Positions 1 through 64,000 of a DNA stretch of 64,000 nucleotides are shown piece by piece; position 1 is the first letter of the stretch, and the number at the start of each line of letters is the position of its first letter. The notes under the pieces were generated by a model. That model was given only the letters and a program-made list of their open reading frames with translations. It had not been told where the DNA came from and ran no database searches. The stretch is from the NCBI RefSeq assembly GCF_900109645.1, contig NZ_FOBG01000001.1:1178001-1242000 (forward strand), in the 5' to 3' direction. The position numbers were made by a program, and so were the translations under genes. This stretch comes from Duganella sp. CF402. Its GTDB lineage: Bacteria; Pseudomonadota; Gammaproteobacteria; Burkholderiales; Burkholderiaceae_D.

Positions 1-1724
1 TGCTTGGTAATCATCAGCGGCACTTCGCCCGGTTCTTCGTGCGCTTCGTACGCGGCGGCGATCAGTTGCACGCCGTGCTTGTGATAGAAGGCGCGGGCTT
101 TCTCATTGTAGACGTTGGCCAGATAGCTCAACTGGGTGTCCGGGAACTGCGCCGGCGGTTCGGCCGGGGCCTTGCGTTGCGGGCGGTCCCAGGCGGCCAG
201 GCGCATGGCTTCATGCGCCTCGATGGCATCGCGGCGCAGCGCATTAATGGCGGCCGACGGCACGAACCACGGCTTGGACAAGTTCAGCTCCACGCTGTCC
301 GCCACAAACATGGTGGCGCCCAGCTTGGCCAGGCTGGCGCGCAGCGAGGCGTCCGCCTGTTCGGCCTGCTGTGCCGGCTGGTAGGCGATGGCGGCGTCGG
401 TTTCGCTGGTGAGGCCGTCTTCGTCGCACAAGGACAGGCGCAGGCCGTCGTTATGCTCGCTCAGCGTCAGGTGCAGGCCGACCTTGCGTTCGGAGGACTT
501 CTTGTTCAGCGCGCCTTCCCATTGATGATCGCGGTTGCGCATGATGGTCATGCCGACCTTCAGGCCTGGCAGGGCACTGATGGTTTCGTTCGGGAATACG
601 CGCCATTGCTGGCCTTCTTCATCCTCGCCCAGTTTTTTCACCGTGTTGGCCTGGATGCCGAAGGTCTCGCGCTTGTGCAGGTAGTTCAGGCCGTCGCCGT
701 TGGCCATCGATGCGTTGGTGTGCAGGTCGATGTGATCGGTGGCGATGCGGGTGACCTGGCCCAGCTCCACGCCCACGTATTTCGGGCTGTCGAAGGCGCC
801 GATGTCGTCCAGGCGGCCGTTAGCGAAGTAATCGGTGTGGCCGCGGTGGAAAGTCTTGTCCACGTCCGGCGTGAACAAGATGCTGGTGCGGCCGCTGGCG
901 GCGCGCGAGAATTCCGTGCGGCGTTCCATGATCTCGTCCAGCAGCAGGCGGTAGTGGGCCGTGATGTTTTTCACGTAGCCCATGTCCTTGTAGCGGCCTT
1001 CGATTTTGAACGAGCGGATGCCGGCGTCGACCAGTGCTTCCAGGTTGGCGCTCTGGTCGTTGTCCTTCATCGACAGCAGGTGTTTTTCATACGCCACCAC
1101 GCCGCCCTTGCTGTCGCTCAGGGTGTACGGCAGGCGGCAGGCTTGCGAGCAGTCGCCGCGATTGGCGCTGCGGCCGGTGTCGGCGTGCGAGATGTAGCAC
1201 TGGCCCGAATACGCCACGCACAGCGCGCCGTGGATGAAATATTCCAGCGGCGTGTCGACTTCGGCGCGGATTTTCTTGATCTGCTCGATGGTCAGCTCGC
1301 GCGCCAGCACCAGCTGCGAGAAGCCGACATTGCCCAGGAACTTGGCCTTTTCCACCGTGCGGATGTCGCACTGGGTGCTGGCGTGCAGCTGGATCGGCGG
1401 CAGGTCCATTTCGAGCAAGCCCATGTCCTGAATGATCAACGCATCGACGCCGGCCTCATACAACTGCCAGATCTGCTTGCGCGCGGCTTCCAGCTCGGCG
1501 TCGTGCAGGATGGTGTTGATGGTGACGAAAATGCGCGAGCGGTAGCGGTGCGCGAACTCCACCAGGCTGGAGATTTCCTCGATCGTATTGCTGGCGTTGT
1601 GACGCGCGCCGAAGGCCGGGCCGCCGATGTAGACGGCGTCGGCGCCGTGCAGAATGGCTTCGCGGCCGATTTCGGCGGTTTTGGCGGGCGACAGCAGTTC
1701 AAGCTGGTGGGCTAGCAGGGACAT
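1..1724 (-). CDS. rlhA: 23S rRNA C2501 hydroxylation protein RlhA (peptidase U32 family), C-terminus outside window
   Basis: The reverse-strand frame starts with ATG at 1724 and runs off the left edge after about 574 codons. The opening (HQLELLSPAKTAEIGREAIL, then LHGADAVYIGGPAFGARHNA) closely resembles E. coli RlhA (YdcP, about 650 aa). The U32 cysteine block GALCVAYSGQCYISH followed by RGDCSQACRLPY is intact and is thought to bind an iron-sulfur cluster. RlhA is needed for hydroxylation of C2501 in 23S rRNA. The other E. coli U32 paralogues (TrhP, UbiU/V) are shorter and begin differently, so RlhA is the better assignment. About 80 C-terminal residues lie outside the window. An extended -10 is visible upstream. 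The long forward frame over this region is a shadow. Confidence 0.93.
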   Translation of the reverse strand, partial: MSLLAHQLELLSPAKTAEIGREAILHGADAVYIGGPAFGARHNASNTIEEISSLVEFAHRYRSRIFVTINTILHDAELEAARKQIWQLYEAGVDALIIQDMGLLEMDLPPIQLHASTQCDIRTVEKAKFLGNVGFSQLVLARELTIEQIKKIRAEVDTPLEYFIHGALCVAYSGQCYISHADTGRSANRGDCSQACRLPYTLSDSKGGVVAYEKHLLSMKDNDQSANLEALVDAGIRSFKIEGRYKDMGYVKNITAHYRLLLDEIMERRTEFSRAASGRTSILFTPDVDKTFHRGHTDYFANGRLDDIGAFDSPKYVGVELGQVTRIATDHIDLHTNASMANGDGLNYLHKRETFGIQANTVKKLGEDEEGQQWRVFPNETISALPGLKVGMTIMRNRDHQWEGALNKKSSERKVGLHLTLSEHNDGLRLSLCDEDGLTSETDAAIAYQPAQQAEQADASLRASLAKLGATMFVADSVELNLSKPWFVPSAAINALRRDAIEAHEAMRLAAWDRPQRKAPAEPPAQFPDTQLSYLANVYNEKARAFYHKHGVQLIAAAYEAHEEPGEVPLMITK

Positions 1725-1754
1725 GGCCTTGATTCCTTACGTATGAAGGCGGGA

Positions 1755-1760
1755 ATTATA
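1755..1760 (-). promoter_or_regulatory. Extended -10 element for rlhA
   Basis: On the reverse strand the sequence reads TTGCTATAAT, a consensus TATAAT preceded by a TGn extension, 30 bp before the rlhA start. No good -35 is present at 17 bp, which is normal for an extended -10 promoter. This is inferred from sequence only. Confidence 0.5.
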
Positions 1761-1921
1761 GCAAAATCAAGGCCTTAAGTCACTTGGCGCAATGCTGGCG
1801 GGCGCGGTGGCGGCGGCTGGCCTCGGCAGAGCAAGCGCGGCGGTTGTTGTATTTACTCCATATCAATCAGCAATCTTGATAAAACATTTAAATTCCTTCC
1901 GGACGGAGGGAGCTAGGTGGC

Positions 1922-1927
1922 TATAAT
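1922..1927 (+). promoter_or_regulatory. Candidate -10 box upstream of the TonB receptor gene
   Basis: A perfect TATAAT lies about 100 bp before the receptor start in the 303-bp gap between rlhA and the receptor. No convincing -35 is seen at the usual spacing. The rest of the gap (1725-2027) holds an AT-rich stretch at about 1850-1895 and nothing else recognisable. Confidence 0.35.
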
Positions 1928-2027
1928 TTTCCCATCATAACGGCGCGGCACTGCATTCGCGACTGTCCATGACAATGTGCCGCCCCCGGTGATATGGCGG
2001 TGAAGAGTAGGCAACCGCGAGGGCTTT

Positions 2028-3956
2028 ATGGCCAGAACCGCCAGCTATTCTTTGGGACTCTTTGTTGCAACCGTATTGGCCGCCGCACCGGCGCGGGCCA
2101 AAGTGGCGGAAGCGGACACCATTGCCGACATGTCGCTTGAGCAGCTGAGCGATGTGATCGTGACCTCGGTATCGCGCCAGCAGGAAAGGCTCAGCAGCAC
2201 CGCCGCATCGGTGTTCATCATCAGCGCCGGCGACATCCGGCGCAGCGGCGCGCAATCGCTGCCCGAGGCGCTGCGGCTGGCGCCCAATCTGCAGGTGGCG
2301 CAGGTCGATGCGCGCAACTGGGCCGTCACGGCACGCGGCTTCAACAGCCCATTCGCCAATAAACTGCTGGTACTGATCGACGGCCGCAGCGTCTACACCC
2401 CCTTATTTTCCGGCGTGTTCTGGGATGCGCAGGACGTGGTGCTGGAAGACGTCGAGCGCATCGAGGTGATCAGCGGTCCCGGCGCCACCATCTGGGGCGC
2501 CAACGCGGTCAACGGCGTCATCAATGTCATTACCCGCTCGTCGGCCGACACCCAGGGCGGTCAGTTCAGCTATGCCGGCGCCAGCCGCGACCAGAACGGC
2601 GCGGCGCGCTACGGCGGCCAGTTGGCCAACGGCGGCAGCTATCGCGTGTACGGCAAGTACCAGCAAATGGACGACACCGTCACCGCCAGCGGGCTCAATA
2701 CCCGCACCGGCATGCATCGCTCCCAAGCCGGGTTCCGCGCCGACTGGAATTTGCAGGACGACAGCCTGAGCGTGTTTGGCGATGGCTACCAGGGTCAGCT
2801 CGGGCAGTTTAATGTCTTGCCGGTGCATATCTCCGGCGTCAATCTGCAGGGCCGCTACCTGCGCAAGCTCGGGCCCGACGCCAATCTGCGCCTGCAGATC
2901 ATCCTCGACCATACCGAGCGCAACCAGCCAGGTCAGTTTGCCGAGCGCTTGTCCACGCTGGACCTGGAAGCCCAGCACGACCTGCGCCTCAACGCGCGCA
3001 ACGTGCTGACCTGGGGCGGCGGCTATCGCCACAGCCGCGACAGCGTGAATAGTTTGACTGGCGTGGCTTTCCTGCCTGGCGACCTGAATCTGCGCTGGGC
3101 CAATCTGTTTGCCCAGAATGAATACGCGGTCACGCCGGATCTCAAGCTCACCGCCGGCGCCAAGGTCGAGCACAATGACTACACCGGCGCCGAGTATCTG
3201 CCCAGCCTGCGCCTGGCATGGACGCCGGATCCCAGCCAGCTGCTGTGGAGCAGCCTGGCGCGCACGGTGCGGGCGCCATCGCGCTTCGATCGCGACCTGC
3301 ATTCGCCGGGTGCGCCGGTGCCGGTCGGTGGCCGGCGCGTGTATGTGGTCGGCGCCAGTCCCGACTTCGAATCCGAGGTGGCGCGGGTGCTGGAACTGGG
3401 CTATCGCGCCCAGCCGATCGCGTCCCTGTCGTGGTCGGCCACGGCGTATTACAGCCGCTACCAACAGCTGCGCACGCTGGAACCGCAGCCCGGCACCGCG
3501 CAGGCGCTGTACGCGTTCGACAACGGGGCCGAGGGCAGCAGCCGTGGCATCGAGCTGTGGGGACGCTGGCTGGCGACCCCGGCATGGCGGCTCGATGCAG
3601 GCCTGGTGGCGCAGCGCGTGCAACAGCACCTGCTGCCCGGCAGCCGCGACGCCACCGCCATCTTCGGCCTGCTGACCAATGATCCCAGCCGGCACTGGCT
3701 GCTGCGCACCTCGCACGATCTGAGCGACCGCAGCACGCTGGAGCTGACGCTGCGCTACGTCAGCGCGTTGCCGCATCCGGTCGTGCCCGCATATTACGAA
3801 CTGGATGGCCAGTGGATGTGGCAGCCGCACCCCAACCTCGACGTGGCGCTGATCGGGCGCAATCTGCTGCACCGTTCACATCCCGAATTTGGCGCAGCGC
3901 CGAACCGCAGCGTGATTGAACGCGGCGCGTTGCTGAAACTGACCTTGCGATTCTAG
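2028..3956 (+). CDS. TonB-dependent outer-membrane receptor
   Basis: The 642-aa protein has a signal peptide (residues 1 to about 24, ending APARA), a plug domain at about 35-150 (VTSVSRQQERLSSTAASVF, ISGPGATIWGANAVNGVINV) and a beta-barrel ending in the aromatic C-terminus LLKLTLRF. It probably binds an extracellular ligand, but no specificity can be read. The stop is followed 2 bp later by a YfiR-like periplasmic protein and then a histidine kinase, so the receptor may act as the outer-membrane input of a signalling pathway as well as, or instead of, a nutrient importer. There is no TonB/ExbBD or inner-membrane permease nearby. ATG at 2028 is preceded by GCGAGGG. Confidence 0.9.
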   Translation: MARTASYSLGLFVATVLAAAPARAKVAEADTIADMSLEQLSDVIVTSVSRQQERLSSTAASVFIISAGDIRRSGAQSLPEALRLAPNLQVAQVDARNWAVTARGFNSPFANKLLVLIDGRSVYTPLFSGVFWDAQDVVLEDVERIEVISGPGATIWGANAVNGVINVITRSSADTQGGQFSYAGASRDQNGAARYGGQLANGGSYRVYGKYQQMDDTVTASGLNTRTGMHRSQAGFRADWNLQDDSLSVFGDGYQGQLGQFNVLPVHISGVNLQGRYLRKLGPDANLRLQIILDHTERNQPGQFAERLSTLDLEAQHDLRLNARNVLTWGGGYRHSRDSVNSLTGVAFLPGDLNLRWANLFAQNEYAVTPDLKLTAGAKVEHNDYTGAEYLPSLRLAWTPDPSQLLWSSLARTVRAPSRFDRDLHSPGAPVPVGGRRVYVVGASPDFESEVARVLELGYRAQPIASLSWSATAYYSRYQQLRTLEPQPGTAQALYAFDNGAEGSSRGIELWGRWLATPAWRLDAGLVAQRVQQHLLPGSRDATAIFGLLTNDPSRHWLLRTSHDLSDRSTLELTLRYVSALPHPVVPAYYELDGQWMWQPHPNLDVALIGRNLLHRSHPEFGAAPNRSVIERGALLKLTLRF

Positions 3957-3958
3957 AC

Positions 3959-4530
3959 GTGGCGGCCAGCATCAGATTGGCAGGGATACGGCAGCGCTTC
4001 ACGGCGGCGGCGCTGGGCTGCGCGCTGCTGGCCGGGCCGGCGGCGGGCGAGGCCGATGTGGGCGCGGTGGAGGCCCAGGTCAAGGCGGCGTATATCTATC
4101 GCTTTGCCGAGCATGTCGAGTGGCCGCCGGAGGCGTTCACCAGCACCAGCGCGCCGCTGACGATCGCGGTGATGGAGGCGGACCAGGTGGCCACCGAACT
4201 GAACCAGTTGCGCCAGACGCGCCAGATCAAGGGCCGTGCGGTCAGCGTGCGCACGCTGCGCGCCGGCGAGGCGGCCGCTGGCGCCCAGGTGCTGTACATC
4301 GGCGCGCTCGATGGCGGGCGCCTGAAGCGGATGCTCGAAGCCGTGCCCAGCCCCGGCGTGCTGTCCATCACGGATGGCGCCGGCACGCTGGCGGCCGGCA
4401 GCGCCATCAGTTTTGTGCAGATCGACAACCGGATCCGCTTTGACGTATCGGTGGTGCATGCCGAGCGCAACGGTTTGAAGATCAGTGCCAGACTGCTGGC
4501 CGTGGCACATAAAATAGAGGGAGACAAGCC

Positions 4531-4534
<4 letters not shown>
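3959..4534 (+). CDS. YfiR/DUF4154 family periplasmic protein
   Basis: The 191-aa protein begins at GTG 3959, 2 bp after the receptor stop. A hydrophobic leader (residues 8-31, ending GPAAGEA) is followed by the DUF4154 opening VEAQVKAAYIYRFAEHVEWP and the later motifs VLYIGAL and ISFVQIDNRIRFDVS. In Pseudomonas, YfiR is a periplasmic inhibitor of the CHASE8 diguanylate cyclase YfiN. Here the next gene, overlapping by 4 bp, is a histidine kinase with a CHASE8-like sensor, so this protein probably controls that kinase from the periplasm. The partner assignment is inferred from gene order and domain pairing. Confidence 0.88.
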
Positions 4535-7550
<3,016 letters not shown>

Positions 7551-7554
<4 letters not shown>

Positions 7555-9788
7555 CAGCCCCGATCCTGATCATCGACGACGAGCCGGGCAACCTGGCCAC
7601 GCTGCGCGCCATCCTGGCGCCGGACCATGCGCTGGCGTTCGCACGCAACGGCGCCGAAGGCCTGGCCGCCGCGCGCAAGCATCAGCCGGCGCTGATCCTG
7701 CTGGACGTGCAGATGCCGGACATGGACGGCTACGCCGTCTGCCGCCAGCTCAAGGCGCAGCCGGAGACCAGCGACATCCCGGTCATTTTCGTCTCGGCCA
7801 TGAGCGAGGTGGGCGACGAGGCTGCCGGTTTTGCCTGCGGCGGGGTGGACTACATCGTCAAGCCGGTGTCGCCGGAGCTGGTGCGCGCGCGCGTGCGCAC
7901 CCACCTGTCGCTGGTGCATGCCAACCGGCTGGCCCATTATGTGCAAGAGCTGGAAGCGCAGCAGCTGAAGATCGCCCGCCTGAGCCGCATCAAGAGTGTC
8001 CTCAGCGGCATCAACGCGGCCATCATCCGCATCCGTGACCGGGCCGCCCTGTACGACGAGGCGTGCCGCATCGCCGCCGAGGCGGGCGGCTTCGACACCG
8101 TCTGGATCGCCCTGCGCGACGGCCGCAGCTTGCGCGCCGCCGCCTGGCGCGGCACCGATGCTGACCGGCTGGAGCAACTGCTGGCGGCGACGACGCTGGA
8201 AGCGGACGACGAGCTCAGCGCCCCGCGCCGCGCGCTGGCGCACGGGCAAGCCGCCTGCTGCAACGACCTGAGCGCCGCCGGCCAAAGCGGCGCCGCCTGC
8301 GCCGATGCGCGCGCACATGGCTTCCTGTCGCTGATCGCGCTGCCGCTGATGCTGGGAACTGGGGCGGCCGGGGTGATGGTGCTGTACGCGCGCGACGCCG
8401 GCTATTTCGACGCCGAGGAACGGGCGCTGCTGGAAGACCTGGCCGCCGACATCTCGTTTGCGATGGAGTACATCGCGCAGGAAGAGCGGGTCAACTACCT
8501 GTCCTACTACGACGCGGCCACCGGCCTGCCCAACCACGCGCTGTTCTACGACCGCCTCGGCCAGATCATCCAGTCCTGCAAGCACGACGGCACCCATGCG
8601 TTTGTCTTCATGATCGATCTGGACCGCTTCAAGCGTCTCAACGATGCGCTGGGCTCGCGCGCCGGCGATCAGGTGTTGCGCATCGTCGGGCAACGGTTGG
8701 TCGCAGGCCTCGACCGGCCGTGCACGGTGGCGCGGCTGGCCAATGACGTGTACGTGATCGCCGGAACCTGCGGCGCCAGCGAGAACCTGCTGCCGCTGAT
8801 GGAACACGCGGCGGCGCTGGTCGCCCCGGTGATTGTGCTGAACGGCCGCGAGATCCACCTGACGGTGCATGGCGGCATCGCCAGCTACCCGCGCGACGGC
8901 GCCGACGCCGACGCAGTATTGCGCCATGCCGAGGCCGCGCTGCGCCAGGCCAAGAGCGGCGGCGAGCGGCTGTCGTTTTATTCGCCCGAGCAGAATGCGG
9001 CGATGGTCGCCCAGCTGGAACTGGAAAGCCAGCTGCGGCGCGCCTGCGAGGAACAGCAGTTCGTGCTGTACTACCAGCCCAAGATCGACCTGCGCAGCGG
9101 CCGCATTGCCGGCGCCGAGGCGCTGATCCGCTGGATCCATCCGGAACGCGGCATGGTGTCGCCGGCGCAATTCATCCCGTCGGCCGAAGAGAACGGCTTG
9201 ATCCTGGCGATCGGCGCGTGGGTGATTGCCAGCGTGTGCGCCCAGCAGGCCGCCTGGCGGGCCGACGGCGTGCCGCTGGTGCCGGTGGCGCTGAACTTGT
9301 CGTCGCTGCAGTTCGGCCAAGGCGATCTTGCTGAGCAGGTGGCCAGCCAGCTGGGCGCCCACGGGCTGGGCAGCGAGCTGGTCGAGCTTGAGCTGACGGA
9401 ATCGCTGGTGATGCACGACCCGGCCGGCGCCGAGCAAACCATGCACCAGCTGCGAGCGCTGGGCTTGCACCTGTCACTGGACGATTTCGGCACCGGCTAT
9501 TCTTCGCTGGCGCACCTGAAGCGTTTTCCCTTCAACAGCGTCAAGATTGACCGTGCCTTCGTCACCGACATCACCACCAACCCGGACGACGCCGCTATCG
9601 CCTCGGCCATCATCGCCATGTCGCACCACCTGCGCATGCTGGTGATTGCCGAAGGGGTGGAAACGGCGGAGCAACTGGAATTGTTGCGTAGCAAGGGATG
9701 CGACCTGATGCAGGGTTATTACTTCAGCCCACCGGTGCCGGCGCCGGCCTTTGCCGCCATGCTGGTCGCCGGCAAGGGCATCCCGTAG
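7551..9788 (+). CDS. Response regulator with GAF, degenerate GGDEF and EAL domains (probable c-di-GMP phosphodiesterase)
   Basis: The 745-aa soluble protein has an N-terminal receiver (D52 in LILLDVQMPD), a GAF-like region at about 160-300, a GGDEF domain at about 315-470 and an EAL domain at about 490-740. The cyclase signature is lost: where RxGGDEF is expected (397-401) the sequence is RL-ANDVY-VI, so diguanylate cyclase activity is unlikely. The EAL domain keeps its key motifs: EALIRW (E523), NLS, ELTES, LDDFGTGYSSL, KIDRAF and EGVET. It should therefore hydrolyse c-di-GMP, with the GGDEF domain perhaps sensing GTP. The gene overlaps the upstream kinase by 4 bp, making this the probable output of the receptor-YfiR-kinase pathway. 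Confidence 0.92.
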
Positions 9789-9875
9789 CACGATGGTGAT
9801 AATTGATGACAATTGCTTCCGCCTGTAACTGGCATAATCTTTAACGTTGCTAACCTGTCCCGAAAGGGGGCGCAA

Positions 9876-11102
9876 ATGGCCGAATTCGTTTCGCCTGCGC
9901 GGATCGTGGTGGTGGACGACCAGTTGTCGCACCTGCGGGCGTTGTGCGACATTCTTGGGCAGCACGATTTCGATCCCACCGGCTGCGCCACCGGCGAGGC
10001 CGCACTGGCCGCGCTGCGGAGCGGCAACTTCGATCTGCTGCTGACCGACCTGGTCATGCCCGGCATCGACGGCCTGGCCCTGGTCGAAGCGGCGCGCGCC
10101 ATCGATCCCCACATCGCCTGCATCATCATGACCGGCGAAGGCACGGTCGATACGGCGGTCAAAGCCATGAAAATCGGCGTGCTCGACTACATCGTCAAGC
10201 CGTTTAAGGCGGCGACCCTGTTGCCCATCCTCGAGCGCGCCACCGAATCGCGCCGGCTGCGGCTGCAAAACGCCAGGCTGGAAGCGGCGCTGCGCGACCG
10301 CGTGGAAGAACTGGGCTGGCTGAACACCGTGCTGGACGCCGCCCGCCAGGAGGCCGAGCGCGCCAACCAGGAAAAATCCACCTTCCTGTCCAGCATGAGC
10401 CATGAGTTGCGCACGCCGCTCAACAGCATCCTCGGCTTCGCCCAGATCCTCGCCAGCGACAAATTCCCCAAGGGCGAGGGCGAGGCCCGGCGCTTTGCGC
10501 AGAATATCGTGCAGTCCGGGCGGCACCTGCTGTCGCTGGTGAACGAAATCCTCGACCTGGCCAAGATCGAAGCGGGCAAAATCCCGCTGAACATGGGGCC
10601 GGTGGCGCTCGACAACGTGCTGCGCGAGGCCTACACCATCGTGGCCCCGCTGGCGCAGGCGCGGCAGGTGACACTGGCGCCGCTGCCGGAATCGCGGCTG
10701 CTGCTGTGTGCCGACGAAGTCCGGCTCAAGCAGATTCTGGTCAACCTGCTGTCGAATGCCATCAAGTACAACCGCGAGCGCGGGCGGGTCAGCGTGCGCT
10801 GCGCGCAGCACGACGGCCACGGCTCGGTGGCGGTGACCGATAGCGGCCAGGGGTTGAGCCCGGCCCAGCTTGCCGCCATTTTCCTGCCCTTCAGCCGTGC
10901 CGGGCGCGACGAAAATTCCGAGGAAGGCACCGGACTGGGCCTGACCATCACCCAGCGGCTGGTGGAAGCCATGCGCGGCAGCATCGAAGTCGAAAGCGAG
11001 CCGGGCGTTGGCAGCACTTTCCGCATCGACTTACCGCTGCAATGCGAGCCCGAGGCCGCCACGCTATCCAATCGGAGCCGCCATGAATCCGTCAGGCCGT
11101 AG
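9876..11102 (+). CDS. Cytosolic receiver-histidine kinase
   Basis: An N-terminal receiver (D58 in LLTDLVMPG) is joined by a short coiled coil to a HisKA domain (SHELRTPLNSILG, H176) and an HATPase (NLLSNAIKYN, GTGLGLTI). There are no membrane segments, so it is probably driven by phosphorylation of its receiver. The ATG at 9876 is preferred because GAAAGGGGG sits just upstream; an in-frame TTG at 9813 lacks a ribosome site. The 3' end overlaps the next gene by 20 bp. It follows the EAL gene by 87 bp and may belong to the same transcription unit. Confidence 0.88.
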   Translation: MAEFVSPARIVVVDDQLSHLRALCDILGQHDFDPTGCATGEAALAALRSGNFDLLLTDLVMPGIDGLALVEAARAIDPHIACIIMTGEGTVDTAVKAMKIGVLDYIVKPFKAATLLPILERATESRRLRLQNARLEAALRDRVEELGWLNTVLDAARQEAERANQEKSTFLSSMSHELRTPLNSILGFAQILASDKFPKGEGEARRFAQNIVQSGRHLLSLVNEILDLAKIEAGKIPLNMGPVALDNVLREAYTIVAPLAQARQVTLAPLPESRLLLCADEVRLKQILVNLLSNAIKYNRERGRVSVRCAQHDGHGSVAVTDSGQGLSPAQLAAIFLPFSRAGRDENSEEGTGLGLTITQRLVEAMRGSIEVESEPGVGSTFRIDLPLQCEPEAATLSNRSRHESVRP

Positions 11103-12105
11103 GGCGATGTGGCTGGCGGCCGGCGCGGCCTTGCTGGCGGGGATAAGCATCGGATTGTGGCTGGGCTTGCGTCCGGCGAGCGTTGCGCCGCCAGCGGTGG
11201 AAGCCATCACCATCGCTACCAACACCGACTACCTGGGCGCCTGCCCGGTGGTAGCGGCGCGCGACCAGGGCTACTTCGATGCGCACCAGTTGCAGGTCCA
11301 GCTGCAGCCGCACAGCAGCGGCAAGCAGGCGCTGGCGGCGGTGCTGTCCAACAAAGCCGACATGGCCACCGTGGCCGATATACCGATCGCCTTCGCCGCG
11401 CTCAACGGCACGCCGATACAAATATTCGGCACCATCTTCCGCACCGGCGGCGATCATGGCGTGGTGGCGCGGCGCGACCACGGCGTCAACCAGATGGCGG
11501 ACCTGAAGGGCAAACGTATCGGCGTCACGCTCACCACTTCGGGCCACTTCGCGCTGGACGTGCTGCTCAACCGCCTGCGCCTCGATACCGATGACGTCCA
11601 ACTGCGCAACTACGCGCCCGATCGCCTGCTGCCGGCGCTGCTGGCCGGCGAGGTGGACGCCGTCAGCGGCTGGGATCCCTTCCTTGGCCTGATGGAGCAG
11701 CAGCTGGGCGCCAACGCGCTGCGCTTTTCCGGACAGGACAGCTACGAAAGCATCTACAACATGGTGGCGCCCAACGCCTATCTGAAGCAGCATCCGCAGA
11801 CCATCGTCCGGCTGCTGCGGGCGCTGGAGCAGGGCGAGCGCTACTGCCGCGAACATCCGGCCACGGCGGCCGCCTTCCTGAAACGCCTGACGCCGGAGGG
11901 CAGGGCGGCGCTGCTGGCGGCGTGGCCGCAGCATCACTTCGGACTGGAGCTGGACCAGAGCCTGCTGCTGGTGCTGGAGGACCAGTCGCGCTGGGCCATC
12001 AAGCAGGGGCTGAGCAGCGCACGCGACGTGCCGAATTTCCTGGACTACGTTTACCTCGACGGCATGAAGGCCGTCAGTCCGGTCGAAATGACCATCATCT
12101 TCTAG
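11083..12105 (+). CDS. Membrane-tethered NMT1/SsuA-like substrate-binding protein
   Basis: The 340-aa protein starts at ATG 11083 with GGAG upstream, inside the end of the previous gene. A hydrophobic N-terminal anchor or signal (about 9-28) precedes an NMT1/THI5-type binding domain (ATNTDYLGACPVVAARDQGY, SNKADMATVADIP, LKGKRIGVTLTTSGHF, LLAGEVDAVSGWDPF). Relatives bind nitrate, sulfonates or thiamine precursors for ABC importers. No permease or ATPase gene is adjacent. Its neighbours are two histidine kinases, the next only 8 bp away. The likely role is presenting a small ligand to the downstream membrane kinase, not transport. The ligand is unknown. Confidence 0.85.
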   Translation: MNPSGRRAMWLAAGAALLAGISIGLWLGLRPASVAPPAVEAITIATNTDYLGACPVVAARDQGYFDAHQLQVQLQPHSSGKQALAAVLSNKADMATVADIPIAFAALNGTPIQIFGTIFRTGGDHGVVARRDHGVNQMADLKGKRIGVTLTTSGHFALDVLLNRLRLDTDDVQLRNYAPDRLLPALLAGEVDAVSGWDPFLGLMEQQLGANALRFSGQDSYESIYNMVAPNAYLKQHPQTIVRLLRALEQGERYCREHPATAAAFLKRLTPEGRAALLAAWPQHHFGLELDQSLLLVLEDQSRWAIKQGLSSARDVPNFLDYVYLDGMKAVSPVEMTIIF

Positions 12106-12113
12106 GAACCAGC

Positions 12114-14630
12114 GTGAAAATCGTCACCCGTCTCAAGCTGGCGCAACTGATCTGCATCGTGCTGCTGGCGATCATGGCCGTCATCTTCGCGCGCACCACC
12201 TTGCAGATGCGGGCCGAAGTCGCCAAGGCCGAAGTGACCAACGAAGTGCTGCGCGCGGCGTCCGGCCTGCGCTACCTGTCGCTGGAATACGTGCTGCATC
12301 ACGGCGAGCGCAGCCGCCAGCAATGGCTGATGCGGCGGACCTCGCTGCAACAACTGATCGCCGGCGACGGCAACTTCGACGCCGCGCCGGAGCGGGAGTT
12401 GCTGGACGATCTGCGCCAGAACTCGCAGTCGATCGCCACCCTGTTCGATGAATTGCAGGGCTTGCAGGCCGAACACGAGCGCGAGCCGGGCCGGGAAGCC
12501 ATCCTGCAGGAACTGGAGGCGCGGCTCACCGGCCTGATCATGAACCGCGCGCAAAACATGATGTCGGACGCCGAGGCCTTGTCGCGCCTGAACCGCGAAC
12601 GCATCCTCGCCGCGCAAAACGATGCGATGATTGCCGCCGCCGCGCTTGGCGGCCTGATCCTCATCGTGGTGCTGGGGGCGATGGGCCTGACCGTCCGCAG
12701 CGTAACCGTGCCGCTGGCGCGCCTGCATCGCGCCACCGAAGTCGTGGGCGGCGGCAGCCTCGACTTTTCGCTGGCGCTGCGGGCGGACGATGAAATCGGC
12801 AGCCTGGCACGCTCGTTCGACCACATGGTGCAGCGGCTGCGGCAAACCACGGTGTCACGCAACGAACTGCTGCAGACCAACCAGGCGCTGCAAGTTGAAA
12901 TCGGCGAGCGTCAGGCGGCCGAAGCCAAAGTGCTGGCGCAGTTGACCCGCATGAGTCTGCTTCACCAGATTACCCGTTCCATCGGCGAACGGCAGGATTT
13001 GCGCAGCATCTTCCAGGTCGTCATCCGTAGCCTGGAAGACCAGCTGCCGGTGGATTTTGGCGCCATCTGCGAATACACGGATGGCGAACTGGTGGTGCGC
13101 AGCGTCGGCGTGCGCAGCTACGACTTGTCGATGACGCTGGCGATGGGCGAGGCGGCGCATATCCCTATCGACCAGAACGGCCTGTCGCGCTGCGTGGCGG
13201 GACAACTGGTGTACGAAGCCGATATCGGCGCGATCGACTTTCCCTTCCCGCAGCGGTTGGCGCACGGCGGTCTTGGCTCGATGGTGCTGGCGCCCTTGCT
13301 GGCCGAAAGCACCGTGTTCGGCGTCCTGGTGGTGGCGCGCCGCCAGCCGCAAGGCTTCTCCAGCAGCGACTGCGAATTCCTGCTGCAATTGAGCGAACAC
13401 GTGGCGCTGGCGGCCACCCAGGCGCGCCTGTACGCGACCTTGCAGCAAGCCTACGACGACCTGCATCAAAGCCAGGCCCAGGTGACCAAGCAGGAACGGC
13501 TGCGCGCGTTGGGGCAAATGGCGAGCGGCATCGCGCATGACATCAACAACGCCATCGCGCCGATCGGGTTGTATGCCGAATCCCTGCTGGAAACCGAGCA
13601 CGGCCTGAGCGAGCGCGGCCGCGCCAGCCTGCAAGTAATGGAACGCGCCATCGACGACGTGGCGGCGACCGTAGCGCGGATGCGCGAATTCTATCGCCAG
13701 CGGGCGCCGCAATTGACGCTCAGCACCGTCAACGTCAACCAGATCATGCAGCACGTGGTCGATTTAACGCGGGCGCGCTGGTCGGACATGCCGCAGCAGC
13801 GCGGCATCGTCATCGAGATGCGGCAGGACTTGGGCGAGAACTTGCCGCTGATTCTGGGCGTGGAAGGCGAAATCCGCGAGGCCTTGACCAACCTGGTGTT
13901 CAACGCCGTTGACGCGATGCCGGACGGCGGCGTCGTCACACTGCGCACGCGCTACGTTGAACGGTTGGATGGCGCGCTGGGCGCACACGTGCTGATTGAA
14001 GTGCGCGACAACGGCGCCGGCATGGATGAGGCCACGCAGCGGCGCTGCATGGAGCCGTTCTTTACCACCAAAGGCGAGCGTGGCACGGGGCTGGGACTGG
14101 CTACCGTGTACGGCATGACCGAGCGCCACGGCGCGCGGCTGGCAGTAGACTCCAAGCCGGGCGGGGGCACGGCGATGAAAATGTATTTCCCGGTCGCCGG
14201 GCAAGCCATCGACGTGGACGAGGGCGCGACTGCGCTGCGGCCGGCCAGCAGCCTGAAAATCCTGATCGTGGACGACGATCCGACCTTGCTGGCATCACTG
14301 GGCAACATCCTGGGGGCGGATGGCCATGAAGTCACACAGGCCGACAGCGGGCAGGGCGGCATCGACCGTTTCCGCGAGGCCCAGTCGAGCGGCCACGGCT
14401 ACGAGGTCGTCATCACCGACCTCGGCATGCCTTACGTGGACGGTCGCAAAGTCGCCGAAACAGTGAAACAAATCGCGCCAGCCACGCCGGTCATTCTGCT
14501 GACAGGTTGGGGCCAGCGCCTGATTCCGGACAGCGACGAAGGCCCGGTCAACGTCGACCAGGTACTGAGCAAGCCGCCGAAAATCCGCGAACTGCGGGCC
14601 GCGTTGGTCAAGTGCACTGCTGTCATTTAA
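12114..14630 (+). CDS. Membrane hybrid histidine kinase (HAMP-GAF-HisKA-HATPase-REC)
   Basis: A GTG start at 12114, 8 bp after the binding-protein stop, gives 838 aa; extending the frame upstream would overlap that gene by 190 bp. TM1 (about 9-28) and TM2 (about 172-195) flank a helical periplasmic region. HAMP, a coiled coil and a GAF domain (about 285-430) follow. The HisKA box is the NtrB-like GIAHDINNAIAPIG (H475). The HATPase (NLVFNAVDAMPDGG, GTGLGLATVYG) and a C-terminal receiver (D769 in VITDLGMPY) complete it. The protein resembles kinases using a periplasmic binding protein as co-receptor, matching its neighbour. No DNA-binding output is encoded nearby. Confidence 0.9.
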   Translation: MKIVTRLKLAQLICIVLLAIMAVIFARTTLQMRAEVAKAEVTNEVLRAASGLRYLSLEYVLHHGERSRQQWLMRRTSLQQLIAGDGNFDAAPERELLDDLRQNSQSIATLFDELQGLQAEHEREPGREAILQELEARLTGLIMNRAQNMMSDAEALSRLNRERILAAQNDAMIAAAALGGLILIVVLGAMGLTVRSVTVPLARLHRATEVVGGGSLDFSLALRADDEIGSLARSFDHMVQRLRQTTVSRNELLQTNQALQVEIGERQAAEAKVLAQLTRMSLLHQITRSIGERQDLRSIFQVVIRSLEDQLPVDFGAICEYTDGELVVRSVGVRSYDLSMTLAMGEAAHIPIDQNGLSRCVAGQLVYEADIGAIDFPFPQRLAHGGLGSMVLAPLLAESTVFGVLVVARRQPQGFSSSDCEFLLQLSEHVALAATQARLYATLQQAYDDLHQSQAQVTKQERLRALGQMASGIAHDINNAIAPIGLYAESLLETEHGLSERGRASLQVMERAIDDVAATVARMREFYRQRAPQLTLSTVNVNQIMQHVVDLTRARWSDMPQQRGIVIEMRQDLGENLPLILGVEGEIREALTNLVFNAVDAMPDGGVVTLRTRYVERLDGALGAHVLIEVRDNGAGMDEATQRRCMEPFFTTKGERGTGLGLATVYGMTERHGARLAVDSKPGGGTAMKMYFPVAGQAIDVDEGATALRPASSLKILIVDDDPTLLASLGNILGADGHEVTQADSGQGGIDRFREAQSSGHGYEVVITDLGMPYVDGRKVAETVKQIAPATPVILLTGWGQRLIPDSDEGPVNVDQVLSKPPKIRELRAALVKCTAVI

Positions 14631-14660
14631 TCGACATTACTACCTATATTGTCGATTAAA
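14626..14660. repeat. Perfect 11-bp inverted repeat between kinase and recombinase genes
   Basis: The arms TTTAATCGACA (14626-14636) and TGTCGATTAAA (14650-14660) are perfectly complementary around a 13-nt loop. The left arm contains the kinase stop codon. The stem is AT-rich and is not followed by a T-run, so it is a weak terminator. It lies just upstream of the recombinase -10 box and could be a regulator or recombinase binding site. Confidence 0.6.
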
Positions 14661-14662
14661 AA

Positions 14663-14705
14663 CACTGGGTAAAATACTGTATAATTCACTGGGTATTCAT
14701 ACAGT
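14663..14705 (+). promoter_or_regulatory. Recombinase promoter with nested direct and inverted repeats
   Basis: A consensus -10 TATAAT lies at 14680-14685, 31 bp before the recombinase ATG. It is flanked by two copies of CACTGGGTA (14663-14671 and 14687-14695, 24 bp apart). It also lies within the left arm of an inverted repeat, ACTGTAT (14676-14682) and ATACAGT (14699-14705). This arrangement suggests repressor or autoregulatory recombinase binding over the promoter. Confidence 0.5.
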
Positions 14706-14716
14706 TTTCATGCTTA

Positions 14717-15892
14717 ATGCAACCCAAGAAATTCGACGTCATCAACCTGGACCCATATCCCGCACAAAGTGACGGTGCCGAACAGCGCCGTCAACGCGAC
14801 ATCGACGCCCTGCGTACCATCGCCGAGGACGCCATGACCGATGCCCGCACGGACAGCGAAATTGCGCGGGAATTCATCAGCCACGGCGAACTGGGCCCCA
14901 AATCGATGGCCAACACGCAAAAAGAGCTGTTCCGGTTCCTGACCTGGTGCCGGGAAGAGGCAGGCAAATCGCTGCGCCAGCTGAACGTGGCCGACCTGAA
15001 CGGCTACAAGGAGTTCCTGAAATCGCCGCCGCAGGACTGGGTTTCGACCACCAAATGGCCGCGCAACGATCCGCGATATCGACCATTCAGCGGCCCGTTG
15101 TCGGACGCCAGCCGCCGCCAGGCCATGATCGCGGTCAAAGGATTGTTCGCGTACGCCACGCACACCGGCTACTTGCGGCGCGATCCGGCGGCGCTGGTCA
15201 AGCACGTCAAGACCGCCAGTGCCAGCCGCATCACGCGCTACCTGACGTCGGACGCGCTGAATCTGGCGCTGTCCAAGGCAGCCGCGCGCGAAGCGACGAC
15301 GCCAGCGGCCGTACGCCGGCGCGAGCGCGATCATTTTCTGTTGAGCGCATACATCCACACCGGCGCGCGCCTGAACGAAATCGTCAGCGCCAATATGGGC
15401 GCGCTTTACACCGAAGGCAACGGCCGCTGGTGGCTGGACGTGCTCGGCAAAGGCAACAAACCGCGCCGGTTGCCGGTGCCGCCCGAAATGCTGGCGGCGT
15501 TCCGCCAATATCGTTTCGCGTACGGCATGACGCCACACACGGTGCGCAGCGACGACACGCCGCTGGTATTGTCGAGCCGTGGCGAAGCGCGCGTGCGGAT
15601 TACGGACGAAGCCGCGTCAGACGCGCTCAAAGCCATCTTTGCCGAAGCGGCCAGCGCAGCGGACGTGATGGGCGACGCCGACATGGCAGCTACATTGCGG
15701 CAAGCGTCGGCGCATTGGCTGCGGCACAGCATGCTGACCAACCATGCCAACAACGGCGTGCAGCTGAAAACCCTGCAAGAAACCGCCGGCCACGCCAGCA
15801 TCGCCACAACAGCTGCGTATTTGCACAAGACCGACAACGAGCGCCACGACGAGATTCTCGCTTCCGTGGGCACCTCCAAGAACTCGACGTAA
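14717..15892 (+). CDS. Tyrosine recombinase / site-specific integrase
   Basis: The 391-aa protein has an N-terminal SAM-like core-binding domain (about 50-150, NTQKELFRFLTWCREEAGKS) and a C-terminal catalytic domain. The full active-site set is visible: R218 (TGARLNEI), a lysine in GKGNKPRR, H333 and R336 (HWLRHS), H359 (GHASIATT) and nucleophile Y368 (AAYLHKTD). It is larger than typical XerC or XerD (about 300 aa). Its stop codon overlaps the first base of a dif-like site, and the gene has host-like GC. It may be an element integrase acting at dif or a resident recombinase of unknown role. No excisionase or phage gene is seen. Confidence 0.9.
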   Translation: MQPKKFDVINLDPYPAQSDGAEQRRQRDIDALRTIAEDAMTDARTDSEIAREFISHGELGPKSMANTQKELFRFLTWCREEAGKSLRQLNVADLNGYKEFLKSPPQDWVSTTKWPRNDPRYRPFSGPLSDASRRQAMIAVKGLFAYATHTGYLRRDPAALVKHVKTASASRITRYLTSDALNLALSKAAAREATTPAAVRRRERDHFLLSAYIHTGARLNEIVSANMGALYTEGNGRWWLDVLGKGNKPRRLPVPPEMLAAFRQYRFAYGMTPHTVRSDDTPLVLSSRGEARVRITDEAASDALKAIFAEAASAADVMGDADMAATLRQASAHWLRHSMLTNHANNGVQLKTLQETAGHASIATTAAYLHKTDNERHDEILASVGTSKNST

Positions 15893-15919
15893 TTTCGCAT
15901 AATTTATATTATGTAAAAT
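15892..15919. other. dif-like XerCD recombination site
   Basis: The 28 bp divide into a XerC-type arm ATTTCGCATAA, a centre TTTATA and a XerD-type arm TTATGTAAAAT. Compared with E. coli dif (arms GGTGCGCATAA and TTATGTTAAAT, centre TGTATA), they match at 8/11, 5/6 and 10/11, or 23 of 28. The nearly palindromic inner core CATAA...TTATG is exact. The site begins at the last base of the recombinase stop codon. Coding strand bias switches here: genes to the left run forward, and those to the right mostly run in reverse, as expected at a replication terminus. It could be the chromosomal dif or one junction of a dif-using element. Confidence 0.82.
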
Positions 15920-15977
15920 GGTTAACCCCGCCGTCCCTTGCCTGTTTCCACCCGCACTACGGTTTGTACGGGTGAGA

Positions 15978-17747
15978 TTAAGAAAATTTCGCAGTAAATT
16001 CCGGCTCATATGCAAGTTCAAGAGCTAGCTCACGTCCCAGACGATATAACGCCATAATCTCATCGGTCGATAGTTGCTGATCGAGCGTCGTGATGTGCGG
16101 AAAGCCTTTGAATTTTCCTGCGAGGCTATGCTGTGAGCCATTAATTTTGACGTGTATGTACTTACCATACTTTAACGCGCCGGCCGCCCCTCCTGGGTAG
16201 ACAATATTCCCGGTCAAAATACCGGATGTATTCTGTTGAAATCTAAATTTTGTAGAGGCGCTAGCCAAGTCAGGAATGACTAACGTTGCTAAATCCTCCG
16301 ACCGTAACGTGACGCACAACTGCCGCAGATCCTCAAATTCAAATTCAGGATCAAATCCCGCATCAAGACATACAATTACATCGGACCGTCGTTTAAACAA
16401 TGCAAGCGCACCTAAATTTTCTACAAATCCTCCGTCCGATAACTGCATAGTGGTTGGACGTGCGCCGGCCAACGTCAGTAACCGGTTCAGACTTGTGAGC
16501 ACATATTGTAGTTGTCCGCTCGTTTGAGCTGCTACCCAATACCCTGTGCCGCCAAACAGCGCTCCCCCCAAGGCAGATAGCGTTGCAGTCGATTTGATAA
16601 AGTCCACTGCCCCACCTGAAATCGCCATTGCATCTGCCAAATCGAGATCTGGCAGATGTTCGCTTAATTTGGCGTATCCAGTCTTAAACGAGCCGCAGTA
16701 GTGTGGCGTTAATTCAAATTCGATGAGGGACGAGCCTAGATTCGCGGAAGCATTGAAAATGGGATACGGATTCCATGACTGAGGTAAATTATGCAACTTA
16801 ACCGGAGTGGTATCTTGCGGAAGAAATCGATCGAGCAGAATTTGACGGTAGGATTGAAATACAAAATGTACCTTATTCTGCCACTTCAACGACCAGTTCC
16901 AAGGAAACAGCAAGCCAATGAAAGCGACTACCCAAAGCGCTATCTCTGCCCATGTGTGCATATGCACAATAAGCACCAGCGTTGTTGACAGAACGCCTAG
17001 TAGTGTCGCGAAGGACCAGCGAAACAACGGATCCGAAGTCCGTTGAAAACGATGCGGATTCGCTGAAACATAGCGCTCTCGTAAGAACATACAGAGCAGA
17101 ATCGTCGCGCTACTTTGCCACGCTCCATATTCTATAGCGGCAAGAGCGCCGAGGAAAAAACAAAGAAACGTGGTTAGGACGAATAGCTCGGCCGTTAATG
17201 GCGGACGCTGACTTATACGGCGGCGCCTGGATACCTCCCCCAATGCTAGCGCGCCGAATGCGGTAAGTCCGCCGACGATTGACACATTCTGACTATCCTC
17301 GGCATTGCCACGTACTAGCGTGAACAACGGTAGCGCAATCAAGGCAAAGAGCGGTAGGCAATGGAATAGCAGATCGAGCACGAAGGCAGTGATTAACCTG
17401 CCTAGCTTGTATGGTGGTGCTTCCAACCGGTAATCACTATTGAACAGCGGATCGGCCGGTCGGTGACATAGTTGGCTAATCACACCGGCTGCAGTGTATC
17501 CCCCGCCAGACACGGACGAAATATAGTCGAATTTTGCGAAAAATTTCCGCGTATGAAGCTCTTCGATCAGTCCACGTGCGATAAACGCAGAACGAATTCC
17601 GCCACCAGAAAGCGCTAATCCTTTAATTTCTTGCGCATCGATATCGGTTTTTTTAAGATGCCCAGCTACGTGGGCCTTTTGCCTGCGTAATGAAATCGCC
17701 TTGCGCTCATCGTTCCGAAGATAGGGTGGAAGTTCGTGTTGTTTCAA
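15978..17747 (-). CDS. Patatin-like phospholipase with membrane-spanning insertion
   Basis: The 589-aa protein has the patatin glycine-rich oxyanion motif SGGGIRS (47-53), nucleophile S80 in SSVSGGGY and catalytic D438 in LSDGGFVENLG. Between S80 and D438, about 360 residues apart and much more than in simple patatins, lie about four to six hydrophobic helices (about 118-146, 155-172, 187-222, 251-292). The catalytic domain is thus split by a membrane insertion. The start is TTG at 17747 with GGACGGAG seven bases upstream. GC content is visibly lower than in the flanking genes, suggesting transfer. It lies alone between the dif-like site and the benzoate genes. A lipase acting on the cell's own membrane is plausible but unproven. 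Confidence 0.85.
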   Translation of the reverse strand: MKQHELPPYLRNDERKAISLRRQKAHVAGHLKKTDIDAQEIKGLALSGGGIRSAFIARGLIEELHTRKFFAKFDYISSVSGGGYTAAGVISQLCHRPADPLFNSDYRLEAPPYKLGRLITAFVLDLLFHCLPLFALIALPLFTLVRGNAEDSQNVSIVGGLTAFGALALGEVSRRRRISQRPPLTAELFVLTTFLCFFLGALAAIEYGAWQSSATILLCMFLRERYVSANPHRFQRTSDPLFRWSFATLLGVLSTTLVLIVHMHTWAEIALWVVAFIGLLFPWNWSLKWQNKVHFVFQSYRQILLDRFLPQDTTPVKLHNLPQSWNPYPIFNASANLGSSLIEFELTPHYCGSFKTGYAKLSEHLPDLDLADAMAISGGAVDFIKSTATLSALGGALFGGTGYWVAAQTSGQLQYVLTSLNRLLTLAGARPTTMQLSDGGFVENLGALALFKRRSDVIVCLDAGFDPEFEFEDLRQLCVTLRSEDLATLVIPDLASASTKFRFQQNTSGILTGNIVYPGGAAGALKYGKYIHVKINGSQHSLAGKFKGFPHITTLDQQLSTDEIMALYRLGRELALELAYEPEFTAKFS

Positions 17748-17874
17748 GTTTTGGCTCCGTCCAAATTCTGCATTACCCCACCCTTTGTCACTTAGACTTT
17801 GTTACTCAAAGATAGACAGTATCACAACGGAGCGAGGTCGCTGCAACAAAAAAAACAGGAGTTTTCGCCGCTGG

Positions 17875-18627
17875 TTAATTGAGCAGGAATTTTCGTAGCG
17901 CCTTGTTGAATGCAGCTTCGGCTTCGATGTTGGAAATGTGGGATGCTTCCAGCGTGACCAATGCCGAGCCTTGGATGTGCGCTAGCATGGCGGTGGCGTC
18001 GGCGACGGTGGTGACTGGGTCGCTGGCGCCGGCGATGAGTAACGTTGCCGCCGCGATCTGCGATATTTCGGCACGCAGATCTGCGCCGGCCAACGCGTCG
18101 CAGCAGTTGGCATAGCCTGGCGCATCGGCATTGCGCAGCGCGGCAACCAAAGCGACCACGCGCTGCGGTTCGTGCGCGATGAAGGCGGGCGTGAACCAGC
18201 GGCTCGCAGCGCCGTCGGCGACGCCATTGAGTCCGGCCGCCCTCACCTGCGCGGCGCGTTCTTGCCAGCCTTGCGGCGTGCCGATGCGCGGTGCGGAGTT
18301 GGCGATGACCAGTTTGTCCAGCCGCTGCGGTAAGTGGATACCGAGCCACTGTGCGATCGCGCCGCCCATCGACAGCCCGCAGAAGTGCACCCGCTCGATC
18401 TCCAGCTGATCGAGCAGCGACAGCACGTCCTGTCCCAGTGTAGCCAGGGTGGTCGGTCCCGCAAGTGCCGGCGAGCCGCCGTGGCCGCGCGTGTCGTAGC
18501 GCAGGATGTGGAAGTCGTCTTTGAAGAACGCGACCTGCGCATCCCACATGCTCATGTCCGTGCCGAGTGAGTTGGAAAACATCAGCCACGGCTTGCCGGG
18601 CTGTCCGTCAATCTGATAGGCGGTCAT
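17875..18627 (-). CDS. pcaD: 3-oxoadipate enol-lactonase
   Basis: This 250-aa alpha/beta hydrolase has nucleophile S86 in GLSMGG, an acidic residue in GASDPVTT and a histidine in EASHISN. It hydrolyses beta-ketoadipate enol-lactone to beta-ketoadipate, the last step encoded here. It is the final gene of the catBCA-benABCD-pcaD run, 3 bp after benD, so it supplies the lactonase for catechol-derived muconolactone. Downstream, the reverse strand has a run of eight T residues at about 17848-17855 without a strong stem. The succinyl-CoA transferase and thiolase steps (pcaIJ, pcaF) are not in the window. Confidence 0.93.
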   Translation of the reverse strand: MTAYQIDGQPGKPWLMFSNSLGTDMSMWDAQVAFFKDDFHILRYDTRGHGGSPALAGPTTLATLGQDVLSLLDQLEIERVHFCGLSMGGAIAQWLGIHLPQRLDKLVIANSAPRIGTPQGWQERAAQVRAAGLNGVADGAASRWFTPAFIAHEPQRVVALVAALRNADAPGYANCCDALAGADLRAEISQIAAATLLIAGASDPVTTVADATAMLAHIQGSALVTLEASHISNIEAEAAFNKALRKFLLN

Positions 18628-18630
18628 TAT

Positions 18631-20921
<2,291 letters not shown>

Positions 20922-20925
<4 letters not shown>

Positions 20926-22277
20926 TTCGCTGCTCCTTCGGCTTGCAGGGCTTTCTTCATCACGTCCAGCCAGTAGCGGTGCTGGATGGTGTACAAGCCT
21001 TCGTCCTCAGTCTTCACGCCGCTCATGACGGGATTGAGGCCGATTTCGCGCGCGGCGGCATCGGCGCCCTGCACCCAGTGTTTCGAGCCACGGCACATGT
21101 CGTTCCATTCCAGCGCGATTCCCTTGTAGCCTTGCTGGCAGGCGCGGAACTCTTCCAGGTCGTCCGGCGTCGCCATGCCGCTGACGTTGAAGAAGTCCTC
21201 GTACTGGCGGATGCGGCGTGCACGCGCTTCGTCGGACTCGCCTTTCGGCGCGATGCAGTAGATCGTTACCTCGGTCTTGTCGACCGAGATAGGCCGCAGC
21301 AGGCGGATTTGCGAACCGAATTGGTCCATCAGATAGACGTTCGGATACAGGCACAGGTTGCGCGAGCGCTCGATCATCCAGTCCGCCGTGGCGCCGCCAA
21401 ACTGCTCGGCGTATTCCGCGCGGCGCGGATAGTTGGGCCGGTCCTGTGGATTGGCCCATTGGGTCCACAGCAGCAGGTGGCCGTGCTCGAAGGCGTAGAA
21501 ACCGCCGCCCTGCTTACCCCAATTGCCGGCATCCATCGCCTTGATCTTGTCTTCGCGCGCCGCTTCTTCCTTGCGACGGTTGGTGGTGGCGGCGTAATTC
21601 CAGTGCACCGCCGAGACGTGGTAGCCGTCCGCGCCGTTCTCCGCTTGCAGCTTCCAGTTGCCTTCAAAGGTGTAGGTCGAGGAGCCGCGCAGCACTTCCA
21701 GTCCATCGGCGGACTGGTTGACGATCATGTCGATGATCTTGGCCGCTTCGCCGAGGAACTCCGGCAGCGGCGCCACGTCGTCATTCAGGCTGCCGAACAG
21801 GAAGCCTTTGTAACTCTCGAAGCGCGCCACTTTCTTCAGGTCGTGCGAGCCTTCCTTGTTGAAGCAGTCCGGATAGCCTGCATCTTCCGGATCTTTCACC
21901 TTCAGCAGCTTGCCGCTGTTGTTGAAGGTCCAGCCGTGGAACGGGCAAGTGTAGGTCGCCTTGTTGCCGCGCTTGTGGCGGCACAGCTGCGCGCCGCGAT
22001 GGGTGCAGGCATTGATGAAGGCATTCAGCTCGCCCTGACGATTACGCGCGATGAAGACCGGCTGGCGGCCGATGTGCGTCGTGTAGTAGTCGTTGTTGTT
22101 CGGGACTTGGCTTTCGTGGGCAAGGTAGATCCAGTTTCCTTCGAAGATGTGCTTCATCTCCAGCTCGAACAATTCGGGATCGGTAAAGGCGGCGCGGTGC
22201 AAGCGATAATCGCCCTTGTCGTGGTCTTCGATCAGATACTGGTCGATGGACGGCTTGGCTTTGTGGATCGGGATCAT
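20922..22277 (-). CDS. benA: Benzoate 1,2-dioxygenase large (alpha) subunit
   Basis: The 451-aa oxygenase has a Rieske centre C91-x-H93...C111-x2-H114 (CTHRGAQ, CPFHGW) and a mononuclear iron site formed by H220, H225 (GYHVSAVHW) and D317 (LMDQFG), with D217 as the inter-subunit relay residue. It dihydroxylates benzoate to the cis-diol. The ATG at 22277 has AGAGG upstream and lies 10 bp after catA; the open frame beyond it is only the reverse shadow of catA. Benzoate is the most likely substrate given benD, benE and benK nearby, although anthranilate- or toluate-type substrates cannot be excluded by sequence alone. Confidence 0.95.
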
Positions 22278-22287
22278 GGCCAACCTC

Positions 22288-23208
22288 TTATGCAGCGGCG
22301 CGCACGCGTTCAACTTCCGCAGCCGGCGCGGCATCACGCTCTGCATACAGGCTGAAGTCGAAGTCGATTTCGGCGTATGGCTTGTCCAGGCCCTTGGCGC
22401 TGATCTTTGCCGCATCGGTAATGTGGCGCACCGCCGGCACCAGGCCTTCGCGGCTGGCGAAGGCAAAATCGTCCCACAAGTATTCATCGCCGTCGATGTT
22501 GATCTGAGTGGTCAGCTTGCGCTGGCCTTCGGCGCTGATGAAGAAGTGGATGTGCGCTGGACGATGGCCGTGGCGGCCCAGCTGGTCCAGCAGGCGCTGG
22601 GTGGTGCCGTCCGGCGGGCAACTGTAGCCAACCGGCAGGATGCTGCGGAATTGGTAGCGTCCCTCGCCGTCGGTGTAGATGGTGCGGCGCAGATTGAACG
22701 GCGACTGGGTCTGGTCGAAGAACGAGTAGCCGCCCATCAGATTGCAGTGCCAGACTTCGACTTTGGCATTGGTCAGCGGCTTGCCTTGTTCGTCGCGCAC
22801 CGTGCCTTGCATGAACAGGACTTCGGCCTTGTCGACTTCAGTGCCATCATCGAGACGTGCAAAACCCTTGCTTTCCGGTGCGCCGGCTACATACAGCGGG
22901 CCTTCGATGGTGCGCGGCGTGCCGCCGGTCAGGCCGGCCCTGGCTTCCGCTTCATCGGCGCGGATGTCGAGGAAGCGTTCCAGTCCGAGGCCCGGCGCCA
23001 GCAGGCCCAGTTCATTACGCACGCCGGCTTCGCGCAAGTATTCCAGGCCGCTCCAGAATTCCGTGGCCTGGATGTCCAGGTCTTCGATGGTTTTGCACAG
23101 GGCGCTGACCAGGCCTACCACCACCTGCTGCACGCGCGGGTTGGCCGGGGCGGTTGCGCTGTCGATGATCCAGCTCTTTACCAGTGCGTCGATTTCTTGA
23201 TGGTTCAT
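22288..23208 (-). CDS. catA: Catechol 1,2-dioxygenase
   Basis: The 306-aa intradiol dioxygenase has an N-terminal helical linker domain (1 to about 100) and a catalytic beta domain. The four Fe(III) ligands are visible as Y161 (MGGYSFFD), Y195 (VGYSCPP), H219 and H221 (RPAHIHFF). It cleaves catechol to cis,cis-muconate. It sits between catC and benA in one reverse-strand operon, so the enzyme making catechol's precursor and the ring-cleaving enzyme are co-transcribed. Confidence 0.96.
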
Positions 23209-23235
23209 GTTATGTCTCCTCTTCGAGTGGTGGAT

Positions 23236-23526
23236 TTAAGCGTCGGTATCGCGTACGGAAGACGGATGCCGGCACATTGGGTTGATGTCGATCTTCATAT
23301 AGGGGAAAAGCGGCAGCGAAGTCAGTAGCGCGTGCAGCTCGTCGACGCTTTCGACATCGAACACGCTGAAGTTGGCGTACTGCCCGGCGATGCGCCACAG
23401 GTGACGCCACTTGCCGCTGCGCAGCAGGCTTTGCGCCAACTCGCGCTCATTCTTCTTGAGTTCATCGGCCTGCGCGGCCGGCATGGCCGGTGGCAGTTGA
23501 ACATCCATGCGGACGTGGAACAGCAT
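23236..23526 (-). CDS. catC: Muconolactone delta-isomerase
   Basis: The 96-aa protein has the full CatC length and sequence character (MLFHVRMDVQLPP, ERELAQSLLRSGKWRHLWRI, LPLFPYMKIDINPM). It isomerises muconolactone to beta-ketoadipate enol-lactone, the substrate of pcaD at the end of the same operon. It lies 12 bp after catB. Relatives form a homodecamer. Confidence 0.95.
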   Translation of the reverse strand: MLFHVRMDVQLPPAMPAAQADELKKNERELAQSLLRSGKWRHLWRIAGQYANFSVFDVESVDELHALLTSLPLFPYMKIDINPMCRHPSSVRDTDA

Positions 23527-23538
23527 GGCAATCTCCTT

Positions 23539-24648
23539 TTATTTGCGGCGCAGGCGCGCCAGTTTGTCCATATCGATGTCGACACCGAGGCCAGGGCCGG
23601 TCGGCACTTGCAGCATGAAGTCTTTGTAGACCAGCGGCGTTTGCAGCACTTCCTCGGTCAGCAGCAGCGGTCCAAACAGCTCGGTGCCGGCCGACAGGTC
23701 GGTGAAGGTCGAGAACAGGTGGGCCGATGCCGCCGTGCCCACGCCGCCCTCCAGCATGGTGCCGCCGTACAGGCTCACGCCGGACAACTGCGCCACCGTC
23801 GCCACCTGCGCGGCCGGAATCAAGCCGCCGGACTGGGTGATCTTCACCGCGAAGACGTCGGCCGCCGAGGCGTTTGCAAACGCCAGCGCATCCTGCGGGC
23901 CATGCAGCGCTTCGTCGGCCATGATGGAGACCGCGTAACGCTGCGCCAGGCGCGCCATTGCCGCCGTGTTCTCGGCGCGCACCGGCTGTTCGATCAGATC
24001 AATGCCGCCAGCTTCCAGCGCGGCGATGCCCTGCACCGCTTCCAGCTCGCTCCACGCCTGGTTCACATCGACGCGCACACTGACCGCATCGCCGAGTGCT
24101 TTTTTAATCGCCAGCACATGCTTGACGTCGTCGGCCACCGGACGGGCGCCGATCTTCAGCTTGAAGATGCGGTGGCGGCGCTTCTCCAGCATCAGCTCTG
24201 CTTCGGCGATGTCTTTGGCGGTGTCGCCGCTGGCCAGCGTCCACGCCACCGGCAGCGCATCGCGCACGCGGCCGCCCAGCAGTTCGCTGAGCGGGATGCC
24301 GAGGCGGCGTGCCTGCGCATCCAGCAGCGCGGTCTCGATCGCGCATTTGGCGAAGCGGTTGCCCTGGATGATCTTGCGGATCTTCGCCATCGCCTTCGCC
24401 ACCTGGCTCGCTTCCATGCCTGTCAGCAGCGGTGCGATGTGGGTGTCGATATTGACCTTGATGCTCTCCGGGCTCTCCTCGCCGTAGTTCAAGCCGCCGA
24501 TGGTGGTGGCCTCGCCCCAGCCTTCGATGCCGTCGGCGCAAACCACGCGCACCAGCACCAGCGTTTGCGTATTCATCGTCGCCACCGAGAGCTTGTGCGG
24601 ACGGATGGTCGGGACGTCGGCGAGGATGACTTCAATGTTCTGAATCAT
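23539..24648 (-). CDS. catB: Muconate cycloisomerase
   Basis: The 369-aa enolase-superfamily enzyme has a KxK motif (FKLKIGAR), metal ligands in DVNQAW, LIEQP and MADEALH, and the general-base lysine in FAVKITQSGG. It converts cis,cis-muconate to muconolactone. The ATG at 24648 starts the family-typical MIQNIEVILADVPTIRPHK; a longer frame would run into the promoter. It is the first gene of the catBCA-benABCD-pcaD operon and diverges from catR. Confidence 0.95.
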   Translation of the reverse strand: MIQNIEVILADVPTIRPHKLSVATMNTQTLVLVRVVCADGIEGWGEATTIGGLNYGEESPESIKVNIDTHIAPLLTGMEASQVAKAMAKIRKIIQGNRFAKCAIETALLDAQARRLGIPLSELLGGRVRDALPVAWTLASGDTAKDIAEAELMLEKRRHRIFKLKIGARPVADDVKHVLAIKKALGDAVSVRVDVNQAWSELEAVQGIAALEAGGIDLIEQPVRAENTAAMARLAQRYAVSIMADEALHGPQDALAFANASAADVFAVKITQSGGLIPAAQVATVAQLSGVSLYGGTMLEGGVGTAASAHLFSTFTDLSAGTELFGPLLLTEEVLQTPLVYKDFMLQVPTGPGLGVDIDMDKLARLRRK

Positions 24649-24680
24649 ATTTAGTTTGTATAATTGATCGGATAAGTACA

Positions 24681-24745
24681 CAATATTCTTGAAGAACCTC
24701 CCCGTCCAACACTGATTTGGCATTGTTTTAATACCCGAAAGGTAT
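24681..24745 (-). promoter_or_regulatory. catB promoter with CatM/BenM-type operator
   Basis: The operator ATACCCGAAAGGTAT (24731-24745) fits the ATAC-N7-GTAT consensus of CatM/BenM-type LysR regulators. It ends 3 bp before the catR start codon. On the reverse strand, a -35 TTGGAC (24709-24704) lies 21 bp from the operator, followed by a weak -10 (TATTGT) after 18 bp. Operator position, 21-bp spacing and -35 are the same as at the benE promoter. CatR probably activates catB here with muconate (or benzoate) and represses itself. Confidence 0.82.
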
Positions 24746-24748
24746 GCA

Positions 24749-25663
24749 ATGGAATTGCGTCACCTGCGTTACTTCGTCGCCGTCGCCGACGAGAAAAACT
24801 TCACCCGCGCCGCCGAGCGCCTGCACATCGCGCAGCCGCCTTTGAGCCGCCAGATCCAGCAACTGGAAGAGGAGCTGGGCGTGGAATTGATTGAGAAAGG
24901 CACGCGCCCGGTGAAGCTGACCGAGGCCGGCGCATTCTTCCACGCGCATGCGCAGGAATTGCTGGCCAAGGCGGCCGAACTGAAAACCATGACCCAGCGC
25001 GTGGGCAAAATCGAGCGCACTTTGTCGATTGGTTTTGTGGCGTCCACGCTATACGGCCTGCTGCCGCGCATCGTGCGCCGGTATCGCGCGCAGCATCCGC
25101 AGGTGGAGGTGACCTTCCATGAGCTGACCACCATGCAGCAGATCCAGGCGCTGAAGGATGGCGTGATAGATGTCGGCTTTGGCCGCGTGAAGAGTGAGGA
25201 TCCGAATATCCGGCGCATTGTGCTGCGCGAGGAGCGGCTGGTGATGGCGCTGCCGGCGGGGCATCCGCGCGCGGCGTCGTCGGATCCTTTGAGTCTCGTC
25301 GACCTGCAATCGGAAACGCTGCTGGTATACCCGAAAACGCCGCGCCCCAGCTTTGCCGACCAGGTGTTGTCGGTGCTGTCCGAGCGCGCCATCGTGCCGC
25401 TGAAAATCATCGAGGTGCGCGAACTGCAGATTGCGATCGGCCTGGTGGCGGCCGGCCAGGGCGTGGCCATCGTGCCGGAAAGCGTGCAAGGCATGAAGCG
25501 CGACGACGTGGTGTTCCGCGCCCTCACCGACCGCCACGCCGTGTCGCCGGTGATGTTCAGCGTGCGCAAGCTGGATCGCTCGGAGGAACTGCAGAAGATG
25601 CTGGCCGTGATCTACGACGTGTACGACGCGGCCGGCATCAGCTACATCCGGGAAACGCTTTAA
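24749..25663 (+). CDS. catR: LysR-type regulator of the cat/ben genes (CatR/CatM/BenM family)
   Basis: The 304-aa protein has an N-terminal winged helix (MELRHLRYFVAVADEKNFTR, LHIAQPPLSRQIQQLEEELG) and a C-terminal effector domain starting near residue 90 (LSIGFVASTLYGLLPRIVRR). Divergence from catB and the operator beside its start codon mark it as the local regulator. Whether it answers only to muconate or also to benzoate, as BenM does, cannot be told. Being the only LysR gene in the ben/cat block, it probably controls both promoters. Its stop overlaps the stop of benK by 4 bp. Confidence 0.92.
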   Translation: MELRHLRYFVAVADEKNFTRAAERLHIAQPPLSRQIQQLEEELGVELIEKGTRPVKLTEAGAFFHAHAQELLAKAAELKTMTQRVGKIERTLSIGFVASTLYGLLPRIVRRYRAQHPQVEVTFHELTTMQQIQALKDGVIDVGFGRVKSEDPNIRRIVLREERLVMALPAGHPRAASSDPLSLVDLQSETLLVYPKTPRPSFADQVLSVLSERAIVPLKIIEVRELQIAIGLVAAGQGVAIVPESVQGMKRDDVVFRALTDRHAVSPVMFSVRKLDRSEELQKMLAVIYDVYDAAGISYIRETL

Positions 25664-26997
25664 GCCGCAGCCGGCGCTGCCGCCAGCGAGACAGACGCCG
25701 AGCGGCCGTGCCGGATCAGCGATACGGCTATCGTCGCAATCACCGCCGGTATTGCGATGGCGACGAAGTTCTGCTCCAGCGGCAGCGCCATGCCAACCAG
25801 CGTGCCGATCACGATCGGCGCCAGGATCGCGCCGCTGCGGCCCACGCCCGAGGCCCAGCCTATGCCGGTCGAGCGCACGGCGGCCGGATAGAACTGGCCC
25901 GCATAGGCATAGGTCACAATCTGGGTGCCGATGGTCGAGGCGCCGGCCAGGCCGACCAGCACATACAGCACTTCGGTCGATACCTTGTAGCCGAGCAGCG
26001 TGATCGATACCGCCGCCAGCGCGTACATCCCCACCAGTACGTATTTGATGTGGAAACGGTCCGCCAGCCAGCCGCCGCCCACCGCACCGACTACCGCGCC
26101 GAAGTTCAGCACCAGCACAAAGGTCAGCGCGGAGCCAAGGCTGTAACCTGCGCTGGCCATCAGCTTGGCCAGCCACGAGCTCAGTGCATACACCATGAAC
26201 AGGCACATAAAGAAGGCGATCCAGAACATCACGGTGCTGAAGCCGCGGCCGTCCTGGAACAGCTTCCCGATCGGCGCACCTTCGGCGCGGTCATGGGTGG
26301 CGACGGCATAACGGTCGGTCGCTCCGACAACATACTGCGGCTCCATGCGAGTCAGGATGCTTTGCAGTTCGCCGATGCGCGCCTGGCGAATCAGGAACGG
26401 CATCGATTCCGGCAATGACTTCAGGATGAACGGAATCAGCACCACCGGTGCGCCGGCCGCGAGAAACACAGACTGCCAGCCATAGGCTTCGATCATGCCT
26501 TTGCCCAGCAGCGCCGCCAGCATGCCGCCTACCGCGTAGCCGCTGAACATCAGCGTCACCATCGTCGAGCGGATTCTGCGTGGCGAGTACTCGGTCATCT
26601 GCGCCACCACGTTCGGCATCACGCCGCCGATGCCAAGGCCGGCCAGAAAGCGCATGGCGCTGAACACATAGGGATCCTGCGTCAGTCCCGCCGCCGCCGT
26701 GAAGACGCTGAACAGCGCCAGGCAAATCGCAATCGCACGTGGACGACCAATGCGGTCGGCCACCGTCCCCAAAAAGATCGCGCCGAACATCATGCCGAAC
26801 AACGCCGAGCTGACCATGAAGCCGGCATTCTGCGCCGTTACCCCCATGCTCTTCATGATGGATGGCAGCGCGATGCCGGCAACCGCCAGGTCGTAGCCGT
26901 CGCAAATGATAATGATCGCGCACCACGCCAGGATGCCGGCATGGAAGCGGTTGAAGCGCGCGTTGTCCGCTAGTTTATGGATGTCGATGTGCTGCAT
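25660..26997 (-). CDS. benK: Benzoate/aromatic acid:H+ symporter, MFS family
   Basis: The 445-aa permease has about twelve hydrophobic segments and the aromatic-acid symporter motifs CDGYDLAVAGIALPSIM in TM1 and GTVADRIGRPR in the loop after TM2. A long central cytosolic loop is also seen, as in BenK/PcaK. It would import benzoate with protons for the adjacent degradation genes. Its start lies inside benE, with a 23-bp overlap, so the two transporters are co-transcribed. Confidence 0.9.
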   Translation of the reverse strand: MQHIDIHKLADNARFNRFHAGILAWCAIIIICDGYDLAVAGIALPSIMKSMGVTAQNAGFMVSSALFGMMFGAIFLGTVADRIGRPRAIAICLALFSVFTAAAGLTQDPYVFSAMRFLAGLGIGGVMPNVVAQMTEYSPRRIRSTMVTLMFSGYAVGGMLAALLGKGMIEAYGWQSVFLAAGAPVVLIPFILKSLPESMPFLIRQARIGELQSILTRMEPQYVVGATDRYAVATHDRAEGAPIGKLFQDGRGFSTVMFWIAFFMCLFMVYALSSWLAKLMASAGYSLGSALTFVLVLNFGAVVGAVGGGWLADRFHIKYVLVGMYALAAVSITLLGYKVSTEVLYVLVGLAGASTIGTQIVTYAYAGQFYPAAVRSTGIGWASGVGRSGAILAPIVIGTLVGMALPLEQNFVAIAIPAVIATIAVSLIRHGRSASVSLAAAPAAA

Positions 26998-28168
26998 GAT
27001 GCTGGTCTCCCTTGTTGTAGTAGTGGTGATTAAACTTATGTGCGGCCATGCCGATCAAAATGCCCCAGAACGCCGAGCCGAGACCGAGGAAGGTCATGCC
27101 CGACGCGGTGGCGAGAAAAGTAAGCACGGAAGCTTCGCGCTCCGGCGATTCGGCAATCTGTGCGAGGTTGGTGGTGATGGGGCCCAGCAGCGCCAGTCCT
27201 GCCAGTGTCACGATCAATTCCTTGGGCAAGGCGGCGAACAGCATCACCACCGAGCCGCCGCACAAGCCGGCCAGCAGGTAGAACACCCCGTTGGCGATGC
27301 CGGCGATGTAGCGCTTGCGCGGATCCTCATGCGCATCGCGCCCGGTGCACATGGCGGCCGTAATCGCGGCAATCGCGATCGTGATCCCGCCGGTGAATGC
27401 AGTGATGATCGAAGCCACGCTGTTGACCGCCACCACGCGCCGCACCGGCACGTTGTAGCCGGCGCTCTTGAGGATCGTCATGCCGGGCAAGTACTGGCCG
27501 CTCAATGTGGTCAGCACCAGCGGCAAGGCCAGGCTGAAGGTCGAAGACCAGCTCCACTCGGGCGGGATGAATTGCGGTGTCACCAACTGCAGCTGTACGC
27601 TGGCGAGATGCGTCTGCCCGGTCATCATAGCGATGGCGATGCCTGTCGCCAGCAACAGCACGACGGCATAGCGCGGATAAAGACGCTTGAACAACAGGAA
27701 TGTCACCAGCATGCCGCACACCAGCAACGGCGAGGTGCCCATGCCTTTGAAAGCGTTGAGGCCAAACGGCAGCAGGATCCCTGCCATCATGCCGCTGGCG
27801 ATCCCCTTGGGTACATACGCCATCAGACGCTCAAAGCCGCCGCTTAAGCCGATTGCCAGCAACAGCACCGCAGCGGTCAGGTAGGCGCCAACCGCTTCAT
27901 GAATCGACAGCGCGGGGAACAAGGGAATGAGCAGCGCAGTGCCGGGCGCGGACCACGCGGTGATGACCGGCGCCTTCAGCGTCCAACTCAACATGATGCC
28001 GGCCAGCGCCGCACCCAGCGTGATGCCCCATACCCACGAAGCGAACATCTCGTTGGACATGTGCCCTGCTTGCGCGGCCTGGTAAAAAATGGCGAGCGGC
28101 CCGGCCAGTGAAACCAGCACGGCGAGAAAGCCCGCGCCGATGGCGGAAACGGGCAGTGAGGATGGCAT
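26975..28168 (-). CDS. benE: Benzoate transporter BenE family
   Basis: The 397-aa membrane protein has about eleven to twelve hydrophobic segments and BenE-family motifs (GITLGAALAGIMLSWTLKAP, WSAPGTALLIPLF, NSVASIITAFTGGITIAIAA). It is the first gene after an operator like that of catB, so its induction probably follows the catabolic operon. Two unrelated benzoate permeases in one transcript are also found in other benzoate degraders. Confidence 0.92.
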   Translation of the reverse strand: MPSSLPVSAIGAGFLAVLVSLAGPLAIFYQAAQAGHMSNEMFASWVWGITLGAALAGIMLSWTLKAPVITAWSAPGTALLIPLFPALSIHEAVGAYLTAAVLLLAIGLSGGFERLMAYVPKGIASGMMAGILLPFGLNAFKGMGTSPLLVCGMLVTFLLFKRLYPRYAVVLLLATGIAIAMMTGQTHLASVQLQLVTPQFIPPEWSWSSTFSLALPLVLTTLSGQYLPGMTILKSAGYNVPVRRVVAVNSVASIITAFTGGITIAIAAITAAMCTGRDAHEDPRKRYIAGIANGVFYLLAGLCGGSVVMLFAALPKELIVTLAGLALLGPITTNLAQIAESPEREASVLTFLATASGMTFLGLGSAFWGILIGMAAHKFNHHYYNKGDQHHAAHRHP

Positions 28169-28199
28169 GGGTGTCTCCGTGTTTTTGTCTTTGTGGCAG

Positions 28200-28263
28200 A
28201 GTAGACAAGTTACAGGGCACGGTCCAACACCGATTTAGTATGCTTTAAATACCTTTCGAGTAT
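28200..28263 (-). promoter_or_regulatory. benE-benK promoter with second CatM/BenM-type operator
   Basis: The operator ATACCTTTCGAGTAT (28249-28263) is ATAC-N7-GTAT. The reverse-strand -35 TTGGAC (28227-28222) lies 21 bp from it, with a weak -10 TCTACT after 16 bp. The stretch GTCCAACACYGATTT is shared with the catB promoter, so both promoters have one design. The remainder of the 300-bp gap 28169-28468 contains no gene and no other clear signal apart from GGAG before the next start. Confidence 0.82.
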
Positions 28264-28468
28264 GCGCAAAATGCCTGCAGATAGCTCTTCAGGCTTGGGG
28301 CATTTCATGGTAAATGGGTCATTGTCCACCTCCATTGGTCGTCCCGTAAGTCGATATAAGCAGGGGCTTTATGCAAGATTCTGGGATTCTGTATTTGCTC
28401 CCGGGCCGTTGCGGCGGCGCCCCTGGCTCCCTACACTGGATTCATTCCCAATCCAACTGGAGCAAATC

Positions 28469-29464
28469 ATGAAACAGACGATGAAAGCAGCCGTACTGAA
28501 CGCCTTCGAAGCACCACTGGCATTGTCCGAGGTGGAGCGCCCGGTCGCCGCCAAGGGCCAGGTGCTGGTCAAGATCATGGCCAGCGGCGTCAATCCGCTG
28601 GACATCAAGATCGCTGGCGGCAAGGCCGATCATGCCAACGTCACCCTGCCCGCCATCCTCGGCATCGACATGGCCGGCGTGGTGGAAGCCGTTGGCGAGG
28701 GCGTGACCGGCTTCGCCCCTGGCGACGAGGTGTGGGGCATGACGGGCGGCGTCGGCGGCGTCCAGGGCTCGCTGGCCCAATACGCCGCCGTGGATGCCGA
28801 CCTGCTGGCGCACAAGCCGACCAGCATCAGCATGCGCGAAGCCGCCGCCCTGCCGCTGGTGTTTATCACCGCTTGGGAAGGTCTGGTGGACCGCGCCAAG
28901 GTCGGTCCCGGCATGAAGGTGCTGGTGCACGGCGGCGCCGGCGGCGTCGGTCATATTGCGGTTCAACTCGCCCGCGCTTACGGTGCCGACGTGTACGCAA
29001 CCGGCAGTGCTGCCCAGCGCGCCACCATCGAGGGCTACGGCGCCACCTTCATCGACTACCAGGCCAGCACGGTGGATGAATACGTGCGGCAGCACACCGG
29101 CGGCGAGGGCTTCGACATCGTGTATGACACGGTGGGCGGCGCCACCCTGGATGCGTCTTTCGCTGCCGCCAAGCGCTACCACGGCCATGTGGTGAGCTGC
29201 CTCGGCTGGGGAACCCACGCGCTGGCGCCACTGTCGTTCCGCGCCGCGACCTACTCGGGCGTGTTCACCCTGCTGCCATTGCTGAGCGGCTTTGGCCGTG
29301 CCAACCACGGCGCCATCATGACCGCCGCCGCCAAGCTGGTCGATGACGGCAAGATCTCGGTGCTGATGGATGCCCAGCGTTACGCGCTGGCCGACGTCGG
29401 CAAGGCCCACGCGGCGCTGCAGGCCGGCACCGCGCGCGGCAAAGTCGTGGTGGAGGTGGCATGA
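28469..29464 (+). CDS. Zinc-independent quinone oxidoreductase-like MDR protein
   Basis: The 331-aa medium-chain dehydrogenase/reductase has a GroES-like N-terminal domain (MKAAVLNAFEAPLALSEVER) and a Rossmann domain with VHGGAGGVGHIAVQLARAYG. The zinc-binding cysteines of alcohol dehydrogenases are absent, which fits the NADPH:quinone reductase branch. The substrate is unknown. ATG 28469 is preferred because GGAG lies eight bases upstream. Its stop overlaps the start of the broken monooxygenase gene (ATGA), so the two once formed an operon. Confidence 0.87.
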   Translation: MKQTMKAAVLNAFEAPLALSEVERPVAAKGQVLVKIMASGVNPLDIKIAGGKADHANVTLPAILGIDMAGVVEAVGEGVTGFAPGDEVWGMTGGVGGVQGSLAQYAAVDADLLAHKPTSISMREAAALPLVFITAWEGLVDRAKVGPGMKVLVHGGAGGVGHIAVQLARAYGADVYATGSAAQRATIEGYGATFIDYQASTVDEYVRQHTGGEGFDIVYDTVGGATLDASFAAAKRYHGHVVSCLGWGTHALAPLSFRAATYSGVFTLLPLLSGFGRANHGAIMTAAAKLVDDGKISVLMDAQRYALADVGKAHAALQAGTARGKVVVEVA

Positions 29465-30307
29465 GCCTGCTGGCCTCGGTCCCGTTCTCGGCGCTCGATG
29501 TCGTGCCCCAGCGTGCCGGCGGGACGATGGCCGACGCCCTGAACGAAGCGCTGGCTTACGGGCGGGCGCTGGAGCGGCTAGGCTACCATCGGCTGTGGCT
29601 GGCGGAACACCACAACCTGTCGGGTGTCGCCTCGGGCTGGGACGCGCGCCGGGCGCCGACGGCGACACCATGCGGGCTTTGCGGCGGGGCCCGGCCGATG
29701 GGAATGTTTTCGCGGAACTGGTGACGGAAGTCCAGCAATACGTAGGGCCGGTTTTGCCGGGACAACGCGTGCGCGCGGTGCCCGGCGCCGGCACCAACGT
29801 GCCGATCTGGATCCTCGGTTCCGGCACGTTTGGCGCGTCGCTGGCGGCGGAGCGCGGCCTGCCCTTTGCATTCGCCGCGCATATCGCGCCCCGGGCGCTG
29901 CGCGAGGCGGCACAAGTCTACCGCGCCCGGTTCAAGCCGTCGGCGGCACATGCCCGGCCTTACCTGATGGTGTGCCTGCCGCTGGTGGCGGCAGCGTCGG
30001 ACGCCGAGGCGCAGTTCCTCGCCACCACCATGTTCCAGCGTTCGCTGGCGCTGTTCCGGGGCGAGGGCCTGACCATGTTGCCGCCGGTGGCCGATATGTC
30101 TGCCATTTGGAGCGAGGCCGAGGAAGTCGCCGTGCGTGGCATGCTCAGCGCCGCCATCATCGGCGGGCCCGCTACTGTGCTGAAGCGGCTGGAGCAAGTA
30201 CTGGCGTCAACCCAGGCGGACGAGCTGATGTTCAGCTCCAACTTCTACCACGCCGAGCACCGCTTGCGTTCGATAGAAATCGTCGCCGGCCTGCATGGAC
30301 CGCAGCG
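29461..30307 (+). pseudogene. Broken luciferase-like flavin monooxygenase (internal deletion plus frameshift)
   Basis: The first frame encodes a normal LLM-class N-terminus (DALNEALAYGRALERLGYHR then LWLAEHHNLSGVAS). At about 29637 it jumps to another frame, beginning at LGLGRAPG and continuing through VPIWILGSGTFGASLAAERG and ADELMFSSNFYHAEHRLRS to the usual end of the family. In intact relatives about 50 residues, including the IRVGAGGIMLPNHAPL region, lie between these points. A deletion of about 150 bp, not a multiple of three, explains both the gap and the frameshift. The product would be truncated after about 87 aa. Confidence 0.85.
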
Positions 30308-30339
30308 GCTTGCCGGTGCGCTCGAGCGTGTCGATCAGG

Positions 30340-30634
30340 CGCGCCGATCAGCCCGGCCCGATTGCGCTCCGTGGCGGCGGCCATCGCATCGCCATCGGCG
30401 GGGGCGGCCCGGTGACCTCGTTTGTCAGCGGCTTCTTTGACATTGACCAGATGGAGGCCAAGCCGCTGTTAAAAGCGCTGCCGAAACTCATCCATCCGCG
30501 CTTACTCCAGCATGCCGCAGGGGCCCACGCGCGGCTGGCTGGCGGCGGCCCGCGACCGTCACTTGTCGCACTCAATCGGGATGACGCCGGGCGCCTTCCG
30601 CAAGGCGCACGAGGCGGCGGTTCAATTATCATAG
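30340..30634 (+). pseudogene. Remnants of an AraC-family regulator
   Basis: A first piece reads GGGGPVTSFVSGFFDIDQME then AKPLLKALPKLIH, matching the end of the cupin sensor domain of cupin-AraC regulators. After a frame change, an open stretch from 30512 reads GWLAAARDRHLSHSIG then MTPGAFRKAHEAA, ending at TAG 30632-30634. This resembles the hinge after the cupin joined directly to the extreme C-terminus, so the helix-turn-helix domain is missing. At least two deletions or frameshifts are needed. Together with the preceding broken gene it marks a decaying segment. Confidence 0.65.
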
Positions 30635-30635
30635 C

Positions 30636-31103
30636 CTACAAGGTTTCCGCCGGCAGGCTATTGGCGATCGATAGCAGCGCGCCAGCGCCTTGCTCGCCCA
30701 GCAGCCGTTTGGCTGTCTCCTGTGCGTCGCGCCAGGCGGGCATGGCGGCTTCCAGCAGCTTGCGGCCCGTTTTGGACAACACGATGGGCCGGCTGCGCCC
30801 TGAGCTTGGCGGCTGTTCTTCAACCCATCCCTGATCAAGCAGCAGCTGCAAGTTGCGGGTGGAGGTCGACCGTTCAAGGTGATTGGCGCGCGCCAGTTCT
30901 GCGCGGCTGGCGCCCTTCATCTTGGCGATGACCACCAGCATGGAAAACTGGGAAGAATTCACGTCAAACGGACGCAGCGCCTGGTCGTAAATATTGGTGA
31001 TGACACGCGAAATAATCCGCGTGCGGGTCAACAGGCAGTGCTGGGTGACTTCTGCAATCAGGCCTGCTTCGAGGTGCGCGTGGTTGGCTGTATCGGTTTT
31101 CAT
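30636..31103 (-). CDS. MarR-family transcriptional regulator
   Basis: The 155-aa protein has a MarR winged helix in its middle (FDVNSSQFSMLVVIAKMKGA, RAELARANHLERSTSTRNLQ, wing SSGRSRPIVLSKTGR). It begins 4 bp after the stop of an MFS efflux gene, so the pair is an operon. Two palindromes before the MFS gene are its probable operators. The inducing compound is unknown. Confidence 0.9.
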   Translation of the reverse strand: MKTDTANHAHLEAGLIAEVTQHCLLTRTRIISRVITNIYDQALRPFDVNSSQFSMLVVIAKMKGASRAELARANHLERSTSTRNLQLLLDQGWVEEQPPSSGRSRPIVLSKTGRKLLEAAMPAWRDAQETAKRLLGEQGAGALLSIANSLPAETL

Positions 31104-31107
31104 GGGC

Positions 31108-32286
31108 CTATTTTAGTGTAGATGTTGCAGCCAGCGCCACGACGCGGATTTTCCGGCTGGCCGATTGGGCGAACATGAATGCCAGCACGATGGGCGCCAC
31201 CGCGATCAGTCCCAGCAGGTGATGGTCCAGCGCGGCAATCCCGGCGGCGCCCACCACCCCGGCCACGGATATACCCACATACAAGGCAGCCGAGTTCAGT
31301 CCCATCAGCAAGGGCGCGGCCGCCGGAGCGATCTGGATCAGGCGTGCCTGCTGCGGCACCACCAGGCCCCAGCCGCAAATGCCCCAGATCACGACAGCGA
31401 TAGCTGCGGTAGGTAGCGATGCACTGGTCCACGGCAGGGCCAGGAAATTCAGCACCAGCAAGGCGATGGCGCCATTGATGATGACGCGGCTGCCAAAGCG
31501 GTCGGTCAGGCGGCCTGCGGCCAGGTTGCCGGCCGTAGCGGCAACGCCCCACAGCAGCATCAGGCCAGCGAGCACTTCAGGATGGCCGCCGGTAGCCCGG
31601 TCAAAGCTCACGCCCATGTAGGTGTAGACCGAGAACATGCCGGCATACGCTGCCAGCGTTGTGAGCAGGGTCAGCGCGACGCGGCTGTCCTTCAGCGGCG
31701 CCAGGCGCTGTTGAAGGCTGGCCGACGGCAAGGCCGCAATCGTGGGCAGCAGGTACTGCACCGCTGCCAACGCAGCCAGACCGACGGCGCAGACGAACCA
31801 CAAGGTGTCGCGCCAGTTGCCCAGGCTGCCGATAAAGGTGCCCAGCGGCGAGCCGAGCGCGGTGGCGCTGGACAATCCAGCGATCACCACCGCCAACGCT
31901 TGCGCGCGCTTCTCCGGCGCCGCCAAGGCAGCGGCGGTTGCGGTGGCGGTTGGGCTGTACATGGCCGCGCCCAGGCCGGCGATGAAACGGCTGGCAAGCA
32001 CCAGCCCCAGCGTTGGCGCCAGCGCGGTGATGGCATTGCCAATGACAAAAATTGCCAAGCCTGCAAGCAGCAGGCGCTTGCGCGGCCAGTGAGACGCCAG
32101 TGCCGCGATCACGGGCGACAGCAAGGCATAGCTCAGCGCATATACCGTGACCATCTGGCCGGCCACGGAGACCGATACATTCAGCGACTCGGCCACCTGC
32201 GGCAGGATGCCTGCCACCACAAAGCTGTCGGTGCCGACTGCGAACATGCCGGCAGCGAGGGTTAATAGACGACGATCGATATTCAT
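31108..32286 (-). CDS. MFS drug/metabolite efflux transporter (DHA1 type)
   Basis: The 392-aa permease has about twelve hydrophobic segments, an N-terminal FAVGTDSFVVAGILPQVAES typical of the AraJ/PmrA-like DHA1 branch, and the loop motif RLTDRFGSRV in the second half. It probably exports a small organic compound. It is the first gene of an operon with the marR gene and is preceded by two MarR-box-like palindromes. Confidence 0.9.
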   Translation of the reverse strand: MNIDRRLLTLAAGMFAVGTDSFVVAGILPQVAESLNVSVSVAGQMVTVYALSYALLSPVIAALASHWPRKRLLLAGLAIFVIGNAITALAPTLGLVLASRFIAGLGAAMYSPTATATAAALAAPEKRAQALAVVIAGLSSATALGSPLGTFIGSLGNWRDTLWFVCAVGLAALAAVQYLLPTIAALPSASLQQRLAPLKDSRVALTLLTTLAAYAGMFSVYTYMGVSFDRATGGHPEVLAGLMLLWGVAATAGNLAAGRLTDRFGSRVIINGAIALLVLNFLALPWTSASLPTAAIAVVIWGICGWGLVVPQQARLIQIAPAAAPLLMGLNSAALYVGISVAGVVGAAGIAALDHHLLGLIAVAPIVLAFMFAQSASRKIRVVALAATSTLK

Positions 32287-32298
32287 CGCAGTTTCCTT

Positions 32299-32316
32299 AT
32301 GGTGTATCTACACCAT
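32299..32316. promoter_or_regulatory. Perfect MarR-type palindrome, proximal operator
   Basis: ATGGTGTA-TC-TACACCAT is a perfect 8-2-8 palindrome centred about 22 bp upstream of the MFS start codon. It overlaps the likely transcription start region. The size and symmetry fit MarR-family operators. Confidence 0.7.
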
Positions 32317-32362
32317 TGACGTTAAAAATATTGCGGCATGACGCCGCAGGCTTGAAGTCACT

Positions 32363-32380
32363 ATAGTGTATATGCACCAT
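32363..32380. promoter_or_regulatory. Second MarR-type palindrome, distal operator
   Basis: ATAGTGTA-TA-TGCACCAT repeats the same motif with two arm mismatches, 64 bp (about six helical turns) from the proximal copy. This spacing would place two dimers on the same DNA face around the promoter. Confidence 0.6.
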
Positions 32381-32384
32381 AAGG

Positions 32385-33200
32385 TCAAGCGACAGTTTTT
32401 GTCTGCAGTGCCGCAAGTTCGTCCTCGGTGAAGCCAGCCTGGCGGCGCGCCTCAAGATTGAACGGGCCGCGCGGGGTTGGTGCGTTGTACTGGCGTGCGA
32501 GGTCGGCGTAGGCTGGGATCAGTTCCAGCCCGCGCTGGCGGCACAAGTAGCCGTACCAGCGGTTGCCGATTTCGACGTGACCGATTTCGTCGCGCAGGAT
32601 GATGTCGAGGATGGCCGCCGCTTCCCGGTCGCCGGCCTGCCACAGCTTGGCGCGCAGCGGTGGATTGGCGTCGAGACCGCGCGCTTCCAGCGTGCGCGGC
32701 ACCAGCGCCATGCGCGCCAGCACATCGTCCGAGGTCTTGGCGACCATCTCCCACAGGCTGTCATGGGCGATGAACTGGCCGTAGTGGTAGCCCTGCTTCT
32801 GCAAATGCTCTTCCAGCAGCGAGTAGTGGTAAGCCTCTTCCTTCGCCACTTGCAGCCAGTCGGTGTAGTACGCGGCCGGCAGGCCGGGGAAGCGCCAGAT
32901 CGCATCCAGCGCCAGGTTGATGGCATTGAACTCAATGTGCGCCAGCGCGTGAATCAGCATCGCCCGGCCTTCCACCGTATTCATCGCGCGCCGCCCAACC
33001 TGCAGCGGCGGCACCAGTTCCGGCTTGTCCGGGCGGCCCGGAATCTCGGCGGACGACGCCAGCCCCGCCTGCGGATCCGGGACGCAGCTGCCGTCCTGCG
33101 ACGCCGCCGCCATCGCGTACACCGCCGCGACCTTGGTGGCCGGATCCGGCTCGACCAGGCATTGCAGCGCGCGGGCGCGGAGTTCCAGTGGTGCTTGCAT
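32385..33200 (-). CDS. DUF455 ferritin-like protein
   Basis: The 271-aa protein has a ferritin-like four-helix bundle with likely di-metal ligands in ALAHIEFNAINLALDA, VAKEEAYHYSLLEEH and LRDEIGHVEIGNRW. This family resembles di-iron carboxylate proteins, but its reaction is unknown. It stands alone between the MFS operon and the PRC-barrel gene, with a promoter region of about 150 bp shared with the divergent gene. Confidence 0.87.
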   Translation of the reverse strand: MQAPLELRARALQCLVEPDPATKVAAVYAMAAASQDGSCVPDPQAGLASSAEIPGRPDKPELVPPLQVGRRAMNTVEGRAMLIHALAHIEFNAINLALDAIWRFPGLPAAYYTDWLQVAKEEAYHYSLLEEHLQKQGYHYGQFIAHDSLWEMVAKTSDDVLARMALVPRTLEARGLDANPPLRAKLWQAGDREAAAILDIILRDEIGHVEIGNRWYGYLCRQRGLELIPAYADLARQYNAPTPRGPFNLEARRQAGFTEDELAALQTKTVA

Positions 33201-33352
33201 AATTCGTGTTCCAATTTAACGAGGCCGATAGTCTACCACTACGTTCCGCGTGAACTCAGTCCTGTCCTACAGTGACACTGCCTGTGCACCTATACCTCGG
33301 CAGTCGCTGCGCCAGCATGATGTGTCAACCAACTCACCACATGGAGACCATC

Positions 33353-33862
33353 ATGAGCTATCTGGACCGCGACACCTATGGCATCTACACCAACGACGAC
33401 GACACCGGCCCTGGCCCGCGCCTGATGGGGGCCGACACGCTGATCGGCGAGGATGTCTATAACCGCCAGGACGAAGATCTGGGCGACATCAAGGAAATCA
33501 TGCTGGACATCCGCAGTGGCCAGGTGGCGTACGCCGTGCTGTCCTTCGGCGGCTGGCTGGGCATGGGCGATAAGCTGTTTGCGGTGCCGTGGCAGGCGCT
33601 GGAACTGGACACCGTCAACAAGCGCTTCCTGCTGGATGTGTCGAAAGAGCACCTGAAAAATGCGCCCGGCTTCGACAAGGATGACTGGCCGGACATGGCC
33701 AGCACCGAATTCAACACCGAACTGCATAGCTTCTACGGCACCCGCCAGAATGTCGCGGGCGGCGTCACCTCGACCGGCAGCGTAATGGGCACCGGCAGCA
33801 GCAGCCTGCAAAGCGACCCAGGCTACACCGGCAGCCGTGGCACGGGCGGCGGCAACATCTGA
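33353..33862 (+). CDS. PRC-barrel domain protein
   Basis: The 169-aa protein has a PRC-barrel at about 30-110 (IGEDVYNRQDEDLGDIKEIM, YAVLSFGGWLGMGDKLFAVP). A Gly/Ser/Thr-rich tail from about 135 is probably disordered. ATG 33353 has GGAGA seven bases upstream; earlier in-frame codons lack one. In proteobacteria such PRC-barrel proteins are often induced by general stress, but no function can be assigned. Confidence 0.85.
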   Translation: MSYLDRDTYGIYTNDDDTGPGPRLMGADTLIGEDVYNRQDEDLGDIKEIMLDIRSGQVAYAVLSFGGWLGMGDKLFAVPWQALELDTVNKRFLLDVSKEHLKNAPGFDKDDWPDMASTEFNTELHSFYGTRQNVAGGVTSTGSVMGTGSSSLQSDPGYTGSRGTGGGNI

Positions 33863-33897
33863 CGCTGGCCCGACCGGAGCACATATTGGCTCGCCAA

Positions 33898-33919
33898 GGC
33901 ATGCGATAACGCGCATGCC
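33898..33919 (+). terminator. Probable terminator after the PRC-barrel gene
   Basis: GGCATGCG and CGCATGCC form an 8-bp stem with a 6-nt loop, 36 bp after the stop codon. The sequence GGGCGGGCCTTTCTGGTTT follows, providing some T residues. It lies just before the next gene start at 33948. Confidence 0.55.
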
Positions 33920-33947
33920 GGGCGGGCCTTTCTGGTTTAATCGCTGC

Positions 33948-35009
33948 ATGCACAAGACCTTAACTACCCTGCTCTTCTTTGCGGCCTTGTCCGCCAATGC
34001 GATTGAACCGCTGCCGGCGGAAACGATGGACGATACCCGCGTGTTCCGGGTCGAAGTCCTGCAAGTGACCGATATCGAGCCTTACCGCGAAGCGCTGGCT
34101 GGCTTCCTCAAGTCGCTGCAAACCAGCGGACTGGTGGAAGGCAAGAACCTCAGCGTGCACAAGGCCACCATCGATTTCGACGCTGAAAATGGCGGCTTCT
34201 GGAGCAAGCTCGGCGTGCTGCTGCGCATCCGCCAGGAGTCGGCGCGCATTGTCGAGGCCAAGCCGGATCTGGTACTGACCATCGGCACGCCGGCCACCAA
34301 GTACGCGCGCGGCATGATGACCGATGCTCGCATTCCACTCGTGTTCACGGCGGTCGCCAATCCCGAGGACGCCGGCTGCGTGTCGCTGGTCGATGCCGGT
34401 GAAGGCGCTACCGGATCCACCCTCTACACCGACATGACCGACTCGCTCAAGCTGGTCAAGGATGTCTTCCCCGACGTGCGCCGCATCGGCATGGTCCACA
34501 GCGACGACGACAACGGCATCGCCAACGTGGCGGCGGCCACCGCCAAGGGCAAGCCGCTGGGGCTGGATGTCAGCGCGCGCCAGGTCAACAAGAATGAGCA
34601 CATCGCGCCCAAGCTGAAGGAGTTGTACGCGGCCGGCGCCGACATGTTTGCCGTGCCGTTGGACACTTACTACGGCCTGCACCGCTACGAAGCGTCGATG
34701 GACCTCGGTGATTTCGGCGTCGAGAACAAGGTGCCGGTGGTGACGCTGGCGATGGTGCGCGTGCCCGGCGCCGCGCTGTACATCGGCGCCGATTTCAAGC
34801 AGGTCGGCCAACTTGCCGGCACGCAGGCGGCCAAGATTCTCAAGCGTCACACCAAGCCGGACGTGCTGCCCATCCTGCGCCAGGAAACCCCGACCGTGCT
34901 GGTCGATCCGGCCCGGCTGGAAGCGCTCAAAGTCGCCCTGCCGGCGCAGCTGGCGGCACGCAAAACCGTGGCCGCCAACGGTTTCTGGCAAATCGATCTG
35001 GTGAAATAA
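33948..35009 (+). CDS. ABC-type substrate-binding protein, TrpX-like (PF04392 type), orphan
   Basis: The 353-aa protein has a short signal peptide (to about residue 18, LLFFAALSANA) and two-lobed binding-protein features: VLTIGTPATKYARGMMTDAR, IPLVFTAVANPEDAG and VALPAQLAARK near the end. Relatives pair with ABC permeases for amino-acid-like or sugar ligands. No permease or ATPase follows. ATG 33948 is chosen because the signal peptide starts there; the extra upstream frame overlaps the terminator. Confidence 0.82.
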   Translation: MHKTLTTLLFFAALSANAIEPLPAETMDDTRVFRVEVLQVTDIEPYREALAGFLKSLQTSGLVEGKNLSVHKATIDFDAENGGFWSKLGVLLRIRQESARIVEAKPDLVLTIGTPATKYARGMMTDARIPLVFTAVANPEDAGCVSLVDAGEGATGSTLYTDMTDSLKLVKDVFPDVRRIGMVHSDDDNGIANVAAATAKGKPLGLDVSARQVNKNEHIAPKLKELYAAGADMFAVPLDTYYGLHRYEASMDLGDFGVENKVPVVTLAMVRVPGAALYIGADFKQVGQLAGTQAAKILKRHTKPDVLPILRQETPTVLVDPARLEALKVALPAQLAARKTVAANGFWQIDLVK

Positions 35010-35022
35010 AGTTGTTATACTG

Positions 35023-35052
35023 GGCCGGTCATCGACTCAGGCAGGACCGGCC
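35023..35052 (+). promoter_or_regulatory. GC-rich hairpin abutting a start codon
   Basis: GGCCGGTC (35023-35030) pairs perfectly with GACCGGCC (35045-35052) around a 14-nt loop. The 3' arm ends at the base before ATG 35053 and overlaps the AGGA ribosome site at 35043-35046. Folding in the mRNA would block initiation. It has no T-run after it, so it is not a normal terminator. Confidence 0.5.
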
Positions 35053-35805
35053 ATGCAGCGCAGGCAATTCGTCACCGGCATCACCCTGTCCGCTCTGTCC
35101 GCCTTGCCCGGCGGGATAATTTGGGCCGACGAGCCGCGTCGCATCGTCATGGCCAGCCTGGTCAGTAATCGGGATGGGTTTGCCGCGCGCTGGTTGCAAC
35201 TGATCTACAGCGACGCCTTCCAGCAACTCGGCATCGAGTTGGAAATCCGTACCTTCCCCGCCGCCCGTGCTGCCGCCGAATCGGCCGCCGACAATGTCGA
35301 CGGCGAGCTGGCACGCAGCTTCGAATACGCTGACACCCACCCCAACCTGATTCGCGTGCCCGAGCCCACGCTGTTCGCCAACACCATCGCCTACGCCGTG
35401 CGCGCCGACATCAAGCTCGAGCCCCGCTACGACAGCCTGCGCGACACCGGCTACCGGGTCGAGCACCGGCTGGGCTATCCCATCATCGCCCGCAAGCTGG
35501 CGGCGGTGGTGCCGCCCGCCAACCTGTCCGAGGTGCGCAATGCCGAGACCGGCCTGCGCAAGCTCGTCCTTGGCCGCTCCGATATCTACGTGGACGTCGA
35601 GGACACTGTGGAATCGCTGCTGCTAGCCGCCGAATTCCGTGACGCCGGCGTGCGCAAGTTGGCGGTAATGGACCGTGGCCCGGTCCACGCCTATCTCAAC
35701 CGCCGGCACAGCCAATTGGCGCCGCGCCTTGCCGCCGTCATCAAGAAGATGCGCGACAGCGGCCAGATCGAACGCTATCGCCAGCAAGCCTTGCACCAAA
35801 AATGA
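35053..35805 (+). CDS. Periplasmic solute-binding protein, family 3-like
   Basis: The 250-aa protein begins MQRRQFVTGITLSALSAL, a signal sequence with a twin arginine but without the full Tat consensus. The mature domain has the short family 3 binding-protein layout (VMASLVSNRDGFAARWLQLI, ending KKMRDSGQIERYRQQAL). It is one of many orphan family 3 proteins found in this bacterial group and has no transport partner here. Its start codon lies against a stable hairpin. Confidence 0.8.
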   Translation: MQRRQFVTGITLSALSALPGGIIWADEPRRIVMASLVSNRDGFAARWLQLIYSDAFQQLGIELEIRTFPAARAAAESAADNVDGELARSFEYADTHPNLIRVPEPTLFANTIAYAVRADIKLEPRYDSLRDTGYRVEHRLGYPIIARKLAAVVPPANLSEVRNAETGLRKLVLGRSDIYVDVEDTVESLLLAAEFRDAGVRKLAVMDRGPVHAYLNRRHSQLAPRLAAVIKKMRDSGQIERYRQQALHQK

Positions 35806-35806
35806 G

Positions 35807-35860
35807 CATTCCCACTGGCACGTTTCTTGATAGAAGAGTAAACGTGCTCAACAGGGAATG
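35807..35860 (+). promoter_or_regulatory. Two-part hairpin covering the ATP-grasp ribosome-binding site
   Basis: An inner perfect stem GCACGTTT/AAACGTGC (35818-35825, 35840-35847) with a 14-nt loop is extended by an outer stem CATTCCC/GGGAATG (35807-35813, 35854-35860). The outer 3' arm contains most of the AGGGA ribosome site (35853-35857) of the next gene. It could act as a terminator for the preceding gene or as a translational switch. Confidence 0.5.
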
Positions 35861-35866
35861 TTCGAT

Positions 35867-37297
35867 ATGGCTAAATTCTTCAATGAAATGACCGCTGATG
35901 GCCTGGCGCACAACGCCAGCGCTGAAATACGTGAACACTACCGCGAGTTCTGCGGCTGGCTGCAGCGCCAGTCGGAGGAAACCATCGAACGCAAGCGCGC
36001 CGAGGCCGACCTGACTTTCCGCCGCGTCGGCATCACCTTTGCGGTCTATGGCGACGATGCCGGCACCGAACGGCTGATTCCTTTCGATACCATCCCGCGC
36101 ATCATTCCGGCGCCGGAGTGGCAGCAGTTGCAGACCGGGCTGGTCCAGCGCGTCAAGGCGCTGAACATGTTCATCCACGATATTTACCACGACCAGAACA
36201 TCATCAAGGCCGGCATTATCCCGGCCGAGCAAATCTACAGGAACGCCCAGTACCGGCCGGAGATGCAAGGCATCAACGTGGTGTCGGACATCTACGCCCA
36301 CATTGCCGGGGTCGACATCGTGCGCGCCGGCCAGGGCGAGTTCTACGTGCTGGAAGATAATCTGCGGGTGCCGTCCGGCGTGTCCTACATGCTGGAAGAC
36401 CGCAAGATGATGATGCGGCTGTTCCCCGAACTGTTCGCCCGCAACAAGATCGCGCCGGTCGACCACTACCCGGACATGCTGCTCGATAACCTGCGCTCGG
36501 TGGCGCCGATGGGCATCAACGATCCCACCGTGGTGGTCATGACGCCGGGCATGTACAACTCGGCCTATTTCGAGCACGCTTTCCTGGCGCAGCAAATGGG
36601 CGTGGAACTGGTCGAGGGCAAGGATTTGTTCGTCAGCGATAACACCGTGTTCATGCGCACCACGCGCGGGCCGAAGCGAGTGGACGTGATCTACCGCCGC
36701 CTCGACGACGATTTCCTCGACCCGCTGGCCTTCCGGCCGGATTCCTCGCTCGGCGTGCCGGGCCTGCTGTCGGTCTACCGCGCCGGCCGCGTGACGCTGG
36801 CCAACGCTATCGGCACCGGCGTGGCGGACGACAAGTCGATCTACCCATATGTGCCGGACATGATCAAGTTTTATTTGTCGGAGGAGCCGGTGCTGAACAA
36901 TGTGCCGACTTACCAGTGCCGGAAAAAAGAAGACCTGGCCTACACGCTGGCCAACCTGCCCGAGCTGGTGGTCAAGGAAGTGCACGGCGCCGGCGGCTAC
37001 GGCATGCTGGTCGGGCCGGCCTCGACCAAGGCGCAGATCGAAGACTTCCGCCAGCGCCTGATCGCCAGGCCGGACGGCTACATCGCCCAGCCCACGCTGG
37101 CCCTGTCGGCCTGCCCGACCTACGTCGACAGCGGCATTGCGCCGCGCCACATCGATCTGCGGCCGTTCGTCCTGTCCGGCAAGACCATCTCGATGGTGCC
37201 GGGCGGCCTGACCCGCGTGGCGCTGCAGGAAGGCTCGCTGGTGGTGAATTCGTCGCAAGGCGGCGGCACCAAAGACACCTGGATATTGGAGAAATAA
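35867..37297 (+). CDS. Circularly permuted ATP-grasp protein
   Basis: The 476-aa protein belongs to the circularly permuted ATP-grasp family (DUF404/DUF407), with motifs NMFIHDIYHDQNIIKAGIIP, FYVLEDNLRVPSGVSYMLED and VVKEVHGAGGYGMLVGP. Such enzymes are predicted to ligate amino acids or peptides using ATP. ATG 35867 is preferred over ATG 35858 because AGGGA ends directly against the earlier codon but lies nine bases from the later one. It is followed by alpha-E, transglutaminase and Anbu genes, a cluster conserved in many bacteria and thought to make and degrade a peptide modification. Confidence 0.93.
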   Translation: MAKFFNEMTADGLAHNASAEIREHYREFCGWLQRQSEETIERKRAEADLTFRRVGITFAVYGDDAGTERLIPFDTIPRIIPAPEWQQLQTGLVQRVKALNMFIHDIYHDQNIIKAGIIPAEQIYRNAQYRPEMQGINVVSDIYAHIAGVDIVRAGQGEFYVLEDNLRVPSGVSYMLEDRKMMMRLFPELFARNKIAPVDHYPDMLLDNLRSVAPMGINDPTVVVMTPGMYNSAYFEHAFLAQQMGVELVEGKDLFVSDNTVFMRTTRGPKRVDVIYRRLDDDFLDPLAFRPDSSLGVPGLLSVYRAGRVTLANAIGTGVADDKSIYPYVPDMIKFYLSEEPVLNNVPTYQCRKKEDLAYTLANLPELVVKEVHGAGGYGMLVGPASTKAQIEDFRQRLIARPDGYIAQPTLALSACPTYVDSGIAPRHIDLRPFVLSGKTISMVPGGLTRVALQEGSLVVNSSQGGGTKDTWILEK

Positions 37298-37299
37298 TC

Positions 37300-38247
37300 A
37301 TGTTGAGCCGCACCGCCGACCACCTGTTCTGGATGGCCCGCTACACCGAGCGCGCCGAAAACACCGCCCGCATGCTGGACGTGAACGTGCAAACCTCGAT
37401 GTTGCCGCAGTCCGAGCAAGAGAACGCCCAAGGGTGGCGCGCCCTGCTCGGCATCTCCGAGCTGCAATATGCGTTCAACCAGAAATACAGCTCGCTCGAA
37501 GGCCGTGAAGTCATCGATTTCATGGTGCGCGATCCCGGCAACTCGTCCTCGATTGTGGCCTGCCTGACGGCCGCCCGCGAGAACGCCCGCGCCGTGCGCG
37601 GCACCCTGACCACGGAAGTGTGGGAAATCCAGAACCAGACCTGGCTGGATATGCAGCGCCGCCTGAAGTCCGACTTGCTGGAAACCGATCCCAGCAAGTT
37701 CTTCGAATGGGTCAAGTACCGCTCCCACCTGTCGCGCGGCGTCACGCTGGGCACCATGCTGCGCGACGAGGCGGTGCATTTCATCCGCCTCGGCACCTTC
37801 CTTGAGCGGGCCGACAACACGGCGCGTATCCTGGACGTCAAATACCACGGCGGCGCCAAGGAAACCGGGGAGAACATGACCCAGCGCGACTTCTACTACT
37901 GGGGCGCGATGCTGCGCTCGGTATCGGGCTTCGAGATCTACCGCAAGGTCTACCGCGACGTCATCACCCCGGCCCGCATCGCCGAGTTGTTGATGCTGCG
38001 CGGCGACATGCCGCGATCTTTGCTGGCATGCATGGATGAAGTGGTTCAGAATCTGCACGAAGTGCGCAACGACGTCTCCGCCGATACCGAACGCTTCGCC
38101 GGCCGCCTGCGTGCAGAACTCCAGTTCGGCAAGATCGAGGATATTCTGGCGGAAGGCCTGCATGACACCCTGACCCGCTTCCTGGCCGATATCTACGAAC
38201 TGGGTAACCGCGTCAGCCGCGATTTCCTCGTGCCGCTGGCGGCCTGA
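37300..38247 (+). CDS. Alpha-E domain protein
   Basis: The 315-aa all-helical protein starts MLSRTADHLFWMARYTERAE, the family signature, and repeats a related motif at IRLGTFLERADNTARILDVK. The function is unknown. It is always encoded with circularly permuted ATP-grasp enzymes and may be a partner subunit. ATG 37300 lies 2 bp after the ATP-grasp stop, with GGAG upstream inside that gene. Confidence 0.92.
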   Translation: MLSRTADHLFWMARYTERAENTARMLDVNVQTSMLPQSEQENAQGWRALLGISELQYAFNQKYSSLEGREVIDFMVRDPGNSSSIVACLTAARENARAVRGTLTTEVWEIQNQTWLDMQRRLKSDLLETDPSKFFEWVKYRSHLSRGVTLGTMLRDEAVHFIRLGTFLERADNTARILDVKYHGGAKETGENMTQRDFYYWGAMLRSVSGFEIYRKVYRDVITPARIAELLMLRGDMPRSLLACMDEVVQNLHEVRNDVSADTERFAGRLRAELQFGKIEDILAEGLHDTLTRFLADIYELGNRVSRDFLVPLAA

Positions 38248-38263
38248 GCACAAAGGCGACGCT

Positions 38264-39067
38264 ATGCATCTGACGATACGGCACGAAACCCGCTACACCT
38301 ACACCCTGCCGCTGGCCTACACCATCCAGCAGCTGCACCTGACGCCGCGTGTGGAGCCGCAGCAGCATGTGCTGTCGTGGCAGCTGTCCACGCCCGGCCA
38401 CGTGCACGCCTACACCGACGCCTACGGCAACCAGTCGCACATGATGACGATGGACGTGCCGCACCAGGCGCTGTCCATCGTGGCCTACGGCGCGGTCGAG
38501 ACCACGGCGCCGGACCGCGGCCGGGTGCAGAACGGCGATACCCTGTCGCCGCTGATCTTCACCGTGCCGACCCGCCTGACCGGCGCCACGCCCGGCATCC
38601 TTGAACTGGCGGCGTCCTGCCTGCCGGACGGCCAGGCCACCACGCGCGACCTGATGTGCCTTGCCGAGCACATTTTTGGTGCGGTCCGGTATCAAAGCGG
38701 TGCGACCGCAGTCGACACCACGGCCAGCGCCGCGCTGGCGCTGGGCGAAGGCGTGTGCCAGGACCACGCTCACCTGTTCCTGGCCTGCTGCCATGCGCAC
38801 GGGATCCCGGCGCGCTACGTGTCCGGCTACATCGATCCGGAAAACAGCGACCATGCGGCCAGCCACGCCTGGGTCGATGCCTGGGTCGAGGACAAGGATT
38901 ACAGCGGCTGGGTCAGCATCGACGTCACCCATGCGCGCCTGATGACCGACGCCTACTGCCGCATCGCCATCGGCCGCGATTACGACAGCGCGGCGCCGGT
39001 GCGCGGCGTGCGGCGCGGCGGCGGCATCGAATCGCTGAGCGTCGACGTACAGATCGTGCCGCAGTAA
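38264..39067 (+). CDS. Transglutaminase-like cysteine peptidase
   Basis: The 267-aa protein has an N-terminal beta domain (MHLTIRHETRYTYTLPLAYT) and a transglutaminase core with catalytic C165 (GEGVCQDHAHLF), H201 (SHAWVDAW) and D220 (SIDVTHA). There is no signal peptide, so it is cytosolic. In this cluster it probably acts as a peptidase or amidase on the product of the ATP-grasp ligase. It starts 16 bp after the alpha-E gene. Confidence 0.93.
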   Translation: MHLTIRHETRYTYTLPLAYTIQQLHLTPRVEPQQHVLSWQLSTPGHVHAYTDAYGNQSHMMTMDVPHQALSIVAYGAVETTAPDRGRVQNGDTLSPLIFTVPTRLTGATPGILELAASCLPDGQATTRDLMCLAEHIFGAVRYQSGATAVDTTASAALALGEGVCQDHAHLFLACCHAHGIPARYVSGYIDPENSDHAASHAWVDAWVEDKDYSGWVSIDVTHARLMTDAYCRIAIGRDYDSAAPVRGVRRGGGIESLSVDVQIVPQ

Positions 39068-39100
39068 AATGAAGCCACTTTTAATGATTACTGAGCAACG

Positions 39101-39976
39101 ATGACCTATTGTGTGGGCATGCGCCTGAATGCCGGGCTGGTGTTTTTATCCGATTCGCGGACCAACGCGGGCGTGGACCAGGTCGGCACGTTCCGCAAGC
39201 TGAGCGTGTTTGAAATCCCTGGCGACCGCATGATGGTCATGATGACCGCAGGCAACTTATCGATTTCCCAATCGATCCGGCAGCTGGTGTCGGAGCTGAA
39301 AACCGAGGACGGCCACAGCATCTGGAATGCGCCCAATATGTACGAAGCGGCGCGCATTCTCGGCCAGGCGGTGCGCCAGGTGCATGAGCGCGATGCGGCG
39401 TCGCTGTCCTCGTTCGGGATCGAATTCAACGTCAGCATCATCTTTGGCGGCCAGATCAAGGGCGAGCGCTGCCGGCTGTTCCAGATTTACTCGGCCGGTA
39501 ATTTCATCGAATCGCACGACGAAAACACCTATTTCCAGATCGGCGAAGCCAAGTACGGCAAGCCCATCATCGACCGCGTGGTGACCCCGGCCACCTCGCT
39601 TGACGACGCCGCCAAGTGCGCGCTGATCTCGATGGATTCGACCTTGCGCTCCAACGTCTCGGTCGGCCTGCCGCTGGACTTGCTGGTGTACGAGGCCGGC
39701 AAGCTGGAAGTCACCCACTTCGTCACCATCGACGAGCGCAATGAATACTTCCAGATGATCCGCAGCACCTGGGGCCACCAGCTGAAGAGCGTATTCGAAG
39801 GCCTGGACGCTCCGGTGTGGAACGCAGCGCCTGAAGTCGCCGGCAACGTGTTGCATTCCGCCAACGCCGGGGCCAGGCCGGTACGTGTAGCGCCACCGGC
39901 CAATGTCGCGGTACCGGCGGTATCTCGTTCGCCATTGCAGACCCTGTCGCAACAGTTTTACGACGGGCAACAGTAA
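39101..39976 (+). CDS. Anbu (proteasome beta-subunit-like) peptidase
   Basis: The 291-aa protein starts MTYCVGMRLNAGLVFLSDSR, the Anbu N-terminus in which Thr2 becomes the nucleophile after Met removal. D18, in the position of the proteasomal catalytic Asp, lies in LSDSRTNAG, and K33 in FRKLSVFE would be the catalytic Lys. The body is about 240 aa and a Pro/Ala-rich tail of about 50 aa follows. Anbu proteins form lock-washer-like rings. It is the last gene of the ATP-grasp/alpha-E/transglutaminase cluster, its normal context. Confidence 0.92.
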   Translation: MTYCVGMRLNAGLVFLSDSRTNAGVDQVGTFRKLSVFEIPGDRMMVMMTAGNLSISQSIRQLVSELKTEDGHSIWNAPNMYEAARILGQAVRQVHERDAASLSSFGIEFNVSIIFGGQIKGERCRLFQIYSAGNFIESHDENTYFQIGEAKYGKPIIDRVVTPATSLDDAAKCALISMDSTLRSNVSVGLPLDLLVYEAGKLEVTHFVTIDERNEYFQMIRSTWGHQLKSVFEGLDAPVWNAAPEVAGNVLHSANAGARPVRVAPPANVAVPAVSRSPLQTLSQQFYDGQQ

Positions 39977-40034
39977 TCGGCTGGCGCCGACGGCGCATAT
40001 GATAGGATAAAGTCAATCTATCCCGGAGTAGCGC

Positions 40035-40430
40035 ATGACAGAAGTAAGCCCATCCCCCGCAGAAGAGACCATTTTTTCGGTCGATACCCTGATCAAATAC
40101 ATGGGCAACGACGATAAGGCGCTGGCCGTCGTCGCCAAGATCGTGCGCGACGCCTGCGCCCCGCGCATGGCGCCGTTTGAACTGGCCGGCGCCGCCCTGC
40201 GCGAACAGCGCCTGACCGAAGCGGGCAAGATCTTCCACAGCCTGCGCGGATCGATCGGCACGCTGGGCGCCAAGCGCCTGGTGTCCGCCTCCCTCAAGCT
40301 GGAAAAAGCCATCGCCGAGCAAAGCCAGGAGGCCATCCCGGCACTGTTCGCCGCGCTTGAGTCCGAGTATCAACTGGTCTTGCGCGACGCCGAGGCCTGG
40401 CTGCAGCGCAACGCGCCGCAAGCCGGCTGA
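40035..40430 (+). CDS. HPt domain phosphotransfer protein
   Basis: The 131-aa single-domain protein has the phosphotransfer helix KIFHSLRGSIGTLGAKRL, with the histidine near residue 75. It would shuttle phosphate between hybrid kinases and response regulators. The partner is unknown, though the window's hybrid kinase at 12114, which has a receiver but no HPt, is one candidate. GGAG precedes the ATG. Confidence 0.85.
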   Translation: MTEVSPSPAEETIFSVDTLIKYMGNDDKALAVVAKIVRDACAPRMAPFELAGAALREQRLTEAGKIFHSLRGSIGTLGAKRLVSASLKLEKAIAEQSQEAIPALFAALESEYQLVLRDAEAWLQRNAPQAG

Positions 40431-40463
40431 GTCCTCCCCCCATCATTCACGATTTGTGAAGTC

Positions 40464-40493
40464 CGGCCTTTGCTGCGTCGCACAGCAGGGCCG
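40464..40493 (+). terminator. Possible hairpin terminator after the HPt gene
   Basis: CGGCC-tt-TGCTG pairs with CAGCA-g-GGCCG around a 7-nt loop, about 35 bp after the stop. No T-run follows, so termination would be weak or Rho-assisted. The 290-bp gap to the next gene otherwise holds a promoter at 40629-40657. Confidence 0.35.
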
Positions 40494-40628
40494 CGCGCAA
40501 CCATGCCGTTTTAGTCATTAACGAATGGTTACAAATGTTACCCTGATGAGGAAACTCTGAACGGGAAGCGCAAAATCTTCATGTTAATATCGCTTCCACT
40601 GAAGTTTGGCTCGCACCTTCTTGCGTAT

Positions 40629-40657
40629 TCGACAATTTGCCCGAACGCAAGTATAAT
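40629..40657 (+). promoter_or_regulatory. Strong sigma70-type promoter for the Sel1-like lipoprotein gene
   Basis: A -35 TCGACA (40629-40634) and a perfect -10 TATAAT (40652-40657) are separated by 17 bp. Transcription would start near 40664, leaving a leader of about 57 nt before ATG 40721. This is the best canonical promoter seen in the window. Confidence 0.72.
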
Positions 40658-40720
40658 GGTGCAATGCGTCGAAAGTCCGTTTGGACGGGCTGGCACTGCT
40701 CTCACCTGGGGTTTTAATTT

Positions 40721-41110
40721 ATGGAATTATTCAACAAGTCTGGTGTATTGGTATCGTCGGTGCTGGTACTGGTCGGCGCCCTGATTGCCTGCCAGGCTCA
40801 AGAAGATGCGATTCCATCCCCGACTGTGATTGAAGCCGCCGCCATGCAAATCGGCCCTACCGGCCAGCCTGCCGCCGAACGCCGCCTGCAGGAGTGGGCC
40901 GCGCAAGGTTCGCCGGTCGCCCAGCGCGAACTGGCGCTGCGCTACCTGTCCAATCCAGCCAAGCGCCGCGAAGCGATGGAATTGTTTGAACGCGCTGCCA
41001 GTGCCGGCGACGCCCAGGCCGCAGTCGGACTGGTAGGTATGGCCCACGATAGCAGCGCCGCCCACCGCGTTATCAAGGAAGCTGCCACCGCCAACTACGT
41101 GGCGCATTAA
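40721..41110 (+). CDS. Sel1-like small lipoprotein
   Basis: The 129-aa protein has a lipoprotein signal with lipobox LIAC (C24) and a helical body resembling a single Sel1 repeat (EWAAQGSPVAQRELALRYLS, ELFERAASAGDAQAAVGLVG). No function is known. It has a strong promoter and a GGGG ribosome site. The downstream LysR gene starts 9 bp after its stop. Confidence 0.75.
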   Translation: MELFNKSGVLVSSVLVLVGALIACQAQEDAIPSPTVIEAAAMQIGPTGQPAAERRLQEWAAQGSPVAQRELALRYLSNPAKRREAMELFERAASAGDAQAAVGLVGMAHDSSAAHRVIKEAATANYVAH

Positions 41111-41119
41111 GCGCACGAC

Positions 41120-42028
41120 ATGGATCGCCTGCGCGCACTGGAAGTGTTCGTGGAAGTGGTGAAGCGCGATAGCTTCGCCCGCGCGGCCGAAGCGCTCGAT
41201 ACCTCCCCTGCCAATGTCACCCGCTATATCAGCGATCTCGAAGCCCACCTGCAAACCCGGCTGCTGAACCGCAGCTCGCGCAAGATGTCGCTGACGTCGA
41301 GCGGCGAAGCGCTGTTCGAGCGCGCCAAATCCATACTCGACGACGTGGCCGAGGCCGAAGCCATCGTGTCCTCCGCGACCATGCAGCCGCACGGCGTGCT
41401 GCGCATCAACGCCCCGCTCAGCTTTGGTGTGCTGCACCTGGCGCCGCTGTGGGCCAAGTTCATGCGCGAATATCCCGAGGTGCAGCTGGACGTGGCGCTG
41501 ATCGACCGCGTGGTCGACATTGTCGAGGAAGGCTACGACATGGCGGTGCGCATTTCGCGCACGGGTTCCGCCTCGAATGTGGCGCGCAAGCTGGCCACTT
41601 CGCGCAACGTGCTGTGTGCTTCCCCTGAGTACATCCAGCAGCGCGGCATGCCGCAGACGCCCGCCGATTTACTGCAGCATGCCTGCATCGGCTACAGCTA
41701 CGCCGCCAGCGCCGACGAGTGGCAGATGCTGGACGCCAGCGGCGCCTCGCATGCGGTCAAGGTGCAGTGCGTGATGCACACCAATAATGGCGATACCGCC
41801 CGCGCGGCCGCGCTCGGCGGGATGGGCGTGATCTGGCAGCCGACTTTCCTGGTCGGCGAGGATTTGCGCGCCGGGCGCCTGCAACGGGTGCTGCCCGACT
41901 ACCATATGGCCGACATGGATGTGCTGGCCGTCTACCCGAGCCGCCGCCACCTGAGCGCCAAGGTCCGGGTCATGATCGACTTCCTGGTGCGCGAGCTGGC
42001 CGGCACGCCGTGGGACCACATCGCATAA
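41120..42028 (+). CDS. LysR-family transcriptional regulator
   Basis: The 302-aa protein has an N-terminal winged helix (MDRLRALEVFVEVVKRDSFA, DTSPANVTRYISDLEAHLQT) and a substrate domain of the CrgA/DmlR-like branch (LRINAPLSFGVLHLAPLWAK). Unusually for LysR proteins it has no divergent neighbour. It follows the lipoprotein gene by 9 bp and may be transcribed with it. The target is unknown. Confidence 0.9.
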   Translation: MDRLRALEVFVEVVKRDSFARAAEALDTSPANVTRYISDLEAHLQTRLLNRSSRKMSLTSSGEALFERAKSILDDVAEAEAIVSSATMQPHGVLRINAPLSFGVLHLAPLWAKFMREYPEVQLDVALIDRVVDIVEEGYDMAVRISRTGSASNVARKLATSRNVLCASPEYIQQRGMPQTPADLLQHACIGYSYAASADEWQMLDASGASHAVKVQCVMHTNNGDTARAAALGGMGVIWQPTFLVGEDLRAGRLQRVLPDYHMADMDVLAVYPSRRHLSAKVRVMIDFLVRELAGTPWDHIA

Positions 42029-42108
42029 AGTTCCCCTGTTTCTATTGAGGCAGATCATTCGAAGCTGCCGCGCTAGCGCCGATACTCCTATCTTTCGGAG
42101 GGCAGGTA

Positions 42109-44055
42109 ATGAGCGCAAGCACGCAGCAAACCGGGTCTCAGGAGCAATTTCGTGAGCAGTTGACCGCCTTCACGCGGCAGCATCGCGCCGGCCACTGGCG
42201 TGGCAGTTTTGCCGAGTTCATGGATCAGGTGCTGCCGGCGGCGCCGGCGCAGCTGGCGCGCAGCTCGCACCAGTACATCTGGGACATGCTGCGCTGGAGC
42301 GGCAAGGAAGGCGACAACGGCAAGCTGCATTGCAGCCTGTTTGCCGATGAACTGTTCGGCATTGACGACGCCCTCACCCGCGTGGCCGGTTATTTCAAGG
42401 CAGCCGCCGCCGGCAGCGAGGTGGGCCGCCGGCTGCTGTTGCTGCTGGGGCCGCCATCGGGCGGCAAGTCGACGCTGGTGATCCGCCTCAAGCGCGGGCT
42501 GGAGGAATACAGTTACACCGAGGCTGGCGCGCTGTACGGCATTGCCGGCTGTCCGGTGCGCGAATCGCCGCTGCACCTGGTGCCGCACACCTTGCGCCAC
42601 AGCTTCCGCGAAAGCTACGGCGTCGACGCCACCGGTGAGCTCTGTCCGTACTGCCGGGCGCGGCTGGAGCATGAACTGGGTGGCGATTTCCTGCGCATGC
42701 CGGTTGAGCGCATCTTCATTTCCGAGGCCGGGCGCAGCGCCATCGGCACCTACGCACCGCATGATCCGAATACCGCCGATATCGCCGACCTGGTCGGCTC
42801 GGTGGACTTGTCGCGGGTGGCGGAATTCGGCGACGAGGGCGATCCGCGCGCATGGTCGTGGTCCGGCACGGTGTATGCGGCCAGCCGGGGCGTGCTGGAG
42901 ATGATCGAGATCCTCAAGGTGAAGCGCGAATTCCTGTACCTGCTGCTGACACTGACGCAAGAGAAAAACGTCAAGGTGGCGCGCTTCCCGCTGATCTATC
43001 TCGACGAGACCATCCTGGCCCACACCAACCTCGCCGAATTCCGCAAGTTCCTGCAGGAGAGCGAAAACGAAGGCCTGCTGGACCGCATGGTCATCGTGCA
43101 GGTGCCGTACACGCTCAACTACAAGGCAGAGGCGCGCATCTACCGCAAGCTGATCCTGTCGGCGCCGGCCTTCCGCGATGTCCATCTGGATCCGCACGTG
43201 CTGCATGCGGCGGCCGTGTTTGCCGTGCTGAGCCGCCTGCATGAGGGCGAGGACCGCGAGGCCGATCTGGCCAAGCGGGTGCGCATCCACGGCGGCGAGG
43301 ACGTGGATGGGGTTCATCACGCGGAGGCGCTGCGCGTGCGTAACAAGGAAAAGTCGCCCGACGAGGGCTTGTCCGGCGTGTCGCCGCGCTTTGTGATCAA
43401 TGGCCTGTCGCAGGCCATCATCCAGTCTGCGCGCAACAGCATCAGCACGATGGATTTGCTGCTGGCGCTGAAAGACGCGATTGAAAGCGATGCGCGAATT
43501 GATTCCTCGCGCAAGCGGCGCTGGGTCGATTATCTGGTCCTCACGCGCAAGGAGTTTTACAACCGCTGGGTCAAGGAGGATGTGCACAAGGCGCTGTTCG
43601 TCTCGTTCGAACAGGAAGTGGCCGACCTGCTCGATAAATACCTCGACGAAGTCGAAGCCATGCTCGACAACCGGCAGGTGCGCGATCCCATCACCAACGA
43701 GGAACGCCGACCGGACGAGCGTTTCCTGCGCGCGGTCGAGGAAAAGATCCATATTTCCGACTCGGGCAAGCAATCGTTCCGGCAAGAGGTGGTGCGCAAG
43801 GCCATGAGCGCCTACAAGCGCGGCGAGCGTTTCGGCCTCGGCAGCCACGCCCAGCTGCGCGACGCCTTGCAGCAGTACCTGTTCGAGCAGCGGCGCGACG
43901 TGCTGCGCTTGGTCAGCTCGTCCAAGCGCCCCGACGACGAGGTGCGCGCCAAGATTTCCACCGTCGAGCAGCGGCTGGTGGACGATTACGGCTACGACAG
44001 CCACTGTGCGCGCGAAGCGCTGAATTACGTCACCACGCTGCTGGCACAGGAGTGA
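42109..44055 (+). CDS. prkA: PrkA-family serine protein kinase
   Basis: The 648-aa protein has a P-loop GPPSGGKST at residues 114-122 in an AAA-type domain and a C-terminal PrkA kinase domain (about 400-648). A CPYC pair and the length match E. coli YeaG. Relatives act in nutrient-stress and sustained-starvation responses, with kinase and Lon-like ATPase features. It is the first gene of the prkA-yeaH-spoVR operon and has a strong GGAGGG ribosome site. Confidence 0.95.
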   Translation: MSASTQQTGSQEQFREQLTAFTRQHRAGHWRGSFAEFMDQVLPAAPAQLARSSHQYIWDMLRWSGKEGDNGKLHCSLFADELFGIDDALTRVAGYFKAAAAGSEVGRRLLLLLGPPSGGKSTLVIRLKRGLEEYSYTEAGALYGIAGCPVRESPLHLVPHTLRHSFRESYGVDATGELCPYCRARLEHELGGDFLRMPVERIFISEAGRSAIGTYAPHDPNTADIADLVGSVDLSRVAEFGDEGDPRAWSWSGTVYAASRGVLEMIEILKVKREFLYLLLTLTQEKNVKVARFPLIYLDETILAHTNLAEFRKFLQESENEGLLDRMVIVQVPYTLNYKAEARIYRKLILSAPAFRDVHLDPHVLHAAAVFAVLSRLHEGEDREADLAKRVRIHGGEDVDGVHHAEALRVRNKEKSPDEGLSGVSPRFVINGLSQAIIQSARNSISTMDLLLALKDAIESDARIDSSRKRRWVDYLVLTRKEFYNRWVKEDVHKALFVSFEQEVADLLDKYLDEVEAMLDNRQVRDPITNEERRPDERFLRAVEEKIHISDSGKQSFRQEVVRKAMSAYKRGERFGLGSHAQLRDALQQYLFEQRRDVLRLVSSSKRPDDEVRAKISTVEQRLVDDYGYDSHCAREALNYVTTLLAQE

Positions 44056-44056
44056 T

Positions 44057-45178
44057 ATGCGCACCGATTGGTACGACTTGTTTTCCCGCGGCTCGCGCGA
44101 CTGGCTGCGCCACAACGACAAGGTGCGCGAGGCGGTGCGACAGCATCTGCCCGAGGCGCTGTCCGCGCCGGACCTGATGACCGGCCCCGGCCAGCGCGGC
44201 ATCCGGGTGCCGCTCAAGCTGCTCGAGCATGCGCGCTTCCGCCTGTCCGGCGACCACAGCCGCACCGGCGCGGGACAGGGGCCGGCCCAGCCCGGCGACC
44301 TGCTGCGCTCGCCGTGGTTTGACGACGATGACAACGGCGCGGGCAGCGATGGCGGCGAAATGACGCTACTGATGGAGTTCTCGGTCGATGAGGTGATGGA
44401 TTGGCTGTGGGAAGAACTCAAGCTGCCGCAGCTGGAACCGCGCGGCAAGGCCGTGCTCGACCAGAGTGACGTGGTGCGCGCGGGCTGGGACAAACATGGC
44501 GCGCGCTCGCGGCTGGATCGGCGCCGCACCGTCAAGGAGGCAGTCAAGCGGCGCGCAGTACAAGCCAATCCACCGCCGTTTTCCAATGACGACCTGCGCT
44601 TCCGCCAACTGGTGCCGCATCCCAAGCCAAGCAGCAACGCGGTGCTGATCTTCATGCTGGACGTATCGAGCAGCATGTCGTCGGCGGAACGGCAACTGGC
44701 CAAGACCTTCTTCTTCCTGGCCTTGCATGGCTTGCGCCGCCAGTACCGCAACATCGACACGCGCTTCATCGCCCATGCCGCGCGCGCCTGGGAATTCAAC
44801 GAGGGCAATTTCTTCGAAGCCAGCGGACTCGGCGGCACGCTGGCCTCGACCGGCTTCCAGCTGGCGCTGGAACTGCTGCGGCAACACTACGATCCTTCGC
44901 AGTGGAACAGCTACCTGTTCTACGCTTCGGACGGCGACAACTTCGCGGAAGACAGCATGGCGGCCAACACGGCGCTCGGCGCGCTGGCCGGGCATCTGAA
45001 CTACCTGGCCTACGTGGAAACCCTGCCCGGCATGCCTTGCCTGCAGGACACCGAGATGAGCCGCCTGTGGAAAGAGCGCGAGCGCCAAGGCCTGCCCATG
45101 TCGAGCGCCCTGCTCACCGATGGCGACGACGTGTTCACCGCCCTCCGCCAGTTCCTGACCCGGCAGGCCGCATCATGA
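44057..45178 (+). CDS. yeaH: YeaH/YhbH family protein (DUF444, VWA domain)
   Basis: The 373-aa protein has a C-terminal von Willebrand A domain with MIDAS motif DVSSSMSS (D202) and the conserved FYASDGDN block. The start lies 1 bp after the prkA stop. The family always accompanies PrkA and SpoVR. A scaffold or substrate-recruiting role for the kinase is likely but not shown. Its stop overlaps the spoVR start (ATGA). Confidence 0.93.
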   Translation: MRTDWYDLFSRGSRDWLRHNDKVREAVRQHLPEALSAPDLMTGPGQRGIRVPLKLLEHARFRLSGDHSRTGAGQGPAQPGDLLRSPWFDDDDNGAGSDGGEMTLLMEFSVDEVMDWLWEELKLPQLEPRGKAVLDQSDVVRAGWDKHGARSRLDRRRTVKEAVKRRAVQANPPPFSNDDLRFRQLVPHPKPSSNAVLIFMLDVSSSMSSAERQLAKTFFFLALHGLRRQYRNIDTRFIAHAARAWEFNEGNFFEASGLGGTLASTGFQLALELLRQHYDPSQWNSYLFYASDGDNFAEDSMAANTALGALAGHLNYLAYVETLPGMPCLQDTEMSRLWKERERQGLPMSSALLTDGDDVFTALRQFLTRQAAS

Positions 45179-46542
45179 CGCTGGAGGATTACAGCACCCG
45201 GCTGCAAGCCCTGGCCGCCTCGCTCGGCCTGGAATACTACCCGGTCGATTTTGAACTGGTGCCGCAGAACTTCATGCTGGAAATCGCGGTCTACGGCATG
45301 CCGGTGCGCATGCATCATTGGTCGTTCGGCCTGCGCTACATCCACCAGCTGCTGCACCAGAACATGGGCCATTCGCGCGTCTTCGAAGTGATGTTCCCCG
45401 GCTGCCCTTGCCGCGCCTACATGATGGACACCAACTCGCTGGCCGAAAACACGCTGGTGACGGCGCACGTGATCGGCCATGCCGACTTCGTCAAGCGCAA
45501 CGCCTTGTTTGTCCGATCCATGAGCATGGCCGGCGGCCGTATCCTCGAACAGAGTGCTGCCCGCGCCCACACGCTGGAAGACGCGCGGCTGCGCCACGGC
45601 CAGCGCGCAGTCGAAGCGGTGCTGGACGCGGCGCTGGCGCTGGAACCGCACATCGATATCCAGCAGCCGCTGTACCGCCCGCCCTACCCCGAGCCGGCCG
45701 ACGTGGCGCGCCCGCCGCCGGACGGCTTCCATCGGCGCTACCAAACGCTGCCCGGCGAAACGCCGCCCGTGCCTGTCAAGCCGGCGCGCCGCCAACTGCC
45801 GCCGCATCCCGAGCAGGACCTGCTGTGGTTCATCGCCCACCACGCCCCCGAACTGCAAGACTGGGAACGCGATATCTTCCTGGCCGTGCGCGAGGAAGCG
45901 TTTTATTTCTATCCGGTCCACGCCTGCCAGATCATGAACGAAGGCTGGGCCTCCTACTGGCATGCGCGCCTGCTGCGCGAGGCCGATTTCCTGCCGCAGG
46001 AGCTGTACCTGCAAGCGCTGCGCACGCACTCCGACGTGGTGCGCCCCTACGGCAATGAGCAGGACGTGGCGCTGTCCATCAATCCCTACCACCTTGGCTT
46101 CGCGATCTGGGAAGACATTATCGAGCGCGACGGCATCGAGACGGCGCGCCGCATCTGCGCCGAGGAAGACGACTTCGGCTTCATCCGCAATCACCTGAAC
46201 GCCAGGCTGGTGGACAAGCTAAACCTGTTCAGCTATCAGGAGCGCACCGATGGCGAAACCCGCGTGCTCAGCCGCGATATCCACGATGTGCATGAAGCCA
46301 TCCTCGGCCCCAAGTACAACTACGGCGCGCCCTGCATTGCCGTCGAGCGCATGGACGACGACCACAGCCTGGTGCTACGCCACGATCACAGCCGCGACGG
46401 CCGTGGCCTGGACCTGGCGCTGGCCGGCCAGGTGCTGCAATACGTGGCGCAAGTCTGGCGCCGGCCGGTGACGCTGCACACGGCCGATTTTCGCGGCGTA
46501 GCGCGCACCATTCAGAGCGACGGACGGCAGAAATCCGCGTAG
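45175..46542 (+). CDS. spoVR: SpoVR family protein (YcgB)
   Basis: The 455-aa protein has SpoVR signatures (WSFGLRYIHQLLHQNMGHSR, IMNEGWASYWHARLL, NPYHLGFAIWEDI). ATG 45175 overlaps the yeaH stop; the long open frame before it belongs to yeaH. In non-sporulating proteobacteria this protein works with PrkA/YeaH in stationary-phase stress. The biochemical activity is unknown. Confidence 0.94.
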   Translation: MTLEDYSTRLQALAASLGLEYYPVDFELVPQNFMLEIAVYGMPVRMHHWSFGLRYIHQLLHQNMGHSRVFEVMFPGCPCRAYMMDTNSLAENTLVTAHVIGHADFVKRNALFVRSMSMAGGRILEQSAARAHTLEDARLRHGQRAVEAVLDAALALEPHIDIQQPLYRPPYPEPADVARPPPDGFHRRYQTLPGETPPVPVKPARRQLPPHPEQDLLWFIAHHAPELQDWERDIFLAVREEAFYFYPVHACQIMNEGWASYWHARLLREADFLPQELYLQALRTHSDVVRPYGNEQDVALSINPYHLGFAIWEDIIERDGIETARRICAEEDDFGFIRNHLNARLVDKLNLFSYQERTDGETRVLSRDIHDVHEAILGPKYNYGAPCIAVERMDDDHSLVLRHDHSRDGRGLDLALAGQVLQYVAQVWRRPVTLHTADFRGVARTIQSDGRQKSA

Positions 46543-46549
46543 TGACGCT

Positions 46550-46895
46550 TTACGTATATTGTCTCTCCAGCGAGCGTAGCTCTTGTCGGGCACGGTTGAT
46601 AATTTCACGTGCCGATATCAGGCCGAGAACGGCCATGATTGAAGCGACGGCAATATCCGGCCACGCGGCGCCGGTACCGAATACGCCCAGCGCGGCCGCC
46701 AGAACGGCGAGATTGCCCAGCATGTCGTTGCGCGTGCAAAGCCACACTGAACGCATGTTGGCATCACCCTCACGAAAGGCATAGAGAAGCCAGGCTACCA
46801 GAGCGTTGGCGGCAAATGCCAATACGCCGATCACCCCCATCGTTTCTGCTGCTGGAGTATCCCCACCTAGTCCGGTCCAGAGTGCTCGTGCCAGC
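46550..46895 (-). pseudogene. N-terminally truncated cation transporter (CDF-like)
   Basis: About 115 residues match the C-terminal half of a small membrane cation transporter of the cation-diffusion type: TMGVIGVLAFAANALVAWLL, then YAFREGDANMRSVWLCTRND and WPDIAVASIMAVLGLISARE. The first three or so membrane helices are missing. The reading frame continues upstream only as unrelated sequence (PRSRSISHSF) up to the arsR promoter. The truncation point near 46895 is therefore a likely junction of the ars segment. Confidence 0.7.
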
Positions 46896-46978
46896 ACAAC
46901 CGTGCTGGTAAAAGAATGCGAAATACTTCGCGATCTGGGAAGGACGGTTGGCGCGCCAGTCAAATAATTCGATAATAT

Positions 46979-47030
46979 TTGAATTGTCGTATAAAATTAG
47001 GTATCATAGTTCAATAGTTATTGAAGTATG
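46979..47030 (+). promoter_or_regulatory. arsR promoter with 12-2-12 ArsR operator
   Basis: A -35 TTGAAT (46979-46984) and -10 TATCAT (47002-47007) are 17 bp apart. A 12-2-12 palindrome, CATAGTTCAATA - GT - TATTGAAGTATG (47005-47030), matches at 11 of 12 arm positions and overlaps the -10 and start site. This is the classical ArsR/SmtB operator form. A second repeat, TCAAATA...TATTTGA (46960-46982), lies just upstream. Confidence 0.8.
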
Positions 47031-47040
47031 AAAGTAAATC

Positions 47041-47355
47041 ATGGAAACCAAAGACGTTCTCACAGCCCTGGCAGCGATCGCCCAAGAGAGCCGGTTAGCG
47101 GTATTTCGCCTGCTGGTTCAAGTTGGGCCCGACGGCATGGCAGCAAGCAAGATCGCTGAACAGCTCGATATTGCGCCGTCGTCGTTGTCATTCCACCTGA
47201 AGGAATTGACTCACGCTAAGCTCATTTCATCACGCAGCGAGGGCCGCTTCGTTATTTACTCGGCCGATGTCGCCGTCATGAACGGAGTCATTGCTTACCT
47301 GACCGAAAACTGCTGCGGCGGCATCCCATGTGGCCCTGTGGGCTGTGGCACCTAA
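47041..47355 (+). CDS. arsR: ArsR-family arsenic-responsive repressor
   Basis: The 104-aa winged-helix protein has the recognition region DIAPSSLSFHLKELTHAKLI and a C-terminal cysteine cluster C91, C92, C97 and C102 (ENCCGGIPCGPVGCGT). C-terminal vicinal cysteines bind As(III) in several ArsR proteins, whereas the classical helix cysteines (ELCVCDL type) are absent. It lies behind its own palindromic operator and before arsC. Confidence 0.92.
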   Translation: METKDVLTALAAIAQESRLAVFRLLVQVGPDGMAASKIAEQLDIAPSSLSFHLKELTHAKLISSRSEGRFVIYSADVAVMNGVIAYLTENCCGGIPCGPVGCGT

Positions 47356-47373
47356 CTGAATTGGGGAATTCAA

Positions 47374-47865
47374 ATGCTGGATAAAGTCTATAACGTGCTG
47401 TTCCTTTGCACCGGCAACTCCTGCCGCTCTGTTCTTTCCGAAGCCACTTTCAACCATCTCGCACCAGCTGGCTTAAAGGCCATCAGCGCGGGCAGCCAGC
47501 CGGCAGGCCTGCTCCATCCGCGCGCGGTGTCTTTGCTGGCCAGCAAAGGCATCTCGACCGAGGGCTACTACAGCAAATCGTGGGACAACCTGCCGGTGAC
47601 GCCTGATATCGTCGTCACTGTTTGCAGCAGCGCCGCAGGAGAAACGTGCCCTGCCTACCTTGGGCCAGTATTGCGCACCCACTGGGGCCTGGATGATCCC
47701 GGCCACGTAGTGGGGACCGAGGAAGAAATCACGGTAGCCTTTGAGAAGACGTACAGCATTATCCTGGCCCGGATCGAGGCCTTCCTGGCGTTGCCTCTGG
47801 CTGAGCTGAACGACAAGGCGAAGCTGAAGGCCGAACTGGACAAGATCGGCGTCATTGCGGCATAA
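47374..47865 (+). CDS. arsC: Arsenate reductase, low-molecular-weight phosphatase type
   Basis: The 163-aa protein has the phosphate loop CTGNSCRS (12-19) and two further cysteines, C84 and C92 (TVCSSAAGETCP), spaced like the redox triad of thioredoxin-coupled ArsC. It reduces arsenate to arsenite. It follows arsR by 18 bp with GGGGAA as ribosome site. No arsenite exporter (arsB or acr3) follows. Confidence 0.93.
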   Translation: MLDKVYNVLFLCTGNSCRSVLSEATFNHLAPAGLKAISAGSQPAGLLHPRAVSLLASKGISTEGYYSKSWDNLPVTPDIVVTVCSSAAGETCPAYLGPVLRTHWGLDDPGHVVGTEEEITVAFEKTYSIILARIEAFLALPLAELNDKAKLKAELDKIGVIAA

Positions 47866-47916
47866 CACACGCTGGCCGCACTTGCCGTGCAGCTGGCCTA
47901 AGGTAAAGCGTCAAAC

Positions 47917-48633
47917 ATGGATAAGATCGACAATCTTCCGAACATTAATCCGTCGCAGCTTGATTTGCCGAGCGCTGAGAAACTTGGCCAGGTCGGCGAC
48001 ATGAACCATCCGCCACGCATCCTCATGCTGTATGGCTCGCTGCGTGAGCGTTCGTTCAGCCGCTACCTCACCGAAGAAGCCGCCCGCATCCTGGAGCATT
48101 TCGGCGCCGAGGTGAAAATCTTCAACCCGATGGAATTGCCGATGGTGGGCAGTGTCCCGGAGGATCATCCGAAAGTGGCGGAGCTGCGCGAGCTATGTCT
48201 GTGGTCCGAAGGACAGGTTTGGTGCAGCCCTGAACGGCATGGCGCCATTACGGCGGTAATGAAAAACCAGATCGACTGGATACCGTTGGAGATGGGGGCG
48301 ATTCGTCCAAGCCAGGGGCGCACACTGGCGGTGATGCAGGTGTGCGGCGGCTCGCAGTCATTCAACGTCGTGAACACGCTGCGCCTGCTTGGCCGCTGGA
48401 TGCGCATGTTCACCATTCCCAATCAGTCCTCCGTCCCAATGGCCTATAAGGAATTCGATGAGCACGGCCGCATGCGGCAATCCGGTTATTACGAGCGTGT
48501 GGTCGATGTCATGGAGGAACTGTTCAAGATGACGCTGCTGCTGCGTGGCCGGACCGATTACCTCACTGACCGCTACAGCGAGCGCAATGAACGATCGATG
48601 AAGGCTATCAACCAGGCAATCCTTAAAATCTGA
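47917..48633 (+). CDS. arsH: ArsH NADPH-dependent FMN reductase
   Basis: The 238-aa flavodoxin-like protein has the FMN-binding phosphate loop [20 protein letters not shown] and the family motifs [20 protein letters not shown] and [10 protein letters not shown]. ArsH oxidises trivalent organoarsenicals and reduces quinones or chromate in relatives. It lies 51 bp after arsC, where acr3 or arsB is found in many other clusters. Confidence 0.94.
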
Positions 48634-48673
48634 GCTGTCGGCCTGTCAATCGGTTAATCAGCTAGAATACGAC

Positions 48674-48940
48674 ATGCGCAAAATTCGAATACTCCTGCTG
48701 GCATGGCTACTTGTTCTGGGAGCGACCGCTTCGGCGGTGGCTTCAGTCCATACCTGCTGCCCGTTGAAGGACTGTTCGATCGCTCAATGTGTTGAAATGG
48801 GCTGCGCGCCGGTCATGCCCAATGTGGCTTTCGGAAATACGTTTGTGCTGCCGGTGACACCACCAGATAGAAACTACGCCGCCTACGTGCCTGTGGTTCC
48901 GCCTGATAGATATGTTGAAGTTTGGACGCCGCCCGACTGA
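48674..48940 (+). CDS. Small secreted cysteine-rich protein in the ars locus
   Basis: The 88-aa protein has a signal peptide (to about 24, LLVLGATASAVAS) and then five cysteines, C28 C29 C34 C39 C44, in a CC-x4-C-x4-C-x4-C pattern. A proline-rich tail carries three PPD motifs at 63-65, 76-78 and 86-88 and ends with the last of them. I do not recognise the family. Position after arsH and the thiol spacing suggest metal or metalloid binding in the periplasm. No clear ribosome site is visible; TAGAAT 5 bp before the ATG might be a -10 giving a leaderless message. Confidence 0.65.
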   Translation: MRKIRILLLAWLLVLGATASAVASVHTCCPLKDCSIAQCVEMGCAPVMPNVAFGNTFVLPVTPPDRNYAAYVPVVPPDRYVEVWTPPD

Positions 48941-48993
48941 CGAGCAGGCAAAGGCAAGACCAAACTTCTCAATCTACTCAAAAGGAAACCACC

Positions 48994-49125
48994 ATGAAAT
49001 CCAAGGTCACTAAATTTGTTGTCGCCGTCGGCTTGCTCACCAGCTCGGCATGGGCTCTCGCCGCTAGCGCGGGCTGCTGCGGCGACGTTATCTGCTGCAT
49101 CAAGATGCTGGCTTGCTGCCTGTAA
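48994..49125 (+). CDS. 43-aa secreted peptide with three CC pairs
   Basis: ATG 48994 has AAGGAAA seven bases upstream. The first 23-25 residues form a signal peptide (VVAVGLLTSSAWALA). The remaining approximately 18-20 residues contain C28 C29, C34 C35 and C41 C42, three adjacent-cysteine pairs in AGCCGDVICCIKMLACCL. Vicinal thiols are classic ligands for As(III) and soft metals. The gene is the last of the ars segment and is followed by a strong terminator. No homologue is recognised; it may be a periplasmic metalloid-binding peptide or a processed signal. A chance frame is unlikely given ribosome site, signal peptide and terminator. Confidence 0.68.
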   Translation: MKSKVTKFVVAVGLLTSSAWALAASAGCCGDVICCIKMLACCL

Positions 49126-49146
49126 TCAGATAGCGATTCAGATGTA

Positions 49147-49178
49147 AAATGGCCCGCTTCGTCATGAAGCGGACCATT

Positions 49179-49179
<1 letters not shown>
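49147..49179. terminator. Strong hairpin terminator between convergent genes
   Basis: A 14-bp stem with one mismatch, AAATGGCCCGCTTC against GAAGCGGACCATTT, and a 5-nt loop lies between the 43-aa peptide gene and the convergent epimerase. A-rich and T-rich ends allow it to work in both directions. Confidence 0.8.
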
Positions 49180-50239
<1,060 letters not shown>

Positions 50240-50240
<1 letters not shown>

Positions 50241-51841
50241 CACAGCCTCCAGACGTTGAGGCCGCTGCCACGCAAGGCGTCGGCGTCGAATTGGGATTTG
50301 AGGTCGATGAAGCAGCCGTTGACGGCGATCTTGTCCAGCATTTGCCGCAGCGGACGGGCCGCCAGCTCGCGGTGCGCGACCGCGCTGATCAGCGCCTCCG
50401 CGCAAGGCAAGTCTTCCCACGCTTCCAGCCGCACGCCGTATTCGTGCAGGGCTTCGTCGGCGTCCGCCACCGGGTCGTGCACGTGGACTTGCAGGCCATA
50501 CGATTGCAGCTCTCGGATCAGGTCGGCAACCTTGGAGTTGCGCAGGTCCGGGCAGTTTTCCTTGAAGGTCAGGCCCAGCACATTTTGCAGCGCATCCTCG
50601 ACCGACGCGCCGTAGCGATAGCGCACCTGCGCCAGCCCGGTGATGCCCGGCTTGATCCCGTGCCGCACATTGTAGTAAGCAATCTGCTCGCACAACTGCT
50701 CGACAAAATACGCGCGCTCCGGACGCGGGCCGACAAAACTCATCTCTCCCTTGAAGACATTGAGCATCTGCGGCAGCTCGTCGATGCGCAGCTTGCGGAT
50801 CCAGTGTCCCACCCTGGTCACGCGCGGATCCGCTTCCGCCGCCCACTGAGGGCGTCCGTCGCCCTCCGCATCCTGCCGCATGCTGCGAAACTTCAGCACC
50901 TGAAAGATGCGGTTGTCGCGCCCCACCCGCTCCTGCCGGTAGAACACCGGTCCACCATCCTCAAAACGGATCGCCAGCGCCGTCGCCAGCATCACCGGCA
51001 ACGCCAGCACACCGATGGCGGCGCTGGCCAGCAAATCGAACAAGCGCTTGACCGCCGCGCGCATCAGGCTTTGGTCAAAGCCGCCGCCGAAAATCAGGTA
51101 ACTGGGTTGTAGCGAATCGACCCGGATCTGGCACGCCTCGCGCTCGAAGAAGGTGGCGGCGTCGGTCACCGGCACGCCGCCCAGCGCACACTCCAGCAGC
51201 TGACGCACCGGGAAAGCGCCGTTGCGGCGGTCGCCCACCGTCACCACGATTTCATCGGCGGCATAGCGCCGCGCCAGCGTCAACAGCGGCAGGTCGGACG
51301 GCAGCAGCATGGCCGGCGGCACCGCCCGCAGCTCGCCGGTCACCGGCACAAAGCCGACCACCCGGAATGGATGGAAGCTGATGCTGCGTGCCGCCAGCTC
51401 CAGGCATTCGCGCGCCATCGCGCCATCGCCGACGATGATCAGGCGCTGCTCCAGCATGCTCGACTGGGCCGAGGTGAACACCACCATGCGCGCCACCAGC
51501 ACCGCGCCGCCGCCCAGCAAAAACACCATGCTGCCCAGCCGCAGCACCGGCAGCAGCCCGGCCAGCAGCTGCATCAGGAAAAATCCCAGCACGAACGACG
51601 GCATGATGCGCAGCAGTGTACTTTTGATATCTTCGCGCGACTGGTCGTGCTGATACATGCCGAGCGTGCCCATGCTCAGGACCATGACCAGCGCAAATGC
51701 CAGCGCCGGCCCCAGTGGCGCACTGGCGACGGCGGCCGCCAGCAGGATAGCCAGTTCCAGCAACAGCAGCATGAATGCCATTCTGGATACATAATGATGA
51801 AAGATCCGGATCACGATACGCTCCCTCAGTCGAGCTTTCAT
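50240..51841 (-). CDS. Chimeric gene: exopolysaccharide sugar transferase fused to the C-terminus of a UDP-sugar dehydrogenase
   Basis: Of 533 aa, residues 1 to about 417 are a polyprenyl-phosphate sugar transferase of the PEP-CTERM/EpsB type. It has N-terminal membrane helices (about 20-120), a CoA-binding-like domain, a membrane helix near 275 and the catalytic region [33 protein letters not shown] and [17 protein letters not shown]. After SVEDALQ the expected YDLYYIKN tail is replaced by [20 protein letters not shown], the C-terminal domain of a WbpO/TviB UDP-GlcNAc dehydrogenase, which then runs to its natural end. The dehydrogenase NAD domain and catalytic cysteine are absent. A precise in-frame deletion near 50585-50592 is the simplest explanation. 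Transferase activity is uncertain because its last about 40 residues are lost. Confidence 0.85.
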
Positions 51842-51956
51842 GATGAGGAAGGCCGTACCGAACCGTCTTGAGGCCCCGCAATCCGCAACGTCAAAAGGGC
51901 TATTTGTGACGCAAGTATGACAAATGGTCTATAGTCTTACTTCTTTAGTGCATTTC

Positions 51957-51980
51957 CACTCACGTAAGTCACTCACGTAA
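51957..51980 (+). repeat. Tandem direct repeat in the nadB leader
   Basis: CACTCACGTAA occurs twice (51957-51967 and 51970-51980), 13 bp apart, and the second copy ends 2 bp before the nadB ATG. No Shine-Dalgarno sequence is visible in or beside the repeat. It could be an operator or a translational control element. Confidence 0.6.
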
Positions 51981-51982
51981 TC

Positions 51983-53599
51983 ATGAAATTTGATGTTGCC
52001 ATCGTCGGCAGCGGACTGGCCGGCCTGTCGGTCGCCCTGCATCTGGCCGAGACCCGTACCGTAGCGATTATTTCCAAGCGTGCCCTGAAAGACGGCGCCA
52101 GTAACTGGGCCCAGGGCGGCATTGCGGCCGTGCTGGACTCCGGCGACAGCCACGGCGAGCACATTAACGACACCCTGATCGCCGGCGGCGGCCTGTGCGA
52201 CGAAGGCGCCACCCGCTTCATCGTCGAACACGGCCGCGAAGCGATCGAATGGCTGATCGAGCAAGGCGTGCCCTTCACCCGCGACGAATCGGCGGAACTG
52301 GGCTTTCACCTGACCCGTGAAGGTGGCCATAGCCAGCGCCGCATCATCCACGCCGCCGACGCCACCGGCAACGCGGTGCAAACCACGCTGGAAGAAAAAG
52401 TCCGCGCCCATCCGAACATCACCCTGTTCGAGCACCACTGCGCGGTCGACCTGATTACATCGGACAAGCTGCACCCTGTCAAAAAAGGCAACGCCCAGCC
52501 AAAGTGCTACGGCCTGTACGTGCAGGACGAGGAAACCGGCCAGGTGCACACCTTTGCAGCTGAACACACCATCATGTGTACCGGTGGGGCTGGCAAAGTG
52601 TACCTGTACACCACCAATCCAGACACCGCCAGCGGCGACGGCATCGCGATGGCGTGGCGCGCCGGCTGCCGCGTCTCGAACATGGAATTCATCCAGTTCC
52701 ACCCGACCTGCCTGTACCACCCGTACGCCAAGTCCTTCCTGATCACCGAAGCGATCCGCGGCGAAGGCGGCTTGCTCAAGCTGCCGCCGGAAGCCGGCGC
52801 CGCCGCCGGCCAGCGCTTCATGCTGAGCCACGACGAACGCGCCGAACTGGCGCCGCGCGACGTGGTGGCGCGCGCCATTGACTTTGAAATCAAGAAGCGC
52901 GGCCTCGATTACGTCCACCTGGACATCAGCCACAAGCCGGCCGACTGGCTGATCGAGCACTTCCCGACCATCTATGCGCGCTGCCTGGAGCTGGGCATCG
53001 ACATCACCAAAGAGCCGATTCCGATCGTGCCGGCCGCGCACTACACCTGCGGCGGCATCGTCACCGACCTGCATGGCCGCACCGACTTGCCTGGCCTGTA
53101 CGCGGTCGGCGAGACCGCCTGCACCGGCCTGCACGGCGCCAACCGCCTGGCCAGCAACTCGCTGCTGGAATGCGTGGTGATCGGCCGCGCCTGCGCCACC
53201 GATATCGCCTCCAAGGAAAAAGGCGAAGTGCCATACCTGCCGGACTGGGACGAAAGCCGCGTCACCGACGCCGACGAGGAAGTGGTCATCGCCCACAACT
53301 GGGATGAACTGCGCCGCTTCATGTGGAACTATGTCGGCATCGTGCGCACCACCAAACGGCTGGAACGCGCGCAGCACCGCCTTGCGCTGCTGAAGGAAGA
53401 AATCGACGAGTACTACCAGAACTTCCGCGTCACCCACGACCTGCTGGAGCTGCGCAACCTGGTGGAAGTGGCCAGCCTGATCGTCAACAGCGCCCTGCTG
53501 CGCCGTGAAAGCCGTGGCCTGCACTTCAGCCGCGACTATCCGGAAACGCTGGCCAAGGCCCTGCCGACCATCCTCACGCCGCCGCAACGCAAAAAATGA
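51983..53599 (+). CDS. nadB: L-aspartate oxidase
   Basis: The 538-aa flavoprotein has an N-terminal FAD motif ([19 protein letters not shown]), the [12 protein letters not shown] block, active-site region [12 protein letters not shown] and the second flavin motif [19 protein letters not shown]. It oxidises aspartate to iminoaspartate, the first step of NAD synthesis, and NadA (57 kb) uses the product. It is separate from the nadA-nadC operon and is followed by a GNAT gene with an ATGA overlap. Confidence 0.96.
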
Positions 53600-54135
53600 T
53601 CTCCGTCCGCCACGCTACGCCAGCCGATATCCCCGCAATGGAAGCGCTGATCAAGCGCTCCGGCATCGAATTGAGCGAAGGTTTCTACACCAGCGCGCAA
53701 GCGCAAGCCGTCACCCAGCACGTGTTCGGCGTGGATACCCAGCTGGTGGCGGACCAGACGTATTTTGTGATTGAAAAGGACGGCCAGCTTGCCGCCTGCG
53801 GCGGTTGGAGCAAGCGCAGTACCTTGTTCGGTGCCGACCGCACCAAGCAAGGCGCCGATCCGCTGCTGGATCCAGCGCGCGAACCGGCCCGCATCCGCGC
53901 CTTCTTTGTCGACCCGTCGGCGGCGCGCCAGGGGCTGGGCCGTTTGCTGCTGCAGCACTGCACCGACGCGGCGGCCGCCGGCGGCTTCCACACGCTGGAA
54001 CTGGCCGCCACCATGCCCGGCGTGCCGCTCTACACCGCCTGCGGCTTCGATATCGTCGAGAACATGGAGCTGGATTTGCCAGGGGACGTCAAAGTCCCCC
54101 TGATGAAGATGCGCAAACCACTCAAGGCAGCGTGA
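53596..54135 (+). CDS. GNAT-family N-acetyltransferase
   Basis: The 179-aa protein has the GNAT fold with acetyl-CoA loop [20 protein letters not shown] and a C-terminal [18 protein letters not shown]. The substrate is unknown. The ATG overlaps the nadB stop, so it is translated with nadB. The last 14 bp overlap the convergent binding-protein gene. Confidence 0.88.
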
Positions 54136-54898
54136 CGCCGTAACGGCGCGCGCGCTTTTGCAGTTCGCCGCTCTTCTTCATTTCCACCAGCATCTGGTCC
54201 AGCTGCGCCGGCACCTCCGCCCAGCGCGGCGCCAACGGGAAAGCGAAGTACGCATCCTGCACATCGATCAGCGGCGCAAGCGCCATCAGCTTATCCTGCA
54301 AGCCCAAGGCCAACAACACCGGGTCGGTATCGCGCCGGTTAGTGGCAAACATCTCCACGTGCCCAGCCGCCAGCATCCGAAGGCCGCTTTCCACTGAATT
54401 GGTGACGCTGATATGAAGCCGGGGCGCGGCCTGCGTGAACGCGAGGCCGTAGTTCCAGCCATTGAGCGTCGCGATGCGGCGTGCTTTCAGCGCGTGGTAG
54501 TCGCCCTCCCACACCGGCATGGCGTTGGCGCGCACATAGAACGCCACGTGGTCCTGGAAAAATGCTTGCTCGCTAAAGCGCATGCTGCGCTCCCGCTCGG
54601 CGGATTTGTACGGGCCGACCAGCATGTCCGCCCTGCCGGAGATGACCAGTTCCTGCGCGCGCCGCCAGGGATAGATCTCGAACTGCAAGCGGTAGCCGTA
54701 GCGCCGGGCAAACTCGCGCAGCACATCGACGCCCATGCCGGCAAACTCGCCGTCGGGGCGCCGCTCGTAGATTTTTTCGAAGCGCGTACCGGCGATAACC
54801 AGTTCCGGCGATGCGGCCCATGAAAAATGCGGCAAGGCGCCAAGCGCAATGCCGCACAGGCTAGTCAACGCATGCCGCCGATCGACAGTACTCTGCAT
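54122..54898 (-). CDS. Periplasmic solute-binding protein, family 3
   Basis: The 258-aa protein has a signal peptide (GIALGALPHFSWA) and the family 3 layout: YERRPDGEFAGMGVDVLREF, ISGRADMLVGPYKSAERERS and LDQMLVEMKKSGELQKRARR at the end. It is an orphan with no permease nearby and resembles the binding proteins at 35 kb in type. Confidence 0.83.
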   Translation of the reverse strand: MQSTVDRRHALTSLCGIALGALPHFSWAASPELVIAGTRFEKIYERRPDGEFAGMGVDVLREFARRYGYRLQFEIYPWRRAQELVISGRADMLVGPYKSAERERSMRFSEQAFFQDHVAFYVRANAMPVWEGDYHALKARRIATLNGWNYGLAFTQAAPRLHISVTNSVESGLRMLAAGHVEMFATNRRDTDPVLLALGLQDKLMALAPLIDVQDAYFAFPLAPRWAEVPAQLDQMLVEMKKSGELQKRARRYGVTLP

Positions 54899-54942
54899 GG
54901 TCCAGCCTCCTCGCTACGCCGGCGATCCGGCTGGAGGCTATT

Positions 54943-55722
54943 CTATGCCTGCTTGCGGCGACGCGCCACCACGCCCAGCAAGCCGATGCCGGCCAACATC
55001 ATGCCGTAGGTTTCAGGCTCGGGCACCGGCAAAGCAGCGCCAAAGCCGTCGAGGTAGGCATAGCCGGTATGGGCGGTTGGATTGCAGTCGGCCGCCAGCA
55101 GCGACAGCGTGAAGCTGTGGCCCGACAGCGACTTGTCGATGCTCAGGGTTTCAACTTGCCATTCCGGCGTGTAGAACAAATTCGCCGCGGTCTGGAAGCG
55201 CGTATCGACGCCAGCGCCGCTGTAGCCGGCATTGTAGGTGCGGCTGACCAGCAGCTGGCCGGTGGTGTTGTCGGTCAGCGTCAGCTTCATCACGGCAGAT
55301 TCATCCTCGACGTGGCCGCCGTTTTCCAGCACAGCCTTCCAGGCGAATACGATTTGCGAGTCGGTGTAGTTGTCGACCTTCTGGCTGATGGCGGTGCCGT
55401 AGCCACCGGTCCAGGTGTCTTCTGCGCGGTAGGCATATTTACCGCTGTAGATGGTCGAGCCGACCAGTCCGCCCAGTAGCGGATCGATGTAGCTGCCGTC
55501 GATGACCGCGCCACGGCTGCCGCTGTCGCTATACAGGCTGCCACCCGGCAGCAGCTGGGCCGGCGTCAGATCGGCGTTGTAAACACTGCCCCGATAACCG
55601 CCGCCAGTCGTCCAGCCGGCGGTGGTGCCATTCTCAAAACCACCATTGACGAAGCTGTCCGCTTGAGCGGCGCCCGCCAACATCATCATCCCCAACACAC
55701 CCGCAACATAATTTAGGTTCAT
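54943..55722 (-). CDS. PEP-CTERM sorting domain protein
   Basis: The 259-aa secreted protein has a signal peptide (VLGMMMLAGAAQA), a beta-rich body starting SFVNGGFENGTTAGWTTGGG (a carbohydrate-binding-like jelly-roll opening) and a C-terminal VPEPETYGMMLAGIGLLG helix with RRRK tail. The tail is cleaved by exosortase, which is not encoded in this window. AGGAG lies ahead of the ATG. The gap to nadC (55723-55825) is AT-rich and holds a 14-bp AT palindrome at 55814-55827. Confidence 0.92.
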   Translation of the reverse strand: MNLNYVAGVLGMMMLAGAAQADSFVNGGFENGTTAGWTTGGGYRGSVYNADLTPAQLLPGGSLYSDSGSRGAVIDGSYIDPLLGGLVGSTIYSGKYAYRAEDTWTGGYGTAISQKVDNYTDSQIVFAWKAVLENGGHVEDESAVMKLTLTDNTTGQLLVSRTYNAGYSGAGVDTRFQTAANLFYTPEWQVETLSIDKSLSGHSFTLSLLAADCNPTAHTGYAYLDGFGAALPVPEPETYGMMLAGIGLLGVVARRRKQA

Positions 55723-55825
55723 CTAGATTACTCCTTTATTAAGAGAATCGAGATTTTATTGTTTTATTGATTACTTAAATTGACAATTTCAATCGTGCGC
55801 GGGTGTAGTCAATAATAAAATTTTA

Positions 55826-56692
55826 TTAACTAATGATGCGTAAAGAATAGTCGGTGGCGCGGATGTCCTTGGTCAGGCTGCCGATCGAGATGCGGTCCAC
55901 GCCGGTTTCGGCGATGGCGCGCACGGTGTCGAAGTTGATGCCGCCCGAAGCTTCCAACAGCGCACGGCCGGCGTTGATGGTCACCGCTTCGCGCATCATG
56001 CCGGTGTCGAAGTTATCCAGCAGGACGGAGACGGCGCCCGCATCCAGTGCTTCCTTCAACTCGTCCAGCGATTCCACTTCCACCTGGATCGACACACCCT
56101 TGTTCAGCGCCTTGGCCGCCAGCACCGCGTTGGTGATGCCGCCGGCCGCCGCGATGTGGTTTTCCTTGATCAGGATGCCGTCGTACAGCGCCAGGCGCTG
56201 ATTCTGGCCGCCGCCCACGCGCACCGCGTACTTCTGCGCCAGGCGCAGGCCCGGCAGCGTCTTGCGGGTGTCGAGGATGGCGGCGCGGGTGCCGGCGACG
56301 ACGTCCACATACTTGCGGGTGGCCGTTGCCACGCCGGACAGCAGCTGCATGAAGTTCAATGCGGCCCGTTCGGCGGTCAGCAGCGCGCGCGCCGGACCGC
56401 TGATCAGGCACACCACGCTGTCGGCCTTCATCATGTCGCCTTCGGCGTACTTCCAGTCGATTTCGATCCCGGCCTGCATGCAGTTCATGATGCCCTCGAA
56501 CCACGGCGCGCCGCACAGCACCGCGTCTTCACGCACGATCACGCGTGCCTGCGCGCGGCCGCCTTCCGGCACCAGCAGGCCAGTGAGGTCGCCGCTGCCC
56601 ACGTCTTCCAGCAACGCCGACAGCAGGTTGGCTTCAAAAGCCGATTTCAGCGCGTCGTCAAACGGCGCGAATTTGTTCAGCAAAGTGCTCAT
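55826..56692 (-). CDS. nadC: Quinolinate phosphoribosyltransferase (nicotinate-nucleotide pyrophosphorylase)
   Basis: The 288-aa enzyme has [12 protein letters not shown] near the N-terminus, the [16 protein letters not shown] block, [10 protein letters not shown] and [12 protein letters not shown]. It converts quinolinate and PRPP to nicotinate mononucleotide. ATG 56692 overlaps the nadA stop (ATGA). It completes the quinolinate pathway with nadA and nadB. Confidence 0.96.
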
Positions 56693-57843
56693 GCAGGACC
56701 GATTCCCGAAAACAGTTGTGCTTCTTGCGCCAGGTCCGGACCTGGCTGCACCTTGGCCTTCTTGGCCGCCGCGAAGTCCAGCATGCGGGTGATCGAAGTG
56801 ACCGCCTGCTTGCCGATTTCCGGATCGACGAAGATTTCGTTGGTGCTGCCGGTCGCCGGATTGTCCATGTTCTCCAGCACATCGGCCAGGTTTTGCAAGC
56901 CGTTCATGGCCATCCACGGGCAGTGCGCGCAGCTCTTGCAGGTGGCGCTGTTGCCGGCGGTCGGCGCTTCGATGAAACGCTTGCCCGGTGCGGCAGCGCG
57001 CATCTTGTGCAGGATGCCGTTATCGGTGGCGACGATGAAGGTATCGCAGTCCGATTCCACGGCGGCGTTGATAATCTGCGTGGTCGAGCCGACGACATCG
57101 GCCAGTTCCACCACATTGGCCGGCGATTCCGGGTGCACCAGGATCTTCGCCTGCGGATACTGGGCCTTCAGCAGCTCCAGTTCGACGCCCTTGAATTCAT
57201 CATGCACCAGGCAGGAGCCCTGCCACAGCAACATGTCGGCGCCGGTCTGCTTTTGAATGTAGGAGCCGAGGTGCTTGTCCGGCGCCCACAGGATCTTCTT
57301 GCCCTGCTCGTGCAGGTGCTTGACGATATCGAGGCCGATCGACGAGGTCACCATCCAGTCGGCGCGCGCTTTGACGGCGGCGCTGGTGTTGGCGTACACC
57401 ACCACGGTGCGGTCAGGATGCTGGTCGCAGAAAGCGGCGAATTCCTCGATCGGGCAGCCCAGGTCCAGCGAGCAGGTGGCGTCCAGGTCCGGCATCAGGA
57501 TGCGTTTTTCCGGGCTCAGGATCTTGGCGGTTTCGCCCATGAAGCGCACGCCGGCGACCACCAGCGTCTTGGCCGGGTGGTCGCGGCCGAAGCGCGCCAT
57601 TTCCAGCGAATCCGAAACGCAGCCGCCGGTTTCCTCGGCCAGGTCTTGCAGGTCGGCGTCGACGTAGTAGTGCGACACCAGCACCGCTTCTTTTTCCTTC
57701 AACAGGCGCTTGATGCGCTCCTTGAGTGCGACGCGCTCCTCAGCGCTGGGCGTGGCCGGCGTGCGCGCCCACGCATGGGCTACGCAGCTCGCGCCGTCTT
57801 GTGGATGCTCGTACTCGACGGGTTTGATTTCGATGGCTTGCAT
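56689..57843 (-). CDS. nadA: Quinolinate synthase
   Basis: The 384-aa enzyme has the three cluster-ligand cysteine regions expected for NadA, including [31 protein letters not shown] and [11 protein letters not shown]. It condenses iminoaspartate with dihydroxyacetone phosphate to quinolinate on a 4Fe-4S cluster. It starts 6 bp after the ybiT-like ABC-F gene and overlaps nadC. Confidence 0.96.
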
Positions 57844-57849
57844 GATGGC

Positions 57850-59451
57850 TTAGGCGATACCTTGGCTGGTCAGATACTCTTCATAGTTACCGCGGAAATC
57901 AACGACTTCGTTGTCCTTGATCTCGATGATGCGGTTGGCCAGCGACGACACGAATTCACGGTCGTGCGACACGAAGATCAGGGTGCCGGCGTATTTATCC
58001 AGCGCGATGTTGAGCGACTCGATCGATTCCATGTCCATGTGGTTGGTCGGTTCATCGAGCAGCAGCACGTTGTGACGGCCCAGCATCAGCTTACCGTACA
58101 TCATGCGGCCCTTCTCACCACCGGACAGCACGGTGACCGACTTCTTTACCTCGTCGCCGCCGAACAGCAGGCGGCCCAGGATGGAGCGCACGGCCTGGTC
58201 GTCGTCGCCTTCCTTGGTCCACTTGCCCATCCAGTCGGTCAGGTTGATCTCTTTGGCGAAGTCCTCGGTCGGATCTTGCGGCATGTAGCCGACGTTGGCA
58301 TTTTCCGCCCACTTGACGGTGCCGTGATCGGCATCGAGGCCGCTGATATCGGCGCCGCCGATGCAACGCAGCATGGTGGTCTTACCGGCGCCGTTGGCGC
58401 CGATGATGGCGATGCGCTCGCCCGCTTCGACCATGATGCTGAAGTTGTTGAACAGCGTGCGCTCGTATTTCTTGCTGATGCTGTCCACTTCAACGGCCAG
58501 GCGGTGCAGCTTCTTCTCGCCTTCGAAGCGTACGAACGGATAGGCGCGCGAAGACGGTTTGATGTCTTCCACCTTGATCTTGTCGATCATCTTGGCACGC
58601 GACGTCGCCTGGCGGGCCTTGGACTTGTTGGCCGAGAAGCGGCGCACGAAGTCCTGCAGCTCGGCGACCTTCTCCTTGGCCTTGGCGTTGTTGGCCAGTT
58701 GCTGGTTGCGCGCTTGCGTCGAGGCCAGCATGTAGTCGTCGTAATTGCCTGGGTAGATCTTCAGCGTACCGTAGTCCATGTCGGCCACGTGGGTGCACAC
58801 CTGGTTCAGGAAGTGGCGATCGTGGGAAATGATGATCATGGTGGAGTTGCGCTCGTTGAGCACATCTTCCAGCCAGCGGATGGTGTTGATGTCCAGGTTA
58901 TTGGTCGGTTCGTCGAGCAGCAGGATGTCCGGGTTCGAGAACAGCGCCTGCGCCAGCAGCACGCGCAGCTTCCAGCCTGGCGACACGGCGCTCATCGGGC
59001 CCTGGTGCAGGTCAATGGTGATGCCCACGCCCAGCAGCAGTTCGCCGGCGCGCGATTCGGCGGTGTAGCCGTCGTACTCGGAGACCTTGCCTTCCAGTTC
59101 GGCCGCTTTCATGTAGTCGTCGTCGGTGGCGTCCGGATTGGCGTAAATGGCGTCGCGTTCAGCGATGGCGGCCCACATCTCGGTGTGGCCCATCATCACC
59201 ACATCCAGCACGCGCATGTCTTCATAGGCGAACTGGTCCTGGCGCAGCTTGCCCAGGCGCTCGTTCACATCCAGCATCACGTTGCCGGCCGACGGTTCGA
59301 GGTCGCCGCCGAGGATTTTCATGAAGGTCGACTTACCGCAGCCGTTGGCGCCGATCAGGCCATAACGGTTGCCGTCACCGAACTTGACGGAGATATTTTC
59401 AAACAGCGGCTTGGCGCCGAATTGCATCGTGATGTTGGCAGTGCTGAGCAT
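57850..59451 (-). CDS. ybiT: ABC-F ATPase YbiT
   Basis: The 533-aa soluble protein has two ATPase domains (Walker [13 protein letters not shown] and [12 protein letters not shown], Walker [12 protein letters not shown] and [11 protein letters not shown]) joined by the long charged interdomain linker of ABC-F factors. The first signature is the atypical VSPGWKLR and the second is LSGGEKGR, exactly the YbiT pattern. ABC-F proteins act on the ribosome; YbiT's precise role is unclear. It leads the nadA-nadC genes by only 6 bp. An extended -10 (TATAAT on the reverse strand, 59509-59504) lies upstream. Confidence 0.94.
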
Positions 59452-59665
59452 TGTGGACGGGTACTTTTTCGAATGAAATCAGGCCGTTGAGGCGAAGCCT
59501 GACATTATACAGCAGCTACCGCGAAACGCAGCGGGTTGCTCCAGCTCAAGCACTGCAACATTGCCCCAAAAAATCATGTGGTGAACAACAAACGAACTTT
59601 ATTTGAAATCGTTAACATTCATTCATTTTAGTTGCAATAATTAAATCTGAGGCGGAGAATAAAAC

Positions 59666-59685
59666 CTCGTTAAGGGGTTAACGAG
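59666..59685 (+). terminator. Perfect hairpin with T-rich tail in the PEP-CTERM leader
   Basis: CTCGTTAA-GGGG-TTAACGAG is a perfect 8-bp stem followed by TTTCATTTTTGTTTC, a terminator-like layout. It lies 44 bp before the GTG start of the first tandem PEP-CTERM gene and no forward gene precedes it, so it may attenuate the transcript. The rest of the 278-bp gap is AT-rich and contains no gene. Confidence 0.6.
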
Positions 59686-59729
59686 TTTCATTTTTGTTTC
59701 ACTTAAGCAAATAACAAGAGGGGAAAAAA

Positions 59730-60605
59730 GTGAAAAATATACTAAGCACGGCAGTACTGTCGGCGGTCACCCTGTTCGGGGCCCAGTCGGCAATGGCAGA
59801 TGTCACAGTGTCGGGGGATTATCTGAAGTTCGGCGTGGGCGACAACGGCGCCCTGATCGACTTCGGTCTATATGGATGGCCGGTCACGGGCCTGCAGTTC
59901 GACCCTAGCGGGACGGGCAATTTCTCCGGCGCGCCGGACTTCCTGACACCAGGCACGCCATTTGCCTTCTTCTCGCTCGGCGTCAACAGCGCCGTCGCCA
60001 CCGCCGGCGGTGGTGGGCAAAACAACCCATTCAGCTCGACCACCGCCACCTTGAGCAACGTCGGCACCACCTATGTATTCACCTCCGGCGGCACCTACGC
60101 CGGGCTGAATATCTCCCAGACCATCACGTTCGACACCAACTCCAACATCATTCACACCGATGTGGTGCTGACCAACAAGTCGAACGGGGTGCTGAGCAAC
60201 GTCACCTACGCTGCCGGCCTCGACCCTGACCAGGACGCCACCTGCTGCACCTACAGCACCATCAACACTATCGGCGGCCAGGGCATGGGCGCGGAAGTGA
60301 CGGCGCTGGGCGCGTACACCGGCCTGAGCATCACGATGAGCAACACCAGCGGCTGGGCTGCGGTGGCGTCCATCAGCGGCTGGGAAACCAACCCGTACAC
60401 CCTGTCCGGCGCGGTGATCGACTACGGCAACGGCGACAACACCATTGCGCTGGGCTACAAGTTCGGCGACATGGCGAAAAACCAGCAAATCGCCATCGGC
60501 TATGACTACACCGTCGCCGCCGTGCCGGAACCAGCAACCTACGGCATGCTGCTGGCAGGTCTGGGTGCAGTCGGCGCCATTGCACGGCGCCGCAAACAAG
60601 CTTGA
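59730..60605 (+). CDS. PEP-CTERM sorting domain protein, tandem copy 1
   Basis: The 291-aa protein starts at GTG 59730 with GAGGGG upstream. It has a signal peptide (SAVTLFGAQSAMA), a beta-rich body (DVTVSGDYLKFGVGDNGALI, NISQTITFDTNSNIIHTDVV) and VPEPATYGMLLAGLGAVG followed by RRRK. The neighbouring CDS is a paralogue. Function is unknown; likely a surface or biofilm-matrix protein. Confidence 0.92.
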   Translation: MKNILSTAVLSAVTLFGAQSAMADVTVSGDYLKFGVGDNGALIDFGLYGWPVTGLQFDPSGTGNFSGAPDFLTPGTPFAFFSLGVNSAVATAGGGGQNNPFSSTTATLSNVGTTYVFTSGGTYAGLNISQTITFDTNSNIIHTDVVLTNKSNGVLSNVTYAAGLDPDQDATCCTYSTINTIGGQGMGAEVTALGAYTGLSITMSNTSGWAAVASISGWETNPYTLSGAVIDYGNGDNTIALGYKFGDMAKNQQIAIGYDYTVAAVPEPATYGMLLAGLGAVGAIARRRKQA

Positions 60606-60649
60606 GCTACTTCCAGTTTCACAACAAAACCAACTAAAGGGGAATAGCA

Positions 60650-61513
60650 GTGAAGAACATTCTACGCAGCGCAGTTCTGTCGGCGGTGATGGCTTTAAGC
60701 GCACAGTCGGCAATGGCGGACGTTACTGTGTCTGGTGACTATCTGAAGTTCGGCGTCGACACCAGTGGCGCGCTGATCGACTTGACCTCCCTCACCGGCT
60801 TGCAGTTCGATCCTACCGGCTCCGGCAACTTCGGCGGCCAACCAGACTTTCTCTATCCAGGCACTCCTTTTGCCTTCTACTCGCTGGGCGTGAACGGCTT
60901 CTATGACGTAGCCTCCCCGGGCGCCAATGCGTTCGGCACCACGACCGCGATCCTGAGCCTGGTCGGCACCACCTATGTGGCGACCTCGGGCGGAACCTAT
61001 GGCGGCCTGAAAATTTCCCAGACCATCACCTTCGACACCACCTCCAACATCCTGCACACGGCAGTGGTGCTGACCAACGTTTCGGGTCACACGCTCAACA
61101 ACATTGCCTACGGCGTCGGCTTCGACCCGGACCAGGATTACGACAACTACAGCCAGTTCAACACGGCCAACACCATCCTGGGCCAGGGTGTGGGCGGCTC
61201 GGTGGAAGCCACTGGCGTCAACACCGGCTACACCATCAAGCTGAGCAGCACTGGCGGCTGGTCGGCCAATGCTGGTGTGTACCTGCCTTGGGAGACCAAT
61301 CCCTACACGCTGGCGACCGCAGCCACGGCTAATTCCTACTCCGACAGCAGCATCGGCCTCGGCTATCACTTCGACAGCCTGAAAAATGGCAAGCAAATCT
61401 CGATCGGCTATGACGTCACTGTCACCGCCGTGCCGGAACCAGCAACCTATGGCATGCTGCTGGCAGGCCTGGGCCTGATCGGCGCGGCGGTTCGCCGTCG
61501 TCGCAGCGCCTGA
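60650..61513 (+). CDS. PEP-CTERM sorting domain protein, tandem copy 2
   Basis: The 287-aa paralogue shares the opening DVTVSGDYLKFGV, the central KISQTITFDTTSNILHTAVV and the tail VPEPATYGMLLAGLGLIG with copy 1, 44 bp upstream. It also starts with GTG after AAAGGGGAA. Differences are concentrated in the middle loops, so the pair diverged after a tandem duplication. Both are probably co-transcribed and end at the hairpin 61549-61570. Confidence 0.92.
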   Translation: MKNILRSAVLSAVMALSAQSAMADVTVSGDYLKFGVDTSGALIDLTSLTGLQFDPTGSGNFGGQPDFLYPGTPFAFYSLGVNGFYDVASPGANAFGTTTAILSLVGTTYVATSGGTYGGLKISQTITFDTTSNILHTAVVLTNVSGHTLNNIAYGVGFDPDQDYDNYSQFNTANTILGQGVGGSVEATGVNTGYTIKLSSTGGWSANAGVYLPWETNPYTLATAATANSYSDSSIGLGYHFDSLKNGKQISIGYDVTVTAVPEPATYGMLLAGLGLIGAAVRRRRSA

Positions 61514-61548
61514 CTCCGGGGCGTGTTCTGGATATAATCCGGAACAGA

Positions 61549-61570
61549 GGGCGCCGCCACTGCGGCGCCC
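61549..61570 (+). terminator. GC-rich hairpin terminator after the PEP-CTERM pair
   Basis: GGGCGCCGC-CACT-GCGGCGCCC is a perfect 9-bp stem with a tetraloop followed by GTTTCC. It ends 19 bp before the next start codon. A TATAAT at 61533-61538 precedes it, so if that is the next gene's promoter the hairpin would be in its leader. Confidence 0.65.
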
Positions 61571-61589
61571 GTTTCCTGGAAAGAGTTTG

Positions 61590-62051
61590 ATGAAAGCTTT
61601 GCTTGTTTTACTCGCCGTATCCGGCTCCGCTTGGGCGAACGACGCCGACCTCCTGCGCTGCCGCGCCATCTCCGACATTTCCAGCCGCGTAGCCTGCTAC
61701 GATGCGATTCCGCTCGCCGCCACGCCTGCAGCAACGTCTGCAGCGACACCGGCACCGGCTGCAGTCAAGCCTGCACCGGCCGCCACCTTCGGCCTGACCG
61801 CCACGCAAATGCGCAAGCCTGAGGAGCCGAACTTCATCGAAAGCACCCTGCTCGGCCGCATCGACGGCTGGAGCGGCAGCACGCTGTTCCGCCTTGCCAA
61901 CGGCCAGATCTGGCGCGTGAGCGATGACAGCAGCGGCTCGGTCACCGAGATCGACAATCCAAAGATCAAGATCACCCGCAACTCGCTGGGCACCATGTTC
62001 CTGGAAATCGAAGGCGCCAACCAGGCGCCGCGCGTGCGCCGGATACAGTAA
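61590..62051 (+). CDS. Small secreted protein of unknown function
   Basis: The 153-aa protein has a signal peptide (LLVLLAVSGSAWA), then DADLLRCRAISDISSRVACY, an N-terminal motif seen in several periplasmic proteins including some linked to type VI secretion. An Ala/Pro/Thr linker at about 45-68 precedes a compact C-terminal domain (LLGRIDGWSGSTLFRLANGQ). ATG 61590 has GGAAAGAG upstream; the TTG just before it is a less likely start. Confidence 0.72.
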   Translation: MKALLVLLAVSGSAWANDADLLRCRAISDISSRVACYDAIPLAATPAATSAATPAPAAVKPAPAATFGLTATQMRKPEEPNFIESTLLGRIDGWSGSTLFRLANGQIWRVSDDSSGSVTEIDNPKIKITRNSLGTMFLEIEGANQAPRVRRIQ

Positions 62052-62972
62052 TTACAGCGTCGGATAGTCGCTGACGGTCAGCGTGAACGCGCGCGGGCCG
62101 GACACCAGCTGCGCCATGCCGCCATACGGCAGCGTGGCGCGCTCCTTGATGTGGCCGAACGGCAGGCCGGTCAGCACCGGCATCGGCAAGCGCTGGCGCA
62201 GGTACGCCAGCATGGCGTCGAAGTCGTAGCCGTTGTCCGCCGGGTTCAGCTTGTAGCCGGAAAAATCGCCGAGCACCAGCGCCCGCTGGCCGTCGAGCGC
62301 GCCGGCGTAGAACAGCTGCAGCAGCATGCGCTCGATGCGGTACGGATGCTCGCCGATATCCTCGATAAAGCAAATGCCGCGCTGCTCCGCCTGGAAATAC
62401 GGCGTGCCGAGCAGGCTCACCATCATCGCCAGATTGCCGCCCCACAGCTTGCCGCTGACCTCCAGCGCCGGATTGTCGACGCCGCCATCGGGGACCGCGC
62501 CGTGCACCGTGTGCACCGGGCCGCGCAGGCAGTGCCAGAACTGGTCCAGCGTGTACGTCACCGGCTCAGTACGAATAAAGTCATCACACATCATCGGGCC
62601 GGCGAAGCTGATGCGGCCGGTCTGCTTCATCAGCGGCATCTGGAAGGCGGTGAAATCGCTGTAGCCGACGAACAGCTTGCCGCTGTCGGCCATCTTCTGG
62701 AAATCGATGGCAGGCAGCAGGCGCGACATACCGTAGGAGCCGCGCAGCGCGATCACCACCTGCGCTTGCGGATCGGCCGCCGCCGCATTCAGCTGCGCCA
62801 GGCGCCACTCGTCGGTGCCGCCGAAGCGCTGGAATTTCTTGTCGTCGTCGTAGTAGTCATGGACCAGATAGCCCTGCTGCCGCAGGCGCTGCACGCCCAG
62901 CGTGTAGGCTTCGATGTCCAGCGGACGGCCGCTGGGCGCCGCAATGGCGATGCCGATGTTCGATGTGCTCAA
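62052..62972 (-). CDS. ldcA: LD-carboxypeptidase (S66 family)
   Basis: The 306-aa protein has nucleophile S105 in FVGYSDFTAF, E204 in IEDIGEHPYR and H274 in GLPFGHIKER, the S66 triad. It trims D-Ala from cytosolic tetrapeptides in murein recycling. The start is TTG 62972 with AGAGG upstream. It converges with the small secreted protein gene with no spacer and follows the hydrolase gene by 10 bp. Confidence 0.92.
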   Translation of the reverse strand: MSTSNIGIAIAAPSGRPLDIEAYTLGVQRLRQQGYLVHDYYDDDKKFQRFGGTDEWRLAQLNAAAADPQAQVVIALRGSYGMSRLLPAIDFQKMADSGKLFVGYSDFTAFQMPLMKQTGRISFAGPMMCDDFIRTEPVTYTLDQFWHCLRGPVHTVHGAVPDGGVDNPALEVSGKLWGGNLAMMVSLLGTPYFQAEQRGICFIEDIGEHPYRIERMLLQLFYAGALDGQRALVLGDFSGYKLNPADNGYDFDAMLAYLRQRLPMPVLTGLPFGHIKERATLPYGGMAQLVSGPRAFTLTVSDYPTL

Positions 62973-62982
62973 AATGCCTCTG

Positions 62983-63924
62983 TCAGTGATGGGTGCCGCT
63001 GCCCGCGCGCTGCGTGGCCGACGGGGGAAGTTCCGCCGTCATCTTACCGCGCAGGTGTTGGTCAAGCAAGGCAAGCAGGCGTTCATTCAGCTGCTGCGGC
63101 AAGTCGTGGCCCATGCCCTCGATGATGTGCAGGCTGGCGCCCGGTATCGCGTGCGCGGTGTCGATGCCGCAGGCGACCGGCACCAATGCATCGGCGGCGC
63201 CGTGGATCACCATCGCCGGACAGCGGATCTTGCGCAGCAGCGGCGTGCGGTCGCCGGAGGCGATGATGGCCAGCATCTGGCGCGTCACGCCGTCCGGGCT
63301 CGGACCGCGATCCAGCGCGCGCTCGATACCGAAGCGCAGCATCCGTTCGGGCGTCGGGAAGGCCGGGCTGCCGACCACGCGGTAGATATTCAGCACCCGC
63401 GCGATCACCGCCTGGCGGTCGTTCGGATCGGCCGGGCGCAGCATGGCGTTGCGCGCCGCTGCCGTGGGACCGGGCAAGCCGCGCCGCCCGCTGCTGGACA
63501 TGATGGAGGTGAGACTGAGGGTGCGCCCGGCAAAGCGCGAGGCGAAAATTTGCGCGATCATGCCGCCCATCGACATGCCCACGATATGGGCGCGGCCGAT
63601 GCCGAGCGCGTCGAGCAGGCCGAGCGCATCGTCGGCCATGTCATTGAGGGTGTAGCCGGCGGCGGGCTTCAGGCCCACCAGCGATTTGAAGTAAGCCCAG
63701 AACAGATTGCGTTTCTTGACATGATCGAGTTTGCTGGACAGGCCGATATCGCGGTTGTCGAAACGGATCACGTAATAGCCCTGCTCCACCAGGCCGTCGA
63801 TGAAATCCTGCGGCCACGCGATCAACTGCATGCCCAGCCCCATGATCAACAGCACCGGCGGGTCGAGCGGACTGCCGCTGGTTTCGTACGCGATTGTGAT
63901 GCCGTTTACTTGCGCGGTAGCCAA
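62983..63924 (-). CDS. Alpha/beta hydrolase
   Basis: The 313-aa hydrolase has nucleophile S118 (VGMSMGGMIAQ), an aspartate in GAADALVP and a histidine in GMGHDLP. The substrate is unknown. No ATG is available at the N-terminus; TTG 63924 is preceded by GGGAGAAGG. It is transcribed with ldcA. The last 76 bases of the window hold no further feature. Confidence 0.88.
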   Translation of the reverse strand: MATAQVNGITIAYETSGSPLDPPVLLIMGLGMQLIAWPQDFIDGLVEQGYYVIRFDNRDIGLSSKLDHVKKRNLFWAYFKSLVGLKPAAGYTLNDMADDALGLLDALGIGRAHIVGMSMGGMIAQIFASRFAGRTLSLTSIMSSSGRRGLPGPTAAARNAMLRPADPNDRQAVIARVLNIYRVVGSPAFPTPERMLRFGIERALDRGPSPDGVTRQMLAIIASGDRTPLLRKIRCPAMVIHGAADALVPVACGIDTAHAIPGASLHIIEGMGHDLPQQLNERLLALLDQHLRGKMTAELPPSATQRAGSGTHH

Positions 63925-64000
63925 GGCCTTCTCCCAAGTGATCCTTGGGAATCAGGATACCATTTTTAGCTCTGCGCGGCGCGCCTGGCTGCGGCTACTG

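Follow-up and report, generated by a model that had tools for sequence, protein, structure and literature searches.

The window, that is, the whole stretch of 64,000 nucleotides analysed here, belongs to contig NZ_FOBG01000001.1 of Duganella sp. CF402. It contains a gene for a tyrosine recombinase, hereafter REC, which ends on a dif site and is preceded by a palindrome and by promoter-like elements. In window coordinates, the features of the locus are as follows:

14629..14657, no strand assigned: putative core recombination site of REC, AATCGACATTA-CTACCTA-TATTGTCGATT, with 11-bp inverted arms and a 7-bp spacer
14680..14685, + strand: TATAAT, a -10-like hexamer of the putative REC promoter, read from the sequence
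14689..14704, + strand: LexA-box-like CTGGGTATTCATACAG, one mismatch to CTGT-N8-ACAG
14717..15892, + strand: REC, a 391-aa tyrosine recombinase that is neither XerC nor XerD according to profile scores (ATG start, TAA at 15890-15892)
15892..15919, + strand: dif, the XerCD site, ATTTCGCATAATTTATATTATGTAAAAT, whose first base is the last base of the REC stop codon

The REC gene and the dif site of the window

The initial annotation had described a dif-like 28-mer at 15892-15919 that agrees with E. coli dif at 23 of 28 positions and shares its first base with the stop codon of a 391-aa recombinase. Both points hold: the agreement was confirmed by eye against the E. coli sequence, and the overlap from the sequence itself. 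Because the window dif differs from that of E. coli at five positions, the E. coli 28-mer has no match in the window at up to three mismatches. A search of the 6.24 Mb genome at up to three mismatches finds the 25-mer core of the window dif in this one place (reversed control, 0), and the better copy elsewhere that could have displaced it did not appear. The sign change of the GC skew also falls at dif. The skew is positive on the left (0.014 in the window, 0.030 at 1.14 Mb) and negative on the right (-0.018 in the window, -0.035 at 1.25 Mb); among 20 more stretches sampled along the contig, two on the right of dif, at 1.50 and 1.85 Mb, are weakly positive. Directly after dif, a low-GC ORF (15978-17747, GC about 0.49-0.55), with a sub-threshold match to patatin (27.3 vs. 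27.7 bits), looks like a recent acquisition. Further along, translations inspected by eye indicate a cluster for an aromatic ring-hydroxylating dioxygenase and the catechol/muconate pathway (18631-24723).

REC belongs to the tyrosine recombinase superfamily. It has the conserved R, K, H-R, H, Y set, and its catalytic domain matches Pfam PF00589 (Phage_integrase) with 61.5 bits and E 1.1e-16. R218, K245, H333, R336, H359, and Y368, which we take to be the catalytic residues, are invariant in 19 orthologs, in keeping with the full catalytic set noted initially. Among NCBIfam profiles, XerC and XerD score best, both below their cut-offs (82.9 vs. 335.15 bits and 79.4 vs. 329.6 bits), and an identification of REC as XerC or XerD was rejected on these scores; the XerS profile gives 44 bits for a cut-off of 267. 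The nearest fold matches of the AlphaFold model are XerH-difH and XerD, with a TM of about 0.35, and Cre is also among the matches, with 10-12% identity. Since this model is only of medium quality (pLDDT 74.5, pTM 0.53), these matches support the superfamily alone. Elsewhere than at the REC locus, the genome encodes XerD (L002, 375 bits for a cut-off of 329.6) and a XerC whose score of 334.7 bits lies 0.45 below the cut-off of 335.15 (L004). Hence, REC is not the sole Xer recombinase of its host, which XerH and XerS are in theirs. The same contig also carries an integron integrase (L003, G000:C2:2361039; TIGR02249, 494.5 bits).

A scan of 84,980 species genomes returned 88 relatives of REC, of which 80 loci, 53-91% identical, were kept. 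They belong to Duganella, Massilia, Pseudoduganella, Rugamonas, Telluria, Collimonas, Glaciimonas, one Herbaspirillum, and metagenome-assembled genomes named Janthinobacterium, Herminiimonas, Oxalobacteraceae, or Burkholderiaceae; the highest identities are found in Duganella. In one of the locus comparisons, the row of L088 had the wrong orientation and was left out of account. REC is a maintained gene under purifying selection: it is free of early stops in 80 of 81 loci, and dN/dS ranges from 0.02 to 0.14 in 11 species pairs (0.117 against the D. flavida ortholog). It occurs in 20 of 145 genomes of the family (matches of at least 53% identity) and in 37 of 74 genomes of the genus (at least 72%). 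As it was not found in the other 125 family genomes, REC is dispensable.

The TATAAT hexamer is present in most of the Duganella upstream regions compared. CTGT-N8-ACAG, which we take to be the LexA consensus, is found within 330 bp upstream of REC in perfect form at 53 of 81 loci and with at most one mismatch at 64. The corresponding counts are 0.25 and 7.85 in shuffled sequences, and 1 and 8 for 115 other genes from 10 loci; lexA of this genome itself has two perfect boxes. In most Duganella loci the LexA-like box is imperfect, with three mismatches in L177, L178, L179, L182, and L185. The box of the window has one mismatch, so that SOS control of REC is uncertain here.

Linkage of REC to dif and to a palindromic site

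The linkage between REC and dif is real and beyond chance. The 3' end of REC faces dif in all 47 family and genus genomes having both on one contig (43 recounted together, and four of the Collimonas/Glaciimonas type read from the family-sample searches). This is also the orientation codirectional with replication, and the orientation alone is therefore weak evidence. Among the 80 named loci, dif lies within the stretch in 46, always downstream of REC and never upstream, and 34 have no dif there. Contact between dif and the stop codon is limited to the window and six of the 80 named loci, all Duganella (L106, L107, L109, L110, L115, L183). In eight other named loci dif is reversed and lies 38-51 bp downstream, and in other genomes the distance reaches 63.7 kb. 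A conserved recombinase without an adjacent dif, an observation that would count against the initial annotation, is seen in many relatives. A comparison of left-flank genes shows little conservation around the terminus from one genus to the next.

The contact suggests that REC could recombine dif itself, as a third Xer protein or as a terminus recombinase similar to XerH or XerS, and the fold and profile matches to XerH-difH, XerC, and XerD point the same way. However, XerD and the near-cut-off XerC are already present, REC may lie up to 64 kb from dif, and dif (up to two mismatches) is found in 96 of the 145 family genomes, including 76 of the 125 without REC, whereas REC is found in 20. Moreover, REC co-occurs with another site, described below, which explains the linkage better. 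The contact was rejected as a reason to make dif the substrate, and this reading is very unlikely. The idea that dif sites form an integron-like array in the interval from REC to dif was likewise rejected, dif being single in 95 of the 96 matching family genomes; G073 has a second one at two mismatches.

The other site is the 29-bp palindrome upstream of REC, which is the sole copy in the genome at up to one mismatch and the sole match in the window at up to three. It was searched for genome-wide with the pattern TCGACATTA-N7-TAWTGTCGA, allowing one mismatch. In the family, the site is found in 16 of 145 genomes, namely 15 of the 20 with REC and one of the 125 without (backward control, 1 of 145). 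The five other REC-bearing genomes (G014, G117, G130, G143, and G071, the last one being L027) have, immediately ahead of REC, a form with 11-6-11 geometry, for example ACTCGAGATTA-CGTTAA-TAATCTCGAGT. In the genus, the site occurs in 35 of 37 genomes with REC vs. 1 of 37 without; the remaining two have it with two mismatches, a level that also matches 7 of 37 REC-less genomes and 8 of 74 backward controls. When the 29-mer was searched at up to two mismatches in 300 genomes of the order, the four matches were all in REC-bearing genomes of the same family, with 0 of 290 in other families. From this co-occurrence, REC and the palindromic site very probably form a functional pair. It is improbable that dif is the target of REC, which probably acts on the palindromic site instead.

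Compared with REC, the site is the part usually, not always, held near dif. Its distance to dif in 44 REC-bearing genomes ranges from 0.70 to 12.7 kb, with a median of 1.29 kb and 34 values of no more than 2 kb; in all 43 that could be tested, it is on the same side of dif as REC. In 30 of the 44, at most 250 bp separate it from REC. In the other 14, it is detached from the gene and lies 0.70-4.5 kb from dif, and REC, on the same contig in 13 of them, is 1.5-63.7 kb from dif. With a limit of 11.5 kb, set after inspection of the data, 12 genomes have REC farther than this from dif: in eight of them the site is 0.76-1.64 kb from dif, and in the four others, of the Collimonas/Glaciimonas type, it is beside REC, 16-55 kb from dif. 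Seven genomes with REC at 3.4-11.5 kb also have the site next to the gene, at 4.6-12.7 kb from dif. Genome-wide searches at up to two mismatches were made for 32 of the 34 named loci lacking dif in their stretch. Site and dif share a contig in 25 of these genomes, whose species are partly those of the genus sample, and the nearest site is 0.69-1.37 kb from dif in 22 and 11.3-12.5 kb in three. For E. coli, the zone of dif activity is given as about 10 kb on either side in passages of one paper (PMC2680272) and as a 30 kb region in passages of another (PMC2731167). The Collimonas/Glaciimonas-type sites fall outside this zone. In Massilia, an ORF judged similar by eye lies between the REC-type site and dif at L153 (16471-17331) and likewise at L143, L147, L150, and L169; a Pfam search with that of L153 gave no match.

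These positions also bear on the idea that the palindrome is an operator, bound by REC or by another regulator, rather than a recombination site. An operator would be expected where the palindrome lies in Duganella and its relatives, a short way ahead of REC and within 250 bp in the 30 genomes mentioned. In contrast, the 14 detached copies stay close to dif; in many Massilia the palindrome is absent upstream of REC and lies near dif, beside unrelated genes in those inspected. In addition, core sites of tyrosine recombinases typically combine conserved arms, here of 11 bp, with a spacer that varies. The operator was demoted on the Massilia cases, and we consider it highly improbable.

Three loci carry probable traces of elements at dif. 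In D. rivi (L108 11175-11205; G176:C32), REC is followed by a left half-dif joined to a different right arm, and an intact dif is found after about another 11.3 kb; this hybrid bears the mark that XerCD leaves on inserting an element at dif. In G204 (C1:3603642-3614364), a second dif-like site with two mismatches and an intact XerD arm lies 10.7 kb beyond dif, which suggests another element inserted there. The IMG/VR viral contig L258 has REC and dif at its start (721-2701). One of the genes after them encodes a replication initiator of phage type (Pfam REP_ORF2-G2P), and the contig is probably a prophage beside dif.

REC might itself be an integrase, encoded by a mobile element that is small or decayed and inserts at dif, with the palindrome as the other attachment end. 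When Duganella loci whose flanks are unrelated are compared, conservation begins at the palindrome, some 90 bp ahead of the REC gene, and stops at the final base of dif, in line with such an element. The DNA between REC and dif ranges from 1 bp to 64 kb, REC is found on either side of dif (orientation "+" in 17 and "-" in 29 of the 46 loci), and the D. rivi hybrid fits an insertion as well. However, an island should leave two attachment sites, and this genome holds one dif (up to three mismatches) and one REC site (up to one mismatch), limits beyond which strongly degenerate attachment sites would fall. REC is under purifying selection, the DNA separating it from dif differs between genera, and no cargo conserved together with it was seen across the genera compared. 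Among the 12 genomes with a distant REC, the palindrome stays near dif in eight and accompanies REC in the four of Collimonas type, and the only relative on a viral contig consists of REC and dif with a replication gene of phage type next to them. The island proposed initially thus lacks a duplicated dif, a second REC site, and conserved cargo, and the mobile-element reading is unlikely.

Site architecture, a second recombinase family, and plasmid relatives

In 53 sites from the named loci and the window, the arms are near invariant and the centre of the spacer is variable, with 24 different spacers. Arm conservation is partly built into the search pattern; the outermost bases, which are not in the pattern, are A in 53 of 53 and T in 50 of 53. 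Covariation across the dyad of the arms is barely above that of shuffled sequences, of which 30 of 500 reach the paired percentage and 19 of 500 the score. The REC site has the form of an inverted-repeat core with a variable spacer, co-occurring with the recombinase, as in single-recombinase resolution systems of the Cre/loxP kind, whose spacers are of 6-8 bp. It is single in this genome and in most REC-bearing genomes, which suits the resolution of sister chromosomes rather than integration. Ten genomes have at least two sites at up to one mismatch, and the spacers differ in every one of them, which is suggestive, as this would be expected if recombination required matching spacers. In some genomes (G225, G227), a second site with another spacer lies near REC.

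A second family of recombinases, REC2, is 34-41% identical to REC and is also linked to dif (L028, L029, L032, L033, L036, L105, L214, L215, L217). In all eight genomes with both on one contig, dif is on the 5' side of REC2, and the gene points away from it. Upstream of REC2, a palindrome TGACATTA-N6-TAATGTCG with a variable spacer is present in 8 of the 11 REC2-type genomes scanned (G106, G155, G168, G154, G060, G090, G107, G083) and was not found in the three others (G087, G024, G134). Its distance to dif, measured in four genomes, is 2.5-4.5 kb in three and about 39 kb in one. In these sequences, REC2 shares the design of REC, with conserved arms and a variable spacer. G152 (L189, position 7414), where neither REC nor REC2 finds a match at E≤1e-30, has a REC2-type site 2.6 kb from dif.

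Many relatives of REC are found on plasmids. Plasmid records matching REC number 1697, all under 60% identity, and in a spread of 40 listed matches, 16 are annotated as TnpR of Tn4401, with 30.6-30.9% identity. A homolog on a Massilia violaceinigra plasmid (41.5% identity) is near ParA/ParB genes, and a perfect 11-6-11 palindrome lies upstream of the gene that precedes it. REC is chromosomal in all genomes looked at except G096, where REC (63% identity) and its site are on a 123-kb contig with Rep3, ParA, and ParB genes. Matches among phages amount to eight weak records, and viral contigs gave one match, L258, where REC and dif are beside phage-type genes; a phage origin of REC was rejected on this basis.

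REC-type sites also occur on second contigs of G018, G126, and G139, the recombinases there being only 31-32% identical to REC, and ParM genes are on the same stretches in G018 and G126. From these cases, one may imagine that chromosomal REC serves plasmids by resolving their multimers in trans, the chromosomal site being incidental. This would leave unexplained why, in most genomes, a chromosomal site lies within a few kb of dif; besides, a second site at up to one mismatch is found in only 10 genomes, a minority of the REC-bearing ones searched. We give such a service to plasmids little chance of being the main role of the system.

Proposed role and comparison with known systems

On balance, the evidence favours REC and the 29-bp palindrome being a single-recombinase resolution system of plasmid or transposon type, placed at the terminus beside XerCD/dif and probably providing auxiliary dimer resolution. 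Of the two readings initially offered, a dedicated terminus recombinase or the integrase of a dif-targeting island, the first comes closer, REC being conserved, under selection, and linked to the terminus; dif as its likely target was not retained. A fuller account, which we propose tentatively, is that of a natural, LexA-controlled, and plasmid-derived second dimer resolution system, whose own "second dif" would have been selected into the terminus zone served by FtsK, alongside XerCD/dif. It might be shared with co-resident plasmids, kept from integrating by their different spacers. Two REC protomers would bind the inverted 11-bp arms of each sister site, and four protomers would form the synapse. 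Strand exchange across the identical spacer would then turn the chromosome dimer into monomers. The resolution system would function best near dif, where septal FtsK gathers the sister termini, which others have shown to hold for Cre/loxP of E. coli strains. Under LexA control, the amount of REC would increase once dimers become more frequent through DNA damage and homologous recombination.

To our knowledge, bacteria are thought to resolve chromosome dimers by one Xer system per chromosome. In the literature covered on dif/Xer of Oxalobacteraceae and on second or alternative dimer resolution, with most subscription papers outside its scope, no description of such a system was found. A group of Oxalobacteraceae appears to have placed a plasmid-type system at the terminus beside intact XerCD/dif, often with SOS-type boxes. 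Several questions become testable: the need for two systems, the way in which a plasmid resolution system becomes chromosomal, and the positional rule that selection imposes on the site.

The REC system harbors features of several known systems. With the tyrosine resolvases of plasmids and of the Tn3 family, such as tnpR of Tn4401, it shares many plasmid homologs and, in the case of the 41.5% identical one, an upstream palindrome. In contrast to them, REC is almost always chromosomal, G096 being the exception, and its site is mostly near dif. Integrative mobile elements exploiting Xer (IMEX) use the host XerCD. The use of dif as an insertion hotspot, seen in the hybrid half-dif of L108 and the phage-type replication gene beside dif in L258, recalls these elements, whereas no dif-flanked element surrounds the recombinase gene REC. 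XerS/difSL and XerH/difH replace XerCD; this genome has XerC and XerD as well as dif, and the site of REC is another one. What REC has in common with these two systems is a recombinase gene linked to its site at the terminus, as they are described in passages of a 2009 survey (PMC2731167).

The same passages state that there was then no evidence of loxP/Cre-like systems in dif/Xer-deficient proteobacteria, and that dimer resolution by Cre/loxP works only with loxP at the terminus (PMC2731167); Cre-loxP is reported, in another paper, to substitute for XerCD-dif within ter of E. coli (PMC2680272). The REC system resembles Cre/loxP of phage P1 in having one recombinase and a palindromic core site with a short spacer, and its position at the terminus is that of the engineered loxP. 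Unlike Cre/loxP, it is natural and chromosomal, it lies beside an intact dif and is accompanied by LexA-like boxes, and its arms, its length, and its protein are different.
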